Assembly: GCF_006937785.1 (NCBI RefSeq)
Contig: NZ_SJEE01000046.1
Coordinates: forward strand, 1 to 35,760
DNA from: Pseudanabaena sp. UWO311
Lineage (GTDB): Bacteria; Cyanobacteriota; Cyanobacteriia; Pseudanabaenales; Pseudanabaenaceae
Direction: 5' to 3'
DNA: 35,760 nucleotides
Within the stretch, counting starts at the first letter, position 1; every line of letters starts with the position of its first letter. Both the position numbers and the translations under genes were made by a program. This document shows positions 1 to 35,760 of the stretch, in pieces. Below the pieces are notes generated by a model. The model was not told where the DNA came from. It did no database searches and saw nothing but the letters and a program-made list of their open reading frames with translations.

Positions 1-124
1 CTTTATTTTGCCATGCATTTAATATCTTGTGCCGTAAATCAAGCGAATATGCTGACATATTTTGTTTAACTTTAGTGATGCTTTAGATTACTAGACTTGT
101 GGCGTGTTTGATCGGAATTTGCTG

Positions 125-336
125 TAAATTATTGGCGATTGGCATAGAAGGGGCGAGCACGGGGGCATCGCCCCTACGGGTGAAATGATGAAATTTATCC
201 CCATTCCATTCTATTTACCATTTAAATCCAAAAACGGTAGGGGCGATGCCCCCCGTGCTCGCCCCTTTGTCGCAGATCAAAAACCATTGTTTTATGCGGG
301 GACAATTTACCAATGGGTTGATAAAATTGCGATCGC
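125..336. repeat. REP/BIME module A (two inverted REPs) upstream of the RAYT gene
   Basis: This module holds two facing copies of one GC-rich palindrome. The minus-strand copy is at 150-177 and the plus-strand copy at 237-265. Read 5' to 3', each begins GTAG, followed by GGGCGA, a C-rich centre and TCGCCC. A GTAG head followed by an imperfect palindrome is the hallmark of REP elements used by RAYT transposases. The left 53 bases (125-177) recur identically at 1102-1154. The right roughly 100 bases (237-336) recur at 918-1016 with about ten differences. The transposase start codon lies 17 bases after the module. Confidence 0.8.
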
Positions 337-353
337 CTCCAAAAAAATTCGCC

Positions 354-869
354 ATGTCCTACAATCCAGACATACACCATCGCCGTTCCGTTCGTCTCAA
401 AGGATACGACTATTCACAGACAGGCGCATATTTCATCACCATTTGCATTCATCAACGCCAACCCCTATTAGGCGCGATCGCTGATGGCATTATGTACCCA
501 AATCCTGCGGGAACAATGGTACAGACAATTTGGGAAGAACTGCAATTCCATTATCCAAACCTAGAATTAGATGCCTTTGTCCTGATGCCAAACCATATCC
601 ACGGCATTATCGTTCTGAAATCATTACAAACAGAACCAATTATGAAATTAGGAGAAATCATCCATCGATTCAAATCCTTTACAACCGCAAAATATAGACA
701 TGGCGTTCATCAAGAACAATGGCAGCCCTTTATAGGTAGACTATGGCAAAGGAACTATTATGAACACATTATCCGTGATCGCGAATCCTGCGATCACATA
801 CGACAGTACATAACAAATAATCCGTCATCATGGGAATCCGATCTCCTTCACCCAGAAAAAGAAAAATAA
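354..869 (+). CDS. REP-associated tyrosine transposase (RAYT, IS200-like Y1 family)
   Basis: This 171-residue protein belongs to the single-domain HUH/Y1 transposase group that acts on REP palindromes. The HUH motif is visible as NHIHGI (His81, His83). The candidate catalytic tyrosine lies in RNYYEHI (Tyr135/136), and the family-typical FK..T segment is around residues 106-111. I chose the ATG at 354 because the protein then starts with the usual short N-terminus (MSYNPDIHHRRS), whereas the upstream reading frame runs through the REP sequence. No clear Shine-Dalgarno is visible. The gene is bracketed by REP modules on both sides, the arrangement expected for a RAYT with its cognate substrate. 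All motifs are present and no frameshift is seen, so it may be active. RAYTs are usually single-copy domesticated enzymes rather than IS elements; that status here is inference. Confidence 0.9.
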   Translation: MSYNPDIHHRRSVRLKGYDYSQTGAYFITICIHQRQPLLGAIADGIMYPNPAGTMVQTIWEELQFHYPNLELDAFVLMPNHIHGIIVLKSLQTEPIMKLGEIIHRFKSFTTAKYRHGVHQEQWQPFIGRLWQRNYYEHIIRDRESCDHIRQYITNNPSSWESDLLHPEKEK

Positions 870-917
870 GAGTAGCAGCATAGATTTAGTTCAGACACCC
901 ACCCACACCCCAAAATG

Positions 918-1016
918 GTAGGGGCGATGCCCCCGTGCTCGCCCCGTTGTCGCAGATCGCCAACAATTTTTGTATGCGGCGACAATTTCCCAATGGGTTG
1001 ATAAAATTGCGATCGC
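918..1016. repeat. REP half-module B downstream of the RAYT gene
   Basis: This is one plus-strand REP (918-945, GTAG head) with the same 3' flank as module A, ending in the HIP1 octamer. It matches 237-336 with one indel and about nine substitutions. It begins 48 bases after the transposase stop codon, so the transposase is flanked by near-direct copies of this segment. Confidence 0.75.
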
Positions 1017-1109
1017 ACGGTCATAAATTATCGATGAAATGAAAATTGCGATCGCACGGTCATAAATTATCGATGAAATGAAAATTGCGATCGCGCGGCG
1101 ATAAATTAT
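1003..1109. repeat. 39-bp HIP1-containing tandem repeat, about 2.7 copies
   Basis: Two perfect 39-base units lie at 1003-1041 and 1042-1080, and a third partial, diverged unit at 1081-1109. Each unit starts AAAATTGCGATCGC, so each carries a HIP1 octamer. The array joins REP half-module B to module C. The units are contiguous with no unique spacers, so this is not a CRISPR array. Confidence 0.85.
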
Positions 1110-1312
1110 TGGCGATTGGCATAGAAGGGGCGAGCACGGGGGCATCGCCCCTACATGAAAAATGATAAAATTTATTTCCGTTCTATTCCATTCACCATTT
1201 AAAACAAAAATCGTTAGGGGCGAGGCTCCCCGTGCTCGCCCCGTTGTCGCAGATCACAAACAATTTTTGTATAAGGCGAAAATCCCCAAACACGTAAAAA
1301 AAAATATGCGAT
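1102..1312. repeat. REP/BIME module C
   Basis: This is a second complete inverted REP pair, with the minus copy at 1127-1154 and a diverged plus copy at about 1214-1242 (head GTTAG). Its first 53 bases are identical to 125-177, and the spacer is recognisably related to 178-236. The right half is more degraded than in modules A and B. With the tandem array it fills the gap between the transposase and the next gene; I see no gene in 870-1348. Confidence 0.75.
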
Positions 1313-1348
1313 CGCAAAAAATCTATATGATGAAATCTATAAAAAAGT

Positions 1349-1951
1349 CTAGCTCTTAGATTGTTTGTATTTCCAAATGAGCCCTGAAAGTGAATTTGTA
1401 AGTATGTGGGCAATGACTGCCGATAATAGATTACCTGTATACATCGTGACGGCTCCAAGCATCATACCAACAGCGATCGCCCAAACGGTATAGGACAAAT
1501 GCTTAGCACTTGCCATATGTAGCGCCCCAAATACAACACTGGTAATAACCAAAGCAATTCCATTCATACCCAGTGCTGGTAATGCCACACCGCGAAACAA
1601 CATTTCTTCGCTTAGTCCTGGTAATAAACCTAACCAAATTAGATCAACTGGTTCTAATGGTTTCAGTACCATTTCTAGATATTCTTGCGCGGCAATGCGA
1701 TAGCTTTCCCAAACTTCATAAATAAAGCTGCTAAGCAAAGCAACCCCTATGCCTATTCCTGCACCGATCGCTGCATGTTCTGGCTGCCAACGAAGTGGAA
1801 CCATAGGTATGCCCGTTAAGTACACCCAACCTTTAGAGATTCCCAAAAAGATAATTGCAGTCACTGCCATCGCAATTAGTACCTGCGATCGCGATAGTGT
1901 TTGATCTTTTTTATCAGGATTTTGTTGAGGAGCTTGCGAGAATATGGACAT
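1349..1951 (-). CDS. CPBP-family intramembrane glutamic endopeptidase (Abi/CAAX protease 2-like)
   Basis: This is a 200-residue integral membrane protein with several hydrophobic segments. All three conserved CPBP motifs are present: EExxxR at 115-120 (SEEMLFRG), FxxxH at 141-145 (FGALH) and HxxxN at 182-186 (HILTN). These residues form the intramembrane active site in this family, which includes Rce1-type prenyl-protein proteases and bacteriocin-immunity proteins. The physiological substrate cannot be told from sequence. It is transcribed on its own, away from the REP region and in the same direction as the upstream lyase gene. Length is normal for the cyanobacterial members. Confidence 0.85.
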   Translation of the reverse strand: MSIFSQAPQQNPDKKDQTLSRSQVLIAMAVTAIIFLGISKGWVYLTGIPMVPLRWQPEHAAIGAGIGIGVALLSSFIYEVWESYRIAAQEYLEMVLKPLEPVDLIWLGLLPGLSEEMLFRGVALPALGMNGIALVITSVVFGALHMASAKHLSYTVWAIAVGMMLGAVTMYTGNLLSAVIAHILTNSLSGLIWKYKQSKS

Positions 1952-2032
1952 AGCAGAGGTTTTATAGATTTAATTGAAAGTTGAGAATCTGAATTCCTCA
2001 CTATCTTAATGAGAGGAATCGGAAGAGAAGAT

Positions 2033-3307
2033 TTAATTCATCGCTTCAAAAATTGAGACGAGACGATCAATATCAGCAATGGAAGTGAGATAGTGAACGG
2101 AAGCTCTTAAGCAATCTGGATCGGGAAGAGCTCGGATTAAAATTTGATGTTCAGATTCTAATTGTTTAGCAATTAATGAATGAGGCTTTTTCGCGATCGC
2201 ACTTTGCGCTAACTCTTGATTCACCTTAAAAGAAATTAGTCCCGACTCTGGTGGCAATTGCCTGATGCAATCAATATGGGGTAAAGCATCTAATCGCTCC
2301 CATAAAATTTTGCTTAGTTGACAAATACGCTGATATCGTTGCATTTGTGTCCCCCAACTATTTGCATGAGCGATCGCAATTCGCATTGCTTCATAAAGAG
2401 CATAGGTTGAGCTAGCAACCTCAAACTTTGCACCATCTTGTCGCCATTGCACAATTGGGTTATGACTAGTTGGATATTTACCTGTTAGTCCACGCCAACC
2501 GACAAATACTGGCTCGATCGCATCAAATATTTCAGGACGAATATACAAAGCTCCTAATCCAAGCGGTGAGCACCACCATTTATGTGTGGTAAATGCATAA
2601 AAATCCGCTTCACTATCAGCAAGATTTAATGGCAATACACCCACCGACTGCGCAGCATCAACGGCAACTAACACATTCTGATCGTGGCAAGCCTTGGCGA
2701 TCGCCTTCAGTGGCACAACCTGTCCTGTATTCCAGCAAATATGACTCAGCATCACCATGCGAGTTTTAGGATGCAAATGCTGCACTAATAGATCAACAAC
2801 TGCCTCACTATCTTTACCTTCAGAGCTACTATTGCGGGTATTGGTCAAGGGAAAATAGTCAATTTCGATGCCGAAGCGTTTTTGAATTTGGATCGCACCC
2901 GCAATGATCCCAGGGTGTTCACAGTCTGATAGTAATAAGCGATCGCCTTGTTGCCAATCCACTGCCCATAGGGCGATATTGCAGCCAACGGTTGTATTTT
3001 CGGTTAGTGTAATTGTGGTTGGGCTGACTTGAAATTCTTGAGCGATCGCGACCTTAGTCGCGTCATATTCGGGCATCATCCAATCCCCAGCGGCATTGGA
3101 AAAACATCCTAGTGACTCGATATGTCGAAAATTTTTGGTGATCGAATCTAGAGATGCCCCACACATCACCCCCTGTCCACCGTAATTAAAGTAAGTACGA
3201 TTTTCTAAAGCAGGAAAATGCGATCGATGCGTGAATAAATCCAGTTCGCGATCGCGCTCTAAGTTATCAGAATTTATACTCTCCGAAAGTGCTGCTGAAG
3301 AAATCAA
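2033..3307 (-). CDS. Class V aminotransferase-fold cysteine/cystine C-S lyase (C-DES-like)
   Basis: This PLP-dependent fold-type I enzyme closely recalls the Synechocystis L-cysteine/cystine lyase C-DES. Shared stretches include YFNYGGQG near the N-terminus, DCEHPGII, HICWNTGQV, the PLP aspartate in VDAAQS and the Schiff-base lysine in THKWW. The C-DES reaction cleaves cystine or cysteine to pyruvate, ammonia and a persulfide or sulfide, and is thought to feed iron-sulfur assembly. No early ATG exists. A TTG at 3307 sits six bases after an AGGAG, a better start than the TTG two codons upstream, which abuts the AGGAG. A SufS-type desulfurase or isopenicillin-epimerase-like activity is the main alternative. 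Confidence 0.8.
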   Translation of the reverse strand: MISSAALSESINSDNLERDRELDLFTHRSHFPALENRTYFNYGGQGVMCGASLDSITKNFRHIESLGCFSNAAGDWMMPEYDATKVAIAQEFQVSPTTITLTENTTVGCNIALWAVDWQQGDRLLLSDCEHPGIIAGAIQIQKRFGIEIDYFPLTNTRNSSSEGKDSEAVVDLLVQHLHPKTRMVMLSHICWNTGQVVPLKAIAKACHDQNVLVAVDAAQSVGVLPLNLADSEADFYAFTTHKWWCSPLGLGALYIRPEIFDAIEPVFVGWRGLTGKYPTSHNPIVQWRQDGAKFEVASSTYALYEAMRIAIAHANSWGTQMQRYQRICQLSKILWERLDALPHIDCIRQLPPESGLISFKVNQELAQSAIAKKPHSLIAKQLESEHQILIRALPDPDCLRASVHYLTSIADIDRLVSIFEAMN

Positions 3308-3383
3308 AACCAACTCCTAATCAAATATTCAGCTATTGTTTATTCTATCGCGACTTGCAACCAAGTAAAAATGCTAAATATTT

Positions 3384-3416
3384 AAGGATAGTCGGCGCTT
3401 CGCGCCGACTATCCTT
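3384..3416. repeat. Perfect 15-bp inverted repeat with GCGC-TTC-GCGC tip
   Basis: The arms are 3384-3398 and 3402-3416, with loop TTC. The repeat sits between the divergent lyase and Uma2 genes, so it does not follow the end of any annotated gene. It resembles the other GCGC-tipped hairpins in the window in form but not in arm sequence. Confidence 0.8.
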
Positions 3417-3471
3417 ACCATAAATTGATCGTGACGCTAGAATATAAATGTTGTCTTTAGGTAACAAATCC

Positions 3472-4038
3472 ATGACTGCCACCATTCAACGCCGTTACAG
3501 TCTCGATGAATATCGTGCGATCGCTGATGCCTCTGAAGAAAAATGTGAGTACCACGATGGAGAAATTATTGCGACGAGTGGTGGAACTGTTAAACATAGC
3601 CGTCTTAGTCGGAATATGCTTAATCTTCTGGATAGTAAGCTGCAAAACACAAACTTTGAAGCAATTAACAATGATTTACGACTATGGATTCCTGCTTATC
3701 GGCGTGGTGTATACCCAGATGCGATGGTTTTTAATGGGGCGTTACAATTTAATACTGAGCGTGAGGATGAAGTCTTAAATCCGCTTCTAATTGTCGAAGT
3801 ACTCTCCCCTTCAACCGAAGAATATGATCGCACTGATAAGTTTCGGATGTATCGTTCTATTCCAAGTTTCTGTGAATACTTGCTAATTCGCCAAAATAAA
3901 ATTTTTGTTGAACGATATAGTAAACAAGCCCAAATCTGGACATACAGTGATTTTGATGGTTTAGATCAGTCGATTGTATTAGATTCCCTAAATATTGAAT
4001 TAGCGATCGCTGAAATTTATCGTGGGCTTGAGTTTTAA
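3472..4038 (+). CDS. Uma2-family endonuclease (DUF820, PD-(D/E)XK fold)
   Basis: This 188-residue protein belongs to the Uma2/DUF820 family, which is hugely expanded in cyanobacteria and has the restriction-endonuclease-like core. Visible family features are the N-terminal YSLDEYRAI, the EKCEYHDGEII segment, the acidic VYPDAMV region, the IVEVLSPSTEEYDRTDKF block carrying E and K active-site candidates, and the C-terminal AIAEIYRGLEF. The start at 3472 (MTATIQRR) is typical; an ATG at 3448 is possible. Neither has a strong ribosome site. The biological role of the family is unsettled. A fragment resembling this gene's last codons recurs at 4847-4883. Confidence 0.85.
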   Translation: MTATIQRRYSLDEYRAIADASEEKCEYHDGEIIATSGGTVKHSRLSRNMLNLLDSKLQNTNFEAINNDLRLWIPAYRRGVYPDAMVFNGALQFNTEREDEVLNPLLIVEVLSPSTEEYDRTDKFRMYRSIPSFCEYLLIRQNKIFVERYSKQAQIWTYSDFDGLDQSIVLDSLNIELAIAEIYRGLEF

Positions 4039-4125
4039 CTAAAAATAGAGCATTATCATATTGGTAAACTTAGTATGCGTGGTCAACTTACGTATACTCC
4101 ACAGTTAAAGCACACACTACTGATT

Positions 4126-4587
4126 GTGAAATATCGAATTTACATGGATGTCTGTTGCCTAAATCGACCGTTAGACGATTCACAACAGGATCGGATAAGG
4201 TTGGAGACCGAAGCCATCCTATCGATTTATCGAAAATGTCGAGTTGGAGAATGGTTGTTGATTAGTAGTGAGGTGATTGACTTAGAAATCGCTAAAACCC
4301 CGAATATTAAGAGGCTAGAACAACTAAAGTTAGCAATTTCTATTGCTAAAGAGAAAATTATTCTTGCAAATGAAATTAAGCAACGTGTGATTGAATTAAC
4401 TGAAATTGGGTTTAAATCGTTTGATGCCGCTCATGTTGCTAGTGCAGAGTTTGGTGGTGTGGATGTTTTCTTGACGACTGATGATCGCTTATTAAAACGA
4501 TCTATTAAATACAGTGATCAGCTAAGGGTTAAGGTAAGCAATCCTGTGCAATGGTTTATTGATGTTAGCAAAACTCAAGGGGATTAA
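4126..4587 (+). CDS. PIN-domain protein, probable VapC-like toxin
   Basis: This is a small PIN-domain RNase. The N-terminal Asp lies in IYMDVCCLNRP, and further acidic residues lie in FDAAHVASAEF and LTTDDRLL, the usual PIN metal-site pattern. The domain starts with the β-strand at IYMDV, so the GTG at 4126 is the most natural start. An in-frame ATG at 4075 would add 17 poorly conserved-looking residues; neither has a clear ribosome site. The gene is followed three bases later by a small acidic protein, giving a two-gene toxin-antitoxin-like unit in the order toxin then partner. Sequence-specific tRNA or mRNA cleavage is the family's general activity; the target here is unknown. Confidence 0.75.
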   Translation: MKYRIYMDVCCLNRPLDDSQQDRIRLETEAILSIYRKCRVGEWLLISSEVIDLEIAKTPNIKRLEQLKLAISIAKEKIILANEIKQRVIELTEIGFKSFDAAHVASAEFGGVDVFLTTDDRLLKRSIKYSDQLRVKVSNPVQWFIDVSKTQGD

Positions 4588-4590
4588 AAA

Positions 4591-4824
4591 ATGATGACAC
4601 CTCTAGAAATTAATCGATTGGGATATCAAGCTTTGAATGACGCTCTTGGCTTTGATGGCATGATCAGATTTGTGCGGCAGTTTGAGCTAGGAGCAGGTGA
4701 CTACACAAAGGATCGGCATCAATGGCTAGATCAGTTCACAGTTGAAGATATTTTTAACCAAGTACAACATCAACGAGAAGAGTCTGAGCAATCTATTAAT
4801 CTGTCGATAGCAGATGCTAGTTGA
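4591..4824 (+). CDS. Small acidic partner protein of the PIN toxin (putative antitoxin)
   Basis: This 77-residue protein is rich in Asp, Glu and Gln and has no transmembrane segment. It starts three bases after the PIN gene; AAGGGGATT just upstream of the ATG is a plausible ribosome site. A second ATG follows directly, so the start is 4591 or 4594. I do not recognise a DNA-binding fold with certainty. Position, size and charge argue for the antitoxin role. The name antitoxin is inference from context. Confidence 0.6.
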   Translation: MMTPLEINRLGYQALNDALGFDGMIRFVRQFELGAGDYTKDRHQWLDQFTVEDIFNQVQHQREESEQSINLSIADAS

Positions 4825-4846
4825 TACGCACAGAGACTAACACTGC

Positions 4847-4883
4847 TTAGATCGCGGATATCTATCGAGGCATTGAGTTTTAA
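4847..4883 (+). pseudogene. Remnant of a Uma2 gene 3' end
   Basis: Bases 4851-4883 read IADIYRGIEF followed by a stop, in a frame that is closed just upstream. This nearly equals the C-terminus of the intact Uma2 gene (IAEIYRGLEF, ending 4038). The similarity continues past the stop (GCATTATC in both), so about 55 bases around 4000-4055 and 4847-4901 are imperfect direct repeats. They flank the PIN gene and its partner. The rest of this second Uma2 copy is missing. Confidence 0.6.
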
Positions 4884-4931
4884 ATGTACATAGGGCATTA
4901 TCTTAGAGATTGCTATTGCGGAGAAAAAGCA

Positions 4932-5144
4932 ATGATATCTATTGTTAAACATTTGAGAGTGAAACCCATAGGCAAAAACTTGAGATTCTTACCTTTTGCT
5001 CTTGTAGGAATTGCCGCATTTGCCCTCAACTCTAATCCCGACATGCATCCTTATTTGCAAATTTCCATAGCTTTACTCGAAGCGAAACTGGGAATCCTTG
5101 TAGTATATTTACTATCTAAAAAGATTTCCAAGACAGTAAGATAA
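4932..5144 (+). CDS. Small two-helix membrane protein, unknown function
   Basis: This 70-residue protein has two hydrophobic stretches (roughly residues 19-33 and 44-62), separated by a polar turn with NPDMHPY, and a basic tail (KKISKTVR). I chose the ATG at 4932 because GCGGAG lies about ten bases upstream. A longer in-frame ATG at 4884 would start inside the duplicated Uma2-tail region. No family is recognised. It lies 34 bases ahead of the TM2-SHOCT gene and may be cotranscribed with it. Confidence 0.5.
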   Translation: MISIVKHLRVKPIGKNLRFLPFALVGIAAFALNSNPDMHPYLQISIALLEAKLGILVVYLLSKKISKTVR

Positions 5145-5178
5145 GCCCGTAACCACATTAATATCAGTAAAAAGGAAA

Positions 5179-5520
5179 ATGGTAATGAGGACTAGAACTA
5201 ATGCGATTCTTTGGTGCTTTTTCTTAGGAGCCTTTGGAGCGCACAAATTTTATCTAGGACAATCTGGATGGGGAATAGTTTACCTACTGTTTTGTTGGAC
5301 AGGTATCCCATCTCTCGCCGCTTTTATTGAGTTTATTATGCTACTTGTGATGGCAGATTCTGAATTTAATCTTAAATTTAACGGTGTAACCAATCAAGCC
5401 ACAGCTTCGGTCAGAGACTCTACGGCTGCACTTGGCGATCTCAAAAGACTTTATGATGATGGTATCATCACAGCTGAAGAGTATGAAGAGAAACGAAAAA
5501 AGCTACTTAAAAATATTTAG
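5179..5520 (+). CDS. TM2-domain membrane protein with C-terminal SHOCT domain
   Basis: This 113-residue protein has the TM2 pattern: a first hydrophobic helix ending in GAFGAHKFYLGQ, a G-rich turn, then a second helix with the family's W.G.P and the acidic MADSEFN region. Residues 85-113 (LGDLKRLYDDGIITAEEYEE and following) form a SHOCT motif, a short helical pair often found at the ends of proteins and thought to mediate oligomerisation. AAGGA lies just before the first ATG; a second ATG six bases later is possible. The role is unknown beyond membrane localisation. Confidence 0.8.
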   Translation: MVMRTRTNAILWCFFLGAFGAHKFYLGQSGWGIVYLLFCWTGIPSLAAFIEFIMLLVMADSEFNLKFNGVTNQATASVRDSTAALGDLKRLYDDGIITAEEYEEKRKKLLKNI

Positions 5521-5597
5521 CGATTAGTATAGCTGTTAGTAAATGAGCTTGAGAGCTAAAAGCTAATCCCCAATACACCAGTATCATTTTAATCATT

Positions 5598-6308
5598 ATG
5601 TCTCAACCTTCATGGTTTGATCAAACGCCAACATGGGTTTGGTGGTCTTTTTTACCAGCATTGGGTGGTGGTGCGATCGCCTATGCTGGTGTAAAAGCTG
5701 GCTCTAATATTTGGATTGGTATCGGGGCGGGCTTCGTTACTGCTGGAGTTGTTTTGTACTCATCCCCATATCTTTCTAGCTTTGCAACAATTGTTTGGTT
5801 TGCCCAAATTGCTACAGCCTTTGCTTTAAAACGTGAATACTTAACAAAAACTTATCCAAAGCATTTACCATTACCTGAAGATTACAAATTATTTCAGGCG
5901 ATCGCAGCTAATCGCCCCAAGATTGAGATCAATAGCTGCTCCAAGAATGACTTAGTTAACGTTTTGGGATTACCAATCGTTTATGCCAATGATATTGAAT
6001 CTTTGCGATCTGAAGGACATATTTTCACCAGTCTTGAAGAACTCCATGACATTCTCGAAATTCCGAACGCCACTCTCCAAAAAATTGAGCCAATGGTCAT
6101 TTTTAGCTACGACTATCGGAAAGAGTTAGGTTATTCATGGAAGCGGGTTAACTCCATGTCCGTTGACGAATTGATCGCAATTGGAATGGAATCACAAGTT
6201 GCGATCGCGATCGCTGAAGAGCGGAAACAACGTGGCGAATTTAAATCAATTATGGATATCAAAAAACGTACTGGAATCCCTTTTAGCGCCTATCGACAAC
6301 TTACCTAA
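5598..6308 (+). CDS. Membrane-anchored helix-hairpin-helix (ComEA-like) protein
   Basis: This 236-residue protein has a tryptophan-rich N-terminus (PTWVWWSFLP), then two or three hydrophobic segments to about residue 75, then a soluble part with two ComEA-like helix-hairpin-helix pairs. The first pair (about 107-165) starts IEINSCSKNDLVNVLGLP. The second (about 182-236) has VNSMSVDELIAIGMES and RGEFKSIMDIKKRTGIP. Such repeats bind DNA non-specifically in ComEA, but similar units in other membrane proteins may serve protein contacts. It ends 14 bases before the pentapeptide gene, so the two are likely cotranscribed. Competence would be a guess. Confidence 0.7.
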   Translation: MSQPSWFDQTPTWVWWSFLPALGGGAIAYAGVKAGSNIWIGIGAGFVTAGVVLYSSPYLSSFATIVWFAQIATAFALKREYLTKTYPKHLPLPEDYKLFQAIAANRPKIEINSCSKNDLVNVLGLPIVYANDIESLRSEGHIFTSLEELHDILEIPNATLQKIEPMVIFSYDYRKELGYSWKRVNSMSVDELIAIGMESQVAIAIAEERKQRGEFKSIMDIKKRTGIPFSAYRQLT

Positions 6309-6322
6309 ATAAGAGATCCACT

Positions 6323-7519
6323 ATGCTAATTTTTAGAGCAACTCTAAAAGACAATTTAGCCAAGCACCAACTGTGGTTAGACAGTCATGGCGATAAAGGG
6401 CAAAGATTTAGTGCGGCTGGAGCTAACTTTGAGAAAGCCGATCTCTGTGGAACTAATCTGCGTAAAGCTAACCTCAGTGGGGCTAATCTTAGTGAAGTTA
6501 ATCTCAGCAATGCTAATCTCAGTGAGGCAACTTTATTTGGAGCAAAACTGAGTGGGGCAAATCTCAATGCAGCTAATCTAAGTGGTGCATCATTGAGCGG
6601 AGCTGAACTACAAAATGCAACGCTCCAGAATGCAGATTTGACTGAAGTGCTTCTTTGTGAAGCAAATCTGGCTAACGCAAATCTTTGTAATGCTAATTTA
6701 CACAAAGCGAATCTCAGCCTTGGTATTCCAGAATTTGTTAAAGCAAAAAATATGCAGGCTCTGTTGCTGGGAAATGCAGTTCCTTTAGTGAATGTCAATC
6801 AAACTAATCTAAAAGAAGCGAATCTGAGTGGTGCTAATCTCAGTGAAGCAAATCTTGATTTTGCGAACCTTTTTGAAGCAAATCTCAGTGGTGCAAGTTT
6901 ACAGAAGGCAAGACTATTTGCGGTTAATCTTGGCAAAGCTAATCTTTCTAGCGCAAATCTTGAGGGTGCTGATCTATTTCGGGTCAAGGCTTTAGGAACT
7001 GACTTTAGTTCTGCAAATTTTACGGATGCTTGTATTGAAGAATGGATGATTGATAGCGATACTAAGTTGGATGATGTGATCTGTGATTCTATCTATTTAA
7101 AACATGTTTTGAGAAGCCTGCCTGATTACATTCTTAGAAAATTTAGCGATCGCCGTCCGTTTAATCCCAAGGCAAAATTTGCTCAGGGTGATTTTGTAAA
7201 ATTGCTTAGCAAGGGAAATGCAGGTTCAGAATTAGAAAAGTATGGCTCAGAGATTCTCCAAGAACATATTCTCCTTGAAGAACTCCATCAAATCTTTGAG
7301 CAATTATCTGAGCAATATTCACAACGATATGCTGATGCATCGGAAAGCGATCGCCTAACAATTCTTAAATTAGAAATCCGCTATCAGTCTCAGGAAAATT
7401 TGGCGTTTAAAGAACGTTTATTGGAAGCAATCAATTCGCCCAGCCAATTATTGACGGATCTATTACAAAATAATTCTTTTGTAACTTTATCTCTTGATAC
7501 TCTAGTCACTTTTTTGTAG
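6323..7519 (+). CDS. Pentapeptide-repeat protein with C-terminal helical domain
   Basis: This 398-residue protein has two blocks of A(N/D)L-x-x pentapeptide repeats. They cover roughly residues 33-132 and 160-230 and are interrupted by a non-repeat insert (about 133-158). Such repeats fold as a right-handed quadrilateral β-helix. The remaining 150 or so residues are mostly charged and helical, with heptad-like LEELHQIFEQLSEQ. No signal peptide is evident, so a cytoplasmic location is likely. A perfect hairpin follows the stop. The family is abundant in cyanobacteria; its function here is unknown, but pairing with the HhH membrane protein is notable. Confidence 0.85.
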   Translation: MLIFRATLKDNLAKHQLWLDSHGDKGQRFSAAGANFEKADLCGTNLRKANLSGANLSEVNLSNANLSEATLFGAKLSGANLNAANLSGASLSGAELQNATLQNADLTEVLLCEANLANANLCNANLHKANLSLGIPEFVKAKNMQALLLGNAVPLVNVNQTNLKEANLSGANLSEANLDFANLFEANLSGASLQKARLFAVNLGKANLSSANLEGADLFRVKALGTDFSSANFTDACIEEWMIDSDTKLDDVICDSIYLKHVLRSLPDYILRKFSDRRPFNPKAKFAQGDFVKLLSKGNAGSELEKYGSEILQEHILLEELHQIFEQLSEQYSQRYADASESDRLTILKLEIRYQSQENLAFKERLLEAINSPSQLLTDLLQNNSFVTLSLDTLVTFL

Positions 7520-7522
7520 AGT

Positions 7523-7571
7523 CAACCTAAAGTAAAGGCGACGCGAAACGCGCCGCCTTTACTTTAGGTTG
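7523..7571. terminator. Long hairpin terminator after the pentapeptide gene
   Basis: The outer arms of 18 bases (7523-7540 and 7554-7571) are perfectly complementary and enclose a GC-rich centre that is itself partly palindromic (ACGCGAAACGCGC). The repeat starts three bases after the stop codon. Confidence 0.75.
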
Positions 7572-7625
7572 GTAATATCCTACCTTTACTGACAACGGAT
7601 CTATTTCAATACAGATTTAACTAGA

Positions 7626-8966
7626 ATGGCTACTTGGCAAGCAATATTGTCGCTGGTTACCTTTATCAGCGTGATCGTTCTACTGATTACTGAGTGGATA
7701 CATTTTACGATCGCCGCTTTTCTAGGTGCGCTCATTTTGATCGTAGCTAATGTAATGACCATGCCTGAAGCCATTGCGTACATTGGTAAAAGCCACGGTA
7801 CGCTGGGACTTTTCTTCGGCGTGATGGTGATGGTACGAGCCTTTCAACCAACAAAAGTTTTTGAGTATCTTGCCACCCAGATGGTAATTATCGCCAAAGG
7901 AAGAGGCGATCGCTTGCTATTAGGTATAGTCGCTATTACTACTCCAATCTGTGCCGTGTTACCCAACGCGACAACGGTAATGTTACTAGCACCGCTGATT
8001 CCACCTATGGCTGAAGAAATCGGCGTGGATTTTGTGCCGTTACTAATTTTGTTGGTATTTGTGGCGAATAGCTCAGGCTTATTAACTATCGTTGGCGATC
8101 CTGCCACTTATATTGTCGGTGATGCGATCAATATGAGCTTTGTCGATTATTTACTCAAACTAAGCCTTGGTGGTGCGATCGCTGTTGGAGTGATTGTGGC
8201 GATATTGCCATTCCTATTTCGCAAAATCTGGAACAAAAAATTAGAAAACCTTGAGCGCCTGCCTCATCCCACGATCAATCATCCCCGTGTACTGATAGTG
8301 GGGGCAATTATTACGGCTTTTGTGCTGATGTTTTTTGTGATTGGCGAATCATTGCCAATTCCTGTCACCCCAGCAACTGTGGCTTTATTAGGAGCCGCCT
8401 TGGCGCTGATGCTATCGCACCATTGCAAAATCGACTCTGTACAGCATATTTTGCGAGATGTCGATTGGAGTACCTTGATTTTCTTTATGTGTATTTTCGT
8501 GCTGATTGGCGGACTCGAAAAAACAGGTGTCATTGGCAGTATGTCAGGAATTTTAGCCGCAATTTTAGGAAAAAATATCGCCCTTGGTTCGATTCTTTTG
8601 ATCTTTTTTGTTGGATTGATTTCTAGTGTTGTACCAAATATTCCCCTTGTTGTGGCAATGGTTCCTTTGCTCAAGCAGTATGTAGTTAATGTTGGTTTAG
8701 CTGGCGCGGAGATTATCTCTCCCGATTTTACAGGACAGTTACCAGCGGTCGTCTTACCACTGTTTTACGCGATGATGTATGGAGCAACTCTTGGTGGTAA
8801 TGGAACCTTAGTGGGAGCTTCGGCAAATATTGTCGCTGCAGGTGTCGCTGAACAACATGGGCGAAGAATTTCATTTAAGACATTTTTGCGTTATGGCATT
8901 CCTGTGATGATCTTGCAGCTTGTCGCCGCAGCTATATATGTTGCCTTGCGATTTTTGCTTTTTTGA
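7626..8966 (+). CDS. ArsB/NhaD (ion transporter superfamily) permease
   Basis: This 446-residue polytopic membrane protein has about eleven hydrophobic helices and the two-fold repeat of the IT superfamily (ArsB, NhaD, SLC13/CitMHS). The repeat signatures are NATTVMLLAPL near residue 115, with the following GDPATYIVGD, and the C-terminal GGNGTLVGASANIV. These helix-break segments form the ion/substrate site in the superfamily. The substrate cannot be assigned: arsenite, citrate/dicarboxylate, sulfate or Na+/H+ exchange are all possible. No ars regulator or reductase is next to it, which weakens an arsenite role. The ATG at 7626 is preceded by TAACTAGA, a weak ribosome site. Confidence 0.8.
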   Translation: MATWQAILSLVTFISVIVLLITEWIHFTIAAFLGALILIVANVMTMPEAIAYIGKSHGTLGLFFGVMVMVRAFQPTKVFEYLATQMVIIAKGRGDRLLLGIVAITTPICAVLPNATTVMLLAPLIPPMAEEIGVDFVPLLILLVFVANSSGLLTIVGDPATYIVGDAINMSFVDYLLKLSLGGAIAVGVIVAILPFLFRKIWNKKLENLERLPHPTINHPRVLIVGAIITAFVLMFFVIGESLPIPVTPATVALLGAALALMLSHHCKIDSVQHILRDVDWSTLIFFMCIFVLIGGLEKTGVIGSMSGILAAILGKNIALGSILLIFFVGLISSVVPNIPLVVAMVPLLKQYVVNVGLAGAEIISPDFTGQLPAVVLPLFYAMMYGATLGGNGTLVGASANIVAAGVAEQHGRRISFKTFLRYGIPVMILQLVAAAIYVALRFLLF

Positions 8967-9044
8967 TAATCTCTATCTAAACAAAAAAATTACCCCGATT
9001 TGCACTCAAATACTTGATAGGGTGGGCAATGCCTCCCTTAATCA

Positions 9045-9073
9045 TTAACTAATGTTAAGGAAACCCGTATAAT
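9045..9073 (+). promoter_or_regulatory. Candidate sigma-70-type promoter of gltD
   Basis: A perfect TATAAT at 9068-9073 is preceded by TTAACT at 9045-9050 with a 17-base spacer. It would give a leader of about 80 bases before gltD. No GTA-N8-TAC NtcA site was found near it. Confidence 0.4.
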
Positions 9074-9160
9074 GTGATCGGAACCAGTTAAGCAGTTTAA
9101 AAATACTTTATTGGCTGTTTGTCAAGTAGCCGATTTGTCAAAACATAGAAACGAAAAGCA

Positions 9161-10645
9161 ATGGGAAAACCGACAGGATTTATTGAGTACCTCCGCGAAG
9201 CACCGACGGAAATACCACCAAGCGATCGCATCAAAAATTGGGATGAATTTCATGTCCATATGCCTGATGAAAATCTCCGTACACAAGGCGCTCGATGCAT
9301 GGACTGTGGTACACCGTTTTGTCATACAGGAAATCTAATCAGTGGCATGGCAAGCGGCTGCCCAGTCAATAATCTAATTCCTGAATGGAACGACTTGGTA
9401 TATCGCGGACTTTGGCGTGAAGCCCTTGACCGTTTGCATAAAACTAATAATTTCCCAGAATTTACAGGTCGTGTTTGTCCTGCGCCATGCGAGGGCTCAT
9501 GTGTCTTGGGAATCACAAATCCACCTGTAACGATTAAGAATATCGAGTATTCGATCATCGACAAGGGTTGGGAAGAGGGCTGGATCGTTCCTGAGCCTCC
9601 TGCTAAACGTACTGGCAAGAAAGTCGCCGTCATTGGTTCTGGCCCCGCAGGATTGAGTGCAGCTGCCCAGCTAAATAAGGCAGGACATTGGGTAACAGTT
9701 TATGAACGTGCTGATCGTCCTGGCGGATTATTGATGTATGGCATTCCCAACATGAAATTGGACAAGCAGAAAGTAGTCTTACGCCGTTTGGATATCCTTG
9801 AGAAAGAGGGTGTGAAATTTGTTTGCAATACCGAAATTGGCAAAGATATGCCTGCGGAAGACTTGCTAAAAGAATTTGATGCAGTCGTAATCTGTACTGG
9901 AGCAACGAAGCCCCGAGATTTAAGTATTGAAGGGCGTGAACTCAAAGGCATTCATTTTGCCATGGAATTTCTGACGGCAAATACTAAGGCAGTGATTAAC
10001 GGTAAGGCAGGGGATGATTTTATCTCTGCTAAGGGTAAGGATGTTGTGATCATCGGCGGTGGTGATACAGGAACCGACTGCGTTGGCACATCAATCCGAC
10101 ATGGCTGTAATAGCGTAGTTCAGTTGGAAATCATGCCTAAGCCACCAGAGACCCGTGCGAAAGATAATCCTTGGCCAGAATGGCCCAAAGTCTACAAGAT
10201 GGACTATGGACAAGAGGAAGCAAGTGCAAAGTTTGGTGACGATCCTAGAGCTTATATCACTACTGCAACTAAGATCGAGGGAGATGAAAACGGTCAGGTT
10301 AAGGCTGTCCACACTGTGCAAGTTCAATGGGAACGAAATGACAAGGGTCAGTTTATTCCTAGGCAAGTGGCTGGTACTGAAAAGGTAATTCCTGCTCAGA
10401 TCATCCTATTAGCAATGGGTTTCCTTGGCCCAGAGCAACCACTCCTTGATTCTCTCGGTGTGGAGCGTGATCCTCGGAGTAACGTCAAAGCTAATCATGG
10501 TCAATTCACCACCAGTCTTCCCAGTGTTTTTGCAGCGGGAGACTGTCGCCGTGGTCAAAGTCTGATCGTCTGGGCAATTAATGAAGGTCGTGGTGCTGCT
10601 CGTGAATGCGATCGCTATCTCATGGGTGACACAGATTTGCCTTAA
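9161..10645 (+). CDS. gltD: Glutamate synthase (NADPH) small subunit
   Basis: This 494-residue protein is the electron-input subunit of glutamate synthase, or a stand-alone homologue. It passes electrons from NADPH through FAD and iron-sulfur clusters to the large subunit, which converts glutamine plus 2-oxoglutarate to two glutamates. The N-terminal cysteines are in [14 protein letters not shown] (C46, C49, C54), near SGCP (C67) and CPAPCEGSC (C106, C110, C114). The first dinucleotide fold is [10 protein letters not shown] (about 155-164) and the second is [10 protein letters not shown]. The C-terminus has the FAD-contact [20 protein letters not shown]. The gene stands alone with no gltB adjacent. 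The start is an ATG with a weak upstream purine stretch. Confidence 0.95.
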
Positions 10646-10703
10646 AACCAAATAATTTTTAAAAACTCTGCTTCGCAGAGTTTTTAAAAATTATTTGGTT
10701 TTA
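10643..10703. terminator. Perfect 29-bp-arm hairpin overlapping the gltD stop codon
   Basis: The left arm 10643-10671 begins with the gltD TAA stop. The right arm is 10675-10703 and the loop is TTC. The arms match perfectly over 29 bases, AT-rich outside and CTCTGC/GCAGAG at the tip. A weaker hairpin around AGCGCAAAGCGCT follows at about 10703-10731. Confidence 0.8.
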
Positions 10704-10756
10704 GATCGAGCGCAAAGCGCTATAGATCTAGAGTAAATATAGAATAGGAATAATTT

Positions 10757-10978
10757 ATGGAAAGTAATGTGTTGGTCTCCCCAGAGACTGTATATGAGAA
10801 TCTCAATCAACTTGATCAAGTTGACCTCACCACCAGTGCTGAATATCGTGAAATGGCGCAGGATGTTCTGGCTGACTCAGAAGTTGCCCGCGATATGAGA
10901 GAAGCGATCGCAGATCGACTCAATCAAGCCAACCAGCAACTAATTAATACAACAGTTAGCAAAACCGATAGTTATTAA
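10757..10978 (+). CDS. Small acidic helical protein, unknown
   Basis: This 73-residue hydrophilic protein is predicted mostly helical and is rich in Asp, Glu, Gln and Ala, with no cysteine or membrane segment. AATAGGAATAATTT gives an AGGA about eight bases before the ATG, supporting real translation. The gene is a monocistron boxed between two strong hairpins (10643-10703 and 10981-11017). I recognise no family. The insulated context and good ribosome site make it a genuine gene rather than a chance frame. Confidence 0.7.
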   Translation: MESNVLVSPETVYENLNQLDQVDLTTSAEYREMAQDVLADSEVARDMREAIADRLNQANQQLINTTVSKTDSY

Positions 10979-10980
10979 TA

Positions 10981-11017
10981 AAAAAAAGAAAGAGCGCGAA
11001 GCGCTCTTTCTTTTTTT
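10981..11017. terminator. Bidirectional factor-independent terminator
   Basis: The 17-base arms 10981-10997 and 11001-11017 flank the loop GAA. The outer part is an A7/T7 tract and the core is AGAGCGC/GCGCTCT. It lies between the convergent small-protein and desaturase genes and has a T-tract in either direction. Confidence 0.9.
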
Positions 11018-11029
11018 TGCAACAGTAAT

Positions 11030-12175
11030 TTATTGGTTCGGATTTGATTGCAAAGAGCTATGTGTCCCCATCTTCCGTAGCCAACGATAGTGAGATAAGA
11101 ATCCTGCCCATAGAGAACTATGCTGGTTGTATTTCACCCCAAATTCTTGACAAGTCTGCTCAACGACTTTAGAAATTACAGGATAGTTAATATGACAAAT
11201 ATTGGGGAATAGGTGATGCTCAATTTGGAAATTGAGTCCACCCAGCAACCACGTCACATAAGCATTATTGCGCGAGAAGTTCACTGTAGTTTCAATCTGA
11301 TGAATAGCCCAGTCATTATCAATAATGTTAGCTTCCGCAACTGGTGTCGGAAAATTCGCCTCTTCGACTACATGAGCTAGTTGGAAAACTACACTAAGCA
11401 CAATTCCTAAAGTTACAGCAACTAGTCCATAACTAGCTAAAACTAGCCAGATCGAATGAAATAACAAAGGAATCAAAAAGGCAATTGAAAAAAAGACTAA
11501 CTTCCCAGCAAAAAATATGGCAAGATTGGCTTGTTTTGGACGAGGATAAGTGCGATCGCCAATTTTGCCAGTGATCAGACAATAAAAATCATCATAAAAA
11601 TGCCATTTGATCGCTAATAAACCATACAGTAACCAAAGATAATACTGTTGCCAACGATGAAATGGAAGTCTTGCATGAGAAGGAGAAAGTCGCCCAAAAA
11701 TTCCTACTTCCAAATCCATGTCGTAACCAGCAATATTCACATAGGTATGATGCAGCACATCATGTTTCCAATGCCAAACATAAGAGCTACCACCAATCAA
11801 ATCTAAACTCATAGACATGAGCTTATTTACCCATGCAACACTTGAATAGGCATGATGAGCACCATCGTGCTGAATGCTAAACCCAATTCCTGCAGTGATA
11901 ATACCTAGCACAATAGAAAGGGGAATTACTTGCCACCATGCCTGAGCCAAGAAGACTAATCCAGAGTATATCCCAAAGAAACTCGACAACAAGATTATTG
12001 TCTTAGTGTACATTTGTGGACAATCACGTTCTCGAAGATCACTACTTTGGAAAAGATCGTCAACCCTTCGTCTCAGTTCAGCCTGAAAGCCACTATTCTT
12101 AGCAAATTTTAGTTTTTTTACTTGTTCTTTCTCGTGACTAATCACAAACTGCTGAGATTCATTTCGCTCTTCCAT
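11030..12175 (-). CDS. Front-end acyl-lipid fatty acid desaturase (DesD-like, delta-6 type)
   Basis: This 381-residue membrane di-iron desaturase has all three histidine boxes: HDGAHH (103-108), HDVLHH (138-143) and QIEHH (317-321). Glutamine in place of the first histidine of box 3 is typical of front-end (delta-5/delta-6) desaturases. The tail NICHINYPVISKVVEQTC resembles Synechocystis DesD. Hydrophobic helices lie around 57-102 and 220-270. The substrate would be a glycerolipid-bound fatty acid with ferredoxin as donor; regiospecificity is inferred. No fused cytochrome b5 is present, as in cyanobacterial DesD. It is a single gene with a long AT-rich upstream region (12176-12385). Confidence 0.85.
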   Translation of the reverse strand: MEERNESQQFVISHEKEQVKKLKFAKNSGFQAELRRRVDDLFQSSDLRERDCPQMYTKTIILLSSFFGIYSGLVFLAQAWWQVIPLSIVLGIITAGIGFSIQHDGAHHAYSSVAWVNKLMSMSLDLIGGSSYVWHWKHDVLHHTYVNIAGYDMDLEVGIFGRLSPSHARLPFHRWQQYYLWLLYGLLAIKWHFYDDFYCLITGKIGDRTYPRPKQANLAIFFAGKLVFFSIAFLIPLLFHSIWLVLASYGLVAVTLGIVLSVVFQLAHVVEEANFPTPVAEANIIDNDWAIHQIETTVNFSRNNAYVTWLLGGLNFQIEHHLFPNICHINYPVISKVVEQTCQEFGVKYNQHSSLWAGFLSHYRWLRKMGTHSSLQSNPNQ

Positions 12176-12385
12176 CTTTTACCATTTCTAATCAATATCG
12201 TATTTATAATTTTTCACTTATACTAATTATCTAAAGTCTCACAAAACCTAGACAATTAAAATTTAAACTCAAATTTGTGTTTTATTCGGCAAAAAATGTT
12301 TTTTCCGTAGAACAAAGGCTTTTGGTAAGCGATCGCTCTATATCCTTGATGTTACATGATTCGATTGAATATTCTATAAGCGATT

Positions 12386-13852
12386 TTGCGAAAAAGCCAT
12401 GTGAGCCAAATTCGTCCCTCATTATTATCAAAGATGCATAGATACACTATTTTAATATTTTGCATTAACTTCGGTGCATCTTTACTGCTATTACTTGGTT
12501 TGAGCGTAATATTGGGGTGGCATATCGGTTCTGAAAGGTTGATTCAGATCTATCCGAAATTTGTGCCAATGCAATTTAACACAGCCTTAGGATTTATATT
12601 TATCAGTCTAGCGCTTATGTGTTTAGCCAATAATCGCAGAAGATTTGCTAAATACATTGGGATTGCATCAATTATATTAGGCGGGTTAACCTTAATTCAG
12701 CATGTTTTTGGGGTTAATTTCTATATTGACGAATTATTTATGCGGCACTATATTACGACCGCCACTTCTCAACCTGGTCGCATGGCTCCAAATACTGCTT
12801 TAAATTTTTTGTTAAGTGGCTTTGCCATTCTGACAATGTCAACTGAGAGAATTAGGATAACTCAAATCTTAATTGGGAGTTTTTTGGGGGCTGTAACCAT
12901 GGGGCTTGGAAGCGTGGCTTTTCTGGGGTATCTGTCCAATGTTGAAACAGCTTATGGCTGGGGAAATCTAACCAAGATGGCGATTCATACGGCGATAGGG
13001 TTCATCGTCGTGGGGTTAATGTTAATTCTAGTAGCAAGATATTTGAATTGGAAAACTGAACAAAAATCACCTTCAGTATTGCTGCCACTTATCCTCGCTA
13101 TTTTAGGCTTTACGATTACTATTTGCCTTTGGCAAGCACTCTATTCGGCTGAATTATATATCACGACTCAATATGGCATCAAAACAAAGAATTTTGTTGC
13201 AGAAGGAATTCTAGTTTTTGGGGGATTATTTTCGGTTGTCATTGCGATCGCCGTATGGTTTGCAATCCGATCCCGTGAACAGTTACGGTCTCTCAGATTA
13301 GCTCAAGAAGAAATCTTGATTCTCAATCAACAACTAGAAAAGATATCTTACCTTGACGCTCTGACCGAAATACCTAATCGCCGTTCATTCGATGCTGTCA
13401 TAGAAAAGGAATTTGGGAGAGCATATTGTTATCAACGTTCTATTGCTGTAATTTTGTTAGATATTGATTACTTCAAAGCTTATAACGATCACTATGGACA
13501 CCAAATGGGTGATTATTCCCTCCAACAAGTCGCTCAATCCATAAAAAATATGGCTCAGCGGAAAACGGATATGGCTGCTCGTTATGGTGGCGAAGAATTT
13601 GTTTTATTATTGCCTGATGCCATGGCTGAGGATGCTGAAAAAATTGCCGCAATGACACTACAAGCGATCGCGGATTTAAATATTCCTCATGAGAAATCAA
13701 AGGTCAGCTCTTTTGTCACCATTAGTGCTGGCATTAGTGTTTGCGTTCCTTCTGCTGATACAACAATTAAAGAATTAATTCATCATGCAGATCAAGCTTT
13801 GTATGAAGCAAAAGCTGAAGGAAGATCTCGTATTGTTACTACAAAATTTTAA
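12386..13852 (+). CDS. Membrane-bound diguanylate cyclase (GGDEF)
   Basis: The N-terminal two thirds (to about residue 290) are membrane-embedded, with about eight hydrophobic helices. A short coiled segment and a C-terminal GGDEF domain follow. The active-site signature is GGEEF at 401-405, compatible with GTP cyclisation to c-di-GMP. The allosteric inhibitory I-site RxxD is present five residues before it (RKTD, 392-395), so product feedback is expected. The start is uncertain: a TTG (12386), a GTG (12401) and an ATG (12434) are in frame and none has a convincing ribosome site. The membrane part is not a family I can name with certainty. Confidence 0.85.
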   Translation: MRKSHVSQIRPSLLSKMHRYTILIFCINFGASLLLLLGLSVILGWHIGSERLIQIYPKFVPMQFNTALGFIFISLALMCLANNRRRFAKYIGIASIILGGLTLIQHVFGVNFYIDELFMRHYITTATSQPGRMAPNTALNFLLSGFAILTMSTERIRITQILIGSFLGAVTMGLGSVAFLGYLSNVETAYGWGNLTKMAIHTAIGFIVVGLMLILVARYLNWKTEQKSPSVLLPLILAILGFTITICLWQALYSAELYITTQYGIKTKNFVAEGILVFGGLFSVVIAIAVWFAIRSREQLRSLRLAQEEILILNQQLEKISYLDALTEIPNRRSFDAVIEKEFGRAYCYQRSIAVILLDIDYFKAYNDHYGHQMGDYSLQQVAQSIKNMAQRKTDMAARYGGEEFVLLLPDAMAEDAEKIAAMTLQAIADLNIPHEKSKVSSFVTISAGISVCVPSADTTIKELIHHADQALYEAKAEGRSRIVTTKF

Positions 13853-13914
13853 GTGTCTCAGCAATATAGGAAAGCGGTTCTTCGCGCCGCTTTTCTATAT
13901 TGCTGAGACACTTA
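13850..13914. terminator. Long bidirectional hairpin between convergent genes
   Basis: The outer arm begins in the cyclase stop codon (13850) and pairs to 13914. The stem of about 28 base pairs has one mismatch and closes on a GC-rich tip. It separates the diguanylate cyclase from glcF, which converge here. Confidence 0.8.
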
Positions 13915-13923
13915 GGCTAAATT

Positions 13924-15291
13924 TTACTTGTCCAATTTTTTGCCTCGGATTGAATAATCTAATAGCTCCATTGGGTGCATGAGGAGAACATTTCTATTTT
14001 GTAACTTCAAATGCTTGCGAATTTGGGTAATACAGCCCACATTTGCAGATGCAATTAATTGAGCGCCAGTATCCGTAAGATTAGTCACCTTCATCTCTCC
14101 CAATTCATGCCCAACTTCCGGCTGCAAAATGTTGTAGATTCCTGCACTGCCGCAGCATAAAGATGCATCGACCGATTCCCTTAGTTGCACATTAGGGATT
14201 TGACGAAGTAAACGGCGTGGTTCTAGACTGATCTTCTGTCCATGGAGCATATGGCAAGCATCTTGGTAGGCGATCGCTAAAGGTTGATCTTGCAAAGGGG
14301 AGAGCTTAGCTGTTAACCCCACATGATCCAGAAACTCCTGAACATCCTTAACTTTTTGAGAGAAAAGTTTCGCTCTCTCTGCATAGTTAGGATCATCTTT
14401 CAAAATATGACCATATTCTTTCAATGTATGTCCGCAGCCAGAAGCATTAACTAAAACTGCGTCAAGACTTAAATTCGCAAAAGCATCGATAGTTTGCTTG
14501 GCTAATTCCAGAGTTTGTGCTTCCTGTCCTTGATGATGCGATAAAGCTCCGCAACAGCCCTGTAATTTAGGAACTACTACTTCGCAACCATTTGCAGTCA
14601 ATACGCGTACAGTCGCATTATTCACCTCTGGCAAAAAGACACGTTGCACGCAGCCTAAGAGCATTCCTACCCGATAACGCTTTTCGACCTTTGCAGGAAT
14701 TACTTCAGGTAAAATGTCTTGAAAAGCTTGAGGCGTTAGTTCGGGTAGTACCGATTCCATTGCTGCTATTTGCTTGGGCAGAAACTTTTCTAGCCATCCT
14801 GTCGATCGCACTAATTTTTGTAAGCCTAGCTTCTGATAAGCCAATAAAGGAGCAAGCAAAATCCGCAAACGTTTGGGATATGGGAAAGTTGAGAAGATAA
14901 ATTGGCGTAATAGTTTTTCAGGTAGCGATCGCGGATGATTTCTCTCAACTTGAGAACGAGTTGATTCAATTAATTGGTCATATTGCACACCTGAAGGGCA
15001 AGTAGTTACGCAGGCAAGACACCCCAAGCAAGTATCAAAGTGCTGAGCGATCGCAGGTGATAAAGGAATATCTCCTTCATTAATTCCATCCATTAAATAA
15101 ATTCTGCCCCGTGGTGAATCTGTCTCTTTGCCGATGACACGATAACTAGGGCAAGTAGACAAACAAAATCCACAATGTACGCAAGCATCAATTAGCTGTG
15201 GATTTGGCGGATTCTTCGCATCAAAGCTAGGAATTATCTCCAGATTATTTATAGATATATTCTCAAAACTAGATTTATCAGAAACTTGCAT
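13924..15291 (-). CDS. glcF: Glycolate oxidase/dehydrogenase iron-sulfur subunit
   Basis: This 455-residue protein carries two ferredoxin-type 4Fe-4S motifs (CVHCGFCLSTCP near residue 37 and CLGCLACVTTCP near residue 88) and two CCG domains (CCGALSHHQGQ and CCGSAGIYNILQP). This is the layout of GlcF, which accepts electrons from the FAD subunit GlcD as glycolate is oxidised to glyoxylate in photorespiration. The flavin subunit is not in this window, which is common in cyanobacteria. The roughly 25-residue N-terminal extension before the first cluster is polar. The gene is monocistronic, with a shared terminator at its 3' end. Confidence 0.9.
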   Translation of the reverse strand: MQVSDKSSFENISINNLEIIPSFDAKNPPNPQLIDACVHCGFCLSTCPSYRVIGKETDSPRGRIYLMDGINEGDIPLSPAIAQHFDTCLGCLACVTTCPSGVQYDQLIESTRSQVERNHPRSLPEKLLRQFIFSTFPYPKRLRILLAPLLAYQKLGLQKLVRSTGWLEKFLPKQIAAMESVLPELTPQAFQDILPEVIPAKVEKRYRVGMLLGCVQRVFLPEVNNATVRVLTANGCEVVVPKLQGCCGALSHHQGQEAQTLELAKQTIDAFANLSLDAVLVNASGCGHTLKEYGHILKDDPNYAERAKLFSQKVKDVQEFLDHVGLTAKLSPLQDQPLAIAYQDACHMLHGQKISLEPRRLLRQIPNVQLRESVDASLCCGSAGIYNILQPEVGHELGEMKVTNLTDTGAQLIASANVGCITQIRKHLKLQNRNVLLMHPMELLDYSIRGKKLDK

Positions 15292-15816
15292 GTTTTAAAA
15301 GTTATTACAACTACTAAGATTCTATAGCCAGACTAGTCATTATCCTTATCGCCAAAATAAAAAAACAAAGCCAACTCACTAGATCTGTCTGAAATCGCCC
15401 CAACTCAATCTCAACAAACTGCGATCGCCTAAAACAAAACCCATGTATATCTACAATTTCAAGTAGTCTTCGTCCTTTAGTGTATAAGACATAATTGGAT
15501 ACCTTTTCAATGATTGATTGGAAATTTAGAAATGTGAAAAGATTGATCTAACCACAATTTATTCTTATAAAATCTACGACTTTAGACGTGTGAGCATCTA
15601 GCCTGCATTATTCACGAAAGGGGAAGGACAAACTGAATTAGAATAAAAATAGATGGCTACTTTGAGAATGAAGAGATTTCTATATTTTAATGGCTTGTAG
15701 GCTCTTTTTCTTATTCTCTTTCCTCTTGTTATGCATAATTTAGGCTGGTCTCAGCTTTGCTTTTACTTTTACTTTTGTCTACTCCGTCGAACTCACGATA
15801 AGATTAGAATTTCCTG
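15292..15816. other. 525-bp intergenic region without recognisable gene
   Basis: This AT-rich stretch lies upstream of glcF and downstream of the renalase-like gene. The longest in-frame runs from an ATG are under 25 codons. One HIP1 octamer lies near 15421. I see no tRNA, riboswitch or strong hairpin other than the terminator at its right end. The glcF promoter must lie near 15300-15400. Confidence 0.6.
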
Positions 15817-15859
15817 CCAAGAATAAAAGTCTTTGCAAAGCACACCCTTTTATTCTTGG
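15817..15859 (-). terminator. Hairpin terminator of the renalase-like gene
   Basis: The 13-base perfect arms 15817-15829 and 15847-15859 enclose an inner CTTTGCAAAG palindrome. The repeat lies immediately after the stop codon of the minus-strand gene starting at 16879. Confidence 0.75.
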
Positions 15860-15862
15860 GGT

Positions 15863-16879
15863 TTAAACTTTTAGCAACTCGATCACAGATTCAGCCGCCG
15901 CAAGTCCAGAATGATAGGCAGCTTCGATATTTTTGCCCGCACACCAATCCCCTGCACATACAAGGGATAAAGGAATTGATGTGGATAGACAAGAAACCCC
16001 TAAAGACTCTTCGGCAAGAGCATATCGCCAACGATGAACTTGCCACCATTCAGGACTGGCTAACCATTTTTCTAATAATCTGCCCACTTGATTAAGCAAT
16101 GGTTTGCCTGCAATTTCTAAATCTGGCTCTTCCATTGATTGTTTAGCAAATTCAGCCGTACTTTGTAAGACAAAGACAGGTTGCACGGCTTTATCTGGAT
16201 GCTTGCTGCTATCGTAGCTAATCCAATCAAGAATCGGATCATCAATACATCTAATTGCTTGCCATTCTACAGGCACTGAATTGCTAGCATTGTAGCCAGC
16301 CATAATCGTCACACTGGGGGCAAATTTGACTGACTGCACTGCTTGCAAAAAACTAGGTGCTGGTGCTAATACTTCTTCAAATATCGGCAAAAATTGGGGG
16401 GCAGGGATTGTGGACACGATCGCTGAAGTTTCGAGGGCTTCTTGGCGATCAGTTACTAATTGCCATTTAAAATCGTTATGACTAACACCCACAATACGGG
16501 CATTGTTGATTATCGGGATTTCGTTTGCAAGATATTTGGCGATCGCGGTCATACCCATTGGACAGCAATATCGAGGATGACGCTCATCGGCATTGGGCGG
16601 ACGCAATCCAGCTGCTGAAAGTTGATAAACATTGCGTGTCCATTCTTGGACGAGGCTCTTTTCTTGCAGTTTACGAACAAACCTGCCAAAGCTATCACTC
16701 TTAACTGAAAGCAGTTGTGCTCCATGATCGACCCAAGTACCTTGCAAACGTCTAGTTGCCATACGTCCGCCCACACCTGCGGATTTTTCAACGATGGTGA
16801 CATCTAGCCCTGCTTGCTTTAATTGTTGAGCACAGGTTAAGCCTGCCATCCCTGCGCCGATCACGATTACATCTTTCAT
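15863..16879 (-). CDS. FAD-dependent oxidoreductase, renalase-like amine oxidase family
   Basis: This 338-residue flavoprotein starts MKDVIVIGAGMAGL, a Rossmann FAD-binding GxGxxG, with the second conserved element GVGGRMATRR at about 36-45. The C-terminus has the FAD-contact AGDWCAGKNIEAAYHSGL. This combination (GGRM.TRR and GDW..G..E.A..SG) is typical of renalase-like proteins in bacteria and plants, which oxidise dihydronicotinamide isomers or act on unknown substrates. No signal peptide is seen. It lies 246 bases downstream of the isoaspartyl peptidase on the same strand, separated by an unusual pair of overlapping hairpins. Confidence 0.8.
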   Translation of the reverse strand: MKDVIVIGAGMAGLTCAQQLKQAGLDVTIVEKSAGVGGRMATRRLQGTWVDHGAQLLSVKSDSFGRFVRKLQEKSLVQEWTRNVYQLSAAGLRPPNADERHPRYCCPMGMTAIAKYLANEIPIINNARIVGVSHNDFKWQLVTDRQEALETSAIVSTIPAPQFLPIFEEVLAPAPSFLQAVQSVKFAPSVTIMAGYNASNSVPVEWQAIRCIDDPILDWISYDSSKHPDKAVQPVFVLQSTAEFAKQSMEEPDLEIAGKPLLNQVGRLLEKWLASPEWWQVHRWRYALAEESLGVSCLSTSIPLSLVCAGDWCAGKNIEAAYHSGLAAAESVIELLKV

Positions 16880-17006
16880 AAAGTTTCAGTTCATGCCTCT
16901 TGAAGAGCTTAGCTCATCTTTAATTAATCGCAACAATCAAAAATAGTTTTTCATCGTCGTAGGTGGTAAAAACTATCACATCTTGCAATCTACAATTTTC
17001 ATTGTG

Positions 17007-17099
17007 AAAGCCAACTAGGATATTTGCAACGTCGGTTCTGCAATTATCCTAGTTGGCTTTGATGAAAGCCTGCCATCGGAATACTTTCATCAAAGCCAA
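17007..17099 (-). other. Two mutually exclusive hairpins sharing one arm
   Basis: Stem 1 pairs 17007-17022 with 17045-17060 (16 perfect base pairs). Stem 2 pairs 17053-17068 with 17084-17099 (16 perfect base pairs). Segment 17053-17060 (TTGGCTTT) belongs to both stems, so both cannot be complete at once. It lies between the isoaspartyl peptidase and the renalase-like gene, both on the minus strand. Confidence 0.6.
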
Positions 17100-17125
17100 T
17101 TTTGAAAATGAGAATTGCTGGATCT

Positions 17126-18004
17126 TTATAAAGATAAAGTATCTTGCATTTTTTCACCATCATGATATGCAGCGAACAATACAGGACAGGTCTTACCCCA
17201 CGCGATCGCGCCCGTAGCGTCAAGACAAATTGCGCCAAAATCGCGATCGCGGCTTTTCGCTTCATTAATCGACTTTTCGACAGCTTGCTGGAGCGTCATG
17301 CCATCGGTGACACGCACCACAACCCTAGTTGCAAAGCCCTCATCGAGAATATCTTCGCCCACACCCGTACAGCTTACGCCTGCAAACTTGGTGGCATAGT
17401 TACCCGCAGGGGTTGCAGAGTCGCTGACTCTGCCGATGCGCTCAAAGCCTCGTCCCCCTGTTGATGTGCCTGCACAAATGCTGCCATATTGATCGAGAAC
17501 AACTACGCCAATTGTCCCCATCGCCACATCTGCCATTTTGCGAGTGAAGTTGGTCTTACGCTCTTCCACCCATTCAGCAAGACGCTCATCAGTGAGTGGA
17601 TTATAAATTGGGATGCCGAGTTCACGGGTGAGTTCCGCCGAGCCGTAATCAGATAAAACGCGATCGTCACTAGTTTGTAAATGTTTAGCGAGATCAATAG
17701 GGTTTTTAACTCTCGCCGTATTGATCACACCACTAAAACTTTGGCGATCGCCGTCCATAATTGAGGCACTCATCCGCACCTGTCCATCGGACTGTAATAC
17801 TGAGCCAGTTCCCGCGTTAAATCGAGGATCGTCTTCGAGCATTTGACAAGCCTTGACGACAGCATCGATCGCCTTTGCGCCATCTAGCAGCATCGGATAA
17901 ACGGTTTCGAGTACGGCAAATAGAGATTTGCGGACAGGTTCATAGCCGCCTTTACTTTCGACAGTGCTACCTGCGCCGCCATGAATAATGATTTTTGGTT
18001 GCAT
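17126..18004 (-). CDS. iaaA: Isoaspartyl peptidase / plant-type L-asparaginase
   Basis: This 292-residue Ntn hydrolase precursor should split autocatalytically before Thr164 in AMGTIGVVVLD, giving α and β subunits; that Thr is the nucleophile. The N-terminus IIIHGGAGS, the FNAGTGSVL block and TGGRGFERIGRVSDS match the family's substrate-binding and cleavage regions. It hydrolyses β-aspartyl dipeptides from damaged proteins, and asparagine. Cyanobacteria use it to finish cyanophycin breakdown (β-Asp-Arg), but no cyanophycinase is adjacent. Length is normal. The gene lies downstream of ffh on the same strand, with two hairpins between. Confidence 0.9.
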   Translation of the reverse strand: MQPKIIIHGGAGSTVESKGGYEPVRKSLFAVLETVYPMLLDGAKAIDAVVKACQMLEDDPRFNAGTGSVLQSDGQVRMSASIMDGDRQSFSGVINTARVKNPIDLAKHLQTSDDRVLSDYGSAELTRELGIPIYNPLTDERLAEWVEERKTNFTRKMADVAMGTIGVVVLDQYGSICAGTSTGGRGFERIGRVSDSATPAGNYATKFAGVSCTGVGEDILDEGFATRVVVRVTDGMTLQQAVEKSINEAKSRDRDFGAICLDATGAIAWGKTCPVLFAAYHDGEKMQDTLSL

Positions 18005-18045
18005 TTGATTTTGGTAATTGGTGATTAATTAAGACATTTATGCAG

Positions 18046-18110
18046 GGGCAAAGCATTCCCGCAGAAATTTATAAATTCTTAGATCCTTTGAATTTGGGAA
18101 TGCTTTGCCC
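18046..18110. repeat. Inverted repeat with long loop
   Basis: Perfect 15-base arms at 18046-18060 and 18096-18110 (GGGCAAAGCATTCCC and its complement) are separated by 35 AT-rich bases. The repeat lies between ffh and iaaA, just upstream of the iaaA start. Confidence 0.6.
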
Positions 18111-18158
18111 TTAATCTCAAAACGAAGGGAAAATTGATCGGTTAAAGCCTAGAGGGTC

Positions 18159-18215
18159 TAGCATTTGCGAATTGAGATTTTGGTGGAGAGTTTAGAAATG
18201 GTGGCGCAAATGCTA
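18159..18215. repeat. Inverted repeat near the ffh 3' end
   Basis: The arms TAGCATTTGCG (18159-18169) and its complement (18205-18215) are 11 bases, with a 35-base loop. The repeat begins 21 bases beyond the ffh stop and could be part of its terminator. Confidence 0.5.
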
Positions 18216-18235
18216 AACCCCTACAGATTTGCAAA

Positions 18236-19669
18236 CTATAATTCTCCAAATCCCTTTTTCTTTTTCTTTTTCTTACCATAGGTCGAATTACCAGATGGAG
18301 CATCATTACCCATGCCACCCATCCCAGGGAATCCGCCGCCGCCCATATTGGGCATTCCAGGGAAATTCGGCATCTTGCCCTGTCCCATTTGCTGCATCAA
18401 AGCCCGCATCTTTTGGAAATCAGCGACGAGCTTAGTTACATCTTGGAGCTTGTAACCAGCACCGTTTGCAATCCGTTGTTTGCGGCTAGGACTTTTGGCG
18501 ATGAGATCAGGATCTTTGCGCTCCTGTTTGGTCATCGAAGAGATCATCGACTCACAACGCTTGAGTTGCTTTTCTGCCTCTTGAATTTGTGCGTCATTGA
18601 TTTTCATGCCTGGGAGCATCTTCAACATTCCACCGAAGGAACCCATGTTTTTCATCATGCGGGTGTTCTTGAGGAAGTCGTCAAAGTCAAATTGAGCTTT
18701 AAGGATTTTCTCTTGAAGTTGTGCGGCATCAGTGAGATCGATTTCTTCTTGAGCCTTCTCCACCAACGTCAGCACATCGCCCATGCCCAAAATCCGCGAA
18801 GCCATCCGCTCAGGATAGAAGGGCTGTAATGCCTCGACCTTTTCGCCAACACCGATAAATTTGATCGGCTGTCCTGAAATTTGCCGCACAGATAGCGCTG
18901 CCCCACCGCGAGTATCGCCATCCATCTTGGTCAAGATCGCGCCTGTAATCCCAATCTCATCATGGAAAGTACGGGTCAGAGTTGCCGCCTCTTGCCCTGT
19001 CATCGCATCGACAACTAGCAGCACTTCATCGGGATTAATTGCATCTTTGACGCGCTTGAGTTCATCCATCATGTCGCGATCGATCTGCAAGCGTCCTGCC
19101 GTATCGACGATCACGGTATTAACGCCTAATTCCTTAGCCTTTGCCAAGCCCTGACGCGCAATCTCCACAGGGTCAGCATCTGCACCCATGTCAAAGACTG
19201 GTACATTAATTTGCTTACCGAGAGTGATCAACTGGTCGATCGCCGCAGGACGATATACGTCTGTGGCAACCAGTAAAGTAGTGCGCTCTAGTTTGCGTAA
19301 ATGTAAAGCTAATTTGGCGGTTGCAGTCGTTTTACCCGTACCCTGCAAACCTGCCATCAAAATTACCGTTGGGGCATTGTTAGCAATTGCGAGTGGCACA
19401 TTTGCCTCACCCATCGTCCTTACCAATTCGTCATAGACAATCTTGATAAATTGCTGATCAGGGCGCACACCTGCGATGACATCAGCGCCTTGAGCCTGCT
19501 TGGAGATTTCCTCGACAAATTCTTTGACAACTTGTAAGTTGACATCTGCCTCTAATAGCGCCCTGCGTACTTCGCGAATCGCGCCTTGGATATTGGAGTC
19601 AGAGATTTTGTCCTGTCCGCGTAACTTTTTCCAAGCCGCCTCAAATTTATCGGCGATTTCATCAAACAT
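18236..19669 (-). CDS. ffh: Signal recognition particle protein (SRP54 GTPase)
   Basis: This 477-residue protein has the N domain (1 to about 90), then the G domain with P-loop GLQGTGKTT (about 107-115), DTAGR, TKMDGD and the GVGEKVEAL closing loop. The M domain follows, with a methionine-rich finger and basic SRP RNA-binding helices (SPSRKQRIANGAG). The tail is a Gly/Met-rich stretch ending in a lysine run, as is usual in cyanobacteria. With 4.5S RNA (not in this window) and FtsY, it targets nascent membrane proteins. The gene is divergent from thrC across a 408-base gap. Confidence 0.97.
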   Translation of the reverse strand: MFDEIADKFEAAWKKLRGQDKISDSNIQGAIREVRRALLEADVNLQVVKEFVEEISKQAQGADVIAGVRPDQQFIKIVYDELVRTMGEANVPLAIANNAPTVILMAGLQGTGKTTATAKLALHLRKLERTTLLVATDVYRPAAIDQLITLGKQINVPVFDMGADADPVEIARQGLAKAKELGVNTVIVDTAGRLQIDRDMMDELKRVKDAINPDEVLLVVDAMTGQEAATLTRTFHDEIGITGAILTKMDGDTRGGAALSVRQISGQPIKFIGVGEKVEALQPFYPERMASRILGMGDVLTLVEKAQEEIDLTDAAQLQEKILKAQFDFDDFLKNTRMMKNMGSFGGMLKMLPGMKINDAQIQEAEKQLKRCESMISSMTKQERKDPDLIAKSPSRKQRIANGAGYKLQDVTKLVADFQKMRALMQQMGQGKMPNFPGMPNMGGGGFPGMGGMGNDAPSGNSTYGKKKKKKKGFGEL

Positions 19670-20077
19670 ATATAGTTTTGCTTTTGCTGTTTTTGGTTCT
19701 AACTACTAATTTACAGTCACCACCGTTACATTGATCGCGATCGAAGAAAATTGCAATGGTGCTGGAAACTTAAAATTGGCGTGAATATCGCCACTATTTT
19801 CATATTGCTAACGATTGGGATGCACTTCTGTTCTAGAGTTTGAGCGCAAAGCGCTGTAAAAGCCAAGAATTAATTTGAAGCGCAGAGCGTCGCCAATTAA
19901 TTCTTGGCTTTTGATTTGACCTAAGACAAATGACTTTAGATATGATTTTGCTGGCAAAACTAAAACCCGACTATTTTAGTCTGGTATATTTGACGACTAT
20001 AAAATTACTGTGTTAGAGTTTGTTTCAATAAAGAAATCAAATTAAAACCTTTAACGATTAGAAAGGCAACCAAGAAC
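19670..20077. other. Divergent intergenic region between ffh and thrC
   Basis: This 408-base region must hold the promoters of both genes. The only structure I see is a perfect 18-bp inverted repeat, 19858-19875 with 19895-19912, around a loop containing AGCGCAGAGCG. An AGCGCAAAGCGCT palindrome lies just before it, near 19843-19855. A terminator-like hairpin in a divergent gap raises the possibility of an unannotated short transcript ending there. I find no open frame of convincing length. Confidence 0.6.
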
Positions 20078-21385
20078 ATGACTGCAACGATTGTTTCTCC
20101 TTACACCAGCGATCGCGTTGAAACCTTCAGTAATCTCAAGTGCAAAGAGTGCGGTGCAGAATATGAAGCCAAGGCGATGCACGTTTGTGAATTGTGCTTC
20201 GGACCTCTAGAGGTTGCCTATAATTACGATGTCATCGCAGCCAGAGTCAGCCGTGAAACAATTCAAGCTGGCCCCCTCTCAATTTGGCGTTATCGCGACT
20301 TCCTCCCAGTCAAAACTGAAAACTATATTGATGTATCTACAGGCATGACTCCCTTGATCAAGGCAAATCGTCTTGCCAAGCGTCTCGGCATCAAAAATCT
20401 CTACATTAAAAATGATGCTGTAAATATGCCAACCTTGAGCTTCAAGGATCGAGTTGTTTCCGTAGCTCTCAGCCGCGCTCGTGAGCTTGGTTTCACCACC
20501 GTTGCTTGTGCCAGTACTGGGAACTTGGCAAACTCCACAGCCGCGATCGCAGCTCATGCAGGCTTAGAATGTTGTGTATTCATTCCCTCTGATCTCGAAG
20601 CTGGTAAAGTTCTCGGTACAACCATTTACAATCCCAAAGTTTTCTCAGTACATGGTAATTACGACCAAGTAAATCGTCTTTGTTCAGAAGTCGCTAATAC
20701 TCATGGTTGGGGATTTGTAAATATCAACCTCCGTCCGTACTATTCTGAAGGTTCCAAGACCCTTGCCTATGAAGTTGTTGAACAACTCGGTTGGAAATTA
20801 CCCGATCACATTGTTGCGCCTTTAGCTTCTGGCTCTCTGTTCACCAAGATTTACAAAGGTTTCAATGAATTTGTGAAGGTGGGCTTAATAGATGATAAGC
20901 CCGTTCGATTCAGTGGCGCTCAGGCTGAAGGATGTTCTCCAATTGCTGCTGCCTACAAAGAAGGTCGCGACTTTATTACTCCTGTTAAACCTAAGACAAT
21001 TGCTAAGAGTCTGGCTATCGGTAATCCTGCGGATGGTATCTACGCGATCGATATCGCGCACAAGACTAACGGCAATATCGAATCTGTAAATGACGATGAA
21101 ATTATCCAAGCAATGAAGTTGCTTGCCGAGACTGAAGGCATTTTCACTGAAACTGCTGGTGGTACAACAATTGCAGTTCTCAAAAAACTAGTTGAAGTTG
21201 GCAAAATTGATCCTGAAGAAGTAACGGTTGTCTACATTACAGGCAACGGATTGAAAACCCAAGAAGCAATTCAAGGATACGTTGGTGAACCTTTCTTGAT
21301 TGAGCCTAAACTCGACAGTTTCGAGCGTGCTCTAGAGCGTTCACACACATTGGACAAACTAGAGTGGCAAACAGTTTCAGTTTAG
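20078..21385 (+). CDS. thrC: Threonine synthase
   Basis: This 435-residue PLP-dependent enzyme converts O-phosphohomoserine to threonine and phosphate. It has an N-terminal zinc-ribbon-like set of cysteines (C22, C25, C37, C40), as in many cyanobacterial and archaeal forms. The PLP lysine is Lys123 in LSFKDR and the phosphate-binding region is ASTGNLANSTAA. The C-terminal half has AGGTTIAVLKKL. The sequence AAAGGCAACCAAGAAC ahead of the ATG supplies a plausible ribosome site. The gene is monocistronic and followed by a clear terminator. Confidence 0.95.
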   Translation: MTATIVSPYTSDRVETFSNLKCKECGAEYEAKAMHVCELCFGPLEVAYNYDVIAARVSRETIQAGPLSIWRYRDFLPVKTENYIDVSTGMTPLIKANRLAKRLGIKNLYIKNDAVNMPTLSFKDRVVSVALSRARELGFTTVACASTGNLANSTAAIAAHAGLECCVFIPSDLEAGKVLGTTIYNPKVFSVHGNYDQVNRLCSEVANTHGWGFVNINLRPYYSEGSKTLAYEVVEQLGWKLPDHIVAPLASGSLFTKIYKGFNEFVKVGLIDDKPVRFSGAQAEGCSPIAAAYKEGRDFITPVKPKTIAKSLAIGNPADGIYAIDIAHKTNGNIESVNDDEIIQAMKLLAETEGIFTETAGGTTIAVLKKLVEVGKIDPEEVTVVYITGNGLKTQEAIQGYVGEPFLIEPKLDSFERALERSHTLDKLEWQTVSV

Positions 21386-21400
21386 TTTGATTTGGTTTCT

Positions 21401-21438
21401 AAAAAATAAGAGCAGTCAACGTACTGCTCTTATTTTTT
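21401..21438 (+). terminator. Factor-independent terminator of thrC
   Basis: The 16-base perfect arms 21401-21416 and 21423-21438 (core AAGAGCAGT/ACTGCTCTT) have an A6 lead-in and a T6 run-out. It lies 16 bases after the thrC stop. Confidence 0.92.
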
Positions 21439-21476
21439 GTATTAATTGATATTGGGTAAGTATAGTTAACTTTCAT

Positions 21477-22394
21477 ATGGAAACTGAATTTAATCCTCTT
21501 ACCACTGCCCATATCGAGCTTCAGATAGAAGAAGAATTTCCGAAAATTCAGTTGGAAGCAGAGAAGTTTGAGCTATGGTTCCAACCAGTTTATGATTTAG
21601 CTACTGGGGTTATTCTGCATAATGAAGTGTTAGTGCGTTGGCGCGACGAGGAAGGAAACTTACGACAGCCCAAAGAATTATTAATTGCTCTTCAAAATAC
21701 TCAGTTACTCAATCAGTTAGATCGCATTATTGTTGAAAAATCAATTTCGATACTATCTCACCAGACTACTGTAACTCTCTCTGTAAATCTATCTAATGAC
21801 ATTTTTGATGATCAGGAATTTCTTCCTCAACTCCATGCATGGCTAACTCAATATAAAGTTGCGCCCAAAAGACTCTATTTTGAGATAGAAGAAGAAATTC
21901 TCTCTCAAGAACAGCCACTTGTACTTCCTTTTATAACAGAATTACAGATGATGGGGTGTTATGTTGTAATTGACAACTTTACAGGCAAGTTTTTTCCATT
22001 ACTCCAATTACAGGAGTTACCAGTAAAGATGATTAAGCTAGAACGTAGCTTTGCTCTAAGACCTGTATCAATAACGAAGAAACAATTGGCTACAGCAATA
22101 TCCTATGTAAGTAGAACTTTTCAAATTCAGGCTGTTCTCAAGGGAATTGATGATAATTTGTCTTTGAAATTGGCAAATGATATCGGCGTTAAAGGTGTAC
22201 AAGGTTATTCTTTAAGTAGACCTCAAGAAAAGCCTAAAACATTTGGATTTATCGGTTTATTAATTATAAAAATCATTGCCGTCCTGATTTTGCTATATAT
22301 TTTCAAAAATCTAGTAGGTATAAATATATTTCCTGACTATCATTTGTGGGATATAATTGTCGAGTTTTTTCAATCACTTTTTGGCGGTAAATAG
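21477..22394 (+). CDS. Degenerate EAL-domain protein with C-terminal membrane anchor
   Basis: Residues about 25-250 follow the EAL (c-di-GMP phosphodiesterase) fold: EVL in HNEVLVRW (50-52), SVNLSN with N104, FEIEEE with E136, KLERSF with K187 and VQGYSLSRP. Important metal/catalytic positions are altered. The usual DDFGTG is IDNFTGK (second Asp is Asn167). The usual AEGVE is LKGID, so its first Glu is Lys222. I expect no, or very weak, hydrolysis and possibly a c-di-GMP-sensing or scaffold role. Residues about 257-282 are a transmembrane helix, so the domain faces the cytoplasm from a C-terminal anchor. It ends 18 bases before the next gene, a likely operon partner. Confidence 0.75.
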   Translation: METEFNPLTTAHIELQIEEEFPKIQLEAEKFELWFQPVYDLATGVILHNEVLVRWRDEEGNLRQPKELLIALQNTQLLNQLDRIIVEKSISILSHQTTVTLSVNLSNDIFDDQEFLPQLHAWLTQYKVAPKRLYFEIEEEILSQEQPLVLPFITELQMMGCYVVIDNFTGKFFPLLQLQELPVKMIKLERSFALRPVSITKKQLATAISYVSRTFQIQAVLKGIDDNLSLKLANDIGVKGVQGYSLSRPQEKPKTFGFIGLLIIKIIAVLILLYIFKNLVGINIFPDYHLWDIIVEFFQSLFGGK

Positions 22395-22412
22395 TACTAA
22401 TTCTTTGTTTTT

Positions 22413-22880
22413 ATGCCAGCGTATAAAAAATATGGGGCTTTAATAGGCACATGTATTGCTTTTGCGATCGCTACATTAGCGATAGTATTTACTGTTCAGG
22501 ATGGTGAATTGTATTGCTATCGTAGTACAGCAGGGTTGCCGAACTGTTTGTTAATACAAACGACAATGTTGTATCGTAAAACTATCAATATTTCCTCTCT
22601 AAAAGCGGCCTATGAGAAAGTAACTAAAGCAAAATCTACAGAAAACTATACAGTTATGCTGTTGACGGAGCAGGGTGAAATTCCTTTAAGTAATCAAGTT
22701 AGTGAATCGGCTAAACAAGATATAACCCATATCAATCAATTTATTGATTCCTATCAAGTAATATTTTCTTTAAAAGAAGAGCATTTGCATAACGCTAGAC
22801 CTCTAACATTCGTCTATGGATTTTTGAGTCTTATATTTTGGCTTTTGAGTCAGTTTGCTTATCAGAAAATGAATAACTAA
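22413..22880 (+). CDS. Two-helix membrane protein of unknown function, partner of the EAL-like gene
   Basis: This 155-residue protein has an N-terminal transmembrane helix (about 8-27) and a C-terminal one (about 130-149). The roughly 100-residue loop between them has two cysteines (CYRSTAGLPNC) that could form a disulfide if extracytoplasmic. I recognise no family. The 18-base spacing after the degenerate EAL gene suggests cotranscription and possibly a membrane complex. The start ATG at 22413 has no strong ribosome site. Confidence 0.6.
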   Translation: MPAYKKYGALIGTCIAFAIATLAIVFTVQDGELYCYRSTAGLPNCLLIQTTMLYRKTINISSLKAAYEKVTKAKSTENYTVMLLTEQGEIPLSNQVSESAKQDITHINQFIDSYQVIFSLKEEHLHNARPLTFVYGFLSLIFWLLSQFAYQKMNN

Positions 22881-22931
22881 TAATGATTTGTGACAGTGCA
22901 CCCCGAAGGAAAGCGCTTTCTCAAATCATTA
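22881..22931 (+). terminator. Imperfect hairpin after the membrane-protein gene
   Basis: The arms TAATGATTTG (22881-22890) and CAAATCATTA (22922-22931) close a loop containing a secondary AAGCGCTT palindrome. It begins at the end of the upstream stop codon. Confidence 0.5.
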
Positions 22932-23025
22932 TAGGATTGTTAAATTGAGTTTGTTAATCTAGTGAGGAACGGGTTAGTTATCCCGATTTCGGCAGAAAAC
23001 ATTAAAAAAAGAATTATAAGCAACT

Positions 23026-24213
23026 ATGCTGGATTTACAGAAGTTGATGGGACAAATGCAAGGGATGTCTGAACAATTGCAGAGAGAAGCTCAGCAATTA
23101 ACGGTCAAACTCGATCGCGCAGAAACCATATTTCATCAAGCAGTTGTCAATCAAGCATCGCTCATTCAACAAAGCGAACAATATCGCGATCGCTATATTT
23201 TTAATTGTGCTGAACCAGTTGATGCTTTATCAGAAATTCAAGTAATATCACCAATCTCCACATCACACATAGTATTAGCTACCGATGGCTCCCAAATAGC
23301 TCCCAGCCGCCATGAAATCGCCTATTGCTATTTGATTAATATTGGTCGAGTTGCGATTCATTACAATTCTGGAATTTATCCATTGTTGGATAATGTGCCT
23401 GAAGTATTTTATAAAACGGAAGACCTATACAAGGCTCGTCAATGGGGAATTCAGACTGAACAGTGGATGACTTTTAAACGCACGGTTGCGGAAAATGTCG
23501 TCCTAGCAAATTTAGCTATGGAAACTCTTGCGAGTTCTCTGAAATCACCATTATTAGCCTTCACCGATGGATCTTTGGTTCATTGGGAATTTGACGAGAT
23601 TGCTGCTGAGGCGCGATCGCAACTTTTGCCAGATATACTGGCTGCATGGGATAACCTGAAAGCTCAACGAATTCCCCTAGCAGGATATATCAGCGCTCCC
23701 CGTGCTGCGGAAACTACTAATTTTTTGCGGTTACAAATCTGTCCTTTTGAGCAACCCGACTGCAAGACCCATTGTGATGCTAAGCCTCTCGATTCTGCAC
23801 CTTGTAGTCAAATTCAACCATTGCGAGATGGCACTTTATGGAGTCGGCTGTTAAAAGTGGGAGAATGTAGCCCGCTTTGGAAAAGCCATGCAAGGATTTT
23901 GCAGGAATATGGCGAACATCAAATCTATTTTTGTTATCTCCATGTCGGCACAGAAATCGCTCGAATTGAGATGCCAGCTTGGACTGCATTGGATGTAGAA
24001 CTGCGATCGCTAGCTTTACAAATCATTCTCGCCCAAGTCCAAAAAGGCTATGGCTATCCTGTTGCCCTAGCTGAGGCGCATAATCAGGCGGTTGTCACTG
24101 GTAGCGATCGCCGCCGCTTTTTTGCAATTTTAGAACAACAAATGGTGAAGTCTGGTTTACGCAATGTGACTACTTCCTACAAAGAGTCCCGCAAGCGCAG
24201 CAGTATTGCTTGA
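23026..24213 (+). CDS. NurA-domain nuclease-like protein with a four-cysteine insert
   Basis: This 395-residue protein begins with a coiled segment (about 1-55), followed by a NurA fold. Acidic motif residues are D87 in LATDGSQIAPSR and D181 in AFTDGSLV, and a late AEAHNQAVV segment precedes the C-terminus. NurA is a 5'-3' nuclease that works with the HerA translocase in end resection in archaea. Cyanobacterial members are uncharacterised and no herA is adjacent. An insert carries C239, C246, C250 and C260 (C-X6-C-X3-C-X9-C), which could bind zinc or an iron-sulfur cluster. The gene converges with the HigA-like gene, with 23 bases between. Confidence 0.75.
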   Translation: MLDLQKLMGQMQGMSEQLQREAQQLTVKLDRAETIFHQAVVNQASLIQQSEQYRDRYIFNCAEPVDALSEIQVISPISTSHIVLATDGSQIAPSRHEIAYCYLINIGRVAIHYNSGIYPLLDNVPEVFYKTEDLYKARQWGIQTEQWMTFKRTVAENVVLANLAMETLASSLKSPLLAFTDGSLVHWEFDEIAAEARSQLLPDILAAWDNLKAQRIPLAGYISAPRAAETTNFLRLQICPFEQPDCKTHCDAKPLDSAPCSQIQPLRDGTLWSRLLKVGECSPLWKSHARILQEYGEHQIYFCYLHVGTEIARIEMPAWTALDVELRSLALQIILAQVQKGYGYPVALAEAHNQAVVTGSDRRRFFAILEQQMVKSGLRNVTTSYKESRKRSSIA

Positions 24214-24236
24214 TTACAAACCCGAAGGAATAAATT

Positions 24237-24623
24237 TTAAAAATCAATAAACAAACTTGGATCGACATGGAAAAACTCGCCAAGTGATTTAGCTTGACTT
24301 TTGCTAATAGTTCTTTTGCCATTGACAACTTCAGAAACCACGCCGCGAGAGCCAATTAGACCTATAAGGTCAGTTTGTCTTAGTCCTCTTTGTTCCATTA
24401 GGTGCAACAAGATGGAATGAGGGGTTGAAGCTGCTAACTGATAATGTTCATCTTCAAATTTTTCGATCAGCGAAACTAAAAGTTGAAGTATCTGCTCTTT
24501 TTCTGGAGACAGATTCTTCTCAGCTAGCAGACCTTCAACAATACCTAAAGCGCGATCGTTTTCTTCTTCAGTAGTAATCACTCGTGGCTGAATATCTGCT
24601 AATAGCGCTTCATCTTTAACCAT
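24237..24623 (-). CDS. HigA-like helix-turn-helix regulator / orphan antitoxin
   Basis: This 128-residue protein has an N-terminal helical acidic half (residues 1 to about 75) and a C-terminal XRE-type helix-turn-helix. The HTH region is MEQRGLRQTDLIGLIGS and is followed by RGVVSEVVNGKRTISKSQA. This is the arrangement of HigA-type antitoxins and their solitary relatives. The ATG at 24623 overlaps the end of ddl by eight bases (ATGGTTAA), so it is translationally coupled to ddl. A TTG at 24632 is an alternative. No HigB-like toxin gene lies beside it, so it may act as a regulator only. Confidence 0.75.
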   Translation of the reverse strand: MVKDEALLADIQPRVITTEEENDRALGIVEGLLAEKNLSPEKEQILQLLVSLIEKFEDEHYQLAASTPHSILLHLMEQRGLRQTDLIGLIGSRGVVSEVVNGKRTISKSQAKSLGEFFHVDPSLFIDF

Positions 24624-25683
24624 GCTTTTCAAGTGCCAACGCTACAAGCCGATCGCATAGTTCTGTAAAGGGAATGCCAGAGTATTCCCACAATTTGGGA
24701 TACATGCTCAGCGAAGTAAACCCTGGGAAAGTATTAATTTCATTGATTAAAACAGTGCCAGTTGCTTCTACATAGAAGAAATCGACTCTGGCTAGACCTG
24801 AACCAGCGACAGTTTGAAAAGCTTTCACTGCCATTGACTGCACTGCTTGAGTCACGTTGTCAGGCAGCTTACTGGGAATGATTAGATCAGCCATTCCAGC
24901 GGTGTATTTGGTTTCATAATCGTAGAAATCGCTAGTGAAAGTAATTTCACCGATCGCAGATGCTTGGGGCTGTTCATTGCCAAGGACAGCACATTCGATT
25001 TCACGAGCAACTACTCCTTGCTCGATGATAATGCGCGGATCGTAGCTAGTGGCACTAGCGATCGCTTCTTTTAACTGAGTGCGATCGCGTACTTTGGAAA
25101 TTCCAACTGAGGAGCCAAGGTTAGAAGGCTTCACAAAGCAAGGATAGCCAAGAGTAGCTTCGATATGTTCACTCCATGCTGGCTCATCTTGTTGCCATTG
25201 CCAACGATTTAGCGCCACATACTTGACCTGAGGTAAGCCAGCATTCGCAAAAATCGCCTTCATCGCAATCTTATCCATTCCCACCGAAGAGGCAAGCACC
25301 CCATTGCCAACATAGGGCTTGTGCATCAACTGTAATAGCCCCTGCACTGTCCCATCTTCACCATTTGGCCCATGGAGAACTGGAAACCACAGATCAACTT
25401 GCTGAACTTCTGTTGGCAAGAAAAAAGCGGCATTAGTTAATAATTCTGAATCCTGTAAACCTTTACCAGCATCTAAAACTTTTTTTGACACATCAGGACT
25501 GCGCCATGTGCCATCACGTTGAATATAAAAAGGCTGAACATGATAACGAGGATTTTGGCTGAGGGCTGAGGCGATCGCTTTTGCCGATGTAATTGACACA
25601 TCGTGTTCGCCTGACTGTCCACCAAATAACAAACCGACATAAAGAGGGGACTTTGCCGCCAAATCTATCGATACACCAGTCAT
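24616..25683 (-). CDS. ddl: D-alanine--D-alanine ligase
   Basis: This 355-residue ATP-grasp enzyme joins two D-alanines for peptidoglycan precursors. The N-terminal GGQSGEHDVSI motif, the CFVKPSNLGSSVGISKV ATP-binding strand, EIECAVLG, the Mg-binding LARVDFFY and NEINTFPGFTSLSMYP are all present. The C-terminal omega region SMYPKLWEYSGI is normal. The ATG at 25683 gives the usual length. It shares eight bases with the downstream HigA-like gene. Confidence 0.95.
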   Translation of the reverse strand: MTGVSIDLAAKSPLYVGLLFGGQSGEHDVSITSAKAIASALSQNPRYHVQPFYIQRDGTWRSPDVSKKVLDAGKGLQDSELLTNAAFFLPTEVQQVDLWFPVLHGPNGEDGTVQGLLQLMHKPYVGNGVLASSVGMDKIAMKAIFANAGLPQVKYVALNRWQWQQDEPAWSEHIEATLGYPCFVKPSNLGSSVGISKVRDRTQLKEAIASATSYDPRIIIEQGVVAREIECAVLGNEQPQASAIGEITFTSDFYDYETKYTAGMADLIIPSKLPDNVTQAVQSMAVKAFQTVAGSGLARVDFFYVEATGTVLINEINTFPGFTSLSMYPKLWEYSGIPFTELCDRLVALALEKHG

Positions 25684-25955
25684 TAGTAAACACCCTCATC
25701 AAATTGATATCAAACTTTTAGTACTGAATACTTTACATCAAAGTTTTGAAGTCTTAACAAACAGTTGGACTTAATTACAGCAATTACTACTTTTCGACTT
25801 TCAGCAACGTAAGCAATGAAAGTCGAAAAGTAGTAATTGCTGATCCTAACTAAATTAATGATAAATCGAGATCAAGATTGCTTTGAGAGGCATATTTCTT
25901 TGTATTGAGATATACAGAAACTTCTTTTCTACTCCCCTTAAATGATTAATATCTT
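25684..25955. other. Divergent intergenic region between ddl and the ABC importer operon
   Basis: No gene is seen. The main structure is a perfect 26-bp inverted repeat (25778-25803 with 25817-25842, loop 13 bases). It lies where no transcript is expected to end, about 150 bases upstream of the importer operon and 95 bases upstream of ddl. The importer operator follows at 25956. Confidence 0.65.
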
Positions 25956-25970
25956 TGTATACAGTATACA
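25956..25970. promoter_or_regulatory. Candidate operator 1: TGTATACAGTATACA
   Basis: This is a perfect 7-1-7 palindrome made of two GTATAC hexamers with 7-base spacing. It ends 23 bases before the ATG of the substrate-binding lipoprotein gene, so it lies in the promoter or leader. One-mismatch versions occur upstream of the porin gene (31472-31493) and of the allophanate-hydrolase-like gene (32078-32092). The spacing does not fit NtcA (GTA-N8-TAC needs eight bases; here seven). Confidence 0.65.
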
Positions 25971-25993
25971 TTTTCAAATTTAACAGGGCAATA

Positions 25994-27145
25994 ATGCTTC
26001 ATACTTTCCAGAAACAGTTAAATAGAATTCTTCTTATTGCCGTCTCAACAGCATTGCTTGCTGCTTGTAATTCTGCGCCTCCAAGTACTACAAGCACTAC
26101 TTCTGGAGACAAGACTACTGCTCCCACTACTGCATCAACTCCCCAAACTGGTAGTACGGACAAAAAGGAAAAACAGAAGATTCGTGTACAACTACCATTT
26201 TTGAAACAAAGCCTTGATGCACCTCTGATTTGGGCGATCGAAAAAGGTTACTTTGCTGAAGAAGGATTGGATGTCAGTTATGAGCGCGGCTTTGGTAATG
26301 CCGACACAATCAGTAAGCTTGGTACTGGCAAGTATGACATGGCATTTAGCGATGTCTATAATGCCATGGAATTCAATGACAAAAATCCTAATGATAAGAT
26401 CCTTGCAGTAGCTTTTTACCAAAACAAAGCTCCTTTCTCCATTGTTACTTTTAAAGCAAATGGAATTAAAACTCCTGCCGATTTAGTTGGTAAAAAACTT
26501 GGCGCACCAGCAGGTGATGGACCACGGAAACTTTTCCCACTTTTTGCGAAAGAGATAAAGATTGCACCTGATTCGGTGACTTGGGACACGATGGAACCTA
26601 AGCTGCGTGAGACTTTCTTGTTGCAAGGTAAAGTTGATGCTGTCAGTGGTTTCTACACTTCTGTCATTCCATCTTTGATCAAAGGTGGCAAGACTATGGA
26701 TGATATCCAAATCTTCTTCTATGACGAGTTTGGTTTAGATTTCTACGGAAATGGAATTTTGGTTAAGCAAGATTTTATGACCAAGAATCCTGACGCGATT
26801 AAAGCATTCCTTAAAGCATATTTCCGTGGGATGCAGGAGGTTGTTAAAGACCCTACCGCAGCACTCGACCTAGTTGTTTCCACCGATCAAAGCAAGTTGA
26901 TGGATCGCGATGCTGAAAAACTGCGCCTGAAATTGGCGATCGAACGGATGTATGTGACTCCAGAAGTCGAGGCAGCTGGCTTCGGTGGTGCGGACATGAA
27001 ACGCCTAGAAAAGAGTGTTAATCAGACGGTTGAAGGTTTCAAATTGAAACCAGTAACCGCTGCTGATATCTTCACAGATAAGTTTTTGCCTGCTAAAGAA
27101 AAACGAATGGTTCCTCCAACTAGCGATCGCAAGCCTTTGCAGTAA
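25994..27145 (+). CDS. ABC transporter substrate-binding lipoprotein, NMT1/THI5-like (NitT/TauT type)
   Basis: This is a 383-residue periplasmic solute-binding lipoprotein. The signal peptide ends in the lipobox LLAAC (Cys25), followed by a Ser/Thr-rich linker (about 26-60) and an NMT1-like binding domain. That domain starts IRVQLPFLKQSLDAPLIWAI, then EKGYFAEEGLDV, and continues through GKYDMAFSD. This family binds nitrogen or sulfur organics, including thiamine-precursor pyrimidines, aliphatic sulfonates and hydantoin/ureide compounds. The ligand here is unknown. The ATG at 25994 has AGGG six to seven bases upstream. Operator 1 ends 23 bases before the start. ATPase and permease genes follow on the same strand. 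Confidence 0.88.
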   Translation: MLHTFQKQLNRILLIAVSTALLAACNSAPPSTTSTTSGDKTTAPTTASTPQTGSTDKKEKQKIRVQLPFLKQSLDAPLIWAIEKGYFAEEGLDVSYERGFGNADTISKLGTGKYDMAFSDVYNAMEFNDKNPNDKILAVAFYQNKAPFSIVTFKANGIKTPADLVGKKLGAPAGDGPRKLFPLFAKEIKIAPDSVTWDTMEPKLRETFLLQGKVDAVSGFYTSVIPSLIKGGKTMDDIQIFFYDEFGLDFYGNGILVKQDFMTKNPDAIKAFLKAYFRGMQEVVKDPTAALDLVVSTDQSKLMDRDAEKLRLKLAIERMYVTPEVEAAGFGGADMKRLEKSVNQTVEGFKLKPVTAADIFTDKFLPAKEKRMVPPTSDRKPLQ

Positions 27146-27154
27146 ATAGAACCC

Positions 27155-27199
27155 AAATACATGAAAACGATTGGCTTAGTCAATCGTTTTCATGTATTT
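27155..27199 (+). terminator. Intercistronic hairpin between lipoprotein and ATPase genes
   Basis: The 19-base perfect arms are 27155-27173 and 27181-27199, with a seven-base loop. The hairpin is likely an attenuator or 3'-end protector favouring the binding-protein message. It contains the ATG at 27161 that would otherwise be the first start of the ATPase frame. Confidence 0.7.
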
Positions 27200-27247
27200 G
27201 ATAATTGGCTTAAAAAAAGTCCACACTCAATAAATTGGTACAGAAAA

Positions 27248-28072
27248 ATGGTTCAGCCTGTAACGTCTTCATCTACTGAAACCTCCGTTTCTCCTAAACC
27301 TTTACTAGAATTTGATCGCATCGGATTAGAATACCCGTTTGAAGAATCGGTGCGGACGATTATTCAGGAAATCTCCCTCACAGTAGAACCTGGAGAGTTT
27401 GTTACATTTGTTGGTCCGAGTGGATGCGGGAAAACCTCGATTTTGAGAATGGTCTCAGGACTAAGTCCTACCAAAATCGGTGAGCTACGCTGTCATGGAC
27501 AAGCTGTAAAAAAACCGCTCAAGAATGTCGGCATTGCCTTCCAAAATCCTGTATTGCTGCCTTGGCGACGGACTATTGATAATGTCTTGCTGCCACTAGA
27601 GATAGTATCTCCCTACAAGCGAGATTTTAAAGTTAATCGCGATCGCTATCTAGAGATGGCTCAAAAGCTATTGAAAGCAGTAGGTTTAAAAGATTTTCAG
27701 CAGCAATTCCCTTGGCAGTTATCAGGTGGGATGCGTCAGAGAGCTTCACTTTGTCGTGCGCTAATACACCAACCAGAGATTTTGTTATTAGACGAGCCTT
27801 TTGGCGCACTTGATGCCTTTACCCGTGAAGAAATGTGGGTGATGCTCCAAACCCTATGGATGGAGGCTAAATGCGTAGGAATGCTAATCACCCATGATTT
27901 ACGCGAGGCTGTATTTCTTTCAGACACTGTATATGTAATGAGTCCTAGACCTAGCGAGATTGCTTTCAAACTGAAGATCGATCTACCTCGTCCACGAACC
28001 TTAGAAATGTGTCTCAGTGATGAATTTGCTCATCTCGCCGCCGAGTTGCGCCGCCATATCCATAAGAGTTAA
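27248..28072 (+). CDS. ABC transporter ATP-binding protein (NitT/TauT family)
   Basis: This 274-residue ATPase is of the SsuB/TauB/ThiZ type. Walker A is GPSGCGKTS, the Q-loop is in AFQNPVLLPW, the signature is LSGGMRQRASL, Walker B is ILLLDEPFGALD and the switch histidine is in LITHD. I start it at the ATG at 27248 (MVQPVTSSS). The in-frame ATG at 27161 sits in the left arm of a perfect hairpin and would add 29 residues, unlike family members. It works with the lipoprotein upstream and the permease downstream. A small hairpin (28073-28103) separates it from the permease gene. Confidence 0.9.
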   Translation: MVQPVTSSSTETSVSPKPLLEFDRIGLEYPFEESVRTIIQEISLTVEPGEFVTFVGPSGCGKTSILRMVSGLSPTKIGELRCHGQAVKKPLKNVGIAFQNPVLLPWRRTIDNVLLPLEIVSPYKRDFKVNRDRYLEMAQKLLKAVGLKDFQQQFPWQLSGGMRQRASLCRALIHQPEILLLDEPFGALDAFTREEMWVMLQTLWMEAKCVGMLITHDLREAVFLSDTVYVMSPRPSEIAFKLKIDLPRPRTLEMCLSDEFAHLAAELRRHIHKS

Positions 28073-28103
28073 ACAGAGAATCTGCTTTAGCCAGATTCTC
28101 TGT
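28073..28103 (+). terminator. Intercistronic hairpin between ATPase and permease genes
   Basis: The 12-base arms 28073-28084 and 28092-28103 begin directly after the ATPase stop codon. There is no T-run after it, so it is more likely an RNA-stability or attenuation element than a full terminator. Confidence 0.55.
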
Positions 28104-28140
28104 CTTCACAAGTTTTAGCAATCAGTATTGAGGAAAATAT

Positions 28141-28950
28141 ATGCAGGGAACTGTTGACCATTCAAGACGGGTAACTAAAAAATTTGATTTTGAGGCTTTT
28201 CTAAATACAAAAACTGCGACGATTATCCTGCCTACGATCGCTACAGTTGTGTTGTTTGCGCTATGGGAATTGGCAGTAATCATCTTTAAAATTCAACCTT
28301 TTAATTTACCAGCCCCTACGAAAATTCTCGAAGCGACCATCAAATTTGCACCACAACTTGCAGAAAACTCTTGGAGAACCATCTGGACAACCTTTGCAGG
28401 TTTTGTGCTAGCCAGCGTAGTTGGCATCGTGTTAGGGTTTCTGATTGGTTATTCCAAACTTATTTATTTAACTTTCTATCCATTACTAGTTGCATTTAAT
28501 ACTATTCCTAAGTCAGCATTAGTACCTCTACTGGCTGTATGGTTTGGGGCAAACGCAATTCCTGCGATCGTAACTGCTTTTGCACTAGCATTCTTTCCAA
28601 TCGCTGTTAACGTAGCGCTAGGATTAGAAACCATCGAGCCCGAAATGAAAGATGTTATGCGAGCTCTGGGTGCTTCAGATTTTGAGATATTCCAGAAGGT
28701 TGGCTGGCCACATACTTTGCCCTATGTGTTTGCATCTCTCAAGATAGCCGTTTCTTTTTCCTTCATTGGAGCCGTCATCGCTGAGTCGATCGCATCTAAT
28801 GCTGGTTTAGGTTATCTAATCGTTCAAGCAGCATCAGACTTTAATGTGCCACTTGCTTTTTCAGCACTGATTACTCTAGCCATCTTAGGTGTAATGCTCT
28901 ACACCTTATTTGTAGCCATTGAGAAAAAAGTGATTTACTGGGCAAGATAA
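28141..28950 (+). CDS. ABC transporter permease (NitT/TauT family)
   Basis: This 269-residue inner-membrane permease has about six hydrophobic helices and the BPD_transp_1 coupling loop (EPEMKDVMRALGASDFEIFQ), which docks on the ATPase. The C-terminal portion GAVIAESIASNAGLGYLI matches SsuC/TauC-type permeases. AGGAAAATAT places a good ribosome site ahead of the ATG at 28141. As the last gene of the importer operon it ends inside a 33-bp-arm palindrome that also covers the stop codon of a small convergent frame. Confidence 0.9.
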   Translation: MQGTVDHSRRVTKKFDFEAFLNTKTATIILPTIATVVLFALWELAVIIFKIQPFNLPAPTKILEATIKFAPQLAENSWRTIWTTFAGFVLASVVGIVLGFLIGYSKLIYLTFYPLLVAFNTIPKSALVPLLAVWFGANAIPAIVTAFALAFFPIAVNVALGLETIEPEMKDVMRALGASDFEIFQKVGWPHTLPYVFASLKIAVSFSFIGAVIAESIASNAGLGYLIVQAASDFNVPLAFSALITLAILGVMLYTLFVAIEKKVIYWAR

Positions 28951-29013
28951 ATAATTTTACAAACAAAAAAAGGCTCGCATATGCGAGCCTTTTTTTGTTT
29001 GTAAAATTATTTA
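28948..29013. terminator. Perfect 66-base palindrome, bidirectional terminator
   Basis: The arms 28948-28980 and 28981-29013 are perfectly complementary over 33 bases with no spacer. The core is AGGCTCGCATATGCGAGCCT with A7/T7 flanks. It includes the permease stop codon on the left and the stop codon of the 49-codon minus-strand frame on the right. Confidence 0.9.
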
Positions 29014-29156
29014 GGTTTTGGCAACCATGCCCAATGGCAATAGTTTGGATGTAAATGATCTTTCGGCTCATGGCTTTCCAGCAATTCTTCAGATATTTGG
29101 CGATCGCGGTAATCGCTATACCTTTGCTGTTGTTGATTTTCACGAGTAGTTTTCAT
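29007..29156 (-). CDS. Possible 49-residue hydrophilic protein
   Basis: An ATG at 29156 opens a 49-codon frame. It begins MKTTRENQQQQRYSDYRDRQ, has an acidic middle (ISEELLESHEPKDHLHP) and ends in an aromatic tail (NYCHWAWLPKPK). The composition is protein-like and the frame contains a HIP1 octamer in a codon phase (YRDRQ) common in this genome. No ribosome site is visible. It converges with the permease gene and shares its terminator palindrome. I do not recognise it. It could be a conserved small protein or a chance frame. Confidence 0.4.
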   Translation of the reverse strand: MKTTRENQQQQRYSDYRDRQISEELLESHEPKDHLHPNYCHWAWLPKPK

Positions 29157-29473
29157 ATTTTTTAAAACATAAATTATGATTTATATTTGTATTATATACT
29201 ACAAATTAATCCGAGACACAAAAAAGTCATCATTTGATAACTTTTTTGTGTCCTATTTTTGAATATCCCTTCTTTATCATCTCCCGACAGTTTTTACCAA
29301 AACACAAAATGGCGAAGCCATTTTGTGTTTTTAAAACCCTTACATGGTTTGTTTTTTTAATCTAAGAAGCGTATGTCGTCACACTTTTGTGAATGGGGAT
29401 TAGTCACACTTTCGGGAATAGCTATAGCTGTTATATACAAAGAAATATATCTGTTGCCATCCTAGTTAGGGCA
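29157..29473. other. Intergenic region with several hairpins and a repeated 17-mer
   Basis: There is a perfect 13-bp hairpin at 29215-29252 with A/T-rich arms. A perfect 15-bp hairpin lies at 29299-29331 (core ATGGC-GAA-GCCAT). Two related 17-mers, GTCACACTTTTGTGAAT (29378-29394) and GTCACACTTTCGGGAAT (29403-29419), follow. A third relative lies at 32673-32689. No gene is seen. Confidence 0.6.
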
Positions 29474-29524
29474 AACCAAAAGAGAGAATGGCAGCGCTTT
29501 GCGCTGCCATTCTCTCTTTTGGTT
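29474..29524 (-). terminator. Perfect 24-bp hairpin after the porin gene
   Basis: The arms are 29474-29497 and 29501-29524 with loop TTT, and the tip is GGCAGCGC/GCGCTGCC. A small 9-bp hairpin (29525-29549) lies between it and the porin stop codon at 29566. Confidence 0.75.
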
Positions 29525-29565
29525 CTCAAAATGGTATTGTCATTTTGAGAATTGGGATTAGTTAA

Positions 29566-31422
29566 CTAGAAACTGAACTGAGTTCGTAGATTACCTACAA
29601 ATACAGTTGGGTTAGTCGAGAAACTATTAGGATTGAAAATCGCGTAGAACGCAGGAACGATCGCAATATTTTTACTGATTGGATAGTAGTAAGAAAGTTC
29701 TAACTCATATTGAGTAGCGCCATCACCACCACCAGAGAGCAAGAAATTGCGTCCACTGCTATAGCTATGGGGTACAACAAAAGAAAGCACAGCCAAAGCA
29801 CTTTCCTTAAACAGATCGGGGAATGCTAAGCCAAATTGAAATGCATTAACATTAACGCTACCACCTTGAACAGCAGGATTGATCGGCGAAATATTAGTAC
29901 TACCATAGGAATAGCGACCAAATACCCCAAATCCTTTGGTAACCAACCAATCAAAGTTCAAGATAATTGTATCGGCAGTAGCATTGTTAATTGCACCACC
30001 CACACCATCATCCGCGAACCCATAGGGCAAAGGTTCAGCCGTTGCGCCACTGATGCGCCCGCCATTAGCTTTAATATTGGAGCGGGTATACAAGAGACGA
30101 ATGTTAGCATCACGACTTGGTGAATAGACTAACTCAGCACTGAGAGTATTGGTTCCACCAAATAGTCCTTGTTGAGGATCGCTGGATGTATTGTTGTTAG
30201 GAGCAGTAAGAAATTCTGTATTTTCTCCTAAATAGGCTGCTGTAAATCTGAACTGTGGATTGATCGTCCAAGTTACAACAGCACCCGAACCGCGATCGAC
30301 TGCATTCGATAGAGTACTTCCATTTGAGTTAAAGCTAGTTGCCCCTGTTAAGAAACTAGTAAAACGATTGCCATCAAAATAGCGATAGAAATTCAAACGA
30401 GGACCGATCGCTACATTAACGTTACTAGCAACTGGAAAGCTATAGAATAACTCGCGAATATTAAATACATTGGCAGTCGGAACGCCTGTCTGATCAAGAA
30501 ATGGTGTTCCCCAAGAGTTGGTATAGCCAGCAGATACAAAGTTATTAGCTGGAGAGTTGCCATTACCAGTTACCAGTTGGGTGACCAATGCATCTTTACC
30601 TGTGAAAGATGTTGTCAGGTTTAAGAATAGGTAGTAACCAAATGTAATGTTAGGTCGTTGGGTTGTCACGCGCGAAGGAACTCCGCCCACACGAGTTGGA
30701 GGTGCAAAGGCTGAAGGCGTTAATGGATTGCGCTCAGCAATAACATCGCCACCAGCAGTAGCACCAGTAAGATTAAAGAAGGCAAGTCCACTGAGCTTTG
30801 TTGTGGTTGAGAATTGTTGAGCCTCTAGTTTTGCAGTCTTCGCATCAAGCGCATCAACGCGACCACGAAGTGTAGCTAATTCAGCAGCAAATTCTTCTTG
30901 GAGCTTCTGTAAAGTTGCAAGATCTTCCTTAGAAACCTTATCGGCTAATCCTGCGGAAATAATCTCATTGATTTTATCCAAACAAGCATTCAGTCCAGCC
31001 GCAAACTCATATCTTACTAAAGATTTGCTGCCACGAAAAGTACTGTCGGGATATCCTGCAATACATCCATAGCGCTCTACCAAGGATTGGAGAGCTGTAA
31101 AGGCCCAATCAGTTGGTTTCACATCAGATAGCTGTGAAACTGATGTCACTGCTGCAACTTCAGTATTCTCAGGGAGCTTATCGACTGCAAAATTGCTAAC
31201 TGGTGAAGCCGTGGAAAGATTGGGCTGTAGATTTACAGCATTCTCTTGGCGATCAATTAAATTACTAATCGATGAAGAAGTCTTTGGAGATAAATTGATT
31301 GATGAATCTTTAGATAAATTATCTGAAACTTTTGGCTCAGCCTTTGCGGGTGAGTCGTACAAACTAGAGAGCGCGACAAACATCGCTAGACATGAAAGGG
31401 AACTATTTAGAGCCTTAGACAT
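29566..31422 (-). CDS. SLH-domain OprB-family porin
   Basis: This 618-residue outer-membrane protein has a signal peptide (cleavage near SPAKAEP) and a Ser-rich linker. An SLH domain at about 96-150 (LSDVKPTDWAFTALQSLVE through AGYPDSTFRGSKSLVRYEFA) binds the cell-wall polymer. A coiled-coil periplasmic stalk (about 160-205) precedes a C-terminal β-barrel with alternating aromatic strands, ending in LRTQFSF. This is the standard cyanobacterial major-porin layout; relatives have been linked to iron and general solute uptake. GAGGA precedes the ATG. Its promoter region holds the operator palindrome at 31459-31506, tying it to the importer operon. Confidence 0.9.
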   Translation of the reverse strand: MSKALNSSLSCLAMFVALSSLYDSPAKAEPKVSDNLSKDSSINLSPKTSSSISNLIDRQENAVNLQPNLSTASPVSNFAVDKLPENTEVAAVTSVSQLSDVKPTDWAFTALQSLVERYGCIAGYPDSTFRGSKSLVRYEFAAGLNACLDKINEIISAGLADKVSKEDLATLQKLQEEFAAELATLRGRVDALDAKTAKLEAQQFSTTTKLSGLAFFNLTGATAGGDVIAERNPLTPSAFAPPTRVGGVPSRVTTQRPNITFGYYLFLNLTTSFTGKDALVTQLVTGNGNSPANNFVSAGYTNSWGTPFLDQTGVPTANVFNIRELFYSFPVASNVNVAIGPRLNFYRYFDGNRFTSFLTGATSFNSNGSTLSNAVDRGSGAVVTWTINPQFRFTAAYLGENTEFLTAPNNNTSSDPQQGLFGGTNTLSAELVYSPSRDANIRLLYTRSNIKANGGRISGATAEPLPYGFADDGVGGAINNATADTIILNFDWLVTKGFGVFGRYSYGSTNISPINPAVQGGSVNVNAFQFGLAFPDLFKESALAVLSFVVPHSYSSGRNFLLSGGGDGATQYELELSYYYPISKNIAIVPAFYAIFNPNSFSTNPTVFVGNLRTQFSF

Positions 31423-31458
31423 AAATCCTCAAACCATTTACATGAGCGACGGACGAAA

Positions 31459-31506
31459 AATCGCAGTAATTTGGATACTGTATACAGTATCCAAATTACT
31501 GCGATT
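31459..31506. promoter_or_regulatory. Candidate operator 2: 48-bp loopless perfect palindrome with three GTATAC modules
   Basis: The arms 31459-31482 and 31483-31506 are perfectly complementary with no loop. At the centre, hexamers GGATAC, GTATAC and GTATCC follow one another at 7-base steps. This makes two overlapping one-mismatch copies of the 15-mer seen at 25956 (31472-31486 and 31479-31493). It lies 36 bases upstream of the porin ATG and 72 bases downstream of the 5-hydroxyisourate hydrolase stop. Confidence 0.65.
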
Positions 31507-31578
31507 AAACTTTAGAGTTGCGATCGCTTTCTGTATTGCAGATTACAAAGACTTTTCACGGGGTAAATATCTGAGGGT

Positions 31579-31938
31579 TTAACTTCCTCGATAGGTGCTA
31601 TAAGCCCAAGGTGATACTAGTAAAGGAACGTGGTAGCGATCGCTCCCATTGGCAATGCCAAAGCGCACAGGAACTGTCGTTAAAAAATTAGGTTCTGGTA
31701 AAACCGCTCCACAATTAGCAAAATAGTCACTAACGTAAAAACAAATTTCGTAGATACCAGCTTTGATCTCAGTTTCATTTAGTAATAACTCATCAGTCCT
31801 GCCATCTTGATTGGTATATAGGGTTTTGAGTAAGTTTTTTCGTCCATCATCTGCGATCGCCCATAGATCAATTTGCATATTTCGAGCAGGGCATCCATGG
31901 ACTGTATCAAGGACATGAGTTGAGAGTTTTCCAGACAT
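31579..31938 (-). CDS. 5-hydroxyisourate hydrolase (transthyretin-like)
   Basis: This 119-residue protein is of the TRP/HIUase family. It hydrolyses 5-hydroxyisourate, the product of urate oxidation, to OHCU on the way to allantoin. The family signature residues are all visible: His8 in LSTHVLDT, Arg47 in DGRTDE, His103 in RYHVPLL and the C-terminal tetrapeptide YRGS (116-119), which separates true HIUase from transthyretin. I start at the ATG at 31938 (MSGKLSTHV), the usual N-terminus; a TTG at 31965 is the alternative. No signal peptide is seen, so it is cytoplasmic. The genes for urate oxidation and OHCU decarboxylation are not in this window. The upstream leader contains two hairpins. Confidence 0.92.
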   Translation of the reverse strand: MSGKLSTHVLDTVHGCPARNMQIDLWAIADDGRKNLLKTLYTNQDGRTDELLLNETEIKAGIYEICFYVSDYFANCGAVLPEPNFLTTVPVRFGIANGSDRYHVPLLVSPWAYSTYRGS

Positions 31939-31980
31939 TTTTTTTAGTAATAAGTACTTGTGCAAAATTAATTATCCAAG

Positions 31981-32070
31981 CCCGTAAAGTTTTACACCGC
32001 AAGAGCGGAACTTTACGGGTGCAATATTGTAAGAGTCATCGTAAAGCAGTGACTCTTACAATATTGCACC
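31981..32070. repeat. Two adjoining hairpins in the divergent gap upstream of the HIUase gene
   Basis: Hairpin 1 pairs 31981-31991 with 32009-32019 and has an inner CCGC/GCGG stem. Hairpin 2 pairs 32018-32038 with 32050-32070 perfectly over 21 bases. They share two G residues at the junction. They lie between the HIUase start (31938) and operator 3 (32078), so a HIUase transcript starting near that operator would carry both in its leader. Confidence 0.75.
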
Positions 32071-32077
32071 TTGCTGT

Positions 32078-32092
32078 TGCATACTGTATACA
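32078..32092. promoter_or_regulatory. Candidate operator 3: TGCATACTGTATACA
   Basis: This is one mismatch from the reverse complement of operator 1, with two hexamers (GCATAC, GTATAC) seven bases apart. It sits in the divergent gap between the HIUase gene and the allophanate-hydrolase-like gene, ending 48 bases before the latter's ATG. It could serve either or both. Confidence 0.6.
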
Positions 32093-32140
32093 CTAAACTA
32101 ATATATTCAAGACTAATCCATAAATTCAAAAGCCCTATTT

Positions 32141-32533
32141 ATGACAGTATCCAACGGGACAAGAAGAGTATTTATTTGTGGTTCGGCGCTGCGCGGACAA
32201 CCTGATCATGGAAATTTACAGGACGCAAAGTTTATCCGTCCTGCACAGACACAACCACGTTATCGACTCCATGCTGCTGGTGATGGCTGGCATCCTGCAA
32301 TTTATGAAGTAGAGACAGGTGGAATCTCTATTCCTGGTGAAGTTTATGAGATGAAAGATGACGAATTTGAATATCTTGCCAGTAATGAACCTCCACATAT
32401 GTATCCTACGGATGTTTACCTAGAAGATGGAGAAGTCCTCACTGCTTTTTTCTATCCCCAAGAATTAATTGAAAAGTTCAACTGGATTGATATCTCTCAC
32501 CTCGGCGGTTGGGCAGCCTATAAAGGTACATAG
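32141..32533 (+). CDS. Stand-alone allophanate-hydrolase C-terminal-like / gamma-glutamylcyclotransferase-fold protein
   Basis: This 130-residue protein resembles the C-terminal domain of allophanate hydrolase (AtzF/DUR1), a gamma-glutamylcyclotransferase-like fold. It has an N-terminal VFICGSALRGQPDH, a RPAQTQPRYRLHA stretch, GGISIPGEVYEM, an acidic NEPP near the putative active site, and the C-terminal DISHLGGWAAYKG. No amidase domain is attached. Similar short proteins occur near purine/ureide catabolic genes and may act on a ureide or amide intermediate; that is inference. The ATG at 32141 is preceded by operator 3, and a strong terminator follows 14 bases after the stop. Confidence 0.75.
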   Translation: MTVSNGTRRVFICGSALRGQPDHGNLQDAKFIRPAQTQPRYRLHAAGDGWHPAIYEVETGGISIPGEVYEMKDDEFEYLASNEPPHMYPTDVYLEDGEVLTAFFYPQELIEKFNWIDISHLGGWAAYKGT

Positions 32534-32547
32534 GTATATAAAACAAA

Positions 32548-32586
32548 AAAAAGCAAATCGCCCGCATAACGGGCGATTTGCTTTTT
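32548..32586 (+). terminator. Factor-independent terminator
   Basis: The 17-base perfect arms 32548-32564 and 32570-32586 (core AATCGCCCG/CGGGCGATT) are flanked by A and T tracts. The repeat lies directly downstream of the allophanate-hydrolase-like gene. Confidence 0.92.
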
Positions 32587-32588
32587 AG

Positions 32589-32690
32589 AAGTCATACCAA
32601 ATAAAGAAATGGCTAGCTATTTCTTTATTTGGTATGACTTACTGGTTTTGGGTTGCAATTCACAAAAGTGTTGTCATACTTTCGTGAATT
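32589..32690 (-). terminator. Two hairpins downstream of ndhF
   Basis: A 22-bp perfect hairpin (32589-32610 with 32619-32640) is followed by a 13-bp hairpin with one mismatch (32657-32669 with 32678-32690). The latter's arms are the ACTTTTGTGAAT motif seen at 29378. They lie at the 3' end of ndhF and probably end its transcript. Confidence 0.65.
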
Positions 32691-32706
32691 GGTATCAAAT
32701 CAGAAA

Positions 32707-34719
32707 TTAAATCGAAGTAACAATTACGAAACCAAGAATTCCGATAAAAATGACTAGAGCGTAAAATTGTGCTTTACCATTTTCAAAGTACTTCAAGCCT
32801 TCGCCAGTAACCACAGTCACAAAACCTGCAAGATTAACAGCACCATCGACGATTTTGGCATCGACTTCTAGCACCTGACGTGCTAGGCGGCGAGAACCAA
32901 CCACGAAGATCGTGTTGTAAATTTCATCGATGTACCATTTGTTCTTCGATAGCTTGTATAGAGGCTCGATGGATTTGGCGATCGCACTGGGATCGATTTT
33001 CTTTTGCATATACATTAAGATAGCCAAAGAAATTCCAATCAAGCCAATACCAATAGAGCTACCACCCATTAATAGAAATTCAGGAGTAAAGCCTTCAACT
33101 GGAACTTCAGTGATTTTCTCGGATGGGGCATGGATAAAGTACTCGAAGTAATTGCCTAGAGGTGTCCCAACTAGACCAATCAGCATCGAAGGAATAGCCA
33201 ATGCCATCAGAGGGAAAGTCATCGTAATTGGGGATTCATGAGGCTTGCTGGCGTGATGATGCCCATGTCCATCGTCAGCTTGAGCTTCTTTGCCAGCAGA
33301 GTTTTCGGCTTTGACCATTGCCAAGAGCTTCTTATCAGTACCGCGAAAATCACCTTCAAAGGTAGTGAAGTACATACGGAACATATAGAAAGCAGTGATC
33401 CCCGCTGTAGCGAAACCGATCGCCCAAAGGGTAGGATTGGCTCTGAAAGTCAAAGCGAGAATCTCATCCTTTGACCAGAAACCAGCGAACGGAGGAATAC
33501 CACTAATCGCCAAAGTCCCAATAAAAAATGTGATTGCGGTAATTGGCATGTACTTACGTAATCCGCCCATCACGCGCATATCTTGAGCAACATCGGGATC
33601 ATGTCCTACGACTTCTTCCATCCCATGAATGACGGAACCAGAACCGAGGAACATCATCGCTTTGAAATAAGCGTGCGTCATCAGGTGAAATAAGCCTGCG
33701 CTATAAGCCCCAACGCCCATACCCATCACCATATAACCCAACTGGGAAACGGTGGAGTAGGCCAAGCCTTTTTTGATGTCATTTTGAGTAATTGCGATGC
33801 TTGCGCCCAGAAAGGCAGTAAAGGCTCCTGTCCAAGCGATCACATTCATCACGGCGGGAATCTCCTCGAATACAGGGAACATCCGCGCAATTAGAAATAC
33901 ACCAGCAGCAACCATCGTCGCAGCATGGATCAAAGCTGAAATCGGTGTAGGGCCTTCCATTGCGTCAGGAAGCCATACATGCAGAGGGAATTGGGCAGAT
34001 TTGGCAGCGGGCCCCATAAATACAAGAATTGCAAATAGGATCGCAAGACCGACGCTCAATGATCCTGACTCAACTAATTCGCTAAGACGTGAGCCCATTT
34101 CCGTGAATTCAAACGTACCAGTTGCCCAATACAGACCAAGTAAGCCCAGTAGTAACCCGAAGTCCCCAACGCGGTTAGTGACAAATGCTTTTTGGCAAGC
34201 ATCGGCAGCTCCTTTGCGATCGAACCAGAAGCCAATCAGCAAGTAGGAACACATCCCTACAAGTTCCCAGAAGATATAAATCTGTACCAAGTTGGGACTA
34301 ATAACTAATCCCAGCATGGAGGATGTGAATAAACTCAGGTAAGCATAAAATCTGACATAGCTGGGATCATGCGCCATGTAGCCATCGGTGTAAATTTGCA
34401 CCAAAAATGCGACAGTGGTGACGATCACTAGCATAAGAGCAGTGAGATGATCGATCACAAATCCCATGTTCAGATGAAAGCTACCTGCTTGTGCCCACTC
34501 AAAGGTGTAGAGATAAGGATCATGTCCTTGGATCTGACTCCAGAGTAGATTGATAGCCATCACCATTGCGCCGCCTGTGGCGGATACACTGAGGACAGAC
34601 CAAAGCGATCGCAGTTTGTTGGTGGATTTGTTAAAGGTAATCAGTCCTGTGCCGATAATCAATGCTGCGGCAAGTGGCAGCAAGGGAATCAGCCATGCGT
34701 ATTGATATGCAAAGTCCAT
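32707..34719 (-). CDS. ndhF: NAD(P)H-quinone oxidoreductase subunit 5 (NDH-1 subunit F)
   Basis: This 670-residue polytopic subunit of cyanobacterial NDH-1 belongs to the MRP/antiporter-like family. It pumps protons during respiration and cyclic electron flow around photosystem I. Conserved helix segments include NLVQIYIFWELVGMCSYLLI, AAKSAQFPLHVWLPDAMEGP, PISALIHAATMVAAGVFL and GLAYSTVSQLGYMVMG, with the buried Lys and Glu residues of the proton path. A histidine-rich cytosolic loop (DGHGHHH) and the long C-terminal lateral-helix region are present. It looks like the respiratory NdhF1 type rather than the CO2-uptake NdhF3/F4 types, but that is inference. No ndhD partner is inside the window. 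Confidence 0.93.
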   Translation of the reverse strand: MDFAYQYAWLIPLLPLAAALIIGTGLITFNKSTNKLRSLWSVLSVSATGGAMVMAINLLWSQIQGHDPYLYTFEWAQAGSFHLNMGFVIDHLTALMLVIVTTVAFLVQIYTDGYMAHDPSYVRFYAYLSLFTSSMLGLVISPNLVQIYIFWELVGMCSYLLIGFWFDRKGAADACQKAFVTNRVGDFGLLLGLLGLYWATGTFEFTEMGSRLSELVESGSLSVGLAILFAILVFMGPAAKSAQFPLHVWLPDAMEGPTPISALIHAATMVAAGVFLIARMFPVFEEIPAVMNVIAWTGAFTAFLGASIAITQNDIKKGLAYSTVSQLGYMVMGMGVGAYSAGLFHLMTHAYFKAMMFLGSGSVIHGMEEVVGHDPDVAQDMRVMGGLRKYMPITAITFFIGTLAISGIPPFAGFWSKDEILALTFRANPTLWAIGFATAGITAFYMFRMYFTTFEGDFRGTDKKLLAMVKAENSAGKEAQADDGHGHHHASKPHESPITMTFPLMALAIPSMLIGLVGTPLGNYFEYFIHAPSEKITEVPVEGFTPEFLLMGGSSIGIGLIGISLAILMYMQKKIDPSAIAKSIEPLYKLSKNKWYIDEIYNTIFVVGSRRLARQVLEVDAKIVDGAVNLAGFVTVVTGEGLKYFENGKAQFYALVIFIGILGFVIVTSI

Positions 34720-35107
34720 AGGTCGCGTTTGAACGCAAAGTTTATTGTAGAGATCCTTTAATAAATCAGTTTACTACAGGGCGATCAGGTGCGATGTGTT
34801 AACCATGAGCATTGTTACTTATTAAGCTAAAATTTTAGAAAAAATTAATCCTAAATATGAGGCTTAAAGATCTGTTTAGGAGAATTTATAGGAAAAGGAA
34901 GTAATTTTTTTTGTGCGACCTTGGACAGGGGGCAATTTCTGGAGAGCCTTCACTAGAAACTGTGCGATCACCCATAGACATTGAGCGATCGAATCTGGAA
35001 TGGCAAAAATTGCTATAAGCGAACTATCCAAAATCAAAAATCCTCTCTTGCCAATCACCATAGTTGTTTTGAGAAACCCAATAAGTAGCTCAGCATAGGT
35101 ATAAACC
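34720..35107. other. Upstream region of ndhF, mostly without a confident gene
   Basis: This stretch should contain the ndhF promoter, within about 150 bases of the start. Beyond that is only the doubtful minus-strand frame at 34876-35130. No other structure stands out before the hairpin at 35108. Confidence 0.5.
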
Positions 35108-35130
35108 AAAACCAAAAAGCTTTGCCGCAC
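34876..35130 (-). CDS. Doubtful 84-codon hydrophobic frame
   Basis: This frame would encode two hydrophobic stretches (about 4-20 and 30-62) and a basic tail. Its first start, a GTG at 35130, lies inside the stem of the 26-bp hairpin at 35108-35160. The only internal ATG shortens it to 61 codons. No ribosome site and no family are recognised. It may be noncoding or a decayed gene. Confidence 0.25.
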   Translation of the reverse strand: MRQSFLVLVYTYAELLIGFLKTTMVIGKRGFLILDSSLIAIFAIPDSIAQCLWVIAQFLVKALQKLPPVQGRTKKITSFSYKFS

Positions 35131-35160
35131 GCTAAGCGTGCGGCAAAGCTTTTTGGTTTT
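35108..35160. terminator. Perfect 26-bp-arm hairpin
   Basis: The arms 35108-35133 and 35135-35160 are perfectly complementary around a single base. The core is GCCGCACGCT and its complement, with an AAGCTTT-type outer stem and A/T-rich ends. It lies between the doubtful frame and the SPFH gene, which would be divergent, so its role as a terminator is uncertain. Confidence 0.65.
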
Positions 35161-35271
35161 TAAACCTAACTACTTAGTTATTTATAAACTTATGTTACAA
35201 GATTCGTATTTCTTATTCTATGGCTTGAGAAGTAGTCAGCAAACATCCATTTATAAAGCTTGGAGGCGGTT

Positions 35272-35703
35272 TTGTTTAGCATTAAGCTGGGTGAATCTAT
35301 TTTGTCATTGAATAAAAAACGGTATTGGTTTGGAAGCATGATTTTTGTAGCGTTAACTGTAATTATTCCCAAATCCTTTGCAGTGGTTAATACAGGAGAG
35401 CGTGGTATTCTTGTAACCTTTAACAAGGTACAAGACGTTGTTTTGAATGAAGGTACTCATGCCATAATTCCTTTTGTATCATCAGTCAGAGTTATGAATA
35501 TCCGTATTCAACGAACAGATGTTGAATCACATGCACGCACAAAAGACTTACAACGAATTACCACAAAGGTTGCTCTCAATTGGCAAATTTCACCAGATAA
35601 AATCCAACAAATTTATCAACAATTTGGGAATAATAGACTTGTCGGGAAACAAAAGCAAGGTATAGAGGCAACTTCACATTTATTTCTGCACTTCAATCCC
35701 TAA
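35272..35703 (+). CDS. SPFH/prohibitin-family membrane protein, apparently frameshifted near its 3' end in the window
   Basis: The N-terminal transmembrane helix (YWFGSMIFVALTVIIP) is followed by the SPFH start: VVNTGERGILVTFNKVQD, then EGTHAIIPFVSSV, then ARTKDLQRITTKVALNWQIS. These proteins form ring scaffolds in membranes. The start is a TTG at 35272, five bases after GGAGG (35262-35266). The frame closes at 35703 after only about 143 codons, far short of the usual 250-300. A different frame carries a plausible continuation from about 35685 to the window end (SALQSLIKQTHVHRNKLKHN and on), so a one-base deletion near 35678-35684 is likely. Either a pseudogene or a sequencing error would explain this. 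Confidence 0.75.
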   Translation: MFSIKLGESILSLNKKRYWFGSMIFVALTVIIPKSFAVVNTGERGILVTFNKVQDVVLNEGTHAIIPFVSSVRVMNIRIQRTDVESHARTKDLQRITTKVALNWQISPDKIQQIYQQFGNNRLVGKQKQGIEATSHLFLHFNP

Positions 35704-35760
35704 TTAAACAAACACACGTTCATCGAAATAAATTGAAGCATAACAGAGATTCAATTGCGG

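What the first reader, a model, noticed from the sequence alone, without database searches (positions are those of the whole stretch)
125..1312. Complete RAYT-REP system with inverted GTAG-headed REPs on both sides
An intact REP-associated tyrosine transposase is flanked by five REP copies organised as inverted pairs, with long near-identical flanks (53 bases identical at 125-177 and 1102-1154). This looks like the source locus of a REP family, and such systems are little studied in cyanobacteria.
Basis: partly seen in the sequence, partly recalled or inferred. Interest (0 to 1): 0.6.

Follow-up and report, generated by a model that had tools for sequence, protein, structure and literature searches.

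The report
Jumping-gene enzyme beside a hypervariable gene
A cyanobacterial transposase-like enzyme and its hairpin repeats turn out not to be scattered through the genome but to sit just after the rapidly mutating end of a putative immune-sensor gene, a pairing that recurs in unrelated cyanobacteria and may link two kinds of mobile DNA.

Summary
In detail: an intact RAYT (TnpA-REP) gene at 354-869, five GTAG-headed REPs, and 53 identical bases at 125-177 and 1102-1154. The "source of a REP family" reading fails: in the own genome all copies with at most one mismatch lie at this locus, which an IS630-like insertion and contig ends appear to split. Of 388 sampled genomes of the class, 10 hold the exact REP, all in this genus: 8 of 8 with this RAYT, 2 of 18 without.

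The surprise is the neighbour. Upstream of the array is a caspase-nSTAND1-FGE gene ending in a diversity-generating-retroelement (DGR) variable region: differences from a related template hit 55% of adenines, 10% of other bases. RAYTs of this kind lie within 1.2 kb downstream of FGE-type genes, same strand, at 13 of 71 loci examined (rough expectation below 0.1), in four RAYT lineages and four families; 12 of 13 ends are VR-like. In two genomes the REP's GTAG supplies the variable gene's stop codon.

Best reading: a non-proliferating RAYT-REP unit that preferentially lands, or persists, beside DGR targets. Whether it helps DGRs is untested; no DGR reverse transcriptase was found in the own genome.

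The parts
1..124 (.). End of an IS630-like insertion sequence (the contig starts inside it); a matching inverted end closes contig C16
   Evidence: Its last bases recur at 19 other places, most near contig ends; terminal inverted repeats CAGCAAATWCCGATCAAACMCGCCACAA on C16 and C45. Family name inferred from the TA duplication; no transposase was read.
125..126 (.). TA, target duplication of that insertion
   Evidence: C16 side ends ...GGTCATA, C45 side begins TAAATTATT
125..306 (.). Left copy of the 182-base repeat unit (REP-spacer-REP-tail)
   Evidence: 86% identical to 1102-1283; another copy on C16:78793-79003, 90%
150..177 (-). REP 1, exact GTAGGGGCGATGCCCCCGTGCTCGCCCC
237..265 (+). REP 2, one extra C; inverted pair with REP 1
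354..869 (+). RAYT / TnpA-REP gene, 171 aa, motifs NHIH, WQ, YITNNP
   Evidence: purifying selection, median dN/dS 0.17 over 28 pairs of 8 clade-A genes
918..945 (+). REP 3, exact, singleton with tail
1003..1119 (.). Three tandem 39-base units containing GCGATCGC (HIP1-like)
   Evidence: the name HIP1 is recalled
1102..1283 (.). Right copy of the 182-base repeat unit
1127..1154 (-). REP 4, exact
1213..1242 (+). REP 5, degenerate (3 edits); inverted pair with REP 4
1349..1951 (-). Downstream neighbour: Rce1-like CAAX protease gene, not part of the element

Best explanation
The window holds one part of a larger locus. A HUH enzyme present once per genome (RAYT, subclass 2.4 by motif) sits among tandem inverted REP pairs that only it carries; these repeats do not disperse. 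The locus lies downstream of the variable region (VR) of a DGR target gene (Trypco1 + caspase-nSTAND1-FGE); in this strain an IS and a contig break hide that. Shown: the private REP, its conservation, its hairpin, the VR signature upstream, and the recurrence of VR/FGE-RAYT adjacency in four RAYT lineages. Inferred: the RAYT cuts single-stranded REP at GTAG and moves the REP-RAYT unit; insertion is favoured at VR 3' flanks, which carry hairpins and are probably single-stranded during DGR homing; once there the unit is kept and amplified only locally.
For: Exact 27-mer: 36 copies in 8 RAYT genomes, all but one (G012:C84) at the RAYT locus, 4 of them by inferred contig joins; exact copies in 10 of 388 class genomes. 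REP almost invariant among species while flanks diverge. REPs of the 63%-identical RAYTs of family f32 differ by paired changes G9-C23 to A-T and G12-C21 to C-G, keeping the stem. Upstream gene is FGE/nSTAND1/caspase; ten VRs differ from the G022 template at 153 of 280 A but 63 of 650 other positions. FGE-type gene upstream, same strand, within 1.2 kb at 13 of 71 RAYT loci; rough null 0.065 for 53 loci. The label needs 6 changes on the RAYT tree, 5 forced, shuffled mean 14. No RAYT within 3.2 kb downstream (sequence held) of 49 conserved-end FGE genes or of 13 VRs with a DGR RT or Avd downstream. GTAG/CTAC repeats lie within 600 bp of 24 of 53 other VRs against 5 of 49 conserved FGE genes (p 1.3e-4; 0.003 without T1 orthologues; 0.016 after further collapsing). 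In f32 the same array and RAYT also stand at a site without FGE (G196), which suggests movement.
Against: The C16-C45 join is inferred from IS ends, repeats and synteny in relatives, not from a read. Most T1 cases are probably one old insertion inherited vertically; only four RAYT lineages are clearly separate, and one of these (L057) has an unsure place on the tree. 58 of 71 RAYT loci have no FGE gene upstream, including all 7 outside this class. Of the 13, G004's FGE end is not VR-like, G019's is rich in N and its diversification unproven, and in G023/G025 an HNH-type ORF lies between VR and RAYT. 46 of 53 VRs without a DGR RT have no RAYT in the sequence held. No single-strand exposure, cutting or transposition was measured. 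Twenty regions with dispersed REPINs of G022 show no VR-type terminator (by eye), so the landing rule is unknown.
Confidence: 0.5

Rival explanations
1. The REP-RAYT unit is a functional partner of the DGR: the REP hairpin acts as the hairpin/cruciform that DGR homing needs just downstream of the VR, and RAYT nicking helps cDNA integration or activates remote targets.
For: BPP-1 homing needs a GC-rich hairpin just downstream of the VR (4-34 bp in phage-type DGRs), stem structure rather than sequence mattering, with the stop codon in it (PMC3240598, passages). In G219/G335 a GTAG REP begins at the VR gene's stop codon. Same orientation in 13 of 13.
Against: Own genome, G005, G013, G019 and G020 have the RAYT and no DGR RT at E 1e-20; G022's best match is a 149-aa piece. 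In T1 the first REP is about 0.2 kb from the VR, behind a terminator-like hairpin. All 13 VRs with an RT nearby and 46 of 53 others lack a RAYT in the sequence held (two of the 46, L102 and L111, end at contig breaks). Loops of phage-type DGR hairpins are GRNA; the REP loop is not.
Confidence: 0.12
2. Retention for a reason unrelated to DGRs: one ancestral insertion after a conflict-system gene, kept because REP hairpins stabilise or terminate its transcript, or merely hitchhiking.
For: The T1 locus is shared by 7 RAYT genomes (2 by inferred joins), with REP remnants in G003 and G019; RAYT under purifying selection; REPs are known to lie mostly downstream of genes (PMC3733652, abstract).
Against: Adjacency recurs at unrelated target genes and in four RAYT lineages; 49 conserved-end FGE paralogues do not show it.
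Confidence: 0.25
3. Classical REPtron that seeds a dispersed REP family.
For: Anatomy matches: RAYT flanked by inverted GTAG REPs. A related REP, GTAGGGGCAATGCCCCCGTGCTTGCCC, has 14 copies in G022.
Against: Exact REP not dispersed in any of the 8 genomes. The related family also occurs where clade-A RAYT is absent (one copy in G009) and could belong to another or lost RAYT.
Confidence: 0.08
4. The unit carries or swaps the 3' end of the FGE gene (VR cassette mobilisation), using the REP array as homology or as excision ends.
For: RAYT and caspase part have different closest relatives: dS G022-G005 0.11 (RAYT) vs 0.21 (caspase part), G022-G011 0.33 vs 0.15; the FGE part is more diverged in protein. 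In G012 the FGE part is missing and the array starts at the break.
Against: Against the T1 genes, the FGE domains of G019:C48 and f32 are 37-41% identical while their RAYTs are 63-71%, so FGE end and RAYT do not travel together over long times.
Confidence: 0.05

Closest known systems
TnpA-REP (RAYT) subclass 2.4 of Quentin et al. 2018 = RAYT group 4 of Bertels et al.
   Same: NHIH, WQ and YIxNNP motifs, long GTAG REP with G-C pairs at the stem base, abundant in cyanobacteria (PMC6006769, passages)
   Different: This REP is confined to the RAYT locus; no GTAG/GTGG-GG hairpin head inside the window's gene, whereas insertions in the gene are typical of 2.4; a place after DGR variable regions is not mentioned in the passages read
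GTAG REPtrons of cyanobacteria (families GTAG-12, -15, -16; PMC3733652, passages)
   Same: GTAG head, inverted dimers, tyrosine transposase nearby
   Different: those families are dispersed; this one is private to one locus
Remote DGR variable proteins of cyanobacteria (PMC7517822, passages)
   Same: FGE/CLec C-terminal VR far from an RT; IS200/IS605-family transposases reported near 9 variable proteins of 6 species (neighbourhoods of 10 kb); possibly some are RAYTs
   Different: its main text does not hold the words RAYT or extragenic; here strand, position and cognate hairpins are defined. Its supplementary tables were not read
MITE-like arrays at DGR loci of Thiohalocapsa PB-PSB1 (PMC10907252, passages)
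   Same: stem-loop repeat arrays beside DGR targets, parts of DGRs lost
   Different: tied there to IS terminal repeats; the main text does not hold the word RAYT
RAYT among RT neighbours (PMC8934634, passages)
   Same: lists RAYT among domains occasionally found near bacterial RT genes
   Different: RT class not named in the passage; nothing on VR, REP or position
DGR target hairpin (BPP-1, PMC3240598, passages)
   Same: GC-rich hairpin just after the VR, stop codon in the hairpin (as in G219/G335)
   Different: GTAG head, different loop, companion HUH nuclease; no homing shown

Membership tests
RAYT / TnpA-REP (subclass 2.4) | Y1 HUH transposase core with NH[IFV]H, WQ, YIxNNP | tested here: met
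   PF01797 36 bits; NHIH, WQ, YITNNP in the translation; motif table of PMC6006769
RAYT / TnpA-REP | Passes NCBIfam equivalog NF047646 cut-off | tested here: not met
   69.8 bits against 80, best match nonetheless
RAYT / TnpA-REP | Gene flanked by GTAG/GTGG hairpin REPs | tested here: met
RAYT / TnpA-REP | Cuts single-stranded REP at GTAG | not testable with these tools
   needs biochemistry
Dispersed REP/REPIN family | Many copies across the genome | tested here: not met
   own genome: 5 of 5 copies with at most one mismatch at one locus (2 on C16 by inferred join); 2-6 exact copies per genome in 8 genomes, 35 of 36 at the RAYT locus
DGR remote target (upstream gene on C16) | VR differs from TR mostly at template adenines | tested here: met
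   15 of 28 A and 11 of 65 other positions for G000 against the G022 template; 153/280 vs 63/650 over 10 VRs
DGR remote target | TR and DGR RT in the same genome | tested here: not met
   G000: no TR by two short patterns, no RT at E 1e-20 with one RT query; G022 has TR and a truncated RT

The most novel reading that the evidence does not exclude
RAYT-REP units are trans-acting target-site modules for diversity-generating retroelements: a GTAG hairpin placed after a variable region, plus a HUH nuclease that opens it, lets a distant or later-lost retroelement reach remote target genes, so that a REP transposase has been recruited to make immune-sensor genes hypermutable.
Probability: 0.12. Interest if true: 0.88.

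Novelty: new variant of a known kind. Interest (0 to 1): 0.6.

Why it matters
What keeps RAYTs that do not disperse REPs, and how DGRs recognise and spread to remote targets, are open questions (the first recalled; the second raised in PMC7517822). A recurrent physical link between a hairpin-type HUH transposase and DGR variable regions would make both testable with one assay. In the five full-text searches of the held library aimed at the link I saw no paper describing RAYT or REP at DGR targets; the two papers that hold both 'RAYT' and the DGR term were checked (one lists RAYT among RT neighbours, the other is an author's name). PMC7517822 comes nearest.

Tried and rejected
Source-locus reading: rejected by copy counts. 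TR inside the window or near the RAYT: none seen with a short VR-core pattern. REP in place of the DGR hairpin as a general rule: not so at T1, where a separate terminator-like hairpin follows the VR. Terminator as the general landing signal: 20 regions with dispersed type-B REPINs of G022 did not show it (read by eye, 90 bases each side). FGE 3' end and RAYT moving as one block: dS values mixed. PDB search found only a weak match to TnpA-REP 4er8 (E 0.18). Plasmid search: three distant hits, none cyanobacterial. Genome-contig scan: 7 distant relatives, none cyanobacterial; near records may be left out. No structure prediction was run.

Counting notes. RAYT loci examined for FGE: 53 (17 genus, 36 outside the genus) and 18 (L053-L056, L058-L071: 3 genus, 8 class, 7 other phyla, some of them fragments; none positive), 71 in all: genus 9 of 20, rest of the class 4 of 44, other phyla 0 of 7. 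alone had left out the 18 but kept L057, which is positive, so 71 is the fair denominator. RAYT hits whose flanks I did not fetch include G009:C40, G011:C54, G020:C2 in the genus and the weaker hits at the end of the list. L281 and L284 have under 600 bp upstream. G000 and G005 (contig breaks) and G012 (FGE part lost) are not among the 13; in the tree I labelled them adjacent, by inference. For L305-L324 only the upstream side was fetched. The null assumes about 150 FGE genes in 26 genomes and 4,700 genes each (the gene number is assumed, and FGE numbers outside the genus were not measured). VR, TR and conserved classes come from regular expressions; duplicate flanks were dropped, and FGE genes whose ends did not match (G023, G004 among them) are not in its table; the FGE list was cut at the end ('more matches are not listed') and four listed places were not fetched. 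Organism names are not given for whole genomes: 'cyanobacterial' rests on a psbE-like ORF beside the G022 locus and GCGATCGC repeats, both judged by eye and recalled.

Full report
Observation. The RAYT gene, the five REPs and the 53-base identity are in the sequence as described. Three REPs are exact 28-mers and two carry edits; four of five form two inverted pairs, and 918-945 is alone. The repeat unit is longer than the REP: 125-306 and 1102-1283 are 86% identical, and a third copy at C16:78793-79003 matches the left one at 90%.

Where the locus really begins. Bases 1-124 are the end of an insertion sequence whose last bases recur at 19 other places in the genome, most near contig ends. Contig C16 ends in a matching inverted end, and both sides carry TA. 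C16 ends with a 39-base unit, one full REP pair and further 39-base units, so C16 and the window are most simply two halves of one array split by an IS630-like insertion. In G022, G011, G020 and G013 the orthologous upstream gene and the RAYT lie on one contig; in G005 the array is again broken by contig ends. The join in the own genome is an inference.

Copy number. Up to 3 mismatches, the own genome has 7 copies: 3 in the window, 2 on C16, 2 with 3 mismatches on C5 and C23. In 26 genus genomes the RAYT at 70% identity or more occurs once in each of 8, and all 8 have the exact 27-mer; of 18 others 2 have one exact copy (G003, G010). Of 388 genomes sampled from the class 11 match with up to one mismatch; 10 of them have exact copies, all in this genus. 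Exact copies number 2-6 per RAYT genome, 36 in all (counts, summed), and lie at the RAYT locus (4 of them by inferred contig joins), apart from G012:C84, which like G010:C8 sits in a short head-to-head pair with a different REP. So this REP is private to its RAYT. By contrast the genus has a truly dispersed GTAG REPIN (GTAGGGGYWNNGCATTHSC; 43 hits in the own genome, 4-47 per genome) whose sequence flanks RAYTs of another clade (B).

REP as hairpin. The 28-mer folds with stem pairs 4-28 to 10-22 and 12-21, 13-20. Across species clade-A copies keep all 27 bases, apart from a few with 1-3 edits in G000, G020 and G019, while the next 50 bases on either side vary. RAYTs of family f32, 63% identical, carry GTAGGGGCAATCCCCCCGTGGTTGCCC: both changed pairs are compensated. 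RAYT clade A is under purifying selection (dN/dS 0.11-0.37, median 0.17, 28 pairs). The motifs NHIH, WQ and YITNNP place it with subclass 2.4.

The neighbour. Of the six clade-A loci on one contig, five (G022, G011, G020, G013, G019) have a gene with an FGE-sulfatase domain upstream; in the sixth, G012, the FGE part is missing and the array begins at the break. In G022, and on C16 in two ORFs, the gene is caspase-nSTAND1-FGE, with a Trypco1 gene before it in G022. In G019 it is another caspase-FGE protein without nSTAND1, and G019's T1 orthologue on C54 keeps a piece of the repeat unit without RAYT. The C-terminal stretch RGGSW...CRSA.R...GFRV varies widely between species, mostly at first and second codon positions. 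G022 has a template (GGSWNNNAQNCRSAYRNNNNARNQNNNIGFR) with an RT fragment 0.3 kb away. Ten VRs (7 RAYT- or REP-linked T1 genes, the T1 gene of G015 and two further G022 genes; G019's T1 was left out for its length) differ from it at 153 of 280 A, 25 of 210 C, 19 of 230 G and 19 of 210 T. This is the DGR signature. The own VR on C16 differs at 15 of 28 A and 11 of 65 others.

Recurrence. FGE-type genes lie upstream on the same strand, within 1.2 kb, at 9 of 20 genus RAYT loci, 4 of 44 others of the class and 0 of 7 from other phyla (see counting notes). Positive outside the genus are G219 and G335 (f32), G344 (f31) and G039 (f6). No FGE was seen on the other strand or side in the sequence held. 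Ends are VR-like in 12 of 13; diversification is directly supported for T1 and, by the pattern of change, for G219 vs G335: VR 72 of 93 identical with 10, 6 and 4 differences at codon positions 1, 2 and 3, FGE body 452 of 498, RAYT 510 of 519. There the GTAG of a REP begins at the VR gene's own stop codon. G196 of the same genus carries the same array and RAYT at a site without FGE in 1.5 kb, which suggests that the unit moves. On the RAYT tree the adjacency label needs 6 changes, 5 forced by well supported branches, against a mean of 14 in shuffles (includes three inferred labels, and L057 sits on a long branch).

Controls. I fetched 120 regions around FGE genes of the genus. None of 49 conserved-end FGE genes and none of 13 VRs with a DGR RT or Avd downstream has a RAYT within 3.2 kb in the sequence held; 7 of 53 other VRs have. 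GTAG or CTAC repeats within 600 bp: 24 of 53, 2 of 13 and 5 of 49 for other VRs, RT-linked VRs and conserved FGE genes. The first against the last gives p 1.3e-4, 0.003 without the nine T1 orthologues and 0.016 after collapsing one duplicated gene family; relatedness remains uncorrected.

What speaks against a working partnership with a DGR. With one RT as query at E 1e-20, 12 of 31 genomes matched; of the 8 clade-A genomes only G011 and G012 have a full-length match, G022 a 149-aa piece, the own genome none; of the four clade-B genomes with FGE upstream three have one (G004, G023, G025; not G009). Distant DGR RTs could be missed, in f31, f32 and f6 above all. The own variable gene may therefore be frozen.

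Mechanism. Shown: private, conserved, hairpin-forming REP; VR upstream; recurrence. From knowledge of the family: a RAYT of E. coli binds single-stranded REP and cuts GTAG (stated in PMC3733652, passage). Inferred: landing or retention at VR 3' flanks because these form hairpins (shown for BPP-1, PMC3240598, passages) and become single-stranded during homing; local amplification of REP pairs by slippage or recombination gives the tandem arrays of about 273 bases per unit in G022, G011 and G020.

Prior art. PMC7517822 reported IS200/IS605-family transposases near 9 variable proteins of 6 cyanobacteria and proposed dispersal (passages); its main text lacks the word RAYT. PMC10907252 described MITE-like arrays at DGR loci (passages). 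PMC8934634 lists RAYT among occasional neighbours of bacterial RT genes without naming the RT class. Supplementary tables were not read.

Noticed in passing
G000:C16:78815-78842 vs window 150-177: The REP on C16 has its 11-base centre inverted while the outer flanks keep their orientation, as if the hairpin tip had been flipped.
   Followed up: no
L267 about 974-1690 (reverse complement), L044: In G023 and G025 an HNH-type ORF lies between the variable gene and the RAYT (family judged by eye).
   Followed up: no
L153, G022:C1:1609784-1610212: G022 has a DGR template and two VRs within 3 kb but only a 149-aa RT remnant: a DGR that seems to be dying.
   Followed up: partly
L038, G012:C76:24890: The stop codon of the G012 RAYT itself is supplied by the GTAG of a REP.
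   Followed up: no
L160, L200, L217, L237, L240, L254, L257, L261: Remote VRs without RAYT often carry a dispersed type-B REPIN starting 108-166 bp after the VR; where both GTAG ends are intact they are 175-176 bp apart.
   Followed up: partly
G000:C47:100650-101111 (L119): A second RAYT of the own genome, flanked by type-B REPINs, is the likely cognate of the dispersed family.
   Followed up: partly
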